Positions 1 through 64,000 of a DNA stretch of 64,000 nucleotides are shown in pieces. The position numbers and the translations under genes were made by a program. Source of the DNA: Sedimentimonas flavescens (lineage in GTDB: Bacteria > Pseudomonadota > Alphaproteobacteria > Rhodobacterales > Rhodobacteraceae); NCBI RefSeq assembly GCF_019264375.1, contig NZ_JAHVAI010000005.1:1-64000 (forward strand), in the 5' to 3' direction. Each line of letters begins with the position of its first letter. Positions within the stretch are counted from its first letter, which is position 1. The notes beneath the pieces are model-generated. The model saw only the letters and a list, made by a program, of their open reading frames with translations, searched no databases and was not told the DNA's origin.

Positions 1-144
1 CCGACCGATCCGACCGATCCGACCGATCCGACCGATCCGACCGATCCGACCGATCCGACCGATCCGACCGATCCGACCGATCCGACTGATCCGACCGATC
101 CGACTGATCCGACCGATCCGACTGATCCGACCGATCCGACTGAT
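1..144 (+). repeat. 16 tandem copies of a 9-bp unit (CCGACCGAT)
   Basis: The unit CCGACCGAT (Pro-Thr-Asp) is repeated 16 times without indels. Units 1-9 are identical. From unit 10 on, every second unit (10, 12, 14, 16) has ACT instead of ACC, a synonymous change, which creates an 18-bp higher-order repeat at the 3' end. The array runs off the left edge, so the full copy number is unknown. Confidence 0.97.
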
Positions 145-246
145 CCCCCGAAGGGCAAATGCGACAACGGCCACGGCAACGGCGGCGACGGTTGTACGCC
201 CGGTAGGAAAGATAATCCCCGGAAGCGTCGGGATCAGGACGGCTAA
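1..246 (+). CDS. C-terminal fragment of a PTD-repeat protein (5' end outside window)
   Basis: Frame 1 is open from the window edge to a TAA at 244-246. It encodes 16 Pro-Thr-Asp triplets, then a Gly/Asn/Asp-rich tail with two cysteines (CDNGHGNGGDGCTPG) and a basic end. Similar Gly/Asn-rich tails occur at the ends of exported calcium-binding-type proteins of Rhodobacteraceae; that link is from memory. The Pro-Thr-Asp tract looks like an extended linker or stalk. The other two forward frames would give Arg-Pro-Ile and Asp-Arg-Ser repeats and lack the sensible tail, so frame 1 is preferred. The function of the missing N-terminal part cannot be told. Confidence 0.65.
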   Translation, partial: PTDPTDPTDPTDPTDPTDPTDPTDPTDPTDPTDPTDPTDPTDPTDPTDPPKGKCDNGHGNGGDGCTPGRKDNPRKRRDQDG

Positions 247-301
247 AAACTGCAGAGTGTCAAGCGCCTTCGTGCCAATCCGCTTGCAAGCCGAAAGAAC
301 A

Positions 302-331
302 AAGAAGCGCGCCGGATCGGCGCGCTTTTTC
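302..331. terminator. Bidirectional intrinsic terminator
   Basis: AAGCGCGCCG (305-314) pairs perfectly with CGGCGCGCTT (318-327) around a 3-base loop. A T-run follows on the + strand and an A-rich flank provides one on the - strand. It sits between the convergent PTD-repeat gene and the BTLCP gene and can serve both. Confidence 0.85.
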
Positions 332-337
332 TTTGGC

Positions 338-946
338 TTAGGCTCCGCGGAAGACGTTCATCCAGCGCGAGGGTTTGGCCGGGTCTTGCATGCGCAGGAA
401 GAAGTAGCGCGTGCTTTTCCACGTCTTGACCTGGCTCGTGAGGTTGTCGAGCACGTAGTCGCCCTGATCCGAGCGATAGATCAGCACAGCGTGAGGGTTG
501 CGCTTGCGGTCGAGGGCCGTGGCGATCAGCAACCGCTGCGGATCGATGCCGCGACGGATCAGCTCGTATTTCTTCAGCAGCGCGAAATCTTCGCAATCCC
601 CGCCGCGCTTGGTGGGCAGCGCCCAGTTCTCGGCCACGCCATATTGCCGCTTATCATCGATCGAGCGGACTGCGCGGTTGACCTGGCTGTTCACCGCCTT
701 GATCAGCCGAAACTCATCGGCGACGCGCTGCACGGGGGCCTGGCTCGTGGCGCAGGCCCAATCGTATTGCTGGCACAGTGCGCGGGCACCGGACGGGGCA
801 GGGGCCGCGCCCCTCGATTGGAGGAAGGCGGTGCTCATGATGGCGTCGGCGCTTTGCGGTGTCAGCAGCAGCCCGAAACCCAGGCCAGCAAGGATCGCGC
901 CCGACAGGGCTCGTCTAAGGTTCGCGCGGAAACTGGTGTCGGTCAT
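338..946 (-). CDS. Transglutaminase-like cysteine peptidase (BTLCP / DUF920 family)
   Basis: The 202-residue protein belongs to the bacterial transglutaminase-like cysteine proteinase family (PF06035). The papain-like triad is visible: Cys118 in GGDCEDFA, His152 in NPHAVLIY and Asp167 in YVLDN. Residues 11-35 form a hydrophobic export signal or anchor, so the product is probably periplasmic. Family members such as LapG cut surface adhesins, often with a cyclic-di-GMP receptor nearby; no LapD-like gene lies here, so that role is not claimed. The ATG at 946 is preferred over one at 1060, because the upstream extension is Arg/Cys-rich and would bury the signal. Confidence 0.85.
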   Translation of the reverse strand: MTDTSFRANLRRALSGAILAGLGFGLLLTPQSADAIMSTAFLQSRGAAPAPSGARALCQQYDWACATSQAPVQRVADEFRLIKAVNSQVNRAVRSIDDKRQYGVAENWALPTKRGGDCEDFALLKKYELIRRGIDPQRLLIATALDRKRNPHAVLIYRSDQGDYVLDNLTSQVKTWKSTRYFFLRMQDPAKPSRWMNVFRGA

Positions 947-1135
947 TTTGCGCCTACTGATTATGCTCTGACAGGCGCGTAGCGGTAAACCCGGAAGGGT
1001 CGCACCGGCACGGCACGGGCAGAGCGGCCTGTCAGTCAGGCTGCGGGCCAAAATGGGCAAAACGGCGGCATGATCTGGGTAAGAGTCGGGTCATCCTGTG
1101 CCAAGGGGCGCGTTCTGCGCCCCAAGGCGGCGGGG

Positions 1136-2572
1136 TCAGCGCGCGAGCAGTTCGCCGATGACCTTCGGCTGCATCACGTCATTGGCGCAATCGGTGAAGT
1201 GGCGCGTCGCCTCGCAGGCGCGCCAGAGGGCGTTGATCGTGCGGCGGGTTGCCATCCCGTCGATCTTGCCTGAATAGCTTCCGTCCGCCGTCATCGCGCC
1301 TTGCAGCAGGTAGATCGCGAAGTTCGGGTTGGCTTTGTAGAGCTGCTCGCCGAACCAGTTCGATTTCAGTTCCGGACGGGCGAGGAAACGATCGCGCAGG
1401 GCAGGGTAGGCCGAGACGATGCGTACCTTCGCGGCGTCGATGCTCAGGGTGTATTGCGCGATCTCATCGGCGCTGAGAAGGGCCGCATAGCGTTCAAGAT
1501 AACCCCGCGCGCGTTCGGGCTCCTTGCGGATGTTCAGGTGGTTGCCGTCGCGCACGAGCGGGATCAGGAAATGCAACGCGTCCTTGTTGCCCTCGTCCGC
1601 CGCCGCTTCCAGACCGGCTAACGTGGCCGGCCCGCTTGCGCGCATGCTGATGCCCCACATCTGACGTTCGGCTTGCAAGACAGCGATCCGGGTTTCGCCC
1701 GCCTCGACGGCCTTCTCGGCGAAATCGTCAAACTTGGCGCGCGAGCGGCCCGCGAGGTAGCCATACATCGCGCCTTCCGCCAGAGCGCTCCAAGCCGCAC
1801 CCTCACCGAGTTCGCCCGCGCGTTTGAGGATGGTCTCCGAGCCCGCGCGGTCGCGCAGGCTCCACATCAGCATCGTGCCATAGTCCTTCAGCCCCGCGCC
1901 ATTGCCGGTTTCGGCGGCACTTTCCGACAGCATCAGGGCACGCGCCCGGTCGCGGGGCACGCCGATACCATAGAGATAGAACGAGGCGAGGGTGACCTGC
2001 GCCTTGTCGTCGCCCTCGGCGATGGCCTCTTCCAGCAGCGCAAGACCCTGATCGACGTCGCGCTCCAGCGCCCAACCGGCAATGAGCTGTTCCCCAAGGA
2101 TGCGCCGCGCGTCCGGATCACCCGCTTCGTGTGCAGTCGTCAAAAGCGACTTGGCGCGCGCGGGGTCGGCCTCGTGGCGGAACCCCCACAGGAGCGCCTC
2201 GGCCAGGGTAATCTGGGCATGGGTGCTGCCCGCTTCGGAGGCTGCTTCCAGCAGGGCAAAGGCGCGCTCAGGCTCCGGAGGGATGTAATAGCCATCAAGC
2301 AGAACCTTGCCGAGCGTGGCCTGTGCGGAGACATCGCCCGCCTCCGCGGCCTGACGCAACAAGGCGATGCCCGCGGGAATATCCTGCTTGGCACCTGAAA
2401 TGCCGTATAGAAGCGCCTCGCCCAAGGTTCGGCCAGCCTCGGCATTGCCAGCCGTGGCCTCTGTGCGAAGAGCTTCCAGATCGAGGTCTTCCGCCTGCGC
2501 TATCCCGGCGGCGACCCCCAGAACTGCGGCTATGAATAGTGTCCGCAAAGGGCTGTTGCCACGGCGTCTCAT
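1136..2572 (-). CDS. Secreted SEL1-repeat protein with peptidoglycan-binding-like C-terminus
   Basis: The 478-residue protein starts with a clear signal peptide (about residues 1-27, ending AQAED). Tandem SEL1/TPR-like repeats follow, with recurring motifs of the type A..G...A...LG..L..G, up to about residue 380. Near the C-terminus GSYSGKIDGMATRRTINAL resembles the repeat of PG_binding_1 domains. SEL1 proteins are scaffolds; the layout suggests a periplasmic envelope role, which is inference. The ATG at 2572 is preceded by a GGGAGG ribosome site and puts the signal first; the ATG at 2635 adds a charged leader and is less likely. It is divergent from the TraB/GumN gene. Confidence 0.82.
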   Translation of the reverse strand: MRRRGNSPLRTLFIAAVLGVAAGIAQAEDLDLEALRTEATAGNAEAGRTLGEALLYGISGAKQDIPAGIALLRQAAEAGDVSAQATLGKVLLDGYYIPPEPERAFALLEAASEAGSTHAQITLAEALLWGFRHEADPARAKSLLTTAHEAGDPDARRILGEQLIAGWALERDVDQGLALLEEAIAEGDDKAQVTLASFYLYGIGVPRDRARALMLSESAAETGNGAGLKDYGTMLMWSLRDRAGSETILKRAGELGEGAAWSALAEGAMYGYLAGRSRAKFDDFAEKAVEAGETRIAVLQAERQMWGISMRASGPATLAGLEAAADEGNKDALHFLIPLVRDGNHLNIRKEPERARGYLERYAALLSADEIAQYTLSIDAAKVRIVSAYPALRDRFLARPELKSNWFGEQLYKANPNFAIYLLQGAMTADGSYSGKIDGMATRRTINALWRACEATRHFTDCANDVMQPKVIGELLAR

Positions 2573-2714
2573 CCGATCCTCCCGGTGATCAGTTCGCGCT
2601 ATCCCTATTGTGCGCCCCGCGCGGGCTTGAGGCAATGACCCTGTGACATTACGTCTTGGACTTGAAGATGGCGCGTGGCACCCTCACGCCAATGATTTGA
2701 TTGAAGGATGGTTC

Positions 2715-3704
2715 ATGCGCTCCCTTGGCCTTTTTGCGTTCGTGGTTTCAACCTTTTGCGCCGGGGCGGCGGTGCAGGCGGCCTGCACCGGGCAAGACCT
2801 TTTCGCCGCCATGCCCGAGGCACGCCAGAATGCGATGCGCGAGGCTGCCCATGCTGCGCCCCACGCCCAGGGGCTTTTGTTCCGCGCGACGCGGGGCGAC
2901 GAGACGGTGACCCTGCTGGGAACCTATCACCTTCCCGATCCGCGCCACGAGCCGCTGCTGGCCGAGGTGCGGCCAGCGCTCGATACCGCCGCGGCGGTTC
3001 TGGTTGAGGCCGGGCCCGTCGAGGAGGAAGCCCTGCAGGCCGAGATGGTGCGCAACCCGATGCTGATGTTCTCGGACGGCCCGACCCTGCCCGAGGTGCT
3101 GCCCGAGGAGCTGTGGCAAGAGGTGATGGCGCTTGGCTCCAGCCGCGGGGTGCCTTCGGTCCTGCTGGCCAAGATGCGGCCCGCCTTCCTTGCGACGACG
3201 CTGGCGATGCCGCCTTGCGCGACCGCCGAGATTGCTGCGGGTAAGCTTGGCCTCGACAAACAACTGATCGCCGAGGCCGAGGCGCGCAATGTCCCGGTGC
3301 AGGCGCTCGAGCCGTTCGACACGATCTTCCGCATCTTCGACCAGATCCCCGACAGCGAGACGGTCGATCTGCTGCGAAGCGCCGTCATCGGCGCCGAGCA
3401 GGCCGACGCGACCGCCGTGACCATGGGAGAGCTTTATTTCGCCCGCGAGCCGCGCCTGATCTGGGAGTTCTCGCGCGAGTTGTCGTTGCAAGGCGGCATG
3501 AGCGCGGAAACCATCGCCCGCCAGCTTGAAATGTCCGAGCGCCTGCTGATCACGCAGCGCAACCAGAACTGGGTGCCGGTGATCGAGGAGGCCCTTGCAA
3601 AAGGCCCCGTGATCGCTGCGGTCGGCGCGATGCACCTGTCAGGCGAACATGGCGTCTTGCATCTGCTTGAGGAGCGCGGCTTCACCGTCGAGCGTCTCGA
3701 CTAG
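2715..3704 (+). CDS. TraB/GumN family protein, exported
   Basis: The 329-residue protein has a signal peptide (about residues 1-22, ending VQAACTG). The family hallmarks are GTYHLPDP (residues 69-76) near the start of the domain and GAMHLSGEHG near the end; these His-containing motifs match the proposed metal-binding core of the TraB/GumN (Tiki-like) fold. Tiki proteins are metalloproteases, but bacterial members are mostly uncharacterised, so the activity is not known. The ATG at 2715 is chosen over 2643 because it places the signal peptide first. Its neighbours are also exported envelope proteins. Confidence 0.85.
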   Translation: MRSLGLFAFVVSTFCAGAAVQAACTGQDLFAAMPEARQNAMREAAHAAPHAQGLLFRATRGDETVTLLGTYHLPDPRHEPLLAEVRPALDTAAAVLVEAGPVEEEALQAEMVRNPMLMFSDGPTLPEVLPEELWQEVMALGSSRGVPSVLLAKMRPAFLATTLAMPPCATAEIAAGKLGLDKQLIAEAEARNVPVQALEPFDTIFRIFDQIPDSETVDLLRSAVIGAEQADATAVTMGELYFAREPRLIWEFSRELSLQGGMSAETIARQLEMSERLLITQRNQNWVPVIEEALAKGPVIAAVGAMHLSGEHGVLHLLEERGFTVERLD

Positions 3705-3782
3705 GCGTTAGCGCCAACTTGATGACAAGCATTGCTGCACCGCATATAAGGCGCGCGAAACCGTTCATACCCGAGGGATTCC

Positions 3783-4703
3783 ATGACCACCAAGGTTTTC
3801 GGCCACAAGGCCCCCGACACCGACTCGACCGGCTCGCCCATCATCTGGGCCTGGTATCTGAACGAAGTCAAAGGCATCGCCGCCGAGCCGGTGCTTTTGG
3901 GGGAACCCAACACCGAGGCGGCCTTCGTGCTCAAGCACTGGGATCTGCCGAAGCCCGCGATCATCGAAAGCGTGGCCGAGGGCGAGAAAGTCGTCATCGT
4001 TGACACCAACAACCCCGCCGAACTGCCCGAGGGCATCAACAAGGCCGACATCACCGCGATCATCGACCACCACAAGCTGGTTGGCGGCCTGGAGACCAAG
4101 GGTCCGATCGACATCACGATCCGCCCGCTCGCCTGCACCGCGACCATCATGCATGACCTGATCGGCGACGATCTGGCCAAGGCGCCCCGCGGGATCAAGG
4201 GCGCGATGCTGTCGTGCATCCTGTCGGACACGCTCGAGTTCCGCTCGCCGACCACCACGGCGCATGACAAGGCCGTCTGCGAGGCGCTGGCCGCCGATCT
4301 GGGCGTCAGCATGAACGAACTGGCTACCGCGATGTTCGAAGCCAAGTCGGACGTCTCGGCCTTCTCGGATGCCGCGCTGCTGCGCATGGATTCCAAGGAA
4401 TACAACGTCGATGGCACCGAACTGCGCGTCTCGGTTCTGGAAACCACCGCGCCCAAGCTGATCCTCGATCGCAAGGACAGCCTGATGGCCTCGATGGTCG
4501 ATGTGGCCGAGGAAGACGGCGCCGATCAGGTGCTGCTCTTCGTCATCGATATCCTGAAGGAAGAGGCGACGTTGCTGGTCCCGAACGATCTGGTCAAGAA
4601 GATCGCCGAGGCTTCGTTCGGCTGCACGGTCTCGGGTGACAGCGTCGTTCTGCCCGGCGTCATGTCGCGCAAGAAGCAGATCATCCCCGCGCTCAAGGTC
4701 TAA
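3783..4703 (+). CDS. ppaC: Manganese-dependent inorganic pyrophosphatase
   Basis: This 306-residue cytoplasmic enzyme hydrolyses pyrophosphate to phosphate and pulls biosynthetic reactions forward. It is a DHH-family (family II) pyrophosphatase: metal ligands His8, Asp12 and Asp14 in GHKAPDTDS, Asp74 in VDTNNP, Asp95-His96-His97 in the DHH motif, and Asp149 are all present. Length is normal for the family. It stands alone, followed by a strong terminator. Confidence 0.96.
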   Translation: MTTKVFGHKAPDTDSTGSPIIWAWYLNEVKGIAAEPVLLGEPNTEAAFVLKHWDLPKPAIIESVAEGEKVVIVDTNNPAELPEGINKADITAIIDHHKLVGGLETKGPIDITIRPLACTATIMHDLIGDDLAKAPRGIKGAMLSCILSDTLEFRSPTTTAHDKAVCEALAADLGVSMNELATAMFEAKSDVSAFSDAALLRMDSKEYNVDGTELRVSVLETTAPKLILDRKDSLMASMVDVAEEDGADQVLLFVIDILKEEATLLVPNDLVKKIAEASFGCTVSGDSVVLPGVMSRKKQIIPALKV

Positions 4704-4722
4704 GATCGCTGAAACCGGATTG

Positions 4723-4751
4723 AAAAGGCGGGGAATTTCCCCGCCTTTTTC
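4723..4751 (+). terminator. Intrinsic terminator after ppaC
   Basis: AAGGCGGGG (4725-4733) pairs with CCCCGCCTT (4739-4747) and is followed by a T-run. It lies 20 bases past the ppaC stop. Confidence 0.88.
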
Positions 4752-4874
4752 ATTGCGCGAAGGGGCAGGGCGCGGGCTTTGCCTTTCGTTGCCCGCGTGT
4801 CATATAACGCGGGTAGGAAACATGGCGCGGAGTTCCGCTTGGAACCACCGCCAATTCAAGAACTTGAGGCCCAG

Positions 4875-5753
4875 ATGACCCGGATCGTCCAATCGCTTGC
4901 CGAAATCTCGGCATCCTATGATGCGTTGTTTTGTGATCTGTGGGGGTGTCTGCACAATGGCGTGGCGCCTTTCCCTGAGGCCGTCGCGGCGCTTCAGGCG
5001 TTTCGCGCCAAGGGCGGCAAGGTCGTGCTGCTGACCAACGCGCCGCGCCCGGCGAAATACGTTATCGCGACGCTTGATCGCATGGGTGTGCCCAAGGATG
5101 CCTACGATCTGGTCGTGAGTTCGGGCGATGCGGCGCAGGACGCGATGTTCGCCGGTGCCGTGGGCAGCAAGGTCTGGCAGCTCGGCCCCGAGAAGGACGA
5201 CGGCTTTTTCACCGAGGTTCCGCCGGAATGGCAGGGACAGAGCAGCATCGAGCGCGTGCCCTTCGAAGAGGCCGAAGGCATCGTCTGCACGGGCCCCTTC
5301 GATGAACTGAACGAGGTGCCCGAGGACTACCGCCCGAAATTCCTGTTGGCCAAGATGCGCGGCCTGCCGATGCTCTGCGCCAACCCCGATATTGTCGTCG
5401 ATCTGGGCGAACAGCGGATCTACTGCGCCGGCGCGCTTGCCGCGCTCTATGAAGAGATGGGTGGCACGGCGCTTTACTTCGGCAAGCCGCATCCGCCGAT
5501 CTATGACCTTGCGCGGCGCAAGCTGGCCGCCGTTGGTCTGCCCGAAGACGCTGGCATCCTGGCGATCGGCGACGGGATCAATACCGATGTCATGGGGGCG
5601 GCAGGCGAGGGGATCGACGCGCTGTTCGTGACGGGCGGCCTTGCGGTCGATCAGTTCGGCCCCGATCGCCGCAACCCGTCGCCTGAACTGCTGACCGCCT
5701 GGCTTGCGGCGCGCCAGCAGGACCCGACATACACTATCAGCACCCTGCGCTGA
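4875..5753 (+). CDS. HAD-superfamily subfamily IIA phosphatase (TIGR01459-type)
   Basis: The 292-residue protein has the HAD motifs in order: CDLWGCLHNG with the nucleophile Asp, then LLTNAPRP with a motif-II Thr, then GKPHPPIYD with the motif-III Lys, and GDGINTDVMGA with the motif-IV Asp. A subfamily IIA cap lies between motifs II and III. The substrate is unknown; relatives include NagD- and pyridoxal-phosphatase-like enzymes. The ATG at 4875 is used because residues encoded upstream of it do not look like part of the fold. Confidence 0.88.
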   Translation: MTRIVQSLAEISASYDALFCDLWGCLHNGVAPFPEAVAALQAFRAKGGKVVLLTNAPRPAKYVIATLDRMGVPKDAYDLVVSSGDAAQDAMFAGAVGSKVWQLGPEKDDGFFTEVPPEWQGQSSIERVPFEEAEGIVCTGPFDELNEVPEDYRPKFLLAKMRGLPMLCANPDIVVDLGEQRIYCAGALAALYEEMGGTALYFGKPHPPIYDLARRKLAAVGLPEDAGILAIGDGINTDVMGAAGEGIDALFVTGGLAVDQFGPDRRNPSPELLTAWLAARQQDPTYTISTLR

Positions 5754-5876
5754 GGTCGTCCGGCAACATTCTTTCGAATGACGCGCCGAATGGGCAAATA
5801 AGTTGCGTGAGCGCTTGTGTTTCGTGCTGAGCCCGTGCTATGCCGCAGTGCAACATTTCTTCTGAGGGCAGGACCG

Positions 5877-6323
5877 ATGAGCACCGAAACCATCACCCGC
5901 GGCACGATCTATCTTGAGGATCTGGAAATCGGGATGACCCGCACGGTGTGCAAGGTCATCACCGACCGCGACATCGAGATGTTCGCCGAGGTCTCGACCG
6001 ACCACAACCCGGTTCACCTGAATGACGAATATGCCGACGCGACCATGTTCAAGGGCCGGATCGCGCATGGGATGCTCAGCGCGGGCCTGATCTCGGCGGT
6101 GATCGGCGAGCAGCTTCCGGGCCATGGCACGATCTATCTGGGCCAGTCGCTCAAGTTCACCGCGCCGGTGCGTCCGGGCGAAGAGGTCTGCGCCGAGGTC
6201 AAGGTGGTCTCGATTGATCACGCTCGGCGTCGGGTGACCCTTGAAACCCGGTGTCTGGTGGGCGATACGGTGGTCATCAAGGGCGAGGCGCTGGTTCTGG
6301 CACCCTCGCGCGGCAACGACTGA
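5877..6323 (+). CDS. MaoC-family (R)-specific enoyl-CoA hydratase
   Basis: The 148-residue single hot-dog domain carries the hydratase-2 motif: STDHNPVHLNDEYA supplies the catalytic Asp and His, followed by GRIAHGMLSAGLIS. Such short MaoC proteins (PhaJ-like) hydrate trans-2-enoyl-CoA to (R)-3-hydroxyacyl-CoA. Whether it feeds polyhydroxyalkanoate synthesis or another pathway cannot be told, since no pha gene is in the window. The ATG at 5877 follows GAGGGCAGG. ribF begins 30 bases after its stop, so the two are probably cotranscribed. Confidence 0.88.
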   Translation: MSTETITRGTIYLEDLEIGMTRTVCKVITDRDIEMFAEVSTDHNPVHLNDEYADATMFKGRIAHGMLSAGLISAVIGEQLPGHGTIYLGQSLKFTAPVRPGEEVCAEVKVVSIDHARRRVTLETRCLVGDTVVIKGEALVLAPSRGND

Positions 6324-6352
6324 CCGGCGACCTCGCCGGAGAGGCGGGGACG

Positions 6353-7276
6353 ATGCAGAAATACACCCACTGGACGGGTTTGCCGGAAACGGCCCGTGGC
6401 GCCTCTGTCGCCATGGGCAATTTCGATGGCGTCCATCTGGGGCATCAGTCGGTGATCGACCTCGCGCGCGGCAAGGGCCCGCTTGGCGTCGTGACCTTCG
6501 AACCCCATCCGCGTGAATTCTTCGCCCCCGACGCGCCGCCCTTCCGGCTGATGAATGCCGAGGCGCGCGGGCACCGCCTGCAAAAACTTGGCGTCGAGCG
6601 GCTGTTCGAACTGCCATTCCTGGGTGAGCTGTCGGGGATGGAGGCCGATGTCTTCGTGCGCGACGTGCTGGTCTCGGGTCTGGGTGTGGCCCATGTCGCG
6701 GTTGGCGGCGATTTCCGCTTCGGCAAGGGCCGCAAGGGCGATGCGCGGATGCTGGACGATCTGGGCCGCGAACACGGGTTCGATGTGACCATCGCACCAC
6801 TGTTGCATATCGACGGGCTCGAGGTGTCCTCGACCGCGATCCGCAAGGCGCTGGCCGAGGGGCGCCCGGGTGACGCCGCCGCCATGCTGGGCCACCTGCA
6901 CCGGATCGAGGGCGAGGTGATCCACGGCGAAAAGCGCGGTCGCGCGCTTGGCTATCCCACCGCGAACATGAGCGTGCATGGCCTGCACCTGCCGCGCCTT
7001 GGCGTTTATGCGGTCAAGGTCGATGTGCTCAGCGGCCCGCAGGCGGGCAGCTATCACGGCGCGGCCAGCCTTGGCGTACGCCCGATGTTCGGAGACAACA
7101 CGCCGAACCTCGAGACCTTCATTTTCGATTTTGAAGGCGATCTTTACGGCAAGCACCTCTCTGTCGCGCTGGTCGAATACCTGCGCCCCGAGATGAAATT
7201 CGACGGGCTTGATGCGCTGATGGCGCAGATGGCCGAGGACTGCACCCGCGCCCGCGATATTCTCGCGCGGGCGTGA
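6353..7276 (+). CDS. ribF: Bifunctional riboflavin kinase / FAD synthetase
   Basis: The 307-residue protein converts riboflavin to FMN and FMN to FAD. The N-terminal adenylyltransferase half has GNFDGVHLGHQ and TFEPHPREFF, with STAIRKAL near its end. The C-terminal flavokinase half has GRALGYPTANM and the GVYAV and GAASLGVRP segments. Length is normal. The ATG at 6353 directly precedes the conserved core; further upstream the frame overlaps the MaoC gene. Confidence 0.96.
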   Translation: MQKYTHWTGLPETARGASVAMGNFDGVHLGHQSVIDLARGKGPLGVVTFEPHPREFFAPDAPPFRLMNAEARGHRLQKLGVERLFELPFLGELSGMEADVFVRDVLVSGLGVAHVAVGGDFRFGKGRKGDARMLDDLGREHGFDVTIAPLLHIDGLEVSSTAIRKALAEGRPGDAAAMLGHLHRIEGEVIHGEKRGRALGYPTANMSVHGLHLPRLGVYAVKVDVLSGPQAGSYHGAASLGVRPMFGDNTPNLETFIFDFEGDLYGKHLSVALVEYLRPEMKFDGLDALMAQMAEDCTRARDILARA

Positions 7277-7322
7277 TACGGCGCCCCTTCCCATTGGCGC
7301 GCGGTTGCGCCAATTTGCGCCG

Positions 7323-7772
7323 ATGACCGACCTGCGCCCCGAATTCTGGACCCTGCCTCTGGCCAAGCTGACGCCCGACGAATGGGAGGCGCTTTGCGAT
7401 GGCTGCGGCAAATGTTGCCTCAACAAGCTTGAATACGAGGATACGGGTGAGCTGGAGTTCACCCGCGTCTCGTGCCGCCTGCTTGATGGCGACAGCTGCC
7501 GCTGCATGTCCTACGAGAATCGCCGCGATTTCGTGCCCGAATGCGTGCAGCTGACGCCCAAGTCGATCAAGAAGATCGCCTATTGGATGCCACGCACCTG
7601 CGCCTATCGCCTGCGCTACGAAGGCAAGCCGCTGGAGCCGTGGCACTACCTCATCTCTGGGTCGCGCGAGACGATCCACGAGGCGGGCATCAGCGTGAAG
7701 GGTTGGGTCGTCTCGGAATCCGCGGTGCCCGAGGATGAGTGGGACCAATATGTGATTGAGGACCTGGGATGA
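7323..7772 (+). CDS. YcgN/UPF0260 family cysteine-cluster protein
   Basis: The 149-residue protein carries CDGCGKCCLNKLEYED near residues 25-40 and further cysteines in the segments around SCRLLDGDSCRCM, PECVQL and RTCAYRL. This is the UPF0260 pattern (CxxCxxCC), probably binding zinc or an Fe-S cluster; its biochemical function is unknown. The start is the ATG at 7323, in front of the conserved region. Its TGA overlaps the ATG of the threonine aldolase gene (ATGA at 7769-7772), so the two are translationally coupled. Confidence 0.9.
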   Translation: MTDLRPEFWTLPLAKLTPDEWEALCDGCGKCCLNKLEYEDTGELEFTRVSCRLLDGDSCRCMSYENRRDFVPECVQLTPKSIKKIAYWMPRTCAYRLRYEGKPLEPWHYLISGSRETIHEAGISVKGWVVSESAVPEDEWDQYVIEDLG

Positions 7773-8818
7773 ACTTCGCCTCTGACAACACTTCCGGCGC
7801 GGCTCCGCAAATCATGGCGGCGCTGGCTCGTGCGAATGAAGGGCATCAGCCCTCTTACGGAAACGATCCGCTGACCCGCGCGGTCGAGGCGCGGATTCGC
7901 GAAATTTTCGAGGCGCCCGAGGCGCGCGTCTATCTGGTCGCGACCGGCACTGCCGCCAATGCGCTGTCCTGCGCGATCCTGACCGATCCTTGGGGTGCGG
8001 TTTTTTGCCACCGCAACGCCCATATCGAAGAGGACGAATGCGGTGCGCCCGAGTTCTACACCGGAGGCTCGAAGCTGATCCTGGTTGATGGCGCCCATGC
8101 CAAGATGGAGCCGCAGGCGCTGCGCCGCACCATTGCGCATACCGGGCAGGGCGGGGTCCATAACGTGCAGCGCGGAATGGTCTCGATCACCAACGCAACC
8201 GAGGCTGGGGCGGTCTATTCGCCTGCAGAGGTCAAGGCGCTCTGTGGTATCGCGCGCGATTTCCACCTGCCGGTCCATATGGATGGCGCGCGTTTCGCCA
8301 ATGCGCTGGTCTCCGCCGGTTGCACGCCCGCCGAGATGACCTGGCGCGCGGGCGTCGATGTGCTTAGCTTCGGCGGCACCAAGAATGGCTGCCTGGGAGT
8401 CGAGGCGGTCGTGATCTTCGATCCCGCCCGCGCGCAGGAGTTCGAACTGCGCCGCAAGCGCGGCGGGCATCTGTTCTCGAAGCACCGCTTCCTTGCTGCG
8501 CAGATGCAGGCCTATCTTGAGGGCGACCTGTGGTTGCACCTTGCCCGCCGCGCCAATGCGATGGCGGCGAAGCTTTCCGAAGGGGTGCGCGCCGCGCCGG
8601 GGGCAAAGCTTGTGCATCCGACTGAGGCGAACGCCGTCTTTGCGGCCTTCCCGCGTGCGGCCCATGTGCGCGCGCAGGCGGGCGGAGCGGCCTATTACCT
8701 CTGGCCCTTCGATCAGCCGCTCGACGGTCCGGGCGAGGAACCGTTGGCCGCGCGACTTGTCTGTTCCTGGGCCACGACCGAGGCCGAGATCGACGCCTTC
8801 CTGTCGCTGATTTCATGA
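7769..8818 (+). CDS. ltaE: Low-specificity L-threonine aldolase-type PLP enzyme
   Basis: The 349-residue fold-type I PLP enzyme (Beta_elim_lyase family) would cleave L-threonine or allo-threonine to glycine and acetaldehyde. The Schiff-base lysine is Lys205 in SFGGTKNG; HMDGARFANA supplies the cofactor-binding Asp, and SYGNDPLT is a typical N-terminal motif. Related families include phenylserine aldolases, so substrate preference is uncertain. It overlaps the UPF0260 gene by 4 bases and ends at a strong terminator. Confidence 0.9.
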   Translation: MNFASDNTSGAAPQIMAALARANEGHQPSYGNDPLTRAVEARIREIFEAPEARVYLVATGTAANALSCAILTDPWGAVFCHRNAHIEEDECGAPEFYTGGSKLILVDGAHAKMEPQALRRTIAHTGQGGVHNVQRGMVSITNATEAGAVYSPAEVKALCGIARDFHLPVHMDGARFANALVSAGCTPAEMTWRAGVDVLSFGGTKNGCLGVEAVVIFDPARAQEFELRRKRGGHLFSKHRFLAAQMQAYLEGDLWLHLARRANAMAAKLSEGVRAAPGAKLVHPTEANAVFAAFPRAAHVRAQAGGAAYYLWPFDQPLDGPGEEPLAARLVCSWATTEAEIDAFLSLIS

Positions 8819-8852
8819 AAAAGGCGCGCAACCAACGGGTTGCGCGCCTTTT
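8818..8852. terminator. Bidirectional terminator between ltaE and the aspartate aminotransferase gene
   Basis: AAAAGGCGCGCAAC pairs with GTTGCGCGCCTTTT around a short loop. T-runs exist on both strands, and the flanking genes converge on it. Confidence 0.9.
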
Positions 8853-8870
8853 CTGTAGTTGTCTCTGAAC

Positions 8871-10530
<1,660 letters not shown>

Positions 10531-10534
<4 letters not shown>

Positions 10535-10812
10535 GCGAAACGGCAGAGGCGCGTCTCAAGCGGATGCGGATGCGGAGCTGGCGCCGCGGCACCAAGGAGA
10601 TGGACCTGATCCTCGGCCCCTGGGCGGATGAGAAGCTGTCCATGATGGACGCTGACGCGCTAGATCTTTATGACGCGCTGCTCGAAGAGAACGATCAGGA
10701 TCTCTATCCTTGGGTGTCGGGTGCGCAGCCTTGCCCGCCGCAATATCTCGATCTGCTGACCGAGATCGCGGGGTTCGCCAAGATGCGTCACACCCCGGCC
10801 GGGAACGCTTAA
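10531..10812 (+). CDS. sdhE: FAD assembly factor SdhE
   Basis: This 93-residue protein helps attach FAD covalently to the succinate dehydrogenase flavoprotein SdhA. The required RGxxE motif is seen at residues 19-23 (RRGTKEMD), followed by the helical-bundle pattern typical of the DUF339/SdhE family. No sdh genes are nearby. It is translationally coupled to the upstream XRE gene. Confidence 0.93.
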
Positions 10813-10833
10813 CCGATCATTTGCGTTTTTCGT

Positions 10834-10861
10834 CCAGTCTCGGTCCAGCTTCCGAGACTGG
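10834..10861. promoter_or_regulatory. Perfect 10-bp inverted repeat upstream of the ldtR-type gene, candidate operator
   Basis: CCAGTCTCGG (10834-10843) and CCGAGACTGG (10852-10861) are perfect inverted copies separated by 8 bases. The end lies 11 bases before the ATG at 10873, just upstream of or touching the GGAG ribosome site. The position suits autoregulation by the MarR protein or an RNA hairpin; no T-run follows, so it is not a standard terminator. Confidence 0.6.
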
Positions 10862-10872
10862 CGGAGAAACGC

Positions 10873-11364
10873 ATGACATTTCAGACCCCTTTGCCCGTCG
10901 CGCCGGGCCTGATGGCGGGCTACCTGGACAGCCTTGCGCTGGTCGAGCGGCTGCACCGCCTGCTGCTCGATGTGATCAAGGACGAATTCGAGCGATTGAA
11001 CCTGCTGGAAATCAATCCGGTTCAGGCGCTCTTGCTGTTCAATATCGGCGATAACGAGGTGACGGCGGGCGAGTTGAAGACGCGCGGTTACTATCAGGGC
11101 TCGAACGTCTCCTATAACCTCAAGAAGCTGGTCGATGCGGGCTACATGCACCATCAGCGCAGCGAGATCGACCGCCGCTCGGTCCGGGTGCGGCTGACCG
11201 CGAAGGGGCGTGAGATGCGCGCGGCGGTGGGGGAGCTGTTTGAGCGTCACGCGACCGGGATGGAAGATCAGTCCGTCATCACCGCCGATGCCATGGCCGA
11301 TATGAACCGCACCTTGCGCCGGATGGAGCGCTACTGGTCCGAGCAGATCCGCTACATCTACTAG
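10873..11364 (+). CDS. ldtR: MarR-family regulator, LdtR type
   Basis: The 163-residue winged-helix protein has the recognition region TAGELKTRGYYQGSNVSYNLKKLVDAGY and the wing SEIDRRSVRVRLT. This matches the alphaproteobacterial LdtR group, which controls L,D-transpeptidase and cell-wall or stress functions in Liberibacter and rhizobia. No transpeptidase gene lies beside it here, but the next gene encodes a penicillin-binding-type serine hydrolase. The ATG at 10873 follows GGAGAAAC. The inverted repeat just upstream is a candidate autoregulatory site. The ldtR name rests on recalled similarity. Confidence 0.8.
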   Translation: MTFQTPLPVAPGLMAGYLDSLALVERLHRLLLDVIKDEFERLNLLEINPVQALLLFNIGDNEVTAGELKTRGYYQGSNVSYNLKKLVDAGYMHHQRSEIDRRSVRVRLTAKGREMRAAVGELFERHATGMEDQSVITADAMADMNRTLRRMERYWSEQIRYIY

Positions 11365-11445
11365 GCCCGCGTTACCCTGCGTTTCGCTTGCCCGACGCGG
11401 CCTTGGCGTGGTTGCCTTGCGGCATAGCGCATGGGGGAGGGACGG

Positions 11446-12606
11446 ATGCGGCGATTTCTGCGGACCGGGCTGCGGGTTTTTGTGGTCGTCGCGGCTCTGG
11501 CCGCAGCGCTCGCCGTGTGGAAGCGCGAAGAGATCGCGCGGCTGATGGCGGTGAACAGCCTGTTCGAGGCGGAGCGCATCGTCCAGAACTTCTCGCATAT
11601 GGATCGGCTGTTCCATTACCGCGTGCTGGATCGCGGCGACGGGCCCGTGTCGGCGCTAGCCCCTGGCGCGCCCGAGGCTCTGCCGCCCGACGCAGGTGAC
11701 TGGATTGAGCGGCGATGGGTCACCGCGCTGGTCGTTTTGCGCGACGGGCGCATGGTGCATGAAAGCTACCATCGCGGCACCGCGCCCGAGGATCTGCGGA
11801 TCAGCTGGTCGATGGCGAAATCGGTGCTCTCGGCGCTGTTTGGCACCTTGCAGGCCGATGGCACGATCCCCGATCTGGATCGGCAGGTGGTGGATTACGC
11901 GCCCTCACTGAAGGGCTCGGCCTACGATGGAGCAACGATCCGCGATGTGCTGACCATGTCTTCGGGCGTGGCTTTCAACGAGGATTATCTGGACTTCAAC
12001 AGCGATATCAACCGGATGGGGCGCGTTCTTGCGCTTGGCGGCTCGATGAACGAGTTCGCGGCCTCGCTGGCGGTGCGGGCCGCGGCGCCCGGCGCGCGGA
12101 TGCATTACGTCTCGATCGATACGCATGTGCTGGGAATGGTGATCGCGGGGGCGACCGGGCGCGACCCGGCCGATTTGATGGCTGAACGCATCGTCCGACC
12201 GATGGGACTTGAGGCCGCGCCCGAGATGCTGACCGATGGCGAGGGAACGGCCTTCGTGTTGGGCGGACTGAACCTGCGCACGCGCGACTATGCGCGGATC
12301 GGGCAGATGTTCCTGCAAGAGGGGTTCTGGAACGCTCGGCGGATCGTGCCGGCAGACTGGGTGCGCACCTCGACCACGCATCAGGCGCCGGGCGGGGCGG
12401 GCTACGGCTATCAGTGGTGGGTGCCGGTGGATAGTGCCGCGCATGGCAACGACTACATGGCGCGCGGGATCTACGGCCAGCATATCTACGTCAATCCGGC
12501 GGCGCGCGTCGTCATCGCCGTCAATATGGCGGATCGCAACTTCGAGGAACCCGGCGTCGATGCCGAAAACCTCGCCATGTTCCGCCGCATCGCCGGGGCG
12601 AACTGA
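11446..12606 (+). CDS. Membrane-anchored beta-lactamase-fold serine hydrolase
   Basis: The 386-residue protein has one N-terminal membrane segment (about residues 8-25) and then a class C beta-lactamase/esterase-type domain. Ser122-Met-Ala-Lys125 is the SxxK catalytic motif; the second motif is probably the Tyr in MHYVSIDTH, with GYGYQWWVP towards the end. Related proteins include 6-aminohexanoate-dimer hydrolase and esterases, so the substrate is open. The ATG at 11446 is preceded by GGGGGAGGG; the ATG at 11431 is an alternative. Confidence 0.85.
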   Translation: MRRFLRTGLRVFVVVAALAAALAVWKREEIARLMAVNSLFEAERIVQNFSHMDRLFHYRVLDRGDGPVSALAPGAPEALPPDAGDWIERRWVTALVVLRDGRMVHESYHRGTAPEDLRISWSMAKSVLSALFGTLQADGTIPDLDRQVVDYAPSLKGSAYDGATIRDVLTMSSGVAFNEDYLDFNSDINRMGRVLALGGSMNEFAASLAVRAAAPGARMHYVSIDTHVLGMVIAGATGRDPADLMAERIVRPMGLEAAPEMLTDGEGTAFVLGGLNLRTRDYARIGQMFLQEGFWNARRIVPADWVRTSTTHQAPGGAGYGYQWWVPVDSAAHGNDYMARGIYGQHIYVNPAARVVIAVNMADRNFEEPGVDAENLAMFRRIAGAN

Positions 12607-12669
12607 GCGTTGACTTTGCCGGGGTGGGGCGAGACGCTGGCGGGCAGTGAAGTCAGACGGGGTGCGCGC

Positions 12670-13053
12670 ATGGAAATGGAGCCTTCGGTGAATGTGCTGG
12701 GCGGCCCGCTCGAACCCTGCTCGATGGAGCCGCGCACGGGCTTTTTCCGCGATGGCCACTGCAACACCTGCTGGGAGGATGCCGGCGCGCATACCGTCTG
12801 CGTCGTGGTGAACGCGGAGTTCCTGGCCTGGTCGAGCTATGTCGGCAATGACCTGGTCACCCCGCGCCCCGAGTTCGCCTTTCCGGGGCTGAAACCCGGC
12901 GATCGCTGGTGCCTTTGCGCGGGCCGCTTCCTTGAGGCGCATGACGAGGGCTGCGCGCCCCAGGTCGTGCTGGAGGCTACGCACCGCCGCACGCTCGAGG
13001 TCGTGCCACTGGAGGTGTTGCGGCTTTACCGGCTGCTGTCGCCCTTTGGCTGA
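12670..13053 (+). CDS. DUF2237 family protein
   Basis: The 127-residue protein contains the DUF2237 signature: NVLGGPLEPCSMEPRTGFFRDG, then HCNTCWEDAGAHTVC and PGLKPGDRWCLCA, with several conserved cysteines. The family's function is unknown. The ATG at 12670 fits the usual family start; a TTG at 12610 would add an unsupported leader. Its last 28 bases overlap the end of epmA on the other strand. Confidence 0.86.
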   Translation: MEMEPSVNVLGGPLEPCSMEPRTGFFRDGHCNTCWEDAGAHTVCVVVNAEFLAWSSYVGNDLVTPRPEFAFPGLKPGDRWCLCAGRFLEAHDEGCAPQVVLEATHRRTLEVVPLEVLRLYRLLSPFG

Positions 13054-14090
13054 GGCTCGGCCACCGGGGTCCAGATTACATCGTCGATCTTCGGCGCTGA
13101 GGTGGCCAGCATCGCCAGCCGGTCAAAGCCAAGCGCGATCCCGGAGGCGGGTGGCATCAGGGCCAGCGCGGCCAGGAAATCCTCGTCGATCGGATAACGC
13201 TCGCCATAGATCGCCTGTTTCTCGTCCATCTCCAGCGCGAAGCGGCGGCGTTGCTCGGCGGGGTTTGTCAGCTCGCCAAAGCCATTCGCGAGTTCCACCC
13301 CGCAGGCATACAGCTCGAACCGCTCGGCCACGCGGGCGTCATCGGGGGCAGGGCGGGCCAGTGCAGCCTCGGCGGCCGGGTATCGATCAAGCACGGTCGG
13401 GCGACCATGGCCCAGATGCGGCTCGACCTTCTCGACCAGCACCTTCGAGAGCAGGAAGGACCAAGTATCGTCGTCGCGCACCTTGATGCCCACGGCGCGG
13501 CATTGGGCGCGCAGCGCCTCGGCATCGGTCTCGGCGCCATCGCAGGTCGCCAGCAGATCGAGGCCTGCGTAACGCGAAAATGCTTCGGCCACGCTCATCC
13601 GTTCGGGTTCGGCGAAAGGGTCGCATTCGATACCGCGAAAGCGCAGGACGGTGCTGCCCGCCGCCTGCGCTGCCAGTCGCAGCATCGCCGCGCAGTCCTG
13701 CATCAGAACGGTGTAATCCTCGCCCACGCGATACCATTCGAGCATGGTGAACTCGGGGCTGTGTAGCGCGCCGCGCTCGCGGTTGCGCCAGGCATGGGCG
13801 AAGGCGAAGATGCGTTGCTCGCCCGCCGCAAGCAGCTTTTTCATCGCGAATTCGGGGCTTGTGTGCAGATACATCGGATGGGCGATGCCGTCATTGCCGA
13901 TGGCGCGGGTCTCGAAGCCATGCAGATGCGCCTCGTTGCCGGGGCTGATTTGCAGCGCGACGGGATCGACCTCCAAGAAGTCCTGCTGTGCCAGCCATCC
14001 CCGGATCGCGTTCTGGATACGGTTGCGCGCCAGGAGCGCCGGTCGGCGGTCGGCGTGACGTTCGGGGCTCCACCACGGGGTCTGGCTCAT
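13026..14090 (-). CDS. epmA: Elongation factor P beta-lysylation ligase EpmA
   Basis: The 354-residue protein resembles the catalytic core of class II lysyl-tRNA synthetase without an anticodon-binding domain. Motif 2 is seen in FAHAWRNRERG and HSPEFTMLEWYR, motif 3 in SGIALGFDRLAML. EpmA proteins attach (R)-beta-lysine to a lysine of EF-P. The gene for EF-P starts 97 bases away on the opposite strand and its product has the target lysine, which supports the call. EpmB, the lysine 2,3-aminomutase that supplies beta-lysine, is not in this window. Confidence 0.93.
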   Translation of the reverse strand: MSQTPWWSPERHADRRPALLARNRIQNAIRGWLAQQDFLEVDPVALQISPGNEAHLHGFETRAIGNDGIAHPMYLHTSPEFAMKKLLAAGEQRIFAFAHAWRNRERGALHSPEFTMLEWYRVGEDYTVLMQDCAAMLRLAAQAAGSTVLRFRGIECDPFAEPERMSVAEAFSRYAGLDLLATCDGAETDAEALRAQCRAVGIKVRDDDTWSFLLSKVLVEKVEPHLGHGRPTVLDRYPAAEAALARPAPDDARVAERFELYACGVELANGFGELTNPAEQRRRFALEMDEKQAIYGERYPIDEDFLAALALMPPASGIALGFDRLAMLATSAPKIDDVIWTPVAEPQPKGDSSR

Positions 14091-14187
14091 GAGATCAGGC
14101 TTTTCGCTGGAAATCTGGTCCGGGATGGTTTAGGCGCTTCGCCATCCGGGCGCCAGAGCCTGTCTAATCTTATCAAGGACCCTTCCC

Positions 14188-14757
14188 ATGGCAAAAGTGA
14201 TCGCCTCCTCGATCCGCAAGGGCAACGTCATCGACATGAATGGCGTTCTCTACATCGTGCTCACCGCTGAAAACGTCCACCCGGGCAAGGGCAACTCGGT
14301 CACGCAGGTCGAGATGCGCCGCATCTCGGACGGCGTGAAGGTCCAGGAACGCTGGCGCACCGTCGACTCGGTCGAGAAGGCCCATGTGGACGAGAACGAA
14401 TTCGACTTCCTCTATGAGGATGGCGAAGGCTACCACTTCATGAACCCCGAGACTTACGACCAGATCACCGTGTCGGAAGATGTCGTGGGCGACGCCAAGG
14501 TTCACCTGCGCGACGGTATCCGCGTGTGGATGCTGACCCATGAAGGCGTGGCGCTGTCGATCGAACTGCCGCAGAAGGTCACCGTCGAGGTCGAAGAGAC
14601 CGAGCCGGTCGTCAAGGGTCAGACTGCCTCGTCGTCCTATAAGCCCGCCACCTGCACCGGCGGCATCCGCGTGATGGTACCGCCGCATATCGGCGTGGGC
14701 ACCCGCATCGTGATCAACACGACCGACAACTCCTATGTCGAGCGCGCGAAGGACTGA
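14188..14757 (+). CDS. efp: Elongation factor P
   Basis: This 189-residue, three-domain protein relieves ribosome stalling at polyproline. The modified loop residue Lys34 is present (HPGKGN), as expected for an EpmA substrate. The C-terminal signature [18 protein letters not shown] is conserved. It is divergent from epmA across a 97-base region that must hold both promoters, and it is followed by a strong terminator. Confidence 0.97.
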
Positions 14758-14780
14758 TCCTTCGCCGCTGCCGATAAACG

Positions 14781-14808
14781 AAAGGCGCCCCGAGGGCGCC
14801 TTTTTCAT
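14781..14808. terminator. Terminator between efp and irr
   Basis: AGGCGCCC pairs with GGGCGCCT around CGA, followed by TTTT. An A-run on the left lets it work in the other direction too. Confidence 0.88.
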
Positions 14809-14829
14809 TTCCGGGTGTTGTCGTGTTTC

Positions 14830-15255
14830 TCAGGCCTTGCGGACGCGGATGATCACATCGACGCGGGTGATCTCGGCACCCTCGGGCGGGGCGGGGATGC
14901 GGGCCAGTTCGAGTTCCTCCGCCGGGGCGTCCGACAGCAGGTTCTCGTCTTCCCAGAAGAAATGCGGATGGTCGTCCATGCGCGTGTCGAAATAAGAGCG
15001 CGTGCCATCCACGGTGATCTCGTGCATCAGCCCGGCATCGCAGAAGGCGCGCAACGTATTGTAAACGGTCGCAAGCGAGACCTTCTCGCCGGACTCGAGG
15101 GCTGCGGCATAAAGACCCTCGGCGGTCACGTGCCGGTCATGGCCATCGCCCACCAGCAGCGAGGCAAGCGACAGGCGCTGCCGGGTGGGGCGCAGCCCGC
15201 CTTCGGTCAGCCATTTCTGGCCACGTTGCATCGCGATCGTTGTTATCAAGGTCAT
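14830..15255 (-). CDS. irr: Fur-family iron response regulator Irr
   Basis: The 141-residue protein has the Fur winged helix (TRQRLSLASLL, then SLATVYNTLRAFCDAGL) and the regulatory segment TRSYFDTRMDDHPHFFWED typical of Irr. In alphaproteobacteria Irr senses haem/iron status and controls iron uptake and haem synthesis. Irr next to fabA is a recurring layout in Rhodobacteraceae, from memory. The ATG at 15255 has AAGGGAGAT before it; an ATG at 15231 is an alternative. It is divergent from fabA across 150 bases. Confidence 0.87.
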   Translation of the reverse strand: MTLITTIAMQRGQKWLTEGGLRPTRQRLSLASLLVGDGHDRHVTAEGLYAAALESGEKVSLATVYNTLRAFCDAGLMHEITVDGTRSYFDTRMDDHPHFFWEDENLLSDAPAEELELARIPAPPEGAEITRVDVIIRVRKA

Positions 15256-15405
15256 ATCTCCCTTGCCGGTTTATATGTTGCCATGCGCCCTTATTTCAAT
15301 GACTTTTCGTGATGTGAGCGTTATCGCTGCGCGTCCACGGCCCTTGCGCGCGCAGCTTTGCGGGTGCTAGAGGGATGAGGAAAGAGCAATGGGGGGAAAA
15401 AGCCG

Positions 15406-15915
15406 ATGACAGGCTTTCCGACAAGCTTCGGTAAAGAAGACCTTTTGAAATGTGCGCGCGGCGAGCTGTTCGGGCCGGGCAATGCCCAGCTTCCTGCGCC
15501 GCCGATGCTGATGATGGACCGTATCACCGAGATCTCGGGCGATGGCGGTCTGCACGGCAAGGGTCACGTCGTGGCCGAATTCGACATCACCCCCGATCTG
15601 TGGTTCTTCGAGTGCCATTTCCCCGGCAACCCGATCATGCCCGGCTGCCTTGGTCTTGACGGCCTGTGGCAGCTGACCGGCTTCAACCTCGGCTGGCGCG
15701 GCTGGCAGGGGCGCGGCTATGCGCTCGGCGTGGGTGAGGTCAAGCTGACCGGCATGGTGCGCCCCGATCGCAAGATGCTGACCTACAAGGTCGATTTCAC
15801 CAAAGCCATTCAGACCCGCCGCCTGACCATGGGCGTGGCCGACGGCATTGTCGAAGCCGATGGCGAGGTTATCTACCAGGTCAAGGACATGAAGGTGGCT
15901 CTCTCCGAGAGCTGA
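15406..15915 (+). CDS. fabA: 3-hydroxydecanoyl-ACP dehydratase/isomerase
   Basis: The 169-residue hot-dog enzyme dehydrates 3-hydroxydecanoyl-ACP and isomerises trans-2- to cis-3-decenoyl-ACP, the entry into anaerobic unsaturated fatty acid synthesis. Catalytic His71 ([15 protein letters not shown]) and Asp85 match the family. It is the first gene of fabA-fabB-fabI, with a 27-base gap to fabB. Confidence 0.97.
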
Positions 15916-15942
15916 TCCCTTTCTTACTACAGGAGGCCGCAC

Positions 15943-17172
15943 ATGCGCCGCGTCGTCATTACCGGGCTGGGGATCGTCTCGCCCATCGGCAACAATGCCG
16001 CCGAAGTCACCGCCAGCCTGCGTGCGGGCCGTTCGGGTATCGTCTTCGCCCCCGAATATGCCGAGCATGGCTTCCGCAGCCAGGTTCACGGCATGCCGCA
16101 GATCGTGCTGGAAGACCATATCGACAAGCGCAACCTGCGCTTCATGGGCGCTGGCGCGGCCTATAACTTCCTCGCCATGGAGCAGGCGATCGCTGACTCG
16201 GGGCTTGAGGATGGCGACATCTCGAACCCGCGCACGGGCCTCGTGATGGGCTCGGGCGGTCCCTCCACCCATAACGTCTTCGAGGCGCACCGGATCGTTC
16301 TGGAAAAGGGCAGCCCCAAGCGCATGGGTCCGTTCATGGTGACGCGCTGCATGTCCTCGACCAACTCGGCCTGCCTTGCCACGCCGTTCAAGATCAAGGG
16401 CGTGAACTACTCGATCACCTCGGCTTGCTCGACCTCGGCGCATTGCATCGGCAACGGCGCGGAACTGATCCAGATGGGCAAGCAGGACATCGTCTTTGCC
16501 GGTGGCGGCGAGGAGCTTGACTGGACGCTGTCGTGCCTGTTCGACGCGATGGGCGCCATGAGCTCGAAATACAACGATGCGCCGGCAACGGCTTCGCGCC
16601 CGTTCGATGCGACCCGCGACGGTTTCGTCATCGCGGGCGGTGCTGGTGTGGTGGTGCTGGAAGAGCTGGAGCACGCCAAGGCCCGCGGCGCCAAGATCTA
16701 TGCCGAAGTGACCGGCTATGGCGCGACATCGGATGGCTACGACATGGTGGCCCCCTCGGGCGAGGGTGGCGAGCGTTCGATGCGTCTGGCGCTGTCCACG
16801 TTGCCCGAAGGTCGCAAGGTCAGCTATATCAACGCGCACGGCACCTCGACCCCCGCGGGCGACGTGACCGAAGTGCAGGCCGTCCGCCGCGTCTTCGGCG
16901 AGGGCAATGTGCCGCCGATCGCTTCGACCAAGTCGCTCACCGGGCACTCGCTCGGCGCGACTGGCGTGCATGAGGCGATCTATTCGCTGCTGATGATGGA
17001 GAACGGCTTCATCGCGGCCTCGGCCAACGTCACGCAGCTTGATCCGGCGATCAAGCCCGAAGAGATCGCCACGACGCTGCGCGAGAACGTCGAATTCGAC
17101 ACGGTTCTGTCGAACAGCTTCGGCTTCGGTGGCACCAATGCCACGCTCGTCATGAGCAAGCTGAAGGACTGA
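15943..17172 (+). CDS. fabB: 3-oxoacyl-ACP synthase I
   Basis: The 409-residue condensing enzyme elongates the cis-3-decenoyl product of FabA. The catalytic residues are Cys162 (TSACSTSAH), His299 (INAHGTSTP) and His335 (TGHSLGATG). An AGGAGG ribosome site precedes the ATG. fabI starts 4 bases after its stop. Confidence 0.97.
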
Positions 17173-17176
17173 GCCG

Positions 17177-17965
17177 ATGGCCGATCTGATGAAGGGCAAG
17201 CGTGGCCTGGTGATGGGCGTCGCCAATGAACGCTCGATCGCTTGGGGGATTGCCTCGGCGCTGGCCGCCGAGGGCGCTGAACTGGCGTTTTCCTACCAGG
17301 GCGAGGCCTTTGGCAAGCGCGTCGAGCCGCTGGCGGCCTCGGTCGGCTCGTCCTTCCTGGTCGATGTCGATGTGAATGATGACGCCTCGATGGATGCGGC
17401 CTTCGCGCGGATCAAGGACGAATGGGGCAGCCTCGATTTCGTGGTCCATGCCATCGCTTATTCCGACAAGAACGAACTGGCCGGGCGTTTCATCAATACC
17501 TCGCGCGACAACTTCAAGAACTCGCTGGCGATCTCGTGCTACTCGTTCATCGACGTGGCGCGGCGCGCGTCTGAGTTGATGCCCGAGGGCGGCTCGCTGA
17601 TCACGCTGACCTATGGCGGGTCGAACCGGGTGACGCCGTTCTACAACGTGATGGGCGTGGCCAAGGCCGCGCTGGAAAGCGCCGTGCGCTATCTGGCGAA
17701 CGATCTGGGGCCGCAGGGCATCCGCGTGAACGCGGTCTCGCCCGGTCCGATGAAGACGCTGGCAGGCGCGGCCATTGGCGGTGCGCGCAAGACCTACCGT
17801 CACACCGAAGCGAACGCGCCCCTGCGCCACAATGCGACGCTGGAATCGGTTGGTGGCGCGGCGGTGTTCCTGTCCTCGGACTATGGCGCCTGCACCACCG
17901 GCGATATCATCATGGTGGATAGCGGCTACCACGTTCTGGGCATGCCCCAGTCCGAGAACATCTGA
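17177..17965 (+). CDS. fabI: NADH-dependent enoyl-ACP reductase
   Basis: The 262-residue short-chain-dehydrogenase-type protein catalyses the last step of each elongation cycle. It has the FabI nucleotide-binding motif GVANERSIAWGIA and the active-site set Tyr146, Tyr156 and Lys163 at the same numbers as in E. coli. It is the last gene of the fab operon and ends before a terminator. Confidence 0.96.
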   Translation: MADLMKGKRGLVMGVANERSIAWGIASALAAEGAELAFSYQGEAFGKRVEPLAASVGSSFLVDVDVNDDASMDAAFARIKDEWGSLDFVVHAIAYSDKNELAGRFINTSRDNFKNSLAISCYSFIDVARRASELMPEGGSLITLTYGGSNRVTPFYNVMGVAKAALESAVRYLANDLGPQGIRVNAVSPGPMKTLAGAAIGGARKTYRHTEANAPLRHNATLESVGGAAVFLSSDYGACTTGDIIMVDSGYHVLGMPQSENI

Positions 17966-17986
17966 CCCGATTGTCAGGATGTACCG

Positions 17987-18012
17987 AAGGGGCCTTTCGA
18001 GGCCCCTTTTTT
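17987..18012 (+). terminator. Terminator of the fabA-fabB-fabI operon
   Basis: AAGGGGCC (17987-17994) pairs with GGCCCCTT (18001-18008) and is followed by a run of T. Confidence 0.88.
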
Positions 18013-18043
18013 CGTGCCAGCATCAGGGCAGGGAGGAACCGCA

Positions 18044-18727
18044 ATGACCATCAAGCTTGCCGTTTTCGACGCCTATGGAACGCTGTTCGACGTGGATGCC
18101 GCCGCGCGAGAGCTTGCCATGCGCGATCCAAGGCTGACGCCGATCTGGCCGCAGCTTGCCTTCGACTGGCGCCGCAAGCAGCTGGAATACAGCTGGCTGC
18201 GCGAGGTTATGGGCGAATATGTGGATTTCTGGCAACTCACTCGCGACGGGCTCGACTGGGCGATGGCGGCGCAAAGTGTGCAGGACCCGGACCTGGCCGA
18301 GGCGCTGTTGGCGCTTTATCGCGAGCTGCCCGCCTATAAGGAGGTGCCCGCGATGCTTGCGGCGCTCAAGGCGCGCGGGGTGGGGCGGGCGATCCTGTCG
18401 AACGGCTCGCCTGAGATGCTCGACGCCGCGGTCCATGCCGCCGGGATCGACGGGCTTATCGACGAGGTCCTCTCGGTCGCCAGCATCCGCCGGTTCAAAC
18501 CCGCGCAAGCGGTCTATGACCTTGTGGAAGAGCGGATGGGCGTGCGCCCGCCTGAGGTTCTGTTTGTCTCGTCCAACGGCTGGGATGCGGCCGGCGCCGC
18601 GCGGGCCGGGTTCCGGGTGGCTTGGGTCAATCGCGCCGGATTCCCGCGCGAGCGGCTACCCTGGAAGCCTGCTGACATGCTCAGGGATCTGAGCGGGGTT
18701 CCCGACCTGCTCACTCCTCTTTCGTGA
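18044..18727 (+). CDS. (S)-2-haloacid dehalogenase, type II
   Basis: The 227-residue HAD enzyme would hydrolyse L-2-haloacids with inversion. Nucleophile Asp9 (FDAYGTLFDV), Ser119-Asn120 (SNGSPEML), Lys152 (RRFKP) and the SSNGWDAAGA segment (about 176-185) are the type II dehalogenase set. The ATG at 18044 follows GGGAGGAACC. Its last 17 bases overlap the end of the next gene on the opposite strand. Confidence 0.9.
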   Translation: MTIKLAVFDAYGTLFDVDAAARELAMRDPRLTPIWPQLAFDWRRKQLEYSWLREVMGEYVDFWQLTRDGLDWAMAAQSVQDPDLAEALLALYRELPAYKEVPAMLAALKARGVGRAILSNGSPEMLDAAVHAAGIDGLIDEVLSVASIRRFKPAQAVYDLVEERMGVRPPEVLFVSSNGWDAAGAARAGFRVAWVNRAGFPRERLPWKPADMLRDLSGVPDLLTPLS

Positions 18728-19307
18728 CCTTGCGCAACTCGCGCCGGAAGCGGGGGGAGTTCTTCTCGAACCCTTCCGCATCGCCGAAGTCGCAGAACTC
18801 GCCGTAATAGGCATGTGCGCCCTTCACCCGGCGGGCATGCTTGATCGGGCACCAGTATTTCTCGGTCCGGGCCGAGACTTCACGCACGTAAGACACGACC
18901 CCGTTGCCGTAACCGCAATACATGCAATTGAGTTTCTGGATCGCGTTCAGATAGGCGAGGTTCTGACGGTCGATGACGATGTGATCGCGGCGGCGCACCT
19001 TCTCGATGCCGTAGACCGGGAAGCAGACCCACTGATAGATCGTCACGAACAGATCGAGCAGCGCGAAGGGGATAACGACCGCATAGATCACCGGGACGGT
19101 CAGAAAGACCAGCGGGCGCGAGCGCCGCAGGAACAGCCAAAGATGCACGCGCGCCATGCGGTGCGCTTCCCTGACGCCTTCTTCGAACTCGATCTTGCCG
19201 CGCTCTATATGATAGCGCATCTGCTCGCGTTGGGCGTCCCATTCCTGCTCAATCTGAGTTTCCAGCTCGGCCAGCCGGGCCTGTAACTTTTCCAGCGTGT
19301 CGGACAT
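18711..19307 (-). CDS. Conserved hypothetical membrane protein with cysteine pairs
   Basis: The 198-residue protein begins with a charged coiled coil (about residues 1-50), followed by one or two hydrophobic segments (about residues 65-97, SRPLVFLTVPVIYAVVIPFA and on). The C-terminal part has CMYCGYGNG and WCPIKHARR plus a late Cys, suggesting a small metal site or disulfides. I do not recognise a named family. The coiled coil, membrane hairpin and Cys tail together suggest a membrane-bound structural or assembly role; this is inference. Confidence 0.75.
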   Translation of the reverse strand: MSDTLEKLQARLAELETQIEQEWDAQREQMRYHIERGKIEFEEGVREAHRMARVHLWLFLRRSRPLVFLTVPVIYAVVIPFALLDLFVTIYQWVCFPVYGIEKVRRRDHIVIDRQNLAYLNAIQKLNCMYCGYGNGVVSYVREVSARTEKYWCPIKHARRVKGAHAYYGEFCDFGDAEGFEKNSPRFRRELRKVTKEE

Positions 19308-19366
19308 GACGACCTCCGTCTTTGCCGTTAAGGTAGCCGCAAATAGCTTGGTTCCAAGAGGGGAAA

Positions 19367-20203
19367 ATGTCGGATATCCAATATTTTACGGCGGAAGACG
19401 GGGCGCGGATCGCCTATCGCGACGAGGGCGAGGGGCTGCCGGTTCTGGCGCTGGCGGGGTTGACCCGGACTGGGCGGGATTTTGACTACGTAGCGCCATT
19501 CCTTAAGAATTATCGTTTGATCCGAATGGATTACCGCGGGCGCGGCGAAAGCCAGTGGACCGGGGCGCAGACCTATACCGTGCCGCAGGAGGGCGCGGAC
19601 GCGCTGCGGCTGCTCGATCACCTCGGGTTGGAAAAGGCCGCGATTCTTGGAACTTCGCGGGGCGGGCTGATCGGGATGTTCCTTGCCGCGGTGGCGAAGG
19701 AGCGCCTGCTAGGGGTGTGCCTCAATGATGTCGGGCCGGTTCTGGAGCGCGGCGGGCTGGAGCGGATCTTCGACTATGTGGGCCGCGATCCGATTGCCAA
19801 GTCGTTGGCGGAACTGGCAGAAAAGCTGCCGAAGGTGATGCCGGGCTTCGCCAATGTGCCCGCCAGCCGTTGGGCCGAGGAAGTCTCGCACCACTACCTG
19901 CAGACCGACCACGGGGTGAAGATCAACTACGACCCGGCGCTGCGCGAGGCCTTCCTTGCGGCTTTCCAGGGCGATGCGCTCCCCGAGGCATGGCCGCTGT
20001 TTGAAGCCTGCGCTGACCTGCCCATGTGTCTGCTTCGGGGCCAGAATTCCGACCTGCTGAGCCACGCGGCGGCGCTGGAAATGTGCGCGCGGCGGCCCGA
20101 CATGGTCTTTGCCGAGGTGCCGGACCGGGCGCATGTGCCCTTCCTTGACGAGCCCGAGGCGGTCGCCGCGATCACGCGCTGGCTTGGGATAATCGCGGCC
20201 TGA
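19367..20203 (+). CDS. Alpha/beta hydrolase
   Basis: The 278-residue alpha/beta-hydrolase-fold protein has nucleophile Ser97 (GTSRGG), probable acid Asp229 and catalytic His256 (DRAHVPFLDEP). LALAGLTRTGRDF precedes the oxyanion region and MDYRGRGES is the usual strand-4 motif. It resembles 3-oxoadipate enol-lactonase-like esterases, but no aromatic degradation genes are near, so the substrate is unknown. Confidence 0.88.
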   Translation: MSDIQYFTAEDGARIAYRDEGEGLPVLALAGLTRTGRDFDYVAPFLKNYRLIRMDYRGRGESQWTGAQTYTVPQEGADALRLLDHLGLEKAAILGTSRGGLIGMFLAAVAKERLLGVCLNDVGPVLERGGLERIFDYVGRDPIAKSLAELAEKLPKVMPGFANVPASRWAEEVSHHYLQTDHGVKINYDPALREAFLAAFQGDALPEAWPLFEACADLPMCLLRGQNSDLLSHAAALEMCARRPDMVFAEVPDRAHVPFLDEPEAVAAITRWLGIIAA

Positions 20204-20211
20204 GGGGCGCG

Positions 20212-20640
20212 TCAGCCCCCTGACCGGGCGATCTCGGCCAGGGTCAGGGGGCAGCGGGTGCCGCCGTAGAAGGTGTCGATCAGCGCGGTGAAGGGCGCGC
20301 GGGTGGCGGCGTCGGGGCTGGCGGCCTCGAACAGCGTCGCGCAGGAGCGCAGCTTGAGCGCATCGACGGGGCCCATGATCTGCTCGACGGGCGTGCCGGG
20401 ATGGGAGAGGACGGCCTGAGCCGCCTCGATCAGCCGGGCACGTAGGAGCGGGTCGGCCAGATAGTCGCGCGCCTCATCCAGATCGCGCAGCCCGTATTCC
20501 ACCGCCCGCGCGCTGCGCCCGAGCGAGGCCAGTTGCGGGAAGATCCACCAGATCCAATGCGTCAACTTGCGCCCCTGCCGGAGTTCGCGCAGGGCGAGCG
20601 GGAAGTCTCGGGTCTGGGGGGCGTGGAAGCGTTGGGTCAT
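20212..20640 (-). CDS. DUF1810 family protein
   Basis: The 142-residue protein matches the DUF1810 pattern: an N-terminal HWIWWIFPQL motif (T-H-W-I-W-W), then LRDLDEARDYLADP and LKLRSCATLFEAA. The family's function is not established; members are often linked to ADP-ribose or NAD metabolism. It is the last of a run of minus-strand genes that starts at thyX, but a 107-base gap separates it from the preceding small reading frame. Confidence 0.86.
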   Translation of the reverse strand: MTQRFHAPQTRDFPLALRELRQGRKLTHWIWWIFPQLASLGRSARAVEYGLRDLDEARDYLADPLLRARLIEAAQAVLSHPGTPVEQIMGPVDALKLRSCATLFEAASPDAATRAPFTALIDTFYGGTRCPLTLAEIARSGG

Positions 20641-20747
20641 GTAGCTAGTGAAATTTCAGGGCAACCTTGAACAAAGTCTCTATCACTCAAACGCTGCCTG
20701 AGCTTGCCTTTCGCATAGTTTGTTTGGTTCCGATTTCGCACCAAACA

Positions 20748-20891
20748 CTATTTCTTGTCTCGGGTCGTCTTTTTTCCGGAGCTTGTCGTCTGCTGACTAC
20801 TGGCACCATTCTGCCTGTTAATAAATCCAGTCTTGTTGGTTGCAGTGGACTTGCTTGGCGGCTTTGAGCCGGAGTTCTTTTTATCGGACAT
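20748..20891 (-). CDS. Small Lys/Ser/Thr-rich protein of 47 residues (candidate)
   Basis: A 48-codon frame starts with ATG at 20891, 8 bases after the stop of the upstream membrane-protein gene, with AAGGTG as a possible ribosome site. It ends with TAG at 20748. The product starts MSDKKNSGSK, is very rich in Lys, Ser and Thr with almost no hydrophobic residues, and ends in TTRDKK; it would be disordered and strongly basic. It has no recognisable family. The position and start context argue for a real gene cotranscribed with the membrane protein, but a chance frame cannot be excluded. Confidence 0.5.
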   Translation of the reverse strand: MSDKKNSGSKPPSKSTATNKTGFINRQNGASSQQTTSSGKKTTRDKK

Positions 20892-20899
20892 TATGCACC

Positions 20900-21454
20900 T
20901 TAAAAGATGAAGAGAAGCCATGCAGGAACTAGTGCCACAGAACAGAATACCGCGAATGTTAAGTCGCGATGAGCGTACTTTATTACATCCTCATTTTGAT
21001 CGAAGAATGCTTCCGACTCCGTGGCGAGCTGAGCGTAGATTTCATTTGGCTCGCGCCCTTTGATGCGCTCGTCAAGAATGAACTTTGCAGAGTGGTCGAA
21101 TGTGCAGGCTTTCCAAGAAATGAGGACTCTCGCGGAGAAAAAAAGCGCAAAGAAGAAAAAACCAAACACAATCCAAACGGCGGCTCCCATTCCCAGAATG
21201 TGCGGAGGGAGGTTGTGTCCGGATAGGCCTGCTTCGCCTAAGGCCGAAGCCCCGGTAGCCGCTACAAGACCGGTGAGGGCGCTAGTTATTGCCGCTTGAT
21301 TGCGGATATTCTTCAGGTCTTCTTTTTGCGCGGCTAGCTGCCTAGATGCAATTTCGAAGACCTCTCTCGAGAAGCCTTCAGTTTTCTTGGCATCTGTAAT
21401 GCTACTATTTTCCCAGCGAGCAACGGGCCGACGTTTCCTCGTCTTGGATCGCAT
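20900..21454 (-). CDS. Hypothetical membrane protein, three hydrophobic segments
   Basis: The 184-residue protein has a basic N-terminus and an amphipathic stretch (ASRQLAAQKEDLKNIRNQ). Hydrophobic segments follow at about 51-70, 85-112 (rich in Phe) and 164-184, running to the very C-terminus. The soluble loop (about 115-160) is charged. Its start lies one base after the thyX stop (TGAGATG), so it is coupled to thyX. Base composition is clearly AT-richer than the neighbours, which suggests acquisition. I do not recognise the family; the build recalls small membrane effectors of defence systems, but no sensor enzyme is adjacent. Confidence 0.72.
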   Translation of the reverse strand: MRSKTRKRRPVARWENSSITDAKKTEGFSREVFEIASRQLAAQKEDLKNIRNQAAITSALTGLVAATGASALGEAGLSGHNLPPHILGMGAAVWIVFGFFFFALFFSARVLISWKACTFDHSAKFILDERIKGREPNEIYAQLATESEAFFDQNEDVIKYAHRDLTFAVFCSVALVPAWLLFIF

Positions 21455-21455
21455 C

Positions 21456-22370
21456 TCACCCCCAGACCTCTACAAACTCCCGCCACTCGCCCTTGGACAT
21501 GCCCGAGGTTTCCTGCGTGACGGCCTCGCCACCCAGACGGCGCTTGAGCACTTCGACGGCCTTGCCCGACAGGTTCACCCCGCCGAGGCGGTAGTCCTCG
21601 AAGGCCGCGTAGGCCTGGGGCACCCAGTCGCGGACGATGTCGCACATGGTCTCGGCATAGACGCGGATCTCGTATTGGGCGTGGCTGTCTGCGCGCAGGC
21701 GCAGGAAGTGGAAGAGGTTGTGCAGGTCGATCTTCCAGTACCACTGGGTGTAGACGTTGGCGGGCAGGTTCATGCGCGCCAACTCGCGCGCGAGGCCGAG
21801 TTTGCCGGTGTCCTCGTCGGGGGTGAGCATGTCCTCGTAATGGTCATAGCTGCGCATCGCATCCTCGCGCAGCAGGTCGAGGACGCGGGCGGCCTCGGCG
21901 CCTTCAAGCACCTGGCCGCGGCCCTGGTTGTTGACCTTCGACTGGGCGGCGAGGGCCTCGGGGGCGGGGATGTAGAACTCGCGGTCGAGGATCGAGTAGC
22001 GGGCCGAGTATTCGTTGACGTTGGCGGTGCGGTGGCGGATCCACTGGCGGGCCACGAAGACCGGGAGTTTGACGTGGAACTTGACCTCGCACATCTCAAA
22101 CGGGGTCGAGTGCCAGTGCCGCATGAGGTAGCGGATCAGGCCCTTGTCGTCAGAAACGGCCTTGGTGCCCTTGCCGTAGCTGACGCGGGCGGCCTGACAA
22201 ATCGCGGCGTCGTCGCCCATGTAGTCGATGACCCGTACCAGCCCGTGATCGAGTACCTCATGGGCGGTGTAGAGGCGGGCCTCCATCCCCGGCGAGGTGG
22301 CGCGCAGCGTGGTCTGGGGCTGGGCGCGCTGCGCCTCGATCTCGGCGAGCTGTTCGGGGGTAAGCGACAT
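21456..22370 (-). CDS. thyX: FAD-dependent thymidylate synthase
   Basis: The 304-residue enzyme makes dTMP from dUMP with methylene-tetrahydrofolate and FAD/NADPH. The ThyX signature [14 protein letters not shown] is at residues 112-125. The protein is somewhat longer than minimal ThyX, as in other alphaproteobacteria. It is the first gene of a minus-strand unit with the membrane protein and is divergent from the lipoprotein/Slam pair. Confidence 0.96.
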
Positions 22371-22564
22371 GAGGTTCCTCCGGCGAATAGAATCGGGACG
22401 ACTATATATGCGATATGCGCTTCACGAAACCGCGAGATGATGTGGCTCGCGCGCGAGGTGTCGCAGCAGGGGCACGGCCCTCGCGCAAAAGTGTTGAAGA
22501 ATTGACTTTTGAAGGCGGTTTCGGCACCCTTGCCCTCAAGGCAGGAACACAGAAAGAAAACATA

Positions 22565-23506
22565 ATGAGCAAGCATCTTCTCTCGATCATTGCGCTTTGC
22601 GCTTTGACCGCTTGCAGCGGGGCCGCTGTTGTTGGGCCGGCTGACGGGACACCGCCGGATGGTTCTACGGATACTCCGAACGGCAGCGGCTCGCTGAACG
22701 GGGCCGATCTCAACATTCCCAGCGATCTGTTGGTGAACCTGGAATCCGTTGTCTACGATCCATCGGGCGAAACGCTGCAGGTCGAAATTGCGGGCCTTGA
22801 CTCGACTCCGGCGCTCGTTCCCTATGTGCGCGACCCGGACCTCGATGTCGCTGGCTTCCAGGCCTACCGCATTCAGGAAGACGCGCTAGACCGCCTGTTC
22901 ATCGCGCTTGCGAAGACCTCGACCGATGGCTCGGTGAGCGCGGTCACGGTGGCTGATGGTGGTCAGTTTAATAGGTACTTCGCTGGTGGTATTTACGCGC
23001 GCAGCGGGGATTACGATCCGCCGAGCGGGCAGGTTTCCTATGCTGGCAGATATGCGGGCTTGACCAACATTAAGGCCGATCCGAGCCTGACGACGAACAA
23101 GCTGATCGACCCGGCCGGTAGCGCTTCCGTCAATTGGCCCGATCAGCCCTCGCGCGTTGAGGGGAAGGTTTTCCTCGATGCAAACTTTAGTAAGAACCTA
23201 GTCAACGGCGCCGTTTATGATCGCTGGCTGATTGATGCGATCGACACTCCGATCGCGCTCGATGATGTGATCCTTGTCTCGACCAGCATTGCATCAGATG
23301 GTACGTTCGCAGGGACGGCTGAAGACGACACCGATCAAAAGGCCATTGGCTCATATGGTGGTGTCTTCGGTGGAGTGGGCGCAAACTCGGTTGCGGGCGC
23401 CGTTCATTTGGAAGATCACATTGAAATCTGGGAGAAGGAACAAGAACACGGGGTCTTCGTGCTTGAGCAATGTACCCCTGGGGAGCCCGGCTGCGGCACG
23501 CCCTAA
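22565..23506 (+). CDS. Slam-linked surface lipoprotein with TbpB-like barrel pattern
   Basis: The 313-residue lipoprotein has a signal peptide with lipobox LTAC (lipidated Cys17), then a Gly/Pro/Ser/Thr linker (about 18-45). The rest is strand-like. The C-terminal half alternates Gly and aromatic residues (QVSYAGRYAGL, EGKVFLDANFSKNLVNGAVYD, DGTFAGTAED, GSYGGVFGGVGANSVAGAVHLED), the pattern of the 8-stranded barrel of transferrin-binding-protein-B-like lipoproteins. The neighbouring gene encodes a Slam-type translocator 3 bases downstream, which strongly suggests this is its substrate and is shown on the cell surface. The ligand is unknown. The ATG at 22565 puts the signal first. Confidence 0.82.
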   Translation: MSKHLLSIIALCALTACSGAAVVGPADGTPPDGSTDTPNGSGSLNGADLNIPSDLLVNLESVVYDPSGETLQVEIAGLDSTPALVPYVRDPDLDVAGFQAYRIQEDALDRLFIALAKTSTDGSVSAVTVADGGQFNRYFAGGIYARSGDYDPPSGQVSYAGRYAGLTNIKADPSLTTNKLIDPAGSASVNWPDQPSRVEGKVFLDANFSKNLVNGAVYDRWLIDAIDTPIALDDVILVSTSIASDGTFAGTAEDDTDQKAIGSYGGVFGGVGANSVAGAVHLEDHIEIWEKEQEHGVFVLEQCTPGEPGCGTP

Positions 23507-23509
23507 GCG

Positions 23510-24940
23510 ATGTTTCGCGATCGCTTGATATGTCTTGCTGCCGTCCTGCTCGCTTCAGCGAGCGGGGCGGTTTGCGCTGAAGAGACCGCTGGCGTCCCGA
23601 TCTCCCAAGCTCCGCCGGGGCAACTGGAAATCGCAGCGGCGGCCATGGCAAGCGCGGGCCATTCAGCTGAGGCCATGTCGCTGGCCGAGGCGATCCTGCT
23701 TAGAGACCCGGACAGTGCCCTTGCGCATTACATCGTCGCGCGCGAGATGCTTGCAGCGGGAAACACCGATGTTGCGCGTCAGGCGGCCTCCAGAAGCTTC
23801 TCGGGGGCGGGGACCGATCGCCAGCATTATGAGGCGGCGATATTGGCCGCCAAGGTCGCTTTGGCGGATGAGCGCTGGATCGCCGCGCAGTATTGGGCAC
23901 GGCACGCGATTCAATATGCGCCGGATGTCCCCAGCAAAGATCTTGCGGTGCAGGACTATTATCGCCTGCGCAGTGAATCGCCCTGGAACTGGCGTTTGCG
24001 TTTCGGCGTCAAGCCCTCGAGCAACGTTAACGGAGGCGCGGAGGACCGATCGAACGTCATTGACGGATACGATGCAGTCGGTGTGCTAAGCGATGATGCC
24101 CTCGCGCTGTCAGGGATTGTCGGCACCCTTAACTTCGATACAAACTACCGGATCCGCCGCACCGAAAAGAGCCAGACTTATCTCGGCGCAGAGTTGTATT
24201 TGCGTGGTGTGGAGTTGTCGGGCTCACCCAAACTGACGCCGTTCCACTTGCCGGGAACTCCTGCGCCTGCCTCGGTCGAGATACGCAACTCCGACTATTC
24301 GATGGTTGCACTGGGCATGAACCTTTCGCACCGGCAGGTGCTTGATAGGTCGACGCAGTTTACCGCGTCGCTTTCCGGGGGACAGATGTGGCAGGGCGGT
24401 GATCCGGGCTACGGCTATGCGGGAGCGAGCCTGCGCGCAGACCGTAGACTGGGCCAAGCCCCTTCGGCGACCAGGCTGAGCTTTGGCTTGGGTGTCGAGC
24501 GGCGCGACTGGAACGACTCGGCGCAGAAAGATACTCGGAGCGAATTGATTTTCGGCCTGACACGGGTTTTGTCGAGCGGGTCGCTATCCGGGACCATGGA
24601 ATTGCTGGATGTGGCATCGAACAACGATCAGGCGCGCTCTTGGTCGGTTACGGGTTCACTCCGATACGAGCCGAACAAACACATTGGGCCGCTGGCCTAT
24701 GCATTTTCCGCGGGCGCGATCAAAACGGTTTATCCCGACTACAGTGTCCTTTGGATGCATCCGGAGGGTGGCCGGCAGGACGAAACCGTCTATGGTGAGG
24801 TCGGTTTCTGGGCGCCGGACTATGGCTATGCCGGATTCACCCCCGAGTTTCGCCTTCAGGCGATGCAGGTGGACAGTAACATCAGTCGCTTCACCCGCTC
24901 CGAGTTTTCGCTGGCGGTGGGGTTGCGTTCTAGCTTCTAG
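23510..24940 (+). CDS. Surface lipoprotein assembly modifier (Slam, DUF560) outer-membrane protein
   Basis: The 476-residue protein has a signal peptide (cleavage near residue 23, AVCA/EE). A helical TPR-like periplasmic domain follows (about 30-155). The rest, from WNWRLRFGVKPSSNVNGG (about 159-176), is a beta-barrel with alternating strands that ends in a terminal Phe, the usual outer-membrane insertion signal. The PSSNVNGG stretch is typical of the DUF560 barrel start. Slam proteins move surface lipoproteins or haemophores across the outer membrane. It follows the lipoprotein gene after 3 bases. The recognition is by architecture and motif, not by a search. Confidence 0.83.
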   Translation: MFRDRLICLAAVLLASASGAVCAEETAGVPISQAPPGQLEIAAAAMASAGHSAEAMSLAEAILLRDPDSALAHYIVAREMLAAGNTDVARQAASRSFSGAGTDRQHYEAAILAAKVALADERWIAAQYWARHAIQYAPDVPSKDLAVQDYYRLRSESPWNWRLRFGVKPSSNVNGGAEDRSNVIDGYDAVGVLSDDALALSGIVGTLNFDTNYRIRRTEKSQTYLGAELYLRGVELSGSPKLTPFHLPGTPAPASVEIRNSDYSMVALGMNLSHRQVLDRSTQFTASLSGGQMWQGGDPGYGYAGASLRADRRLGQAPSATRLSFGLGVERRDWNDSAQKDTRSELIFGLTRVLSSGSLSGTMELLDVASNNDQARSWSVTGSLRYEPNKHIGPLAYAFSAGAIKTVYPDYSVLWMHPEGGRQDETVYGEVGFWAPDYGYAGFTPEFRLQAMQVDSNISRFTRSEFSLAVGLRSSF

Positions 24941-24994
24941 GCCTTGCAGCATTGATCCGGCGGGTTAGGTTCGGATCAGGCGAAGGAGGCCGCG

Positions 24995-25423
24995 ATGAAG
25001 ATCAGATATCTGCACACGATGGTCCGGGTTCTCGACCTGGACAAGAGCCTGGCGTTTTACGCGCTGCTGGGGCTGAAGGAGACGCGTCGCTACGAGAGCG
25101 AGCAGGGCCGCTTTACGCTGGTTTTCATGGCGCCAGAGGGGCAGGAGAAGTGCCCGGTCGAACTGACTTGGAATTGGGATGGCGATACGGGGTTGCCCTC
25201 GGACAGCCGGCATTTCGGGCATCTGGCCTATGAGGTCGAGGATATCTACGCGATGTGCCAGCTCCTGATGGACAATGGTGTGACGATCAACCGTCCGCCG
25301 CGCGACGGGCGGATGGCCTTTGTGCGCTCGCCCGACAATGTCTCGATCGAGCTGTTGCAGGCGGGGGGGGCGCTGGCCCCGGCCGAGCCTTGGGTCAGCA
25401 TGGAGAACACGGGCCACTGGTGA
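24995..25423 (+). CDS. gloA: Lactoylglutathione lyase (glyoxalase I)
   Basis: The 142-residue VOC-fold metalloenzyme isomerises the methylglyoxal-glutathione hemithioacetal to S-lactoylglutathione. The four metal ligands are visible: His7, Glu56, His76 and Glu119. Length is normal for the short Ni-type enzymes. An AAGGAGG ribosome site precedes the ATG. The gene converges on pth with no gap. Confidence 0.94.
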   Translation: MKIRYLHTMVRVLDLDKSLAFYALLGLKETRRYESEQGRFTLVFMAPEGQEKCPVELTWNWDGDTGLPSDSRHFGHLAYEVEDIYAMCQLLMDNGVTINRPPRDGRMAFVRSPDNVSIELLQAGGALAPAEPWVSMENTGHW

Positions 25424-26104
25424 TCAGCGTTTGAAGCGATCCGCGAGTTTCTGCAGCGGCGTCCGGGTATCTTCGGGCGCCGTTTGCGTGGCGGCGGGTT
25501 TCGGCTCGGGCGGTTTAGTGCCAGTCGAGGCGCGCGGGGGCGCGGTGCGCAGGCTGACGGCGTTCAGAAAACGTGGCCCGTCGCCTGCGGCGAGAGCGGG
25601 GGCGCCGTCCGAGATGCCGCGCAGCAGGTCGTCGAGCCAGTCCTGATCGGCCATGGCGAAATCCGACAGCACATAGGGCGCGACGCGATCCTTGTGGCCG
25701 GGGTGGCCGATGCCGAGGCGGACGCGCGCATAGGCCTCGCCCATATGCTGGTGGATCGAGCGCAGCCCGTTGTGACCCGCGTGCCCGCCGCCCGATTTGA
25801 GGCGGATCTTGCCGGGGGCGAGATCAAGCTCGTCGTGGAAGACGGTGATGGCCTCGGGCGGGATCTTGTAGAAATCGGCGGTGGCGCGCACCGATTGGCC
25901 CGAGAGGTTCATGAAAGTTTCGGGTTTGAGTAGGATGACGCGGGCCGAACCGAAGCGGCCCTCGGAGGTGAGGCCCTGGAAGGCCTTACGCCAGGGGCCG
26001 AAGCCGTGATCGGCGGCGATGCGATCGAGCGCCATGAAGCCGATATTGTGCCGGTTGGCGGCGTATTTCGCACCCGGATTCCCGAGGCCGACCCAAAGCT
26101 GCAT
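25424..26104 (-). CDS. pth: Peptidyl-tRNA hydrolase
   Basis: The 226-residue enzyme releases peptides from stalled peptidyl-tRNA. Catalytic His19 (NRHNIGF) and Asp91 (VFHDELD), with Asn9, Asn66 and Asn112 for tRNA binding, are present. Residues after about 190 form a Pro/Thr/Ala-rich tail common in this group. pth and rplY are usually neighbours; here 1.7 kb with two other genes separates them. Confidence 0.96.
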   Translation of the reverse strand: MQLWVGLGNPGAKYAANRHNIGFMALDRIAADHGFGPWRKAFQGLTSEGRFGSARVILLKPETFMNLSGQSVRATADFYKIPPEAITVFHDELDLAPGKIRLKSGGGHAGHNGLRSIHQHMGEAYARVRLGIGHPGHKDRVAPYVLSDFAMADQDWLDDLLRGISDGAPALAAGDGPRFLNAVSLRTAPPRASTGTKPPEPKPAATQTAPEDTRTPLQKLADRFKR

Positions 26105-26146
26105 GGCGCATCTCCTTTCGTCCGGGTTGTAGCGGCGGCGGGGGCA

Positions 26147-26213
26147 GGGGGCCAGCCCCCTCTTTGCGCGTGCCGCGCAAATTCACCCCCGAGGTATTTC
26201 GGCCAAGAAGAAG
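26147..26213. repeat. REP-like palindromic repeat, copy A
   Basis: It consists of a GC hairpin (GGGGGC/GCCCCC, 26147-26160), a second small hairpin (GCGCGTGCCGCGC) and the shared core CACCCCCGAGGTATTT followed by CGGCCAAGAAGAA. The core recurs near 33530 and 50704. It lies between the GlxA-type gene and pth. Confidence 0.8.
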
Positions 26214-26215
26214 GG

Positions 26216-27223
26216 TCAGGCGCTTGAGCGGGAAAAGCGGCGGCGCCAGGCCGAGGGGGAGAGGCCGTAGCGGGAGTGGAAATGGTGGCGCAGCAGGGCG
26301 GCGGAAGAAAAGCCCGAGGCCTCGGCCACGGTGTCGATGCTGTCGGTGCCGCCCTCAAGCAGTTCGGCAGCGCGGGTCAGGCGGGCCTCGGCCAGAAAGC
26401 GGATCGGGGTGGTACCGGTGGCCTCATTGAAGCGGCGCAGGAAGGTGCGTTCGGAGAGGCCCGCGCGGGTGGCCAGCGATTTGACCGAGGGGGTTTCGGT
26501 CAGGTTGGCGCGCAGGCTTTCGATCAGGGGCGAGAGGCGCGCGGCCTCGTGATTGCGGGGCACGGGGCGGGGCAGGAACTGGGCCTGGCCGCCCTCGCGG
26601 TGGGCGGGCATGACGAGGCGGCGGGCGACGGAATTGGCGGCCTCGGCGCCGAAGTCGCGGCGGATGATATGGAGGCCAAGGTCCATGCCGGCGGCGGAGC
26701 CTGCCGAGGTCAGGATCTGGCCTTCGTCGATATAGAGCACCTCGGGGCGCAGATCGACATTCGGGTAGCGGCGGGTGAAAGCCTCGGCGTAGCGCCAGTG
26801 GGTGGTGGCGGCGCGGTGATCGAGCAGCCCCGTGGCGGCCAGAACGAAGGCGCCTGAGCATATCGAAGCGAGGCGGGCGCCGCGGGTATGGGCGGCGCGC
26901 AGGGCCTGCGTGAGTTCGGGCGGTACCGGGGCGTCGGCGCCTTTCCAGCCGGGAACGACGATCAGCCCTGCCTCGGCCAGCAGTTCCATTCCGCCGCTGG
27001 TGGTGACGCTGAGGCCGCCTTGGGCGCGCAGAGGCCCCGGCTCAATCGCCGCCGTGGCGAAGCGATACCAGTTCGGCCCCATCTCGGGGCGCGAAAGGCC
27101 GAAGATCTCCGCGACGATGCCAAATTCGAAGGTGCAAAGCCCGTCATAGGCCAGCGCCACGACCCGATTGTTGGGAATAGGCGGCAGGTCGAGGAATGGC
27201 AGAATGTTTTCGTTCGTTGTCAT
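26216..27223 (-). CDS. GlxA/FtrA-type transcriptional regulator (DJ-1/PfpI plus AraC HTH)
   Basis: The 335-residue protein has an N-terminal DJ-1/PfpI-like amidotransferase fold (about 18-190, with the nucleophile-elbow-like SICSGAFVLA). A C-terminal AraC double HTH follows (about 225-330, SVKSLATRAGLSERTFLRRF and AEASGFSSAALLRHHF). This architecture defines GlxA/FtrA regulators. The divergent neighbour is a rhodanese, a pairing seen in other proteobacteria, so that gene is the likely target. The intergenic region is only about 65 bases. Confidence 0.9.
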   Translation of the reverse strand: MTTNENILPFLDLPPIPNNRVVALAYDGLCTFEFGIVAEIFGLSRPEMGPNWYRFATAAIEPGPLRAQGGLSVTTSGGMELLAEAGLIVVPGWKGADAPVPPELTQALRAAHTRGARLASICSGAFVLAATGLLDHRAATTHWRYAEAFTRRYPNVDLRPEVLYIDEGQILTSAGSAAGMDLGLHIIRRDFGAEAANSVARRLVMPAHREGGQAQFLPRPVPRNHEAARLSPLIESLRANLTETPSVKSLATRAGLSERTFLRRFNEATGTTPIRFLAEARLTRAAELLEGGTDSIDTVAEASGFSSAALLRHHFHSRYGLSPSAWRRRFSRSSA

Positions 27224-27288
27224 TCTGCCAGCTTACGCAGTTTGCGGCCCTGTGGCAAGATGGGGTCATCGAAGCAATGGAGATGCCG

Positions 27289-27690
27289 ATGAACGCCGTC
27301 CTGAAACGCCCCGCGCCCGCCGCCGATACGATTGTCGCGCAGCTTGAGGTGCAATGCGCGCTGCATACCGATTGCTCGGATGTCCATGCCGTATTCGCGG
27401 CGGAGGGCGATCCAGGGTTCGTGTTGCTGCACACGATGGGCACGCCCGAGACCTATGCTCGCCGCCACGTGCCCCGGTCGGTCTTCCTGCCGCATCGCCT
27501 CATCACCGAAGAGCGGATGGCCGAATGGCCCGCCGAGACGCTTTTCGTCGTCTATTGCTCGGGGCCGCATTGCAACGCGGCCGAGCAGGCGGCGCTGGCG
27601 CTGGCCAAGTTGGGGCGGCCGGTGAAGATCATGCTGGGCGGCATCATGGGCTGGGAATTCGAGGGCTACGCCTTCGACCACGGCGCCTGA
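27289..27690 (+). CDS. Rhodanese-like domain protein
   Basis: The 133-residue single rhodanese domain has the active-site Cys in VVYCSGPHCNAAEQAA and the ARRHVPRSVFLPHR segment. The usual LLDVR at the second strand reads LLHTMG here, so the Asp and Arg normally found there are missing, which may alter activity. Rhodaneses move sulfane sulfur. Three in-frame ATGs lie close together (27277, 27283, 27289); the last has GGAG at a normal distance. It is divergent from the GlxA-type regulator. Confidence 0.85.
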   Translation: MNAVLKRPAPAADTIVAQLEVQCALHTDCSDVHAVFAAEGDPGFVLLHTMGTPETYARRHVPRSVFLPHRLITEERMAEWPAETLFVVYCSGPHCNAAEQAALALAKLGRPVKIMLGGIMGWEFEGYAFDHGA

Positions 27691-27704
27691 AGCGCGGGAT
27701 GCAA

Positions 27705-27738
27705 AAGAAAAACGCCGGGCCAAGGCCCGGCGTTTCGC
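27705..27738. terminator. Bidirectional terminator between the rhodanese gene and rplY
   Basis: AAACGCCGGGCC (27710-27721) pairs perfectly with GGCCCGGCGTTT (27724-27735). It lies between two convergent genes, with A/T-rich flanks. Confidence 0.88.
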
Positions 27739-27756
27739 ATTTCGAGGAGTAACGAA

Positions 27757-28368
27757 TTACTCTTCCGCAGCGGCTTCTTCGTTGTCCGACGAACGCAGGC
27801 CCGAGGGTGCAGCGATGTTGGCGATGACGAAGTTGCGGTCGATGGTCGGCTTGCAGCCTTCCGGCAGGGCGATGTCGTTGATGTGGATGACGTCGCCGAT
27901 CTGCTTGCCGGTCAGGTCCACGGTGATGTGGTCCGGAATGTCACCGGCCTGAACTTCCAGTTCGACTTCCGGACGAACCACGGTCAGGGTGCCGCCGCGC
28001 TTGAGGCCGGGCGCCGCTTCGTGGTTCTCGAAGGTCACGTGGATGAACAGGTTGATGCGCGAGGCGCGGTGGGTGCGCATGAAGTCGATATGCGTCGGCA
28101 GATCCTTGACCACGTCTTTCTGCACGCCGCGGCAGATCACGCGCACGTCGTCCTGACCGGCAACCTGAAGGTTGAACAGGGTCGACATGAAGCGGCCCTT
28201 GCGCAGGCGGGTCAGCAGCTTGTTGTAGTCGAGGTTGATGGCGAGCGGGTCTTTGCCGTCACCATAGACGATGCCGGGCACATAGCCCTCACGACGTGCT
28301 GCGCGAGCGGCCCCCTTGCCCGTCCCCGTGCGCACGACGGCTTCGATCGTTTCGATCTCTTTAGCCAT
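27757..28368 (-). CDS. rplY: 50S ribosomal protein L25 (Ctc/TL5 type)
   Basis: The 203-residue protein binds 5S rRNA. The N-terminal L25 domain (about 1-95) includes [20 protein letters not shown], and the C-terminal TL5 beta domain (about 100-190) includes RPEVELEV and [17 protein letters not shown]. It ends in an acidic tail. The ATG at 28368 starts the conserved domain; the frame stays open far upstream only as a shadow of the MFS gene. Confidence 0.95.
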
Positions 28369-28605
28369 TTTGCAATTCTCCAATTGGCGTTTCGGGCCCC
28401 CTCCAAGGGTGTGGGCCCATGAGCGTGCGCGCATACGCGCAAATGGCCTGAATGGCAAGAGGGCGCGGCGCATTTGTTGCGCGGGGCCAGGTTTCATCAC
28501 GCGTTGGTAACAGCTTGCGCGGGGCTTTGCCAATCGGGCTGGGGGCGGGGCTTTCGGGGGCGTCGCGCGCGTGGTAACGCAATCGCGAGTGAGAAGAGGA
28601 AGCGG

Positions 28606-29787
28606 ATGAGCTTTGCGGCCGAAATACGCGCAAGTCGGGCGACCGGAGCGGCGCTGGCGATGCTGGGGGCCTATTGGGGCGGGTTCGTGCCTTGGCTGCC
28701 GGAGTACAAGGCGCGCATGGGCGTCAGTGACGCCGTTCTGGGGCAGATCCTGCTGGCCTCGGCGGCCGGCGGGATGCTGGCGATGGCGCTTGCGCCGCGT
28801 GTGGGGCGCTGGCTCGAGGCGCGGCTTGGCGGGCGGGCGATGCTGCCGCTGGGGCTTCTTTTGGCACTGGCGCATCTGCTGCCGCTGACTGTTGGCGGGC
28901 CTTGGGGGATGGTCGTGGCGCTTTTGGGGATGGGGGCGGCGATGTCCTCGCTCGACATCGCGGCGAATGTGCATATCTCCGAGGCGGAGGAGCGCAAGGG
29001 GCTGCATCTGATGAACCTCAACCATGCGCTGTTCTCGCTCGCCTTCGCGGTTTCGGCGGTGGCCAACGGGCTCGCGCGCCGCGCCGGAGTGCCGCCCGAG
29101 CAGGCGCTGCCGGTCGTTGCACTTGTGCTGGCGGCGATGGCGCTCATTTTCCTTGGCCCGCGCGACGCGGTGCATCAGGCGTCTGTGGGTGAGGAGGCGC
29201 GTCCGCGCGGCGGGGTCGTTCCGCTGGCGCTGATCATCGCGGGCGGTTCGGTGCTGTTTGCGGCCTTCGTGGCCGAGAACTCGGTCGAGACCTGGGCCAC
29301 GTTCCATTTCGAGCGCAACCTGGGCGCGGCACCGGGCGAGGGCGCCTTTGGCCCGGCGATGTTCGCCTTCATGATGGGGGTGGGGCGGCTGTTCGGGCAG
29401 GCACTGGCAAGGGTGCTCGGCTCGGTGCGGCTTTTGGTTCTGTCGGCGGGTCTGGGGGTCTTCGGCGCGCTGATCGTGGCGCTGAGCGGGATCTTGTGGC
29501 TCTCGATCCTTGGGGTCGCGCTGATCGGGCTGGGGGCTGCGGTTGTTGTGCCCTCAGCCTCGTCGTTGATCGGTCACGCGGCCCCGCCGCAGGCACGGGC
29601 GCGCGCGATCTCGCTGACCTGGATGGTCGGCTTCACCGGTTTCTTCATCGGCCCGGTGGTCATGGGGCTGATTGCCCAGACCGTGGGGCTGTTCTGGGGT
29701 TTTGGCCTGATCGCGGTGCTGATGGGTAGCATCGTGCTGGCGCTCGGGCCGCTGAGGCAGCCCGAGGCCCGCGCCGCTCAGCTATAG
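28606..29787 (+). CDS. MFS transporter
   Basis: The 393-residue protein has about 12 hydrophobic segments and the layout of the major facilitator superfamily. GYWGG-like N-terminal ([20 protein letters not shown]) and [15 protein letters not shown] segments resemble the FucP/YbjJ-type group, but the substrate cannot be assigned. The ATG at 28606 follows GAGGAAGCGG. Its end overlaps lldD on the opposite strand by 10 bases. Confidence 0.85.
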
Positions 29788-30941
29788 GCGTTCAGGAACC
29801 CTTGCGGGATCAGCAGGTTCTCGCGCTTGAGGTCATGCACGTTGCGCTCGCCACACAGCGCCATCGAGATGTCGAGTTCCTTCTGGATCACCTCGAGCGC
29901 CTTGGTCACGCCGGGCTCCCCCATGGCGCCAAGACCATAGACGAAGGCGCGGCCGATCATCGTACCCTTCGCACCAAGCGCCAGCGCCTTGAGCACGTCC
30001 TGACCCGAGCGGATGCCGCTATCAAGCCAGACCTCGGTCTTGTTGCCGACCGCCGAGACGATCTCGGGCAGCACGCGGATTGAGGACAGCGCGCCGTCCA
30101 GCTGCCGCCCGCCGTGGTTCGACACCACGATCGCATCGGCGCCAACAGAGGCCGCCATCTCGGCATCCTCGACGTCAAGGATACCCTTCAGGATCACCTT
30201 GCCGCCCCACATATCCATCAGCTTCTTGATCTTGTCCCAGTTCAGGGTCGGATCGAATTTCTCGGCTGTCCAGGTGGACAGCGAGGAAGGGTCCGATACG
30301 CCCTCGACATGACCCACGATATTGCCGAAAAAGCGCCGTTTGGTGCCCAGCATCTCAAGGCCCCATTGCCACTTGGTGGCCAGGTCCATCAGCACCGGCA
30401 GGGTGAATTTCGGCGGCGCGGTCAGGCCGTTCTTGAGGTCTTTGTGGCGCTGCCCGAGGATTTGCAGATCGACCGTGATCACCAGCGCCGAGCAGCCCGC
30501 CGCCCGGGCGCGGTTGAGCACGTCGCGGTTAAACTTGTCGTCGTTGAGCGTGTAGATCTGGAACCAGAAGGGAGCCTGCGTCGCCTCGGCCACGTCTTCG
30601 ATCGAGCAGATCGACATGGTCGAGAGCGTGAACGGAACCCCGAACTTGGCTGCGGCGCGTGCGGCCTTGATCTCGCCATCGGCGCGCTGCATGCCCGTCA
30701 GCCCGACCGGCGCCAGCGCCACCGGCATCGCCACCTTCTGCCCCACCATCGTGCTTTCGGTCGAGCGCCCCGACATATCCACGGCCACTTTCTGGCGCAG
30801 GCGGATCTGTGCAAAATCGGACGTATTCTCGCGGAAGGTCTGTTCGGAATACGAGCCGCTCTCGGCGTAATCGTAGAACATCTTGGGGGTGCGGCGCTTA
30901 TGCAGTCGTTTCAGATCGTCGATGCAGGTGATGACGGGCAT
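29778..30941 (-). CDS. lldD: FMN-dependent L-lactate dehydrogenase
   Basis: The 387-residue enzyme of the FMN-dependent alpha-hydroxyacid dehydrogenase family oxidises L-lactate to pyruvate at the membrane. Catalytic His276 lies in VSNHGGRQLDG, the FMN-contacting WLDSGIRSGQD follows, and the N-terminal YDYAESGSYSE motif is present. Glycolate or mandelate oxidase-like substrates are less likely. An inverted repeat at 30955-30977 lies just before the start, suggesting repression at this site. Confidence 0.92.
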   Translation of the reverse strand: MPVITCIDDLKRLHKRRTPKMFYDYAESGSYSEQTFRENTSDFAQIRLRQKVAVDMSGRSTESTMVGQKVAMPVALAPVGLTGMQRADGEIKAARAAAKFGVPFTLSTMSICSIEDVAEATQAPFWFQIYTLNDDKFNRDVLNRARAAGCSALVITVDLQILGQRHKDLKNGLTAPPKFTLPVLMDLATKWQWGLEMLGTKRRFFGNIVGHVEGVSDPSSLSTWTAEKFDPTLNWDKIKKLMDMWGGKVILKGILDVEDAEMAASVGADAIVVSNHGGRQLDGALSSIRVLPEIVSAVGNKTEVWLDSGIRSGQDVLKALALGAKGTMIGRAFVYGLGAMGEPGVTKALEVIQKELDISMALCGERNVHDLKRENLLIPQGFLNAYS

Positions 30942-30954
30942 GGTCCCTCCGCTG

Positions 30955-30977
30955 ATTGGTTAGTTGTCTTTACCAAT
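30955..30977. promoter_or_regulatory. Candidate operator upstream of lldD (ATTGGT-N11-ACCAAT)
   Basis: ATTGGT (30955-30960) and ACCAAT (30972-30977) are perfect inverted arms with an 11-base spacer. The site ends 14 bases upstream of the lldD start. The same arms and spacing occur upstream of glcB. TTGGT/ACCAA arms are typical of FadR-type GntR regulators, which usually use shorter spacers. Confidence 0.5.
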
Positions 30978-31061
30978 TTTGCACGTTTTAGGCAATCCTG
31001 AACTTTAGCATCTTGCACTTTGTCAGCGGCTCGGGTGCATTGCGGCCGAAGGGAGCGCGTA

Positions 31062-31832
31062 ATGGACAGTGTTCTTTACGGGTTGATGGGCGGTCTTGTT
31101 GCGGCTGCGGCAACCACGGCAGGGGCAATTCCGGCGCTGATCGGCAAGTCGATGTCGCAGCGCACAGCGGACACGATGCTGGGTTTCGCAGCGGGCGTGA
31201 TGCTTTCGGCCTCCTATTTCTCGCTGATCCTGCCCGGAATCGCGGTGGCCGAAGAGATGTTCGGCGTGGTCTGGATCGCGGCCGGTGTCGCGGCGGTGGG
31301 GATCGCGCTTGGCGCGGGGTTCGTGGCCTGGCTCAACCATATCCTGCCGCATGAGCATTTCACCTCGGGGCGCGAGGGGGCGGATGCGGCGCGACTGGCA
31401 CGGATCTGGCTCTTCGTGCTGGCGATCACCATCCATAACTTCCCCGAGGGCCTGTCGATCGGCGTGGCCTTCGGTGCAGATCGCGCCAAGGGCCTTTCGG
31501 TGATGACCGGGATCTCGCTACAAGATATCCCCGAGGGGCTGGCTGTCGCGGTTGCGCTGGTGGGGCAGGGCTACACCCGCACGCGCGCCTTCTTCGTCAC
31601 CATGCTGACGGGGTTGGTCGAACCGGTTGGCTCGGTGATTGGGGCGGCAGCGGTGTCGATCTCGGGGGCGTTGCTGCCTTGGGGGCTGACTTTCGCGGCA
31701 GGTGCGATGCTCTACATCATCAGCCATGAGATCCTGCCCGAAACGCACCGCAACGGCCATCAGAACCGCGCGACGGCGGGGTTGCTGTTCGGCCTGATCC
31801 TGATGATGTTCCTGGATGTGACACTGGGCTGA
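31062..31832 (+). CDS. ZIP-family divalent metal transporter
   Basis: The 256-residue membrane protein has about eight hydrophobic segments and the two metal-site motifs of ZIP carriers: HNFPEGLSIG (helix 4) and QDIPEGLAVA (helix 5). A His/Glu-containing loop (HILPHEHFTSGREG) lies between helices 3 and 4. It likely imports Zn2+ or another divalent metal, like bacterial ZupT. The ATG at 31062 follows AAGGGAG. Confidence 0.92.
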   Translation: MDSVLYGLMGGLVAAAATTAGAIPALIGKSMSQRTADTMLGFAAGVMLSASYFSLILPGIAVAEEMFGVVWIAAGVAAVGIALGAGFVAWLNHILPHEHFTSGREGADAARLARIWLFVLAITIHNFPEGLSIGVAFGADRAKGLSVMTGISLQDIPEGLAVAVALVGQGYTRTRAFFVTMLTGLVEPVGSVIGAAAVSISGALLPWGLTFAAGAMLYIISHEILPETHRNGHQNRATAGLLFGLILMMFLDVTLG

Positions 31833-31847
31833 GGCCCGGCGGAAATG

Positions 31848-31877
31848 AAAAAGGGCGCCGCACGGCGCCCTTTCCTT
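31848..31877. terminator. Bidirectional terminator between the ZIP gene and gatB
   Basis: AAAGGGCGCC pairs with GGCGCCCTTT around a 4-base loop, with A-rich and T-rich flanks. The two genes converge on it. Confidence 0.87.
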
Positions 31878-31881
31878 TGGC

Positions 31882-33399
31882 TCAGAGGCCGAGTTTCTTT
31901 GCGACGATCTCGTTCACCGCCGCCGGGTTGGCCTTGCCGCCCGAGGCCTTGATGACCTGCCCGGTGAACCAGCCCGCCAGCTTCGGATTCTGCTTGGCCT
32001 TCTCGACCTGCGCGGGGTTGGCGGCGATGATCTCATCCACCGCGGTCTCGATCGCGCCGAGGTCGGTGACCTGCTTCATGCCGCGCGCCTCGACGATCTG
32101 GGCCGGGTCGCCGCCTTCGGTGTAGACGATCTCGAACACATCCTTGGCGATCTTGCCCGAGATGTCGCCCGCCTTGATCAGCTTGATGATGCCGCCAAGC
32201 TGCACCGGGTTGACCGGGCTGTCGGTGATCTCATGGCCTTCCTTCTTGAGGCGACCGAAAAGCTCGTTGATGACCCAGTTGGCCGCGAGCTTGCCGTCGC
32301 CGGCCTCGGCCACCACGGCCTCGAAGTAATCCGCGTTCTCGACCTCGGCGGTCAGCACCGAGGCGTCGTATTCCGACAGGCCCAGATCGGTGACGAAGCG
32401 CGCCTTCTTCTCGTCGGGCAATTCCGGCATGGTTGCGGCGATGTCGTCTACCCAGCCCTGCTCGATTTCCAGCGGCAGCAGGTCGGGGCAGGGGAAGTAG
32501 CGATAGTCATGCGCCTCTTCCTTCGAGCGCATCGAGCGCGTCTCGCCCTTGTCCGGGTCATACAGGCGGGTTTCCTGCACGATCTTGCCGCCATCCTCGA
32601 TGATCGCGATCTGGCGGCGCGCCTCGAATTCGATGGCCTGCTGAATGAAGCGCATCGAGTTCATGTTCTTGATCTCGCAGCGGGTGCCGAGATGCGAGAA
32701 ATCGCCGCTTTCCTGGAATTTCTCATAGGCGCCCGGCTTGCAGACCGAGACGTTCACGTCGCAGCGCAGGTTGCCGTTTTGCATGTTGCCGTCGCAGGTG
32801 CCCAGGTAGCGCAGGATCTGGCGCAGCTTGCCGACATAGGCGGCAGCTTCCTCGGGGCCACGAATGTCGGGGCGCGAGACGATCTCCATCAGCGCGACGC
32901 CGGTGCGGTTGAGATCGACGAAGGACATGTTCGGATCCATGTCGTGGATCGACTTGCCCGCGTCCTGCTCGAGGTGGATGCGCTCGATGCGCACGCGGCG
33001 GGCAACGCCCGGCCCCATGTCGACGATGATCTCACCCTCGCCCACGATGGGGTGATAAAGCTGGCTGATCTGGTAGCCCTGCGGCAGGTCGGGGTAGAAG
33101 TAGTTCTTGCGGTCGAAGGCGGAACGCAGGTTGATCTCTGCCTTCAGGCCAAGCCCGGTGCGCACGGCCTGAGCAACGCAGAACTCGTTGATCACCGGCA
33201 GCATCCCCGGCATGGCCGCGTCCACGAAGGCCACGTTCGAGTTGGGCTCCGCCCCGAAGGTGGTCGAGGCGCCGGAGAAGAGCTTGGCGTTCGAGCTGAC
33301 CTGGGCGTGAACCTCAAGGCCGATCACCAGCTCCCAGTCGGATTTCGCGCCGGCAATGACTTTGGGTTCGGGGGCTTTATAGGAAAGGTGGTCGAGCAT
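31882..33399 (-). CDS. gatB: Aspartyl/glutamyl-tRNA amidotransferase subunit B
   Basis: The 505-residue protein is the kinase/transferase subunit of GatCAB, which turns Glu-tRNA(Gln) or Asp-tRNA(Asn) into the amidated forms. It has the N-terminal cradle domain ([27 protein letters not shown]) and [14 protein letters not shown]. The C-terminal YqeY/tail domain includes ANWVINEL and [17 protein letters not shown]. No gatA or gatC is adjacent. Confidence 0.96.
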
Positions 33400-33486
33400 G
33401 GTCCGCTTCCGTCATCCGTAGGTTACCTGCCTTCTAGGACAGGGCCGCGCGAGGGGCAAGCCTTGCTGCACTGGCGGGCGAGGCAG

Positions 33487-33627
33487 AAGGGGGCGCTGCC
33501 CCCTCTTTCGGGCGTGCGCCCGCAATTCACCCCCGAGGTATTTGGACCAAGAAGAATATGCATCTCTCCGTGTGAAAATACCTCGGGGGTGAGGCCCGGA
33601 GGGCCGAGGGGGCGGCGCCCCCTTCTT
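33487..33627. repeat. REP-like palindromic repeat, copy B (largest)
   Basis: Between gatB and pepN, two inverted copies of the core CACCCCCGAGGTATTT (left about 33528-33543, right about 33576-33591) face each other. Outside them lie GC hairpins: GGGGGCGCTGCCCCC on the left, GGGGGCGGCGCCCCC on the right, and smaller ones between (GGGCGTGCGCCC; GGCCCGGAGGGCC). The whole is a nearly symmetric composite palindrome of about 140 bases. Confidence 0.85.
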
Positions 33628-33632
33628 GTCCC

Positions 33633-36179
33633 TTATCCCAACAGTCGTGCGGTCATTTCGGACAGGCCTCGGCTGAGGTCGTCGGTTGCAGCGATGCGTT
33701 CGAGCTCGGCGCGGATCAGGGCTTGGCGCGTCTTGTCATAGCGCAGCCAGGTTTCGAAGGCCGTCGACATGCGCGCTGCAGTTTGCGGGTTGAGAGGATC
33801 GAGGCGGATCAGCCAATCCGCGTAGAAGCGATAGCCCGCGCCGTCTGCCCGATGGAAGCCCGCGTGGTTGGCGGAGAAGGCACCGAGCAGGCTACGGAAT
33901 CGGTTCGGGTTCTTCCATTCGAAAGCCGGGTCGGCAGCGAGGGTGGTGACACGTTCGGCGGCGGTTTTCGGCGGGCAGAGCGAGGCTTGGACTAGGAACC
34001 ATTTGTCCATCACCAAGCGCACGTCTTTCCAGCGGCTGCGGAACTGCGCGAGCGCGCCTTCGGCCTTGCCTGCGGTCATCAGGTTGGACAGGGCGCTCAG
34101 GCTTTCGGTCATGTTGTCGGCCGAGGCAAAGAGGGCCTCTGCCCGTCTGGCGCCGTCGATTTGTGACAGGAGCGCGAGAGCCGCGAGGCGCAGGGAGCGG
34201 CAACCTGCGGGGGCGGCGTCGGGCGTATAGGCGCCGGGGACGGCCATGGACTCATAGGTTGCACTCAGCGCGACCTCATGGCGTTGGGCGAGGATCGTCA
34301 TTAGTGCGCCTCGGGCGGTGTGGATCGCCTCGGGGTCGGGGGTCGTGCCGCTGGCGTGGAGGGCCTGAGCGATCTCATCCTCGCCGGGTAGGCGCAGGAT
34401 CAACGCGCGGAAGGCCGGATCGGCGGTGTCGTCGGCCAGCAGACGGCCGATGGCGTCGATATATTCGGCTGCAGGCGGGGCGCCCTTGGTCATATCCATA
34501 AGGGTCTGGCGGGCGAGGCTGCGGGCAGCCTCCCACCGGTTGAACGGATCGGTGTCATGCGCCAGCAGGAAGGCCTGTTCGGCGGCGCTTGTGGCGCGCT
34601 CCAGCACCACGGGGGCCGAGAAATTGCGCAGAATCGAGGGCACCGGGCGCGTGGAAAGACCCGTAAATGTGAAGCTCTGCCGCGCCTCGGTCATCTCAAG
34701 GACGGTCGTCGGCACCACCTCGTTACCGTTGGGCGACAGCAGCCCCACGGCGATCGGCATGTGGCGGGGCGCTTTGTGCGGCTGGCCGGGGGTGGGGGGC
34801 GTGTGCTGCTCGAAGGTCAGGGTGTAGGTGTCATCGGCGTAATCGTCGGTCACGCGCAGGCGCGGAGTGCCCGCATCGGTGTACCAGCGCTTGAACTGGC
34901 CCAAATCGCGGCCCGAGCTATCCTCGAATACCTTAATCCAGTCTTCTATGGTGCAGGCCTGCCCGTCGTGGCGTTCGAAATAGAGGTCGAGCGCCTTGCG
35001 GTAGCCTTCATCGCCCACCAGCGTGCGCAGCATACCCACAACTTCGGCGCCCTTCTCATAGACCGTGGCGGTGTAGAAGTTGTTGATCTCACGGTAATGA
35101 TCGGGGCGCGGGGGATGGGCGAGGGGCCCCTGATCCTCGCGGAACTGCCGGGCGCGCAGGGCGATTACATCCTCGATCCGCTTGACGGGGCCAAGGCGCA
35201 TGTCGGCGGTGAAGGACTGGTCGCGGAACACGGTCAGCCCCTCTTTCAGGCAGAGCTGGAACCAGTCGCGGCAGGTGATGCGGTTGCCGGTCCAGTTGTG
35301 GAAATACTCATGCGCGATGACCGCCTCGATGCGCTCGTAATCGGTGTCGGTCGCGGTCTCGGGCGAGGCGAGCACGAGCTTGGAGTTGAAGATGTTCAGC
35401 CCCTTGTTCTCCATCGCGCCCATGTTGAAGTCATCGACCGCGACGATGTTGAAGATGTCGAGGTCGTATTCGCGCCCGTAGGCCTCTTCGTCCCATTTCA
35501 TAGAGCGTTGCAGCGCGCCAAGGGCGAAGGCGCAGCGGTCCTCGTCCCCCGGACGGACATAGATGTTCAGCGCGACCTCGCGGCCTGAGGTGGTGGTGAA
35601 GCTGCCCGAATGTGCCACCAGATCGCCCGCGACGAGCGCGAAGAGATAGGCGGGCTTGGGCCAGGGGTCGTCCCACTCGGCCCAGCCGGGACCGGAGGCG
35701 ACCGGGTTGCCGTTCGACAGAAGGACGGGCAGATCGCCTTCGATCCGCACGCGGAAGGGGGCCATTACGTCGGGGCGGTCGGGGTAGTAGGTGATCTTGC
35801 GGAAGCCCTCGGCCTCGCATTGGGTGCAATACATGCCGTTGGACATGTAGAGGCCCTCAAGCGCGGTGTTACCCTCGGGGGCGATCTCGACTTCGGTTTC
35901 CAGGGTGAAGGGTGCCTCGGGCAGGGCGGCGGGGTGGATTGTCATGCCGCTAGGGGTGATCAGGTAGTCAGAGGGCGTCAGCGCCACGCCGTCGATCGCT
36001 GCCGAGATCAGGCGCAGTTGCTCGCCATCAAGTCGCAGCGCGGCGCCGGGCGAGAGCGGAGTCATGGCAATGTGCGCCTGAACGCGGGTCGCATGGGGCG
36101 CCAGCCGAAAACGCAGCGAGACCTTGTCGATGCTGAACGGGTAGGGGGTGTAATCGGCCAGATAGGTCGTGCCGTCCAT
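33633..36179 (-). CDS. pepN: Aminopeptidase N
   Basis: The 848-residue M1 metallopeptidase removes N-terminal residues from peptides. The exopeptidase motif GAMEN is at 254-258, the zinc site HEYFH at 290-294, and the third ligand Glu313 lies in LKEGLTVF. Length and order match the E. coli-type PepN. The 259 bases between it and glcB carry both promoters; there I see only the inverted repeat at 36335-36357. Confidence 0.95.
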   Translation of the reverse strand: MDGTTYLADYTPYPFSIDKVSLRFRLAPHATRVQAHIAMTPLSPGAALRLDGEQLRLISAAIDGVALTPSDYLITPSGMTIHPAALPEAPFTLETEVEIAPEGNTALEGLYMSNGMYCTQCEAEGFRKITYYPDRPDVMAPFRVRIEGDLPVLLSNGNPVASGPGWAEWDDPWPKPAYLFALVAGDLVAHSGSFTTTSGREVALNIYVRPGDEDRCAFALGALQRSMKWDEEAYGREYDLDIFNIVAVDDFNMGAMENKGLNIFNSKLVLASPETATDTDYERIEAVIAHEYFHNWTGNRITCRDWFQLCLKEGLTVFRDQSFTADMRLGPVKRIEDVIALRARQFREDQGPLAHPPRPDHYREINNFYTATVYEKGAEVVGMLRTLVGDEGYRKALDLYFERHDGQACTIEDWIKVFEDSSGRDLGQFKRWYTDAGTPRLRVTDDYADDTYTLTFEQHTPPTPGQPHKAPRHMPIAVGLLSPNGNEVVPTTVLEMTEARQSFTFTGLSTRPVPSILRNFSAPVVLERATSAAEQAFLLAHDTDPFNRWEAARSLARQTLMDMTKGAPPAAEYIDAIGRLLADDTADPAFRALILRLPGEDEIAQALHASGTTPDPEAIHTARGALMTILAQRHEVALSATYESMAVPGAYTPDAAPAGCRSLRLAALALLSQIDGARRAEALFASADNMTESLSALSNLMTAGKAEGALAQFRSRWKDVRLVMDKWFLVQASLCPPKTAAERVTTLAADPAFEWKNPNRFRSLLGAFSANHAGFHRADGAGYRFYADWLIRLDPLNPQTAARMSTAFETWLRYDKTRQALIRAELERIAATDDLSRGLSEMTARLLG

Positions 36180-36334
36180 GACTGCTCCTGCGAAACTGTT
36201 TTCGGGCGGAGCCTAGGGCGCGGCTCGGCGGGGTTCAAGCCAATGGCGGATCACAGCTTGCGGCGTGCGCGGGAAGGCAAGCGCGTGCCGGTTCCTCGGG
36301 ACGTGTTGGGCCGAAAATCGCTCAAATCGCCCGA

Positions 36335-36357
36335 ATTGGTTAGGGTAGTTCACCAAA
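36335..36357. promoter_or_regulatory. Candidate operator upstream of glcB (ATTGGT-N11-ACCAAA)
   Basis: ATTGGT (36335-36340) and ACCAA (36352-36356) form inverted arms with an 11-base spacer, the same arrangement as upstream of lldD; both also share TAG straight after the left arm on the + strand. The site lies 82-104 bases upstream of the glcB start, a normal promoter position. Confidence 0.5.
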
Positions 36358-36438
36358 ATAGGGTCTAGATAATGGAAATCTCTGGACAGCGCCCGGTCGC
36401 TGCACAAGATTAGGTCCGCATGTCAGGGGAGGCAGAAG

Positions 36439-38595
36439 ATGGAACGAGTGGAGCGCGAAGGTCTTGAGGTTGCAGCCGAACTGGCGGCCTTCATCGAAGA
36501 GCGGGCGCTGCCGGGCACCGGTGTCGATCCCGCGAAGTTCTGGAAAGGGCTCTCGGGTCTGCTGCACGATCTGGGGCCGAAGAACCGGGCGCTTCTTGAC
36601 AAGCGCGAGGCCATTCAGGCGCGGATCGACGACTGGCATCTGCATAACCGTGGCAAGGGCCATGACCCGGTCGCCTACAAGGAATTCCTGGTCGAGATCG
36701 GCTATCTGCTGCCAGAGGGGCCGGATTTCGACATCGAGACCCCCGCCACCGACCCGGAATTCGCCGATGTGTGCGGGCCGCAGCTGGTCGTGCCGATCAC
36801 CAATGCGCGCTACGCGCTGAACGCGGCCAATGCGCGATGGGGCAGCCTTTACGATGCGCTTTACGGGACCGATGCACTGGGTGACCGCGCCGAGGGGGCG
36901 GGGTTTGACGCGGCACGCGGTGCGCGGGTGATCGCGCGGGCGAAGGCGTTTCTGGACGAGGCCGCGCCGCTGGTGGGCGGCAGCTGGGCCTCGGTCACGC
37001 GGCTTTGGGTGCAGGATGGCGGGCTGTTCGCGGATGGCGACGAGGAAACCGGGCTGCGCGATCCCGCGCAATTCGTGGGCTATACGGGCGCGGCGAGTGC
37101 GCCGACCTCGGTCGTGCTGACAAACAACGGGCTGCATGTGATCGTCGAGATTGACCCCGAGCACCCCATCGGCTGCGGCGATCCGGCGGGGATCAGCGAT
37201 GTGCGCCTCGAATCCGCGCTCTCGTCGATCATGGATTGCGAGGACTCGGTTGCCTGCGTTGATGCGGCTGACAAGGTGCAGGCCTATTCCAACTGGCTTG
37301 GCCTGATGCGCGGCGATCTGACCGAGGTGGTCAGCAAGGGCGAGCGCAGCTTTGTGCGCGCGCTGAACCCGGACCTGAGCTTCACCGCCCCCGAGGGCGG
37401 CGAGGTCACGCTCAAGGGCCGCGCGCTGATGCTGGTGCGCAATGTGGGCCATCTGATGACCAACCCCGCGATCCTGACGCGCGACGGCGACGAGGTTTTC
37501 GAGGGGCTGATGGATGCGATGATCACCACGCTCTGCGCGCTGCACGATCTGCAAAAGGACGCCGGTGCGCGCAACTCTGTCACCGGCTCGGTCTATGTGG
37601 TAAAGCCCAAGATGCATGGTCCCGAAGAGGTCGCCTTTGCCTGCGAGATCTTCGACCGGGTCGAGCACTGCCTCGGTCTGCCGCGCCACACCGTGAAGCT
37701 GGGCATCATGGATGAGGAGCGCCGGACCTCGGTCAACCTCAAGGAATGCATCCGCGCGGCCAGGCACCGCGTGGCCTTCATCAACACGGGCTTCCTCGAC
37801 CGAACGGGCGACGAGATCCACAGCTCGATGGAGGCCGGGCCGATGCTGCGCAAGGGCGAGATGAAATCTCAGCCCTGGATCCAGGCCTATGAGGATCGCA
37901 ACGTCGATATCGGCCTGAAATGCGGGCTGGCGGGCAAGGCGCAGATCGGCAAGGGGATGTGGGCGATGCCTGATCGCATGGCCGACATGCTGGAGCAGAA
38001 GCTGGCGCATCCGATGGCCGGGGCGAACTGCGCCTGGGTTCCCAGCCCCACGGCGGCCACGCTTCACGCCACGCATTACCATCAGGTCGACGTCAAGGCC
38101 CGCCAGCGCGAGATCGCGGCGATGAAGCGCCCCTCGCGCCTCGATGATCTGCTGACGATCCCGCTGGCTGCGGGGCGCAACTATTCGGATGCCGATATCA
38201 CCGCCGAGATCGAGAACAACGCGCAGGGCATTCTTGGGTATGTTGTGCGGTGGGTCGATCAGGGGGTCGGGTGCTCGACCGTGCCCGATATTCATGACGT
38301 GGGCCTTATGGAGGACCGCGCGACCTGCCGTATCAGCTCGCAGGCGCTGGCGAACTGGCTGCATCACGGCGTGGTCAGCGAAGGCCGCGTGATGGAGGCG
38401 CTGCGCAAGATGGCCAAGGTGGTGGATCGCCAGAACGCGAGCGACCCAAGTTATACGCCGATGGCGCCGGGCTATGACGGGCTTGCCTTCCAGGCCGCCT
38501 GCGATCTGGTGTTTTTGGGCCGGGTGCAACCCTCGGGTTACACCGAGCCGGTTCTGCATCAGCGGCGGGCACAGGTGAAGGCGCTGGCTCGCTAA
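36439..38595 (+). CDS. glcB: Malate synthase G
   Basis: The 718-residue single-chain enzyme condenses glyoxylate with acetyl-CoA to malate. Length and motifs identify isoform G: the N-terminal helical clasp, [61 protein letters not shown] and [21 protein letters not shown] ribosome site precedes the ATG. No isocitrate lyase or glycolate oxidase gene is adjacent. The inverted repeat upstream links it to lldD. Confidence 0.96.
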
Positions 38596-38698
38596 GCGCT
38601 CAACGCGCGGGCGGGCGCAGCCCTGCACAGGGGCTGCGCATTCTTCGAGCTTTTCAACACGATGGCAGAGGGTTAGCTTGATCCGAAAGGAGCGCGCA

Positions 38699-39457
38699 AT
38701 GACCAGACCCGTCGTAGGTATCATCGGCAACCGCGGATTGGTGAACGACCGCTATCCCGTCCATGAGGGCGGGCAGATGAACTCCTGCGCGGTCAGCCAT
38801 GTCGCGGGCTGCATTCCCCTGCTGATCCCCGCCGACCCGGACTTTCTGTCGATTGAGGAGTTGATGGAGGTTTGCGACGGTTTCCTGCTGACCGGCGGGC
38901 GCCCGAACGTGCATCCCGAGGAATACGGCGAGATCGAGACCGACAAGCACGGCACCTTTGATCGGGCGCGCGACGCGATCACCCTGCCGCTGGTGCGGGC
39001 CTGCGTCGAGCGTGGCCAGCCCTTCTTCGGGATCTGCCGCGGCTTTCAGGAGGTCAACGTCGCCATGGGCGGTACGCTGCACCCCGAGATCCGCGAATTG
39101 CCCGGTCGCATGAATCACCGCATGCCCCCCGAAGGCACGCTGGAAGAGGCCTTCGCCCTGCGTCACAAGGTGCTCTTGCAGCCCGGCGGGCGGTTCGCCG
39201 CGCTTTTCGGCGCCGAAGAGGTGGTGACCAACACGCTGCACGGGCAGGGGATCGCCACGCCGGGCGAGCGTATCGTGATCGAGGGCCGCGCCGAGGACGG
39301 CACGCCCGAGGCGATCTACGTCAAGGACGCGCCTGGCTTTACGCTGTCGGTGCAGTGGCATCCCGAATGGAATGCTGAAGACGACCCGGTCTCGCGCCCG
39401 CTGTTCCGCGCCTTCGGCGATGCGGTCCGGCAATGGGCAGCGGCGAAGGTGGCTTGA
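38699..39457 (+). CDS. Class I glutamine amidotransferase-like hydrolase (peptidase C26, PuuD-like)
   Basis: The 252-residue protein has the C26 triad: Cys113 (GICRGFQE), His221 and Glu223 (QWHPEWN), with LTGGRPNVHPEEYG typical of gamma-glutamyl-gamma-aminobutyrate hydrolases. PuuD enzymes free GABA in putrescine breakdown, but no other puu genes are near, so the substrate is uncertain. Its stop is one base before the ATG of the cupin gene (TGAGATG), so the two are coupled. Confidence 0.88.
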   Translation: MTRPVVGIIGNRGLVNDRYPVHEGGQMNSCAVSHVAGCIPLLIPADPDFLSIEELMEVCDGFLLTGGRPNVHPEEYGEIETDKHGTFDRARDAITLPLVRACVERGQPFFGICRGFQEVNVAMGGTLHPEIRELPGRMNHRMPPEGTLEEAFALRHKVLLQPGGRFAALFGAEEVVTNTLHGQGIATPGERIVIEGRAEDGTPEAIYVKDAPGFTLSVQWHPEWNAEDDPVSRPLFRAFGDAVRQWAAAKVA

Positions 39458-39458
39458 G

Positions 39459-40145
39459 ATGAAACGCTCGCGCGTCAACACGATCATGGCTGAAGCCGAG
39501 GAGATGATCGCGCAGTTCGGCTTCCGCCTGCCGCCCTTCGCATGGTGGAGCGTGGATGAGTTCCGCGCGGCTATGCCTGAGGCGCGGCGTGTCGTCTCGG
39601 CGCGCATGGGGTGGGACATCACCGATTACGGGCAGGGAGACTTCGACCGGCTGGGGCTGTTCCTGTTCACCCTGCGCAATGGCGAACTGACGGATCTGCG
39701 AACGGGCGGAGGCATGGCCTATGCCGAAAAGCTGCTGATCTCACGCCGCGATCAGATCAGCCCGATGCACCGCCATATCGTCAAGGCCGAGGACATCATC
39801 AACCGCGGTGGCGCAGGGCTGGCGGTGCAGCTTTATGGCTCGGATCCGAGCGGGGCATTCGATGAAACCGCAGGCGGGATCGTGTTTTGCGACGGTATCC
39901 CGCGCGTCTTCACCCCGGGCGAGATCATCGTGTTACCCCCCGGCGAAAGCATCACCCTGCGCCCCGGCGATTGGCACGCCTTTTGGGGCGAGGGCGGCGA
40001 TGTGCTGATCGGCGAGGTTTCGACCGTCAATGACGATCTGAGCGACAATATCTTCCGCGACCCGATCGGGCGCTTTGCCGAAATCGAGGAGGACGAGGCC
40101 CCGCGCCACCTTCTGGTCAGCGATTACGACGCCTGGCTCGGCTGA
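39459..40145 (+). CDS. D-lyxose isomerase-like cupin
   Basis: The 228-residue cupin has the metal-binding set His104, His106, Glu111 and His173 (SPMHRHIVKAEDI; PGDWHAFWGEGG), as in D-lyxose/D-mannose isomerases (PF07385). Its length fits that family. Coupling to a C26 hydrolase rather than to sugar-uptake genes is unusual, so the natural substrate may not be lyxose. Its last 22 bases overlap the AlkD-like gene on the other strand. Confidence 0.83.
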   Translation: MKRSRVNTIMAEAEEMIAQFGFRLPPFAWWSVDEFRAAMPEARRVVSARMGWDITDYGQGDFDRLGLFLFTLRNGELTDLRTGGGMAYAEKLLISRRDQISPMHRHIVKAEDIINRGGAGLAVQLYGSDPSGAFDETAGGIVFCDGIPRVFTPGEIIVLPPGESITLRPGDWHAFWGEGGDVLIGEVSTVNDDLSDNIFRDPIGRFAEIEEDEAPRHLLVSDYDAWLG

Positions 40146-40975
40146 AGGAATTTTGCGGCTTCCTTGCGCGCGAAGGGTTTGAGCGCGCCGCCATGCGCCT
40201 CCAGCCAGTCGCGCACGGCTTGGGCGTCGTGCTTGGAAAGCTCGCGCAGCCACCAGGCGATGGCCTTCTGGATGAACCAGTCGCGGTCTTCGGAAAGGCG
40301 CACGCACCAGCCCAACACACGTGCGCGGATCGCGGCTTCCTCGGCGGTGGGGTGGTTTTGCTTGGTCCAGGGCAGGGTGATCACCAGCGCCGCGCGGCGG
40401 GTCCACATATTGTCGGCCTCAAGCCAGGTTTCGACCTGATCGACGCGGGTCGGGTCGGCCACCAGGCGCCGGCTGCCCGCGTTGCAGGCGTGATCGGCAA
40501 CCGCCCAGGCATTGAGCCCCGGCACCCAGGAGGCGATCAGATCCCAGGCAGCGTCATCGGGGCGCATCCTTGCCTGCGTCAGTAGCTTGGTCGCGGCGAT
40601 CATCGCCTCGTGGATGCCGCTGTCCCACAGGCCCGCGGCCAGCGCGATGCGTTCTTCAAGCGAACACTGAGCCCGCCAAAGCCGGGCCATATCCTCGATC
40701 AGCGGCACGGCCACACCCAGGTAACGGCGCGGGACTTTGTGATAGGCTTCGGCCCCGGCGGCCTTCTCCGCGTCTCCGCAGATCTCCAGCGCGGCGATGG
40801 CATCGGCAACCGAGGGCGGGGCGCCCAGATCGTCGTCTTCCTCGCCCTCGTGATACTGCTCATAGGCCGCGTCCGAGGCCGCATAGGCCCGCGCCTCGGC
40901 GTCCAACTGCGCCTCTTCCTCGGTCAGCGGGCGGTCCTCGGCGGAGATAGTGCGGGGTTTGCGCGTGCGGCCCAT
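40124..40975 (-). CDS. AlkD-like HEAT-repeat DNA alkylation repair protein
   Basis: The 283-residue protein has an acidic N-terminal stretch (about 1-60) and then helical repeats of the DNA alkylation repair family (PF08713): DLIASWVPGLNAWAVADH, MWTRRAALVITLPW and RDWFIQKAIAWWLRELSKHD. Such proteins excise bulky or charged N-alkyl purines. Its start overlaps the glmS stop by one base (TAATG), so it is cotranscribed with glmU-glmS. Confidence 0.85.
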   Translation of the reverse strand: MGRTRKPRTISAEDRPLTEEEAQLDAEARAYAASDAAYEQYHEGEEDDDLGAPPSVADAIAALEICGDAEKAAGAEAYHKVPRRYLGVAVPLIEDMARLWRAQCSLEERIALAAGLWDSGIHEAMIAATKLLTQARMRPDDAAWDLIASWVPGLNAWAVADHACNAGSRRLVADPTRVDQVETWLEADNMWTRRAALVITLPWTKQNHPTAEEAAIRARVLGWCVRLSEDRDWFIQKAIAWWLRELSKHDAQAVRDWLEAHGGALKPFARKEAAKFLQPSQAS

Positions 40976-42789
40976 TACTCGACCGTCACAGACTTGGCGA
41001 GGTTGCGCGGCTGGTCTACATCGGTGCCCTTGGCAACGGCGGTGTAATAGGCCAGCAGCTGCGCGGGCACGGCATAAAGGATCGGCGCCCAGGGTTCAGC
41101 CACGGAGGGCATCTTGAGCGTGGCCCAAGTGCCGTCGGAGGCCGCCGCAAGCCCCTTGCCGTCCGAGATCAGAAGCACCTCGCCATGGCGCGCCATGACC
41201 TCTTGCATGTTCGACACGGTCTTGTCGAAAAGCCGGTCATGCGGCGCCAGCACGATCACTGGAACCGAGCGGTCGATCAGTGCAATCGGCCCGTGCTTGA
41301 GTTCACCTGATGCATAACCTTCGGCGTGGATATAGCTGATTTCCTTGAGTTTCAGCGCGCCTTCCAGTGCCAGCGGGAACATCGGGCCGCGGCCAAGGAA
41401 AAGGATGTCCTGTGCCTCGGCCAGACGTTCGGCCAGCTTTTCGATCTGTTCCGAACAGCCAAGCGCGGTGTTCATCAGCCCCGGCAGCGCGCGCAGCGTG
41501 GTCAGGTGCTCGTCCAGATCCGCAGGCGCGATATGACCCCGGTCCACCCCGGCCTTGAGCGCCATCGCCGCCAGAACCAGAAGCTGGCAGCTGAAGGCCT
41601 TGGTCGAGGCGACACCCACCTCGACCCCGGCCAGGATCGGCAGGGCGATGTCGCATTCGCGCGCGATGGAAGAGGTGGGCACGTTCACCACGGCCACGGT
41701 CTTGGCAACCTTCTCGTGGCAGTAGCGCAGCGCGGCCAGCGTGTCGGCGGTCTCGCCCGACTGGCTGACGAAGATGGCGAAGCTGCGCTTGGGCAGCGGC
41801 GGCTCGCGGTAGCGGAACTCAGAGGCCACGTCGATCTCGCAGGGCAGGCCGGCGAGTTGCTCGAACCAGTATTTCGCGACCGAGCAGGCATAGAAGGCGG
41901 TGCCGCAGGCAACCAGCGTCAGACGGTCGAGATCGGCGAAATCGAGGCCCTCGGGCAGGTTCAACTGGCCGTTCGGCAGGTAGTGGCGCAGGGCGTCGCC
42001 CAAGACCACCGGCTGCTCGGCGATTTCCTTGGCCATGAAGTGCTTGTAGCCCGCCTTCTCGACGCGCGCCGCGCCCAGGTCAATGCGCTGCTCGTCGCGG
42101 TTTGCACGGCGACCCTCGGCGTCGAAAATCTCGGCGCCCGCGCGGGTGACGAAGGCATAGTCGCCCTCGGCGAGGTAGGTGATCCGGTCGGTCATCGGCG
42201 CCAGCGCGATCGCGTCGGAGCCCACGAACATCTCGCCCTCGCCATGGCCGATGGCCAGCGGCGAGCCCTTGCGGGCGGCGATCATCAGGTCATCCTCGCC
42301 GTCAAACAGCCACAGAAGCGCGAAGGCCCCGTCGAGTTTCTTCAGCGTCGCCAGAGCGGCCTCGCGCGGGGACATGCCGCGATCCATGAACGCGCGGGTT
42401 AGCAGGGCGACCGTTTCGGTATCGGTCTGGGTCTGCGGGGCGATCCCGGCCTCGGCCAGTTCGGCGCGCAGCTCACGGAAGTTCTCGATGATGCCGTTAT
42501 GGACCACGGCGACCTTGCCCGACATATGCGGGTGGGCGTTGACGGTCGTCGCGGCGCCATGGGTGGCCCAACGGGTGTGACCGATGCCTGACTTGCCCGC
42601 CAGCGGTTCGTGTACCAGCAGGTCGGACAGGTTCACCAGCTTGCCGACAGCGCGGCGTCGATCCAGCTGGCCGTTGTTAATCGTCGCGATCCCGGCCGAG
42701 TCATAGCCGCGATATTCCAGCCGCTTGAGGCTTTCCACAAGCAGGGGCGCGACTTCATGGTTTCCAAGAACCCCAATAATCCCGCACAT
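40975..42789 (-). CDS. glmS: Glutamine-fructose-6-phosphate aminotransferase
   Basis: The 604-residue enzyme makes glucosamine-6-phosphate, the first step of UDP-GlcNAc synthesis. Nucleophile Cys2 (MCGIIGVLG) starts the glutaminase domain, with RWATHG and NGIIENFRELR. Two SIS isomerase domains follow (SQSGETADTLAAL; SYIHAEGYASGELKHGPIAL), ending AKSVTVE. No glmS ribozyme-like leader is expected, since the start abuts the glmU stop directly (TAAATG). Confidence 0.97.
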   Translation of the reverse strand: MCGIIGVLGNHEVAPLLVESLKRLEYRGYDSAGIATINNGQLDRRRAVGKLVNLSDLLVHEPLAGKSGIGHTRWATHGAATTVNAHPHMSGKVAVVHNGIIENFRELRAELAEAGIAPQTQTDTETVALLTRAFMDRGMSPREAALATLKKLDGAFALLWLFDGEDDLMIAARKGSPLAIGHGEGEMFVGSDAIALAPMTDRITYLAEGDYAFVTRAGAEIFDAEGRRANRDEQRIDLGAARVEKAGYKHFMAKEIAEQPVVLGDALRHYLPNGQLNLPEGLDFADLDRLTLVACGTAFYACSVAKYWFEQLAGLPCEIDVASEFRYREPPLPKRSFAIFVSQSGETADTLAALRYCHEKVAKTVAVVNVPTSSIARECDIALPILAGVEVGVASTKAFSCQLLVLAAMALKAGVDRGHIAPADLDEHLTTLRALPGLMNTALGCSEQIEKLAERLAEAQDILFLGRGPMFPLALEGALKLKEISYIHAEGYASGELKHGPIALIDRSVPVIVLAPHDRLFDKTVSNMQEVMARHGEVLLISDGKGLAAASDGTWATLKMPSVAEPWAPILYAVPAQLLAYYTAVAKGTDVDQPRNLAKSVTVE

Positions 42790-44136
42790 TTACGAACCCT
42801 TTTTCATGTTTGCCTTCTTGGCCCGCAGCATCTCAAAAAGCTTTGTCGCAAGACCCGGTCGGTTCATCTGCTTGGCGCGGCCCAGGGCGATGGCGCCCGC
42901 TGGAACATTCTCGGTGATGACCGAACCAGAGCCGGTCAGCGCGCCGTCGCCCACCGTGACCGGCGCCACCAGCATCGTATCCGAGCCGATGAACGCGTTC
43001 GCACCCACGGTGGTGCGGTGCTTGAAAACGCCATCATAGTTGCAGGTCACCGTGCCCGCGCCGATGTTGGTGCCCTCGCCAATGTCGGCGTCGCCCAGAT
43101 AGGTCAGGTGGCCGACCTTGACGCCCTCGGCCAGGATCGAATTCTTCACCTCGACGAAATTGCCGATATGCACATCCTCGGCCAGTTCGGCGCCGGGGCG
43201 CAGGCGTGCAAACGGCCCGACGGTCGCCCCGCGCGAGATATGGCAGCCCTCAAGATGGCAAAACGCCTCGATCTGCGCGCCGCTTTCGATGGTGACATCG
43301 GGGCCAAAGACCACGTTCGGCCCGATTACCACGTCGCGCCCGATATAGGTGTCCAGCGCGAACCAGACGGTGTCCGGGTCCACCATGGTCACGCCGTTCT
43401 CCATCGCCTCGGCGCGCATTCGGGCCTGAAAGAGGGCCTCGGCGCGGGCCAGCTCGGCGCGGGTATTGATGCCGAGGGTTTCTTCCTCGGGGCAGGTCAC
43501 GACCTCGGCGCTGAGGCCCTTGGCGCGGGCGGCGGCGACGATGTCGGTCAGGTAGTACTCGCCCGCCGCGTTGTCGTTCTTCAGCCCCGCGACCAACTCG
43601 GTCAGCAGCACGGCATCGCAGGCGATAACGCCGGAATTGCAAAGCATTATGGCGCGTTCTTCGTCGGATGCGTCCTTGAATTCGACGATCCGGTCAAGAG
43701 CGTTGCCCTTCGCGATCAGCCGCCCGTAGCGGCCCGGATCGGCGGCCTCAAAGCCCAGAACGGTGACCGCGGCGGTGCTTTCGGCCAGCCGCTCCAGCGT
43801 CTCGGGGCGGATGAAGGGCGTGTCGCCGTAAAGCATGATCACACGGCCGTCGAACCCCTCCAGCGCGGGCAGCGCCTGCGCTACGGCATGGCCGGTGCCA
43901 AGCTGTTCGGCTTGCAGTACCACCTTGGCCTCGGGGTCGATCTTGCCGACGGCCTTGGTAACGGCCTCGGCGCCATGGCCCGCGACGACGATCACCTGTT
44001 CGGGCTCCAGCGCGCGCCCTGCGGCCAAAGCATGGGCCACAAGCGGTGCAGCGCCGATGCGGTGCAGCACCTTGGGGAGGTCCGAATTCATGCGGGTGCC
44101 TTGGCCAGCGGCCAGAACAATCAACGCGATCGTCAT
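42790..44136 (-). CDS. glmU: Bifunctional GlmU (uridylyltransferase / acetyltransferase)
   Basis: The 448-residue enzyme acetylates glucosamine-1-phosphate and forms UDP-GlcNAc. The N-terminal nucleotidyltransferase has LAAGQGTRMNSDLPKVLH and LYGDTPF. The C-terminal left-handed beta-helix has hexapeptide repeats and GAGTVTCNYDGVFKHRT with the catalytic region. The ATG at 44136 starts the conserved domain. It heads the glmU-glmS-AlkD-like operon and is divergent from gph. Confidence 0.97.
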   Translation of the reverse strand: MTIALIVLAAGQGTRMNSDLPKVLHRIGAAPLVAHALAAGRALEPEQVIVVAGHGAEAVTKAVGKIDPEAKVVLQAEQLGTGHAVAQALPALEGFDGRVIMLYGDTPFIRPETLERLAESTAAVTVLGFEAADPGRYGRLIAKGNALDRIVEFKDASDEERAIMLCNSGVIACDAVLLTELVAGLKNDNAAGEYYLTDIVAAARAKGLSAEVVTCPEEETLGINTRAELARAEALFQARMRAEAMENGVTMVDPDTVWFALDTYIGRDVVIGPNVVFGPDVTIESGAQIEAFCHLEGCHISRGATVGPFARLRPGAELAEDVHIGNFVEVKNSILAEGVKVGHLTYLGDADIGEGTNIGAGTVTCNYDGVFKHRTTVGANAFIGSDTMLVAPVTVGDGALTGSGSVITENVPAGAIALGRAKQMNRPGLATKLFEMLRAKKANMKKGS

Positions 44137-44239
44137 GGGAATGCCTTTTCTTCTGCTCGGACCCGTTTTACCCATACCATATCTGGCCGCAAGGGGCGCG
44201 CATTCACGCTATCTTTCGGGTTCGTAACAGGGGGATTCC

Positions 44240-44908
44240 ATGCGCACGGTGGTGTTTGATCTCGACGGCACGCTGGCCGATACCTCGGCCGACCTGATCG
44301 CCGCGGCGAACGCCTGCTTCGAGGCGCGTGGTCTGGGGCGCCCTCTGGACCCGGTCGGCGATGCGCTGATCGCCTTTCACGGCGGGCGCGCGATGCTGCG
44401 CGCGGGCTACGCGCGGCTCAACGAGGCGCGGGCAGAGGACCTGATCGAGGCCGATTACCGCCCGCTGCTTGACCATTACGCCGCGCATATCTGTGTCGAG
44501 ACACGGCTTTACCCCGGTGCCGCCGAGGCGGTCGAGGCGCTGCGCGGGCAGGGCTACGCGACCGCCATCTGCACCAATAAGCCCGAGTATTTGGCGCGTG
44601 ATCTGGTCGCCCAACTGGGCGTGGCCGGGCTGTTCGGCGCGCTGATCGGGGCCGACACGCTTCCGGTGCGCAAGCCCGACCCCGCGCCCTACCGGGCCGC
44701 CGTGGCGGGGGTAGGGGGCGATGCCGCGCGCTCGATCCTGATCGGCGACACGGTGACTGACCGAGAGACGGCGCGCGCCGCCGGTGTGCCCTGTGCGCTG
44801 GTAACCTTCGGCCCCGAGGGGCGGGGGATCGAGCGCCTTGCGCCCGAGGCCCTGTTGGAGCATTACGGTGATCTTCCCGAGTTGGCGGGACGTTTTCTGC
44901 CCGACTGA
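44240..44908 (+). CDS. gph: Phosphoglycolate phosphatase-like HAD hydrolase
   Basis: The 222-residue HAD phosphatase has DxD nucleophiles Asp7 and Asp9 (VVFDLDGTLADT), motif II CTNKPEYLA, motif III Lys in RKPDPAPY and motif IV GDTVTDRETARAAG. It probably removes phosphate from 2-phosphoglycolate. A gph-type gene divergent from glmU is common in Rhodobacterales, from memory. The Tet-type MFS gene starts 21 bases after its stop, so the two may be cotranscribed. Confidence 0.9.
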   Translation: MRTVVFDLDGTLADTSADLIAAANACFEARGLGRPLDPVGDALIAFHGGRAMLRAGYARLNEARAEDLIEADYRPLLDHYAAHICVETRLYPGAAEAVEALRGQGYATAICTNKPEYLARDLVAQLGVAGLFGALIGADTLPVRKPDPAPYRAAVAGVGGDAARSILIGDTVTDRETARAAGVPCALVTFGPEGRGIERLAPEALLEHYGDLPELAGRFLPD

Positions 44909-44929
44909 TTTAACCCCGCGGTTTTCCCG

Positions 44930-46147
44930 ATGACCAAAGCCCCCGGCCGCCACGCGGTGAGCTTCGTCCTGCTTCTCGTCTTTCTCGACATGGTCGGACT
45001 TGGGCTGATCCTGCCCGTGCTGCCCAAGCTGATCGAGACCGTAGGTGATATGGATCTGGCCGAAGCCTCGCGCATCGGGGGCGGCATGTTCGCGGCCTTC
45101 AGCCTCGCGCAGTTCGTCTTTTCGCCGCTGGCCGGAGCGCTGTCGGACCGGTTCGGGCGGCGGCCCTTGCTGCTTCTGGCGATCGCGGGGCTTGGGGTGG
45201 ATTACATCTTTCACGCGCTCGCGCCCTCGGTGCTGTGGCTTTTCGTGGGGCGGATCGTGGCGGGGGCCTGCGGGTCGTCTTACGTCATCGCCAACGCCTT
45301 CCTGGCCGATGTGACCGCGCCCGAGGCGCGCGCCAAGGCCTTCGGGATGCTCGGAGCCGCCTTCGGCATGGGCTTCGTTCTTGGGCCTGCCATCGGCGGG
45401 CTGTTGGGCGAGCTTGGCCCGCGCGTGCCCTTCTGGGTGGCGGCGGCGATTTCGTTCGCGAACCTCGTCTATGGCTATTTCGTCCTGCCCGAAACCCTGC
45501 CGCCCGAAAAACGCCGCGCCTTCCGCTGGCGCGAGGCGAACCCGCTAGGCGTGCTGGCGGTGTTTGCCCGTCACAAGGGCGTTCTGCCGCTTGGCGCGGT
45601 GTTGGCGGTCTACTTCTTCGGCTCGGCTGTCTATCCGGCGATCTGGTCGTTCTGGGGGATCGCCAAGTTCGGCTGGTCCGAGGCGATGGTGGGCATCTCG
45701 CTGGCGGCCTTCGGTATCGTCTGGGCGGTGTTCCAAGGCGTGCTGACCGGCCCCGCCGTGCGGCTCTGGGGCGAGTGGCGGGTGGCGATGGTCGGTCTGA
45801 TCATCGCGGTTCTGGCCTGCGCGGGCTATGGCTTTGCCAATGGTATCATCGCGGTCGTGGCGCTTTTGGTCTTCCACGGCCCCGAGGGTTTCGTGAACCC
45901 GATGCTGGCCGCGCTGATGTCGCGCGCCGTGCCCGAGGACGAGCAGGGCGCGCTGCAAGGTGGGATCTCGGCGGCGATGAACCTTGCGATGCTTCTGGGC
46001 ACGCTGTTTTTCACCCAGGTCTTCGGCTACTTCCTGTCGGATGCGGCGCCCTTCCGCAGCCCCGACATGGCCTATTTTGTCGCCGCCGTGACGCTGCTTG
46101 TGGCGCTGGCGATGTTCTGGCCGCAGTTTCGGCGCGCACGCGGCTAG
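44930..46147 (+). CDS. TetA-type MFS transporter
   Basis: The 405-residue protein has about 12 hydrophobic segments and the drug:H+ antiporter signatures: FLDMVGLGLILPVLP in helix 1 and the loop motif GALSDRFGRRPLLL. It belongs to the TCR/Tet group, close to chromosomal housekeeping homologues; resistance to tetracycline is not implied. It overlaps tag by 4 bases tail to tail. Confidence 0.88.
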   Translation: MTKAPGRHAVSFVLLLVFLDMVGLGLILPVLPKLIETVGDMDLAEASRIGGGMFAAFSLAQFVFSPLAGALSDRFGRRPLLLLAIAGLGVDYIFHALAPSVLWLFVGRIVAGACGSSYVIANAFLADVTAPEARAKAFGMLGAAFGMGFVLGPAIGGLLGELGPRVPFWVAAAISFANLVYGYFVLPETLPPEKRRAFRWREANPLGVLAVFARHKGVLPLGAVLAVYFFGSAVYPAIWSFWGIAKFGWSEAMVGISLAAFGIVWAVFQGVLTGPAVRLWGEWRVAMVGLIIAVLACAGYGFANGIIAVVALLVFHGPEGFVNPMLAALMSRAVPEDEQGALQGGISAAMNLAMLLGTLFFTQVFGYFLSDAAPFRSPDMAYFVAAVTLLVALAMFWPQFRRARG

Positions 46148-46749
46148 GGGCGGGGGAAACGTGCGCGAGCGGCTTCGGCCTCGGGGCGCAGCGCGCAGCC
46201 CTCGGCATGGTCGTTGATCAGCCCCATCGCCTGCATGAAGGCATAGACCGTGGTCGGCCCAACGAATTTCCAGCCGCGTTTCCTCAACTCCTTCGATAGC
46301 GCGACCGAGGCGGCCGAAGTCGAGGCGCTTTGCGGCGTTGCCAGATCCTCGGGGCGGGGTTCATAGCGCCAGATGAAGGCGGCCAGCGAGCCCTCGGCCG
46401 CGACCATCTCGCAGGCGCGGGCGGCGTTGTTGATCACGGCCTCGATCTTGCCGCGATGGCGCACGATGGAGGCATCGGCCAGCAGGCGCTCGACATCCTC
46501 GGGGCCGAAGGCCGCGACCTTGTGAAAGTCGAACCCCGCGAAGGCCGCGCGAAATCCCTCGCGCTTGGCCAGAATGGTTCGCCAACTCAGCCCCGACTGG
46601 AAACTTTCCAGGCAAAGCTTCTCGAACAGGCGGATGTCGTCACCCACCGGAAAGCCCCATTCCTGGTCGTGATAGTCGAAAAACTCCGGCGCCGCCGCGC
46701 ACCAAGCGCAGCGCGGGCGCCCGTCCGGGCCCTCGATGGTCTTGCTCAT
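46144..46749 (-). CDS. tag: DNA-3-methyladenine glycosylase I
   Basis: The 201-residue enzyme excises 3-methyladenine. The zinc-site residues Cys14 and His27 are spaced as in E. coli Tag, with the second pair in INDHAEGC near the C-terminus. YHDQEWG and ESFQSGLSWRTIL are family motifs. The ATG at 46749 follows GGGAGGTGCAC. A second alkylation-repair gene (the AlkD-like one) lies 5 kb away. Confidence 0.94.
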   Translation of the reverse strand: MSKTIEGPDGRPRCAWCAAAPEFFDYHDQEWGFPVGDDIRLFEKLCLESFQSGLSWRTILAKREGFRAAFAGFDFHKVAAFGPEDVERLLADASIVRHRGKIEAVINNAARACEMVAAEGSLAAFIWRYEPRPEDLATPQSASTSAASVALSKELRKRGWKFVGPTTVYAFMQAMGLINDHAEGCALRPEAEAARARFPRP

Positions 46750-46806
46750 GTGCACCTCCCTTTGGTCCATGATGCACGGGGAAGGGCGGGCGGTCAGCCC
46801 CCGATC

Positions 46807-47265
46807 TTACTCGGAACCATATAGCGGCACGGTCGAGATCGACATTTTGGCCGAGCCCTCGGTGAGTTCGGTCGCATGGGTCAGATAGATCAGGGTCTGG
46901 TGCGCCTCGTCGAAGATCCGGGTGACCTTGAGCGACTTGAAGATCAGCGAGCGGCTTTCGGAAAAGACCTTCTCGCCACCTGGGCCACGGTCGATATCGC
47001 CGATCTTGATCGGTCCCGTCTGGCGGCAGGCGATGGAGGCGTTCGAGGGGTCTTCGAACCAGTTACCCTGCGTGATCCGATCAAAAAACGAGCGGTCGAA
47101 ATATGCAATATGGCAGGTAACGCCCTGCACCTTGGGGTCTTCGATCGCCTCGATAAGGATGTCGTTTCCGACCCAATCGACGCCGACCTCGCCAACCTGC
47201 TCGGCGCCCGCGGCGGCTGACAGAAGCGGTGCGGCGATCAGGGCTGCGGTCATAATTCTGCGCAT
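46807..47265 (-). CDS. creA: CreA family periplasmic protein
   Basis: The 152-residue protein has a signal peptide (about 1-20). The CreA core follows: GNDILIEAIEDPKVQGVTCHIAYF, DPSNASIACRQTGPI and LKVTRIFDEAHQTLIYLTHAT. CreA is conserved but its role is unknown. The ATG at 47265 follows CAGGAGGCATTC. Confidence 0.92.
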   Translation of the reverse strand: MRRIMTAALIAAPLLSAAAGAEQVGEVGVDWVGNDILIEAIEDPKVQGVTCHIAYFDRSFFDRITQGNWFEDPSNASIACRQTGPIKIGDIDRGPGGEKVFSESRSLIFKSLKVTRIFDEAHQTLIYLTHATELTEGSAKMSISTVPLYGSE

Positions 47266-47366
47266 GAATGCCTCCTGTAATCTGTCGATCAACATGGGTA
47301 TCGCCGCCGTTCATGCAAGAGTTTTGCGAACAGGGCTTGACGCGAATCGGACATCGGCGCAATAAA

Positions 47367-47380
47367 TGAACGAGCGTTCA
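47367..47380. promoter_or_regulatory. TetR-type palindrome (TGAACG-AG-CGTTCA) upstream of ivd
   Basis: TGAACG and CGTTCA are perfect arms with a 2-base spacer. It lies 19 bases before the ivd ATG and upstream of the GGGGAGG ribosome site. Such compact palindromes are typical of TetR-family repressors, several of which control leucine or fatty-acid breakdown operons. The regulator itself is not in the window. Confidence 0.55.
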
Positions 47381-47398
47381 ATAACGGGGAGGAAAGTT

Positions 47399-48559
47399 AT
47401 GTTCGCGGGTTCTATGACGTTCGATCTGGGCGAGGATGTGAATGCGCTGCGCGATATGGTGCACGCCTGGGCGCAGGAGCGGGTCAAGCCGATCGCGGCG
47501 CAGGTGGATCGCGACAACATCTTTCCGCATGAGCTGTGGGCGGAGATGGGCGAGCTGGGTCTGCTTGGCGTCACCGTTGCCGAAGAATACGGCGGCTCGG
47601 GCATGGGCTATCTGGCGCATGTGATCGCCACCGAAGAGATTGCGCGGGCTTCGGCCTCGATCTCGCTCAGCTACGGGGCGCATTCCAACCTCTGTGTCAA
47701 CCAGCTCAAGCTGAACGGCAGTGCGGCGCAGAAAGCCAAGTATCTGCCCGATCTCGTGTCGGGGGCAAAGGTCGGTGCGCTGGCCATGTCGGAATCCGGT
47801 GCGGGTTCGGACGTGGTGGGCATGAAGCTGCGCGCCGAGAAGAAGGACGGCTATTACGTCCTGAACGGCCATAAATACTGGATCACCAACGGCCCCGACG
47901 CCGATACGCTGGTCGTCTATGCCAAGACCGACCCGGAGGCGGGCTCGCGGGGTATCACGGCCTTCATCATCGAGAAATCGTTCAAGGGCTTCTCGACCAG
48001 CCAGCATTTCGACAAGCTCGGTATGCGCGGCTCGAACACGGCGCAGCTGTTCTTCGACAATTGCGAAGTGCCCGAGGAGAACGTGCTGGGCGCCGAAGGC
48101 AAGGGCGTGCGCGTCCTGATGTCGGGTCTGGACTACGAGCGCGTGGTGCTCTCGGGGATCGGCACCGGTATCATGGCGGCCTGCCTCGACGAGGTTGTGC
48201 CCTACTCGCAGGAGCGTCAGCAGTTCGGCCAGCCGATCGGGAATTTCCAGCTGATGCAGGCCAAGATCGCCGACATGTATGTCGCTATGAACACGGCCCG
48301 CGCCTATACCTACGAGGTTGCCAAGGCCTGCGATCGCGGCGCGGTGACGCGTCAGGATGCGGCCGCAACGGTGCTCTATGCCTCGGAACAGGCGATGGTG
48401 CAGGCGCATCAGGCGGTTCAGGCGCTTGGCGGTGCGGGCTTCCTGCAAGACAGCGTGGTCTCGCGCCTCTTCCGTGACGCCAAGCTGATGGAGATCGGCG
48501 CGGGCACCTCGGAGATCCGCCGGATGCTGATCGGTCGCGAACTGCTGGCGGGCGCGTGA
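47399..48559 (+). CDS. ivd: Isovaleryl-CoA dehydrogenase
   Basis: The 386-residue acyl-CoA dehydrogenase oxidises isovaleryl-CoA to 3-methylcrotonyl-CoA, the third step of leucine breakdown. The catalytic Glu247 sits in SGLDYERVVLSG, the position specific to isovaleryl-CoA dehydrogenases; SESGAGSDV and HKYWITNG are family motifs. The ATG at 47399 is preceded by GGGGAGG; an upstream ATG at 47366 would overlap the palindrome. It is the first gene of the liu operon. Confidence 0.95.
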   Translation: MFAGSMTFDLGEDVNALRDMVHAWAQERVKPIAAQVDRDNIFPHELWAEMGELGLLGVTVAEEYGGSGMGYLAHVIATEEIARASASISLSYGAHSNLCVNQLKLNGSAAQKAKYLPDLVSGAKVGALAMSESGAGSDVVGMKLRAEKKDGYYVLNGHKYWITNGPDADTLVVYAKTDPEAGSRGITAFIIEKSFKGFSTSQHFDKLGMRGSNTAQLFFDNCEVPEENVLGAEGKGVRVLMSGLDYERVVLSGIGTGIMAACLDEVVPYSQERQQFGQPIGNFQLMQAKIADMYVAMNTARAYTYEVAKACDRGAVTRQDAAATVLYASEQAMVQAHQAVQALGGAGFLQDSVVSRLFRDAKLMEIGAGTSEIRRMLIGRELLAGA

Positions 48560-49065
48560 TGCGCGCGCTGGCCCTCGCGCTGTTGCTACCTGCGCCGGTT
48601 CTGGCGCAGGGCGCACTGCCGGTGGACTATGACGCATCGGTGATCGAGGCCTGCTTGGGCGCGAAATCGACCGAGGCGCGCAAAGAGTGCATCGGTGTCG
48701 GCGCGGCTCATTGCATGCTCACCAGCGATGGGGGCAGCACGAACGCGGGCATGGGCTTCTGCTTTGGCGCCGAACGCGCCGACTGGGATGCCCGGCTGAA
48801 CGCTGCCTATCAGGAGCTGATGGCGGCCGAGACGGCGGCGGATGCCGAGATGGCGGAAATCGGAAGTGCCGCGGCGCCGATGGCACCCGCGCTTCAGCAG
48901 ATGCAGCGCGCCTGGATCGCCTTCCGCGACGCAGCTTGCGAATATGAGATGACGCAATGGGGCGGGGGCTCTGGGGCGGGGCCGGCAGGATCGGCCTGCA
49001 CCATGCGCATGACTGCCCTTCAGGCGCTGGAACTGATGGCACGACTTGAAGACAAGGCTCGGTAA
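48559..49065 (+). CDS. LprI/DUF1311-type exported protein
   Basis: The 168-residue protein has a signal peptide (about 1-17, PVLAQG) and the DUF1311 pattern: LNAAYQELM, then [19 protein letters not shown], with several cysteines. Relatives include the mycobacterial lysozyme inhibitor LprI; function here is unknown. Its ATG overlaps the ivd stop (TGATG), and mccB follows after 16 bases, so it sits inside the leucine operon although it has no obvious role in it. Confidence 0.83.
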
Positions 49066-49081
49066 GGGACGGAGATCACAC

Positions 49082-50686
49082 ATGAAACTCGTATCATCCT
49101 TTGTCTCCGGCTCGGATGCGGCACGGCAGAATCGCGAGGCGCATCTGGCTATGCTGGCGACCGTGCGCGAGGCAGCTGATCGCGCCGTGGCCGGTGGCGG
49201 CCCCGAGGCCTCCGCGCGCCACGTGGCCCGTGGCAAGATGGCCCCGCGCGAGCGCGTGGCAGGTCTGCTCGACCCCGGATCGCCCTTCCTTGAGGTCGGC
49301 GCGACGGCAGCGCATGGCATGTATGACGGCGCGGCACCCTGTGCGGGCGTGATCGCCGGGATCGGCCGTGTGCACGGGCAAGAGGTGATGGTCGTCGCCA
49401 ACGACGCCACCGTGAAGGGCGGCACCTATTACCCGATGACGGTGAAAAAGCACCTGCGCGCCCAGGAGATCGCCGAGGAATGTGCGCTTCCCTGCATCTA
49501 TCTGGTGGACTCGGGCGGTGCGAACCTGCCTAACCAGGATGAGGTCTTCCCCGACCGCGATCACTTCGGCCGCATCTTCTTCAACCAGGCGCGGATGAGC
49601 GCCAAGGGCATTCCCCAGATCGCCGTTGTGATGGGATCATGTACCGCTGGCGGCGCCTATGTGCCCGCGATGTCGGATGTGACGATCATCGTAAAAGAGC
49701 AGGGGACGATCTTCCTTGCCGGTCCGCCGCTGGTGAAGGCCGCCACGGGTGAGGTCGTCACCGCAGAGGATCTTGGCGGTGGCGATGTGCACACCCGCCT
49801 CTCCGGCGTCGCCGATTACCTGGCCGAGGATGACGCCCACGCGCTCGCGCTTGCCCGCCGCGCGGTCAGCCATCTTAACCGCGCGAAGCCTGCGTCGGTG
49901 CAGTGGCAATCGCCCGAAGACCCGGCCTATGACCCCGAGGAAATCCTCGGCGTCGTTCCCGCCGATCTGCGTACCCCTTATGATATCCGCGAGGTGATCG
50001 CCCGCCTCGTCGATGGCTCGCGCTTCGATGAGTTCAAGCCGCGCTTCGGTGAGACGATCGTAACGGGCTTTGCACATGTCATGGGCTGCCCCGTCGGGAT
50101 CGTCGCCAACAACGGCGTGCTCTTCTCCGAGGCCGCGCAAAAGGCCGCGCATTTCATCGAGCTTTGCTCGCAGCGCTCTATCCCGTTGGTGTTCTTGCAA
50201 AACATCACCGGTTTCATGGTGGGCAGAAAGTACGAGAACGAAGGTATCGCACGCCACGGCGCCAAGATGGTGACTGCAGTCGCGACAACCTCGGTGCCCA
50301 AGATCACCATGCTGGTCGGCGGCTCGTTTGGGGCTGGCAACTACGGCATGGCGGGTCGCGCCTATTCGCCGCGCTTCCTCTGGACCTGGCCCAACTCGCG
50401 CATCTCTGTGATGGGCGGCGAGCAGGCAGCGGGCGTTCTGGCGACCGTGCGCCGCGAGGGGATCGAGCGCAAGGGCGGCAACTGGTCCGCTGCGGAAGAG
50501 GCGGAGTTCAAGCGCCCGACAATCGAGATGTTCGAGCGCCAGAGCCATCCGCTCTACGCATCAGCGCGGCTTTGGGATGATGGCGTGATCGACCCGCGCC
50601 ACTCGCGGCAGGTGCTGGCGCTTTCGCTGTCGGCAAGTCTCTGCGCGCCGATCGAACCGACACGCTTCGGCGTGTTCCGTATGTAA
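49082..50686 (+). CDS. mccB: Methylcrotonyl-CoA carboxylase, carboxyltransferase subunit
   Basis: The 535-residue protein carries the crotonase-like N- and C-terminal carboxyltransferase domains ([79 protein letters not shown]). With MccA it carboxylates 3-methylcrotonyl-CoA. Operon position between ivd and mccA makes this role clear over propionyl- or geranyl-CoA carboxylase. A REP-like repeat follows it. Confidence 0.95.
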
Positions 50687-50693
50687 ACTTCTT

Positions 50694-50790
50694 GCCTCCG
50701 GCGGAGGTATTTGGACCAAGAAGAACGCATAGCTTCTTCTTGGCGAAAATACCTCGGGGGGCTCCGCAGGAGCGGGGGCAGCGCCCCCTC
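50694..50790. repeat. REP-like palindromic repeat, copy C, inside the liu operon
   Basis: Left unit GGAGGTATTTGGACCAAGAAGAA-like and right unit inverted (TTCTTCTTGGCGAAAATACCTC-like) match at 19 of 22 positions. The centre has AAGAAGAA and TTCTTCTT arms with 8 bases between. On the right lie CTCCGCAGGAG and GGGGGCAGCGCCCCC hairpins. It fills the mccB-mccA gap. Confidence 0.83.
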
Positions 50791-50815
50791 TGACATTGGA
50801 CACAGGGAGGAGCCC

Positions 50816-52741
50816 ATGTTCCGCAAGATCCTGATCGCCAACCGTGGCGAAATCGCCTGCCGTGTGATCGACTCCGCACGCCGCATGGGAGTGGCGACGG
50901 TGGCGGTCTATTCTGACGCCGATCTGGGCGCGCGCCATGTCGCCATGGCCGATGAGGCAGTCCTGATCGGTGGCCCGGCGCCGAAGGACAGCTATCTCCG
51001 CGGCGACGCGATTATCGCCGCGGCGCTTGCGACGGGAGCCGAGGCCATTCACCCAGGCTACGGCTTTCTGTCCGAGAACCCGGAGTTCGTGGATGCCGTT
51101 GAGGCCGCGGGCCTTGTGTTCATCGGTCCTTCGGGTCGCGCGATCCGCGCGATGGGTCTGAAGGATGCGGCGAAGGCGCTGATGACCGAGGCTGGCGTTC
51201 CCGTTGTGCCCGGCTATCACGGCGAAAATCAGGACCCCGAGCATCTGGCCGGTGCGGCCGAGGCCGTGGGCTATCCTGTGCTGATCAAGGCCGTTGCCGG
51301 TGGTGGCGGCAAGGGGATGCGCAAGGTAGACCGGGCGCAGGATTTTGCGGCGGCGCTTGCCTCGGCGCAGGGTGAGGCCCAAACCGCTTTTGGCAACCCC
51401 GCCGTACTGATCGAGAAATACGTCGAAAAGCCCCGCCATATCGAAGTGCAGGTCTTTGGCGATGGCACCCATGCGGTGCACCTGTTCGAGCGCGACTGCT
51501 CGCTCCAACGACGCCACCAGAAAGTGATCGAGGAAGCCCCGGCCCCCGGCATGACCGCGGAAATGCGGCAGGCGATGGGGCAGGCGGCCGTCCGCGCGGC
51601 CGAGGCGATCAATTACAAGGGCGCGGGCACGATCGAATTCATCGTGGATGCCTCGGAAGGGCTGCGCCCTGACCGCTTCTGGTTTATGGAAATGAACACC
51701 CGCCTTCAGGTCGAGCATCCGGTGACCGAGGCGATCACCGGCGTCGATCTGGTCGAGTGGCAATTGCGTGTGGCAGCGGGCGAGGCTTTGCCTGCGCGGC
51801 AGGAGGATCTGGCGATCCGCGGTCATGCCTTCGAGGCGCGGCTTTATGCCGAGGACGTCCCTGCGGGCTTCTTGCCGGCGACGGGCACTCTGGCCCATCT
51901 GCGCTTCGCGACCGGTGCACGGATCGAAACCGGGGTGCGACCGGGCGACACCATCAGCCCTTGGTATGATCCGATGATTGCCAAGGTCGTGGTGCATGGC
52001 CCGACGCGCGCCGTGGCGCTGGCAAGCCTTGCCCGCGCGCTTGAGCAGACCGAGGTTGCGGGAACCACGACGAACCTCGCCTTCCTGGGTGCGCTTGCGC
52101 GGCATCGCGGCTTTGCAGCGGGCGATGTCGATACCGGCCTGATCGGGCGCGATCTCGATGCGCTGGTGCATGAGGCCGAGGCGCCTCTGGCGGCGCGGGC
52201 GCTGGCGGCGCTGGCGGCGGCGGGGCTCGAAACGGGGCAGGGGACGGGTTTTGCGCTTTGGGGGGCGTTGCGGCGGTCGATCGCCTTTGATCCCCCGGCC
52301 TATCTGCGGGTCGAAGGCTCGGGCCGTGTGGCGGTCGAGATCGAGGGCGCCGAGCATATCTGCGAGTTGCGCACCGATGGCTGGTGGGTCGATGGGGCGA
52401 AGACGGGCGCGCGGTTCCATCTGGGCGGGGACGAAATCACCGTCTTCCTGCACGGTGCGCATCGCTTTGCGCGCCCCGATCCGCTGGCCCGCGCTTCGCA
52501 GGGGCCGACCTCGGATCTGACACTGGCGCCGATGCCGGGGTTGGTGAAGGCGGTTTTCGTTCGGCCTGGGCAGCAGGTGGCGGAAGGCGACAGACTGGCC
52601 ATCCTTGAGGCGATGAAGATGGAGCATACCATGCTGGCCGCACGCGCGGGCACCGTGGCTGAGGTGCTCGTATCGGAAGGTTCGCAGGTCGAGGCCGGAG
52701 CGGCATTGATCCGTCTGGCCGAGGAAGAGGAGGCCGCATGA
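50816..52741 (+). CDS. mccA: Methylcrotonyl-CoA carboxylase, biotin-carrying subunit
   Basis: The 641-residue protein has a biotin carboxylase domain ([17 protein letters not shown] at the start, then [36 protein letters not shown] and [14 protein letters not shown]). A BT-type linker domain follows, and at the C-terminus a biotinyl domain with EAMKMEH. Together with MccB it makes 3-methylglutaconyl-CoA. It overlaps the next gene by 4 bases (ATGA). Confidence 0.95.
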   Translation: [641 protein letters not shown]

Positions 52742-53388
52742 TCCGGCTGCACCACGTTCCCGGCTCGCGCTCGTTCCGGGTGCTTTGGCTGCTTGAGGAA
52801 CTGGGCGAAGCGGCCGAACTGCGGCTGTGGTCGCTGACCGACGGCAGCCTGCGCAGCCCCGAGTTTCGGGCTCTCAGCCCGGCCGGGCGCATCCCCGCGC
52901 TTGAGGTGGACGGGCAGGTGGTCTTCGAGTCGGGTGCAATCGTGCAATACCTGACCGAGACGCGCGGGCGGCTTGCACCCAAGCCGGGAGAGGCCGAGCG
53001 CGCACAGTTCCTTGAATGGGTCAGTTTTGCGGAAACACAGGCCAGCATCCTGCAGAACCTCAATATTCATCATATCTTCCTGCGGCCCGAAAGCGCCCGG
53101 TCGGCCGCGCTGACCAAGCTCGACACCAAGCGGCTTGAGGTCACTGTTCGCGCGCTGGAAGGCTATTTGCAGGGGCGCGAGTGGTTGCTGAGCGATTTCT
53201 CGGCCGCAGACTGCATGATGGGTTTCAACGTCGAGGCGATGTTCCGTTTCGTGCGGCCCGATGCCTACCCGGCGCTTGCCGCCTATTGCGCGCGCGCCAT
53301 GGCGCGTCCGGCCTATCAGCGTGCCGCCGCTAAGAGCGGCTCCAGCGCGATCTACACCCAGGACTTCTACGAGTTGCCCAATGCCTGA
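52738..53388 (+). CDS. Glutathione S-transferase family protein
   Basis: The 216-residue protein has a thioredoxin-like N-terminal domain (LHHVPGSRSFRVLWLLEEL, GRIPALEVDGQVVFESGAIVQYL) and a helical C-terminal domain (LSDFSAADCMMGF). The usual start Tyr/Ser is probably the Ser in PGSRSFR. It is coupled on both sides (4- and 8-base overlaps) within the leucine operon, but no glutathione step is known in that pathway, so its role is open. Confidence 0.87.
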   Translation: MIRLHHVPGSRSFRVLWLLEELGEAAELRLWSLTDGSLRSPEFRALSPAGRIPALEVDGQVVFESGAIVQYLTETRGRLAPKPGEAERAQFLEWVSFAETQASILQNLNIHHIFLRPESARSAALTKLDTKRLEVTVRALEGYLQGREWLLSDFSAADCMMGFNVEAMFRFVRPDAYPALAAYCARAMARPAYQRAAAKSGSSAIYTQDFYELPNA

Positions 53389-54244
53389 GACCGTTGAAAT
53401 CTTTGAGATGGCGCCCCGCGACGGGCTGCAGAACGAAAAGCGCATGATCCCCACGGCGCAGAAGATCGCGCTGGTGGACTGGCTCAGCAAGGCCGGGTTC
53501 CGGCGGATCGAGGTTGCCTCCTTCGTCAGCCCGAAATGGGTGCCGCAGATGGCCGACAGCGGCGATGTGCTGGCCGGGATCAGTCGCGCGCCGGGCGTGC
53601 GCTATGCCGCGCTCACACCGAACCTGAAGGGTTACGAGGCCGCCCGCGCGGCCCGCGCCGATGAGGTGGCGATCTTCGCATCAGCCTCGGAAGGGTTTTC
53701 GCGCGCCAATCTCAATTGTTCGATAACTGAAAGTCTTGAACGCTTCGCGCCCGTTATCGAGGCTGCAAAGGTCGATAATATGCCGGTGCGCGGCTATGTC
53801 TCGGTGGTGACAGACTGCCCTTATGACGGGGCGATCGCACCGGAGGCCGTTGCGCGGGTGGTGGCCGCACTGCGCGATCTAGGCTGCTATGAAGTCAGCC
53901 TGGGCGACACGATCGGGCAGGGGCGCCCCGAGACGATCAGCGCCATGCTGGAGGCGGTGCTGAACGAGTTGCCGCCTGAACGTCTGGCCGGCCACTACCA
54001 TGACACCGCAGGGCGCGCACTCGAGAATATCGAGGCGAGCCTGGCGCTTGGCTTGCGAGTCTTTGACGCCGCCGTGGGCGGCCTTGGCGGTTGCCCCTAT
54101 GCGCCGGGTGCCGCGGGCAATGTGGCGACCGAAAAGGTCGCCGCGCGGCTGGCCGAATTGGGCTATGACACCGGGCTGAATATGGCGGTGCTGCAAGAGG
54201 CCGCCACGCTGGCGCGGTCGATGAAGGGAGGCCAGGATGGCTGA
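53381..54244 (+). CDS. mvaB: Hydroxymethylglutaryl-CoA lyase
   Basis: The 287-residue TIM-barrel enzyme cleaves HMG-CoA to acetyl-CoA and acetoacetate, ending leucine breakdown. Catalytic/metal residues are seen in EMAPRDGLQNEK (Arg13, Asp14), GHYHDTAGRALENI and the Cys loop GGLGGCPYAPGAAGN. It overlaps the GST and hydratase genes by 8 bases each. Confidence 0.95.
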   Translation: MPETVEIFEMAPRDGLQNEKRMIPTAQKIALVDWLSKAGFRRIEVASFVSPKWVPQMADSGDVLAGISRAPGVRYAALTPNLKGYEAARAARADEVAIFASASEGFSRANLNCSITESLERFAPVIEAAKVDNMPVRGYVSVVTDCPYDGAIAPEAVARVVAALRDLGCYEVSLGDTIGQGRPETISAMLEAVLNELPPERLAGHYHDTAGRALENIEASLALGLRVFDAAVGGLGGCPYAPGAAGNVATEKVAARLAELGYDTGLNMAVLQEAATLARSMKGGQDG

Positions 54245-55019
54245 GACGATCCGGATCGAGACCGACTCGCGCGGTGTGGCCCACCTGTGGCTGGCCCGCG
54301 CCGACAAGCACAACGCGCTGAGCGCGCAGATGATGGATGAGATCACCGCCGCGATCACCGATCTGGGTAATGACCCTTCGGTGCGCGTGGTCGTGGTGGC
54401 TGCCGAAGGTGCAAGCTTCTGCGCCGGCGGGGATCTGAAGTGGATGCAGGCCCAGATCGCGGCCACCCCCGAGGAGCGCGCCGCCGGGGCGCGCAAGCTG
54501 GCGGGGATGCTTTCGGCGCTGGATCGCTGCCCGAAGCCGCTGATTGGCCGGGTGCATGGCAATGCCTTTGGCGGCGGAATCGGCATGATGTCGGTCTGCG
54601 ACGTCGCCGTTGGGGTCGAGGGCGCGCGCTTCGGCCTGACTGAGACACGGCTGGGGCTGACGCCCGCGACCATCTCGCCCTATGTCGTGGCGCGCATGGG
54701 CGCGGCCAAGGCGCGGCGGGTCTTCATGTCGGCGCGCCTCTTTGAGGCGGCCGAGGCGCGGGAGCTGAACCTGCTGGCCAAGGTTGTGGCACCGGACGCC
54801 CTCGATGCCGCGATCGAGGCCGAGGTCGTCCCCTATCTGAGCTGCGCGCCGGGTGCCGTGGCTGACGCCAAGGCGCTGATACGGATGCTCGGCCCCGACA
54901 CCGGTCCCGAAGTGCAGGACGCCACCATCGCGGCGCTTGTGGCGCGGTGGGAAAGCCCCGAGGCGATGGAGGGAATCACCGCCTTCTTCGACAAGCGCAA
55001 GCCGGGCTGGATTGCCTGA
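54237..55019 (+). CDS. liuC: Enoyl-CoA hydratase/isomerase family, probable methylglutaconyl-CoA hydratase
   Basis: The 260-residue crotonase-fold protein has the oxyanion motifs ASFCAGGDLKWMQ and GNAFGGGIGMMSVCD, with the catalytic Glu-type segment FGLTETRLGL. In the operon it fills the step from 3-methylglutaconyl-CoA to HMG-CoA, between MCC and HMG-CoA lyase. It is the last gene of the unit. Confidence 0.92.
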   Translation: MAETIRIETDSRGVAHLWLARADKHNALSAQMMDEITAAITDLGNDPSVRVVVVAAEGASFCAGGDLKWMQAQIAATPEERAAGARKLAGMLSALDRCPKPLIGRVHGNAFGGGIGMMSVCDVAVGVEGARFGLTETRLGLTPATISPYVVARMGAAKARRVFMSARLFEAAEARELNLLAKVVAPDALDAAIEAEVVPYLSCAPGAVADAKALIRMLGPDTGPEVQDATIAALVARWESPEAMEGITAFFDKRKPGWIA

Positions 55020-55055
55020 GGCGGTAAAGTAATTTCCCCGGTCTGGCGGATTTTG

Positions 55056-55069
55056 TTGACTTTGATCAA
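55056..55069. promoter_or_regulatory. FNR/FnrL-type box (TTGAC-N4-ATCAA)
   Basis: TTGACTTTGATCAA differs from the FNR consensus TTGAT-N4-ATCAA at one position. It lies 37 bases after liuC and 220 bases before nuoA. Given the oxygen link, it may control nuo or a small transcript ending at the hairpin at 55125-55151. Confidence 0.65.
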
Positions 55070-55124
55070 GGACGTCGGGGCGCAGACTTGAATCGAGCGC
55101 CACCGTTAGCGCGAAACATGACAG

Positions 55125-55151
55125 TGGGCGGGGCCTTGTCCCCGCCCATTT
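55125..55151 (+). terminator. Strong hairpin between liuC and nuoA
   Basis: TGGGCGGGG (55125-55133) pairs perfectly with CCCCGCCCA (55140-55148) around a 6-base loop, followed by a short T-rich stretch (TTTGTG). It is either the liu operon terminator or the end of a short RNA starting near the FNR box. Confidence 0.7.
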
Positions 55152-55205
55152 GTGTGCATCGGTATACAAATTGAACTTTTCGCTCCGCATTTAGGCACCT
55201 CTCGG

Positions 55206-55234
55206 TTGACCCGGAGCGGGCGCAGGGCTAAAGG
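55206..55234 (+). promoter_or_regulatory. Candidate sigma-70 promoter of the nuo operon
   Basis: TTGACC (55206-55211) and TAAAGG (55229-55234) are spaced by 17 bases. Transcription would start near 55241, leaving a leader of about 48 bases before nuoA. The -35 is good and the -10 weak. Confidence 0.45.
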
Positions 55235-55288
55235 TCGGCCTAGCCGGAACCTGCGCGACATTGCGTCGCGTCACGAGGGAGCCAACCA

Positions 55289-55654
55289 GTGCACGATATG
55301 CTGCGTGAATATCTTCCCATTCTCATTTTTCTTGCGATGGCCACCGGACTCGGTCTGGTGCTGATCCTCGCTGCTGCCGTGCTTGCGGTGCGCAACCCCG
55401 ACCCGGAAAAAGTGTCGGCCTACGAATGTGGCTTTAACGCCTTCGACGATGCGCGGATGAAGTTCGACGTCCGCTTCTACCTCGTCTCGATCCTGTTCAT
55501 CATCTTCGACCTCGAAGTGGCGTTCCTGTTCCCCTGGGCAGTCGCCTTCGGTGGTCTGAGCATGGTCGCCTTCTGGTCGATGATGGTGTTCCTGGCGGTG
55601 CTGACCGTGGGCTTTGCCTATGAATGGAAGAAAGGGGCGCTGGAATGGGCGTGA
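55289..55654 (+). CDS. nuoA: NADH dehydrogenase subunit A
   Basis: The 121-residue membrane subunit of complex I has three hydrophobic helices (about 10-30, 60-83, 88-110) and the conserved loop [21 protein letters not shown]. It starts with GTG at 55289: GAGGGA lies 8 bases upstream of it, but is too far from the next ATG at 55298. It overlaps the nuoB start. Confidence 0.96.
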
Positions 55655-56178
55655 TGACCGGAGCGAATACCGCTGCCGCCGATATGGAAGGCGCGGCACA
55701 GGCGCTCAACCGCGACCTGCAGGACAAGGGCTTCATCCTCACGACCGCCGAGGATCTGATCAACTGGGCGCGCATCGGTTCGCTGCACTGGATGACCTTC
55801 GGACTGGCTTGCTGCGCCGTCGAGATGATGCACACCGCAATGCCGCGCTACGACGTGGAGCGCTACGGCTTCGCCCCGCGCGCAAGCCCGCGTCAGTCGG
55901 ACGTGATGATCGTCGCGGGCACGCTGACCAACAAGATGGCCCCCGCTCTGCGCAAGGTCTATGACCAGATGCCCGAGCCGCGCTACGTGATCTCGATGGG
56001 GTCCTGCGCCAACGGTGGCGGTTATTACCACTACAGCTATTCGGTGGTGCGTGGCTGTGACCGGATCGTTCCGGTCGACATCTACGTTCCGGGCTGCCCG
56101 CCTTCGGCCGAGGCGCTGATGTATGGCATCCTCCAGTTGCAGCGGAAGATCCGCCGCACCGGGACGCTGGTGCGCTGA
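55645..56178 (+). CDS. nuoB: NADH dehydrogenase subunit B
   Basis: The 177-residue peripheral-arm subunit holds cluster N2: the double Cys in LACCAVEMM, then MGSCANGGG and [11 protein letters not shown]. The ATG at 55645 ([10 protein letters not shown]) overlaps nuoA by 10 bases; an in-frame ATG at 55654 overlaps by 1 base and is also possible. Upstream starts would read further into nuoA. Confidence 0.95.
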
Positions 56179-56188
56179 GGAGGGGACG

Positions 56189-56788
56189 ATGAGCGAAGCA
56201 CTGCAAGAACTGGCCGCCCATATCGAACTCAAGCGCGCGGACGACGTGGTCTCGACCGAGATCGCTTTCGGCGAACTGACCGTGACGGTCACCGCCGGCA
56301 ATATCGTCTCGTTCCTCGAGTTCCTGCGCGACGATCCGAACTGCCGTTTCACCACGCTGGTGGACATCACCGCCGTTGACTGGCCCTCGCGCCCCGCGCG
56401 TTTCGACGTGGTCTGGCACTTCCTGTCGATGTGGCGCAACCAGCGCATCCGCGTGAAGGCCGCCCTGCGCGAAGACGAGATGTGCCCCTCGATCACCGAC
56501 GCTTTCCCGGTTGCCAACTGGTTCGAGCGCGAGATCTTCGACATGTTCGGCATCCTGTTCTCGGGCCATCCGGACCTGCGCCGCATCCTGACCGACTACG
56601 GCTTCCGCGGGCATCCGCTGCGCAAGGACTTCCCGACCACGGGCTATGTCGAACTGCGCTATGATGAAGTGCAGAAGCGCGTGGTCTATGAGCCGGTCAA
56701 GCTGACCCAGGAATACCGTCAGTTCGACTTCCTCAGCCCCTGGGAGGGCGCCAACTACATTCTGCCCGGCGACGAGAAGCAGGGCTGA
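56189..56788 (+). CDS. nuoC: NADH dehydrogenase subunit C
   Basis: The 199-residue 30-kDa-type subunit has [29 protein letters not shown] and [19 protein letters not shown], the signature of NuoC. It is separate from NuoD here, unlike the fused NuoCD of E. coli. An AGGAGGGG ribosome site precedes the ATG at 56189. Confidence 0.96.
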
Positions 56789-56841
56789 GCCTCGCCGGGG
56801 GCTCTCGGGCCCCAGGCCATCGGCAAGCAAAGGTAAAGACT

Positions 56842-58083
56842 ATGGACGGCGACATCCGGCAAAATACCTACGATGACGGCTCGACGGATTTCCTGACGGG
56901 CGAACAGCGCATCCGCAACTTCAACATCAACTTCGGGCCGCAGCACCCGGCGGCACACGGCGTGCTGCGCATGGTGCTTGAGCTTGACGGCGAGATCGTC
57001 GAGCGTGCCGATCCGCATATCGGGCTGCTGCACCGCGGTACCGAGAAGCTGATGGAAAGCCGCACCTACCTGCAGAACCTTCCGTATTTCGACCGTCTCG
57101 ACTACGTGGCGCCGATGAACCAGGAACATGCCTGGTGTCTGGCGATCGAGAAGCTGACGGGCACCGAGGTTCCCAGACGCGCGCAACTGATCCGCGTGCT
57201 CTATTCGGAAATCGGCCGTATCCTGAACCACCTGCTGAACGTCACCACGCAGGCTATGGACGTGGGCGCGCTGACCCCGCCGCTGTGGGGTTTCGAAGAG
57301 CGTGAGAAGCTGATGGTGTTCTACGAGCGCGCCTGCGGTGCGCGCCTGCACGCCAACTACTTCCGTCCCGGTGGTGTTCACCAGGATCTGCCGCCCGAGC
57401 TGATCGACGATATCGAGATCTGGGCCAACGAATTCCCGCGCGTTCTCGATGATATCGAGGGCCTGCTGACCGAGAACCGGATCTTCAAGCAGCGCAACGC
57501 CGACATCTGCATCATCACCGAGGAAGAGATCCAGAAATGGGGCTACTCGGGCGTCATGGTGCGCGGTTCGGGCCTTGCCTGGGACCTGCGTCGCGCGCAG
57601 CCCTACGAGTGCTACGACGAATTCGACTTCAAGGTCTGCATCGGCAAGAACGGCGACTGCTACGACCGTTACCTCGTCCGCATGGCGGAGATGCGTGAAT
57701 CGACCAAGATTGTCCATCAGGCAATCGCCAAACTGCGCGCGCCCGAAGGGCAGGGCGACGTTCTGGCGCGTGGCAAGATGACCCCGCCCAAGCGTGGCGA
57801 GATGAAGCGCTCGATGGAAGCGCTGATCCACCACTTCAAGCTCTATACCGAGGGCTTCAAGGTTCCCGCCGGCGAGGTTTATGCGGCTGTCGAGGCCCCC
57901 AAGGGCGAATTCGGCGTCTACCTCGTGTCGGACGGCACCAACAAACCTTACCGCGCGAAGATCCGCGCCCCGGGCTACCCGCATCTGCATTCGATGGATG
58001 CGGTCTGCAAGGGACACCAACTGGCCGACGTTTCGGCCATCATCGGCACGATGGATATCGTGTTCGGGGAGATTGACCGCTAA
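56842..58083 (+). CDS. nuoD: NADH dehydrogenase subunit D
   Basis: The 413-residue 49-kDa-type subunit lines the quinone site. [14 protein letters not shown] near the N-terminus, [14 protein letters not shown] and the C-terminal DIVFGEIDR end are all typical. The stop overlaps the nuoE start by one base (TAATG). Confidence 0.97.
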
Positions 58084-59228
58084 TGCTGCGCCGCCTTCAT
58101 CACGCACAACCCGAAAGCTTCGAGTTCACCCCGGCGAACCTCGCCTGGGCCCAGGCCCAGATGACCAAGTTCCCGGTCGGCCGTCAGGCCTCGGCGATCA
58201 TTCCGCTGCTGTTCCGCGCGCAGGAACAGGAAGGCTGGCTGTCGCGCCCGGCGATCGAATATGTCGCCGACATGCTCGGGATGCCCTATATCCGCGCGCT
58301 GGAAGTGGCGACCTTCTACTTCATGTTCCAGCTGGCTCCGGTCGGCTCGGTGGCCCACATCCAGATCTGTGGCACCACCTCGTGCATGATCTGCGGGTCG
58401 GAAGACCTGATCAAGGTCTGCAAGGAGAAGATCTCTCCGCAGCCCTTCGGCCTGTCGGCTGACGGCAAGTTCTCGTGGGAAGAGGTCGAGTGCCTCGGCG
58501 CCTGCGCCAACGCGCCGATGGCGCAGATCGGCAAGGACTACTACGAGGATCTCTCGGAAGAGAGCCTTGCGAAGCTGATCGACGACATGGCAGCCGGTGG
58601 CCAGCCGCGTCCGGGTTCGCAAACCGGCCGCTTCTCGTCCGAACCGGCGACCGGTCTGACCTCGCTGAGCGCTTCGGCGGGCGAGATGGAGAAATATAAC
58701 GGCTCGGTCGATCCCGCAGTTACCGTGGGCGACGTGGTCAAGAAGATCGACGGCTCCGAGGTTGCGCTGCGCGCGCCGTGGCAGATGTCGGGCCAGTATC
58801 CGGCCATCGGCATCATGGGTGCGGGCCAGCGCCCGATGTCGGCTGTGCAACAGGCCGCTGCCAAGGCTGCTCCGGCCCCCAAGGCCGCCAGCAACACTGC
58901 CGAGGCACCGCAGGCCGCCGAGCCGGTTGCCGCTGAGGCCGAGGGCAAGAAGCCCGAGGGTCTGGCCGCTCCGCGCGACGGCAAGGCCGACGATCTGAAG
59001 AAGATCGAAGGCATCGGTCCGGTGCTGGAAGAGCGTTTGAACGAATGGGGCATCTTCCATTACGACCAGATCGCCGCCTGGGGCGCCGACGAAGTCGCCT
59101 ACGCCGACAACAACGTGCCGCGCTTCAAGGGCCGTTGCTCGCGCGACAAATGGGTGGCGCAGGCCAAGATCATCGTGAGCGAGGGGCTTGAAGCCTTCCT
59201 CGAGCGCGCAAAGACCAACGATTACTGA
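58083..59228 (+). CDS. nuoE: NADH dehydrogenase subunit E with long C-terminal extension
   Basis: The first 180 residues form the 24-kDa thioredoxin-like domain with the 2Fe-2S ligands in [10 protein letters not shown] and [10 protein letters not shown]. The remaining 200 residues are extra relative to E. coli NuoE (166 residues). They comprise a Gly/Ser-rich part, an Ala/Pro linker (about 255-300) and a C-terminal helical domain with [21 protein letters not shown], resembling a helix-hairpin-helix. A similarly long NuoE is known from R. capsulatus. Confidence 0.95.
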
Positions 59229-59235
59229 GGCGGGA

Positions 59236-59466
59236 ATGGCGCAGGCAACCAACAGGGCGCTCGACACGACCGAGGGACGGCTCGCCGCCCTCGTGATCGC
59301 TGTTGCGACTGTCCTGTGGCTGGCTGTCCAGTGGTTTGGCAAGGCGGCAGGACTGCCGCCGCGCTTTGCCTTCCTTGCCGATTTCGCGGCGATCGCCGCC
59401 TATCTATTCGCGCTGGCACAGGTCTGGCGTATCTGGCGCCGGCGCTCCGGCAGCCCGCGTAACTGA
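59236..59466 (+). CDS. Small two-helix membrane protein of the nuo operon (DUF5337-like)
   Basis: The 76-residue protein has two hydrophobic segments (about 15-33 and 41-62) and a basic tail ([12 protein letters not shown]). It lies 7 bases after nuoE and 10 before nuoF. Small genes of this kind interrupt the nuo operon of Rhodobacter; this one resembles DUF5337. Function is unknown, perhaps a complex I accessory or assembly factor (inference). Confidence 0.82.
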
Positions 59467-59476
59467 GGGACAGAAC

Positions 59477-60772
59477 ATGCTGAAAGATCAGGACCGGATC
59501 TTTACCAACCTCTACGGGATGCACGACCGCTCCCTCAAGGGCGCGATGATGCGCGGCCACTGGGATGGCACGGCGAACATTCTGGCCAATGGCCGTGACT
59601 GGATCGTCGACCAGATGAAGGCCTCGGGTCTGCGTGGCCGTGGTGGCGCGGGCTTCCCGACCGGTCTGAAATGGTCGTTCATGCCCAAGCAATCGGATGG
59701 CCGCCCGGCCTATCTGGTGATCAACGCCGACGAATCCGAGCCCGCGACCTGTAAAGACCGCGAGATTATGCGCCACGATCCGCACACGCTGATCGAAGGT
59801 GCGCTGATCGCCGGTTTCGCCATGGGTGCGCGCGCGGCCTATATCTACATCCGCGGCGAATATGTACGCGAGAAGGAGGCCCTCCAGGCCGCCATCGACG
59901 AATGCTACGAAGCGGGTCTGATTGGTCTCAATGCCTGCAAGTCGGGCTATGACTTCGACGTTTACCTGTCGCACGGCGCTGGCGCCTATATCTGCGGTGA
60001 GGAAACCGCGCTGATCGAGAGCCTTGAGGGCAAGAAGGGGATGCCGCGGATGAAGCCGCCGTTCCCGGCCGGCTCGGGCCTCTACGGCTGCCCGACCACG
60101 GTGAACAACGTGGAATCGATCGCGGTCGTCCCCACCATCCTGCGCCGCGGCGCCGAGTGGTTCGCGGGCTTCGGCCGTCCGAACAACGCGGGCGTCAAGC
60201 TCTTCGCGATGTCGGGCCATGTGAACACCCCCTGCGTCATCGAGGAATCGATGTCGATTTCGATGAAGGAACTGATCGAGAAGCATGGCGGCGGCGTTCG
60301 CGGCGGCTGGAAGAACCTCAAGGCGGTCATTCCGGGCGGCGCCTCGTGCCCCGTCATTCCGGCGCATTTGTGTGAAGACGCGATCATGGACTACGACGGG
60401 ATGCGCTCGCTCCAGTCGTCCTTCGGCACCGCCTGCATGATCGTGATGGATCAGAACACCGACATCATCAAGGCGATCTGGCGCCTGTCGAAGTTCTTCA
60501 AGCACGAGAGCTGCGGCCAGTGCACGCCCTGCCGTGAAGGCACCGGCTGGATGATGCGCGTGATGGACCGTCTGGTGCGCGGCGAGGCCGAGGTTGAGGA
60601 AATCGACATGCTTCTGTCGGTGACCAAACAGGTCGAGGGCCACACGATCTGCGCGCTTGGCGATGCGGCGGCCTGGCCGATCCAGGGCCTTATCCGCCAT
60701 TACCGCGAAGAGATCGAGGATCGCATCAAGGCCAAGAAGACCGGCCGCATGGGCGCGATGGCGGCGGAGTGA
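59477..60772 (+). CDS. nuoF: NADH dehydrogenase subunit F
   Basis: The 431-residue 51-kDa-type subunit oxidises NADH. The FMN/NADH site is [13 protein letters not shown], with [16 protein letters not shown] and [16 protein letters not shown]. The N3 cluster ligands are in [13 protein letters not shown] and a later Cys in ICALGD. The ATG at 59477 starts the conserved N-terminus. Confidence 0.97.
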
Positions 60773-60777
60773 AACGG

Positions 60778-61056
60778 ATGCGGCGTGCACTCTCCATGAC
60801 CCTCGGCACGCTGGCGCTCGCCGCCTGTGCCTCGGGGACTGAATCGGTGGGGTTCGGGCCTGCGCCCACGACCTACCGGTTCACGGAGATCGAAGGCACG
60901 CTGGTGGTGACGCGGGTTCCGAACGCTTTCGGCTACGCCGATGGCGCCGAGGCCAAACGGGCCGCAAACGATTACTGCCGGGGCGCAGGCGTCGCCTCGG
61001 GGCCGGATGACAATTTCCAGGGTGGCGCCTGGGTTTTCCTGAGAGGTTGCGCATGA
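60778..61056 (+). CDS. Small lipoprotein of the nuo operon
   Basis: The 92-residue protein has a lipobox (TLALAAC) and a compact domain with two further cysteines ([14 protein letters not shown]). I do not recognise a family. It starts at ATG 60778, or at GTG 60769 overlapping the nuoF stop (GTGA). It corresponds in position to one of the unassigned reading frames known in the R. capsulatus nuo locus. A lipoprotein between two cytoplasmic subunits is odd and suggests a separate envelope role. Confidence 0.75.
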
Positions 61057-61117
61057 ACCTCCAACTGCAACACCGCGTGGGCCTTACCCCCGCCCGAGCC
61101 AACTGACGGATCAGAGC

Positions 61118-63133
61118 ATGTCGAATCTTCGCAACATCATCATCGACGGCCACGAGGTCGAGGTTGATCCGAACCTGACGATCATCCAGGCCTGTGAGCA
61201 GGCCGGGATCGAAGTGCCCCGCTTCTGCTATCACGAGCGTCTCTCGATCGCTGGCAACTGCCGGATGTGTCTGGTCGAAGTGGTTGGCGGCCCGCCCAAG
61301 CCGGCGGCCTCATGCGCGATGCAAGTCAAGGACCTGCGTCCAGGCCCGAACGGCGAGCCCTCGGTGATCAAGACCAACTCGCCCATGGTCAAGAAGGCCC
61401 GCGAAGGGGTGATGGAGTTCCTGCTCATCAACCACCCGCTCGACTGCCCGATCTGCGACCAGGGCGGCGAATGCGACCTTCAGGACCAGGCCGTGGCCTA
61501 CGGCGTCGATTTCTCGCGCTACCGCGAGACCAAGCGCGCGTCCGAAGACCTGAACCTCGGGCCGCTGGTTTCGACCTGCATGACTCGCTGCATCAGCTGC
61601 ACCCGCTGCGTGCGCTTCACCTCGGAAGTGGCGGGCATCACCCAGATGGGTCAGACCGGTCGCGGCGAGGACAGCGAGATCACCTCGTATCTGAACATGA
61701 CGCTCGACAGCAACCTGCAGGGCAACATCATCGACCTGTGCCCGGTCGGCGCGCTGACCTCGAAACCCTACGCCTTCACCGCCCGTCCGTGGGAACTGAC
61801 CAAGACCGAGTCGATCGACGTGATGGACGCGCTTGGCTCGAACATCCGCGTCGACACCAAGGGCCGCGAAGTGAAGCGCATCGTTCCGCGCAACCATGAT
61901 GGCGTGAACGAAGAGTGGATCTCGGACAAGACCCGTTTCATCTGGGACGGCCTGCGCCGCCAGCGTCTCGACACGCCCTATGTGCGTGAATTCGGCAAGC
62001 TGCGCAAAGCGACTTGGGCCGAGGCGCTGCACAAGGCCGCCGAGGCGATGAAGGGCAAGAAGGTTCTGGGTCTGGTCGGCGATCTGGCCTCGACCGAAGC
62101 CGCCTTCGCGCTCAAGCAACTGGTCGAAGGTCTGGGTGGCAACGTGGAATGCCGCACCGATGGCGCACGTCTTCCGGCGGGCAACCGCTCGGGCTACGTC
62201 GGCAATGCCGCGATCGCGGATATTGATGCGGCCAAGCAGATCGTCCTGATCGGCACCAACCCGCGCGTCGAGGCTCCGGTGCTGAACGCGCGCATCCGCA
62301 AGGCCTGGCTGAACGGCGCCCGCGTGTCGCTGATCGGTCTGGATGCGGATCTGACCTACGATTACGACAAGCTCGGTGAAGACCGCGCGGCGCTGGCGGC
62401 ACTGGTTGCCGATGCCGCTCCGGTCGAGGGCGCGCTGGTCATCGTGGGGCAGGGCGCCGTGAACGAGGCCGATGGCGAAGCCGTTATCGCACATGCTCAG
62501 GCGCTGGCCGGGAAGATGGGCGGCAAGATGCTGGTGCTGCATACCGCCGCGGGCCGTGTGGGCGCGATGGACGTGGGTGCCGTGACCGAGGGCGGTTTGC
62601 TCGCCGCGGTCGAGGGTGTTCAGGTCGTCTACAACATGGGTTCGGACGAGGTCGAAGTGGCTCCGGGTCCGTTCGTGATCTACCAGGGCAGCCATGGTGA
62701 CCGCGGTGCTTCGCGCGCCGATGTGATCCTTCCGGCCGCAGCCTACACCGAGGAAAACGGTCTCTTCGTGAACACCGAGGGCCGTCCGCAGCTGGCGTTC
62801 CGCGCGGGCTTTGCCCCCGGCGAGGCCAAGGAAAACTGGGCGATCCTGCGCGCGCTGTCGGCCGAGCTTGGCGCGACCCAGCCGTGGGACAGCCTTGCGA
62901 GCCTGCGCCGCGAGATGATCAAGGCCGTGCCGCATCTGGCGCAGGTCGATCAAGTGGTTGCGAACGAGTGGACGCCGGTTGCTCTGCGCGACATGGGCCG
63001 CGCGAGCTTCCGTCACGCGATCCGTGATTTCTACCTGACCAACCCGATCGCGCGCGCCTCGGTGCTGATGGCCGAGCTGTCGGCTGCCGCCAAGGCGCGG
63101 GTTACGGGCAAAGCGCCCGTCGCGGCGGAATAA
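61118..63133 (+). CDS. nuoG: NADH dehydrogenase subunit G
   Basis: The 671-residue 75-kDa-type subunit carries several Fe-S clusters: [20 protein letters not shown] for the 2Fe-2S site, [16 protein letters not shown] for a 4Fe-4S site, and [17 protein letters not shown] with a later Cys ([12 protein letters not shown]). The molybdopterin-oxidoreductase-like domain follows without cofactor. Length is that of the mitochondrial-type subunit rather than the longer E. coli one. Confidence 0.96.
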
Positions 63134-63210
63134 GTGAATAACTACCCTTGCCCGCTCGGGTGGGGGACAAGAATACCGACGAAATGAAATAAGGCGGTCT
63201 GAGGGACAAA

Positions 63211-64000
63211 ATGGCTGAGTTTCTGGCAACACCACTGGGCACGGCGCTCCTGATCGCAGTGCAGGGTCTGGGGATCATCGCATTCGTGATGCTCTCCCTG
63301 CTGTTCCTGGTCTATGGCGACCGTAAAATCTGGGCGGCTGTCCAGATGCGGAAAGGTCCGAACGTCGTGGGCGCATTCGGCCTGCTGCAATCGGTGGCCG
63401 ACGCGCTGAAATACGTGGTGAAGGAAATCGTCGTCCCCGCGGGCGCCGACAAGTTCGTCTTCTTCCTCGCGCCGATGCTGAGCCTCGTGCTCGCGATCGT
63501 TGCCTGGGCGGTGGTGCCCTTCAACGAGGGTTGGGTGCTGGCTGACATCAACGTCGCCATCCTCTTCGTCTTCGCGGTCTCCTCGCTTGAGGTTTACGGC
63601 GTGATCATGGGCGGTTGGGCGTCGAACTCGAAATACCCGTTCCTCGGTTCGCTGCGCTCCGCCGCGCAGATGATCTCGTATGAGGTCAGCCTCGGCCTGA
63701 TCATCATCGGTGTGATCATCTCGACCGGCTCGATGAACCTCTCGGCCATCGTCGAGGCGCAGCGCGGCTCGGTCGGCCTGTTCAACTGGTACTGGCTGCC
63801 GCACCTGCCGATGGTGGCGCTGTTCTTCATCTCGGCGCTGGCCGAAACGAACCGTCCGCCCTTCGATCTTCCGGAAGCGGAATCGGAACTCGTCGCGGGT
63901 TTCATGGTCGAATATTCCTCGACCCCCTACCTGCTGTTCATGGCCGGCGAATACATCGCGATCTTCCTGATGTGCGCGCTGATGTCGATCCTGTTCTTCG
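63211..64000 (+). CDS. nuoH: NADH dehydrogenase subunit H, cut by the window edge
   Basis: The open frame from ATG 63211 runs to the right edge (263 codons). It shows the membrane subunit 1 pattern: [56 protein letters not shown] and [22 protein letters not shown], with several hydrophobic helices. GAGGGACAAA precedes the start. The 3' end and the remaining nuo genes lie beyond the window. Confidence 0.95.

Follow-up and report, generated by a model that had tools for sequence, protein, structure and literature searches.

Between the genes for the flavin-dependent thymidylate synthase ThyX and a GloA-like glyoxalase, the genome of Sedimentimonas flavescens carries two adjacent genes (Table 1). 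They lie in the window analyzed here, a stretch of 64,000 nucleotides from contig NZ_JAHVAI010000005.1. What does this pair export, and why do its genes differ so strongly between relatives whose flanking genes are well conserved? A sequence-only reading had proposed a surface lipoprotein and its Slam translocator, a view now supported by the predicted folds, by the profile matches of relatives, and by gene linkage. We consider it highly probable that the pair is a T11SS/Slam-type export cassette which is swapped together between ThyX and GloA, and that the displayed lipoprotein is independent of TonB.

The locus type is not new, because the same syntenic arrangement of ThyX, a cargo lipoprotein with a C-terminal eight-stranded barrel, a T11SS outer membrane protein (OMP), and lactoylglutathione lyase (GloA) has been reported as cluster-3 in Rhodobacteraceae/Roseobacteraceae (PMC12282271, section 18 and legend of Fig. 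8; cited here and below in part). The name of the right flank was taken from that paper, and the cargo lengths given there (282–375 aa) compare with 313 aa here. Unit replacement and empty sites do not appear in the parts of that paper on which we draw, nor did a term search of its main text find them. Our analysis goes beyond these parts in the upstream cargo at most strong loci, the independence from DUF1194, the lack of a TonB receptor, and the apparent replacement of the pair as a unit.

Table 1. Coordinates of the cassette, its predicted domains, and its surroundings in the window.
Feature	Position	Strand	Basis
ThyX, flavin-dependent thymidylate synthase, left flank	21456..22370	-	Thy1 PF02511, E 3.9e-58
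Promoter-like element TTGACTTTT-N8-TTTCGGCA upstream of cassette	22502..22526	+	Conserved position; putative function
Ribosome-binding site GAAAGA	22552..22557	+	Unchanged across the 15 aligned upstream regions
Predicted T11SS/Slam cargo lipoprotein gene (313 aa)	22565..23506	+	ORF and sequence, profiles of relatives, fold matches
Flexible linker of cargo, residues 18–40	22616..22684	+	Predicted disordered, poorly conserved
N-terminal handle/effector domain of cargo, residues 41–155	22685..23029	+	Model strands; residue composition
C-terminal eight-stranded barrel of cargo, residues 156–302	23030..23470	+	AlphaFold2 strands; fHbp profile match
Short C-terminal loop of cargo, Cys303 to Cys310	23471..23494	+	Conserved Cys pair
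Predicted T11SS/Slam outer membrane translocator gene (476 aa)	23510..24940	+	Fold, profiles of relatives
Periplasmic helical TPR-type domain of translocator, residues 36–156	23615..23977	+	Seven helices (AlphaFold2)
14-stranded outer membrane barrel of translocator, residues 159–474	23984..24931	+	AlphaFold2 strands; VIA-align matches
GloA-like glyoxalase, right flank	24995..25423	+	Glyoxalase PF00903, E 2.5e-16

Predicted Cargo Lipoprotein

The first gene starts with ATG and is read as encoding a signal peptide with the lipobox LTAC. Both features seen in this protein from the sequence, a lipobox at Cys17 and a TbpB-like barrel in the later part, were recovered: the lipobox cysteine is kept in 22 of 22 aligned rows, and an AlphaFold2 model (pLDDT 80.7, pTM 0.80), which had been suggested as a check, contains eight barrel strands with matches of the TbpB type. 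The linker behind the lipobox has a mean identity of 0.36, and pLDDT stays below 50 across residues 1–39. The closest fold is that of fHbp (Z 16.8, rmsd 2.3, 163 aligned; identity 11–17% in the rows listed), followed by the hemophilins (Z about 13.5–13.9), the C-terminal domain of NHBA (Z 12.1, a fold match only), HpuA (Z about 11.2), and the C-lobe of TbpB (Z 11.2). Overall, the matches to fHbp, hemophilins, HpuA, and TbpB range from Z 10 to 17, with Foldseek E-values down to 1.2e-7.

On the sequence level the relationship is distant. The slam_lipo profile NF041636 matches residues 194–284 of the window cargo with E 0.0016 and 18.7 bits, against a curated cut-off of 80, and at E ≤0.1 it matches 17 of the 22 aligned cargo relatives, window included; for TbpB_B_D (PF01298) this number is 7 of 22, again including the window. 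A Pfam scan of the window cargo gave zero matches, the cut-off of TbpB_B_D not being reached, and a genome-wide slam_lipo search, which gave none even in the controls, is uninformative. Cargoes of types B and C, which belong to the cargo profile by construction, have no Pfam match when searched alone. PDB searches with single protein sequences found nothing significant for either protein of the pair, and a search with the cargo profile yielded a weak match to fHbp (1ys5, E 0.016). Close to the C-terminus, Cys303 and Cys310 are both present in all 12 close relatives and in 18 of 22 wider relatives, and the loop between them is probably closed by a disulphide.

Predicted Outer Membrane Translocator

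The second gene begins 3 bases after the first. The TPR-like domain expected in its product, and the C-terminal barrel expected to begin with a PSSNVNGG-type motif and to end in Phe, agree with the AlphaFold2 model (pLDDT 79.4, pTM 0.67), in which seven helices are followed by 14 strands. PSSNVNGG occupies residues 169–176 (positions 24014–24037), and within the 23 aligned rows N172, N174, and G176 are invariant and P169 and S170 nearly so; the C-terminal residue is Phe476. The helices match TPR domains with Z about 16 (VIA-align), and the best VIA-align matches of the barrel are CymA (Z 19.3) and OmpG (Z 19.0), both of which are 14-stranded monomeric pores. No Slam/T11SS translocator structure is among the fold matches listed, an absence that in itself is uninformative, so that the protein is placed by its architecture, its relatives, and its linkage. 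SlipAM (PF04575) matches the window translocator with E 0.027 and 14.4 bits, against a curated cut-off of 22, and TPR_14 with 15.3 bits, against a cut-off of 23.5. At E ≤0.1, SlipAM matches 21 of the 23 aligned relatives, window included (best E 3.1e-5), and the window translocator is the sole SlipAM match in its genome at E ≤1; TPR_19 and TPR_16 occur in 11 and 8 of the 23 relatives, respectively. A profile search with the translocator matched mainly TPR-type proteins, none of them recognizably via the barrel.

Linkage of Cargo and Translocator

The pairing of cargo and translocator is not due to chance. In a survey of 248 genomes, sampled like our other genome sets with one genome per species, a family-specific profile was applied to 123 strong barrel loci. 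It located a cargo gene upstream at 108 of them, on the same strand and within 1.5 kb, and the gap to the barrel gene is at most 120 bp at 104 of these. Co-occurrence, also suggested as a check on the initial reading, points in the same direction: among the 144 genomes that encode the barrel protein, 113 have the cargo as well, compared to none of the 104 genomes that lack the barrel protein (Fisher 5e-42; 8 and 9 of the 248 genomes contributed rows to profiles A1 and A2, respectively, and these match by construction). Typing covered 123 OMP places with E ≤3.6e-67 and, from the listing, 114 cargo places; second fragments within one genome and weaker OMP places were omitted. In addition, cargo and translocator distances correlate at 0.72 after removal of the GloA distance, a value not reached in any of 5000 permutations, over 42 loci among which the genus rows likewise match by construction. 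This set, also used for the trees below, was drawn from 17 genus loci and 28 family loci, the latter being the 30 with the best scores except those of the window genome and G006; the 42 of 45 with all three genes were used. Judged by their sequences, lipoprotein and translocator appear to be a matched pair.

Alternatively, the lipoprotein might stay in the periplasm while the barrel serves another substrate, e.g., DUF1194 proteins or, in the manner of BcsC and PelB, a polysaccharide. These two TPR-plus-barrel polysaccharide exporters are indeed the best whole-chain Foldseek matches of the translocator. The barrel of BcsC, however, has 16 strands. That of PgaA has 16 as well, against 14 in the T11SS/Slam family (PMC8406197, in part) and 14 predicted here, and a polysaccharide synthase was not detected among ten neighboring genes scanned, two of which have no Pfam match. 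DUF1194 genes are present in all 11 cluster-3 loci drawn in PMC12282271 and at 102 of 145 loci overall, and in several genomes they are found shortly 3' of the barrel gene. In contrast, the window genome contains no DUF1194 match, 21 of the 113 cargo-bearing genomes lack DUF1194 too, and over the 248 genomes its presence anywhere in the genome is independent of the barrel protein (p 0.64); linkage and covariation of the barrel gene are with the lipoprotein. We thus regard export of another substrate as very unlikely and retain the lipoprotein as the cargo. PMC12282271 left open whether barrel cargo is the rule for these marine T11SS proteins or whether they export, e.g., DUF1194 proteins, and the frequency of upstream cargo at strong loci together with a pair that lacks DUF1194 answers much of this question, on paper.

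Probable Exchange of the Pair between ThyX and GloA

ThyX and GloA are core genes that bound the proposed exchange site. Within one genus the interval between them occurs in four states with sharp edges beside well-conserved flanking genes. A translocator relative is encoded in 16 of the 18 genomes of the genus (G013, whose contig stops inside the barrel gene, was assigned to type A by its cargo and partial barrel hits), and two of the 18, G005 and G010, have empty sites with a ThyX–GloA spacing of 130 and 137 bp. A role of the locus in folate or nickel uptake, raised from its neighbors in PMC12282271, was set aside, as ThyX and GloA remain in these two cassette-less genomes.

The sequences suggest that both genes of the pair are replaced jointly at this site, with the upstream element mostly kept. 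Between G001 and G014, ThyX, GloA, and Pth are 94–98% identical (dS about 0.5), compared to 38% for the cargo and 34% for the barrel protein. Between the window genome and G007, dS is 1.52 and 1.79 in the pair, values near saturation (above about 1.5), versus 0.13–0.40 in six flanking genes, and the edges of divergence coincide with the cassette ends. In both cassette trees, G014, G009, and G017 fall together with members of two other genera, and this grouping has 100% support. The GloA tree places G014 with G001 (99/91) and G009 with these two (98/88); it has G017 on a low-support fork and G011/G015 apart from the remaining genus members, and it is weakly resolved, with 5 genus-label changes needed of which the starred branches force only 1. 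The window and G007 cassette alleles are mutual nearest relatives in the sampled trees, so that for these two genomes it is the dS contrast that argues for exchange.

Cassettes that stay at a fixed locus could also diverge without any exchange if they evolve fast or under relaxed constraint, and the nearest-relative position of the window and G007 alleles would be compatible with this. In this very comparison, however, not only dN but also dS is raised about 4- to 13-fold over the six flanks, while dN/dS stays low (0.12–0.13). Moreover, cassette dS equals flank dS in G006/G008 and G002/G003/G004, and the locus therefore has no intrinsic high rate. The grouping of three pairs with other genera and the clean empty sites in two genomes also speak against this explanation, which we consider unlikely.

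Replacement as a unit, our preferred reading, would mostly leave the promoter-like element in front of the pair in place and would probably proceed via homologous exchange in the flanks. Among 72,556 plasmid records there was one distant match (30%) to the barrel protein, and hence nothing to indicate that plasmids carry it. The upstream element, allowing up to 2 mismatches, is found at the cassette in 14 of the 16 cassette-bearing genomes of the genus and has no match anywhere in the two empty-site genomes; genus-wide it has 21 matches, 14 of them at the cassette, versus 15 control matches. It was rejected as a regulon marker, since at the same stringency its sole match in the window genome is the cassette locus and the reversed control gives 2. 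Rfam families were absent from positions 20500–25500.

With lipoprotein and translocator replaced together, a species would switch to another surface protein and, at the same time, to the translocator that fits it. We lean slightly toward a more general view, in which the ThyX–GloA interval is an exchange site of Rhodobacter-type bacteria where matched cargo–translocator modules are swapped behind a usually retained promoter, and the displayed protein is TonB-independent with a ligand new for T11SS cargo. If true, regulation would be retained while surface protein and export specificity change jointly. Exchanged matched pairs would also make the specificity between translocator and cargo testable, and the genus group includes the genetically tractable Rhodobacter capsulatus, in which the cassette is present.

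Proposed Display and Role of the Lipoprotein

Like other lipoproteins, the cargo would leave the cytoplasm through Sec, receive its lipid at Cys17, and reach the periplasmic side of the outer membrane by the Lol route. There, by analogy with Slam, the TPR domain of the translocator may receive it and the 14-stranded barrel may carry it to the outer face. Its C-terminal eight-stranded barrel, expected from the Slam literature to be the part recognized by the translocator, would be read as the passport, and the N-terminal handle would then be exposed at the surface, tethered by a flexible stretch of about 25 residues.

The sequence-only reading saw no TonB receptor beside the pair, and this extends to the entire genome (listed as 100% complete), where neither the barrel (PF00593) nor the plug profile (PF07715) of TonB-dependent receptors has a match; both match in 3 of 14 control genomes. 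The displayed protein therefore most likely works by itself. The lack of a receptor accords with the rarity of TonB receptors beside cluster-3 loci (PMC12282271) and points to a use of T11SS outside iron or haem piracy.

With a fold of the TbpB, HpuA, and hemophilin type, the lipoprotein could nevertheless be part of a system that takes an iron or haem carrier and passes it to a TonB-dependent receptor. No such receptor was detected in the genome with profiles that do match in controls. In hemophilin, a histidine in the handle domain serves as haem ligand. The handle of the window cargo, however, contains no His, Cys, Met, or Trp, and over residues 18–155 it has zero His, with none invariant there across 12 relatives. 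We thus see hardly any probability for a TbpB/HpuA-like system. A haemophore or metal-binding lipoprotein without TonB receptor, e.g., for surface sequestration of haem or metal, would fit the hemophilins among the best fold matches, and haemophores and metal-binding proteins are among the T11SS cargoes that have been verified (PMC12282271). But no conserved His/Cys/Met site was found in the handle domain of the window protein and its 12 relatives, and the cluster lacks TonB and haem/iron co-occurrences (PMC12282271), which makes this role rather improbable. More plausibly, the displayed protein does not feed an iron receptor and acts alone like fHbp or NilC, and may bind a macromolecule or a surface outside the cell and so serve attachment, protection, or capture. 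Both fHbp and NilC are Slam/T11SS cargoes that are not known to need a TonB receptor. The ligand of fHbp, factor H, has no counterpart here.

Neisseria Slam1 and Slam2 with TbpB, LbpB, and HpuA resemble the present pair in the TPR domain plus 14-stranded barrel, the lipobox cargo with an eight-stranded barrel, and the often adjacent genes (PMC5449769 and PMC7857515, both in part). Other Slams have been examined in a laboratory strain of E. coli (PMC5449769). Unlike in the Neisseria systems, the cargo here has a single barrel, its genome yields no TonB-dependent receptor, and the sequence similarities stay below curated cut-offs. TbpBBD was found at 8 of 145 T11SS loci (PMC12282271). The hemophilin/Hrp systems (T11SS-1B; PMC8406197, in part) share the handle and single barrel fold, but export soluble, haem-binding cargoes whose signal peptide is not of the lipoprotein type, whereas the cargo here lacks a handle histidine and carries a lipobox.

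The Gene Pair and Its Locus

The two reading frames that a sequence-only reading had taken for a Slam-type surface lipoprotein export pair were both confirmed at their exact positions by ORF and sequence check, as were the three-base gap between them, the lipobox of the first product (the cargo) and, in the second (the barrel protein), the PSSNVNGG-type motif and the terminal Phe. The cargo gene starts with an ATG preceded by a GAAAGA box; a longer alternative frame starts at 22415, but the GAAAGA box and lipoprotein signal peptide of relatives align at 22565 instead.

Coordinates and defining characters of the two cassette genes in the window
Feature	Position	Characters
Cargo lipoprotein gene	22565-23506 (+)	ORF, lipobox LTAC, Cys17
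Barrel protein gene	23510-24940 (+)	476 aa, PSSNVNGG at residues 169-176

To the left of this cassette lies ThyX in divergent orientation, and to the right a GloA-like glyoxalase followed by peptidyl-tRNA hydrolase (Pth). PMC12282271 reports a syntenic cluster-3 T11SS locus of Rhodobacteraceae/Roseobacteraceae with ThyX, GloA, T11SS barrel and DUF1194, joined in 10 of 11 loci by a 282-375 aa lipoprotein with an eight-strand barrel. The window locus corresponds to it, and the pair thus belongs to a locus type that is known and described before; carriers of the cassette include Rhodobacter capsulatus, R. viridis, R. aestuarii, Sinirhodobacter species and Defluviimonas nitratireducens. Added interest comes from matched, exchanged pairs in a setting without a TonB receptor and without DUF1194.

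Profile Matches and Predicted Structures

Both window proteins score below the curated cut-offs of the relevant profiles (barrel protein, SlipAM PF04575, E 0.027; cargo, slam_lipo NF041636, E 0.0016 over residues 194-284), and the window locus, again below cut-off, is the sole SlipAM match genome-wide. The matches of relatives are clearer: SlipAM reaches E 0.1 or better in 21 of 23 aligned barrel proteins, the window protein among them (best 3.1e-5), and the 22 aligned cargoes match slam_lipo in 17 cases (best 1.2e-6), TbpB_B_D in seven (best 6.2e-7) and FHBP_C in five. Searched against the PDB, a cargo-family profile hits fHbp at E 0.016. Cargoes of the divergent cassette types B and C (see below) have no Pfam match when taken singly; they align with the family and share its lipobox.

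AlphaFold2 models were built from 12 sequences. The cargo model (pLDDT 80.7, pTM 0.80; low confidence over residues 1-39) consists of an N-terminal handle made of strands and an eight-strand barrel (156-302). Its top Foldseek matches in the PDB are the TbpB C-lobe (E 1.2e-7) and fHbp (E 1.3e-7). VIA-align places fHbp closest (8bk2; Z 16.8, rmsd 2.3, 163 aligned), followed by hemophilins (Z 13.4-13.9, about 190-204 aligned), NHBA (Z 12.1), HpuA (Z about 11.2) and the TbpB C-lobe (Z 11.2). The TbpB-like barrel proposed for the later part of the lipoprotein is thereby supported; TbpB, HpuA, fHbp and hemophilin are among the Slam/T11SS cargoes named in the literature excerpts considered. The barrel protein model (pLDDT 79.4, pTM 0.67) has seven helices (36-156), resembling TPR domains (Z about 16), and 14 strands (159-474), resembling CymA and OmpG (Z about 19); the top-ranked Foldseek chains come from the TPR-plus-barrel exporters BcsC and PelB. 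This predicted arrangement is shared with Slam, whose TPR domain and 14-strand barrel are described in the Fig. 1 legend of PMC5449769 and in passages of PMC7857515, and agrees with the proposed domain layout. Profiles in relatives, predicted folds and gene linkage together uphold the assignment to the Slam kind.

Linkage across the Family

Co-occurrence across Rhodobacteraceae was checked in 248 genomes: 144 had the barrel protein and 113 the cargo, the latter never without the former. At 108 of 123 strong barrel loci (from 119 genomes) a same-strand cargo gene precedes the barrel gene by no more than 1.5 kb, and in 104 of these by no more than 120 bp. At the other 15 it may be lost or too divergent, or they may be contig ends or second copies; among the typed places, the adjacent pair was not seen in five cargo-bearing genomes. 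PMC12282271 gives a TbpBBD domain for just 8 of its 145 loci and counts 31 ORFs in seven cargo clusters; set against our 108 of 123, this scarcity is therefore mostly a matter of detection.

DUF1194, scored by its presence anywhere in the genome, occurs in 195 of the 248 genomes. This presence is independent of both the barrel protein (p 0.64; 115/144 genomes with it, 80/104 without) and the cargo (p 0.35). Because it also has no match in the genome of the window organism, DUF1194 is not required for the pair.

Replacement as a Unit

The ThyX-GloA site shows four states among 18 genomes of the genus: type A pairs, resembling that of the window, in 13, type B in one (G014), type C in two (G009, G017), and an empty site in two (G005, G010), with 130 or 137 bp from ThyX to GloA. 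The type A count includes G013, on a contig of just 3,323 bases, whose cargo gene (locus L032, 1237-2229) has one in-frame TAG, a sign of a disrupted gene or of misassembly. In the type A genomes G011 and G015 the left neighbour is ThyA (PF00303, E 4.6e-116) in ThyX's place, a natural thymidylate synthase exchange adjoining the cassette; a ThyX match is absent from both genomes (L095, L098). Both also carry another T11SS-type barrel gene (L019, L018; identity about 28-30%), next to a Crp-family regulator and a protein of 407-408 aa that lacks a Pfam match; no barrel lipoprotein ORF was seen directly upstream of it.

The pair is replaced as a unit between ThyX and GloA. Between G001 and G014 the flanks are conserved (ThyX 98%, GloA 94%, Pth 94%; dS about 0.5), and identity is 38% for the cargo and 34% for the barrel protein. 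For the window genome and G007, sisters that form a closer pair, dS is 0.13-0.40 over six flanking genes versus 1.52 (cargo) and 1.79 (barrel gene), with dN/dS of 0.12-0.13. In both comparisons DNA identity drops at the cargo gene start and returns past the barrel gene. Cassette dS equals flank dS in G006/G008 and in G002, G003 and G004; the cassette therefore has no generally high rate, and its change is episodic.

In the trees of both cassette proteins, built from 42 loci, G014, G009 and G017 fall with G033 and G281, from two other genera (100% support), and at least three changes of genus label are required. The GloA tree places G014 with G001 (99/91), G009 with that pair (98/88), G017 with weak support, and G011/G015 apart; it requires five label changes itself, of which well-supported branches force only one. 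Cargo and barrel protein covary: their distances correlate at 0.73, at 0.72 with GloA distance removed (0 of 5000 permutations as high) and at 0.64 with one row per genus.

Identity between the window genome and G007 also dips, to 26-64%, over a second segment (20650-21460), which lies between DUF1810 and ThyX; these two keep >90%. The segment holds an ORF of 184 aa that has no Pfam match and, judged by eye, looks membrane-bound.

Upstream Element

Of 15 aligned loci, all but G017 show the element TTGACTTTT-N8-TTTCGGCA in recognisable form ahead of the cargo gene; these 14 cover types A, B and C. A pattern search allowing ≤2 mismatches located it at this site in 14 of the 16 genomes that carry a cassette, missing G008 (3 mismatches) and G017; neither empty-site genome contains a match. 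Its position and conservation make it a candidate promoter. In G017, ThyX and the type C cassette are separated by about 2.5 kb (L100, 3100-5600) that holds a transposase gene (PF22483, E 4.2e-26; rve and Mu-transpos_C_2 domains).

Proposed Mode of Action

The lack of a TonB receptor beside the pair, pointed out earlier, holds for the entire genome (listed as 100% complete), in which PF00593 and PF07715 find no match; both match in the controls E. coli, Caulobacter and a Bacteroides. A mode of action like that of TbpB or HpuA is therefore unlikely here. fHbp, the closest fold, is likewise not known to work with a TonB receptor. The handle of the window cargo contains no His, Cys or Met, and no His in it is invariant among 12 relatives.

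Building on the observed genes, predicted folds, linkage, covariation and replacement as a unit, we propose that the cargo would undergo Sec export, lipidation and Lol transfer, that the translocator would recognise its eight-strand barrel, and that the cargo, once displayed on the surface, may bind without TonB. Homologous exchange would be the route of cassette replacement. In the single comparison of the window with G007, the handle (residues 58-155) is best kept (84%, versus 68% in the barrel of the cargo and 72% in that of the translocator), a pattern that fits a ligand being retained while the export interface drifts.

Past the last cargo barrel strand, all 12 close relatives and 18 of 22 wider ones have Cys303 and Cys310 (window 23471-23494). 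This C-terminal pair is missing from type C cargoes, which instead carry two cysteines close to the mature N-terminus.
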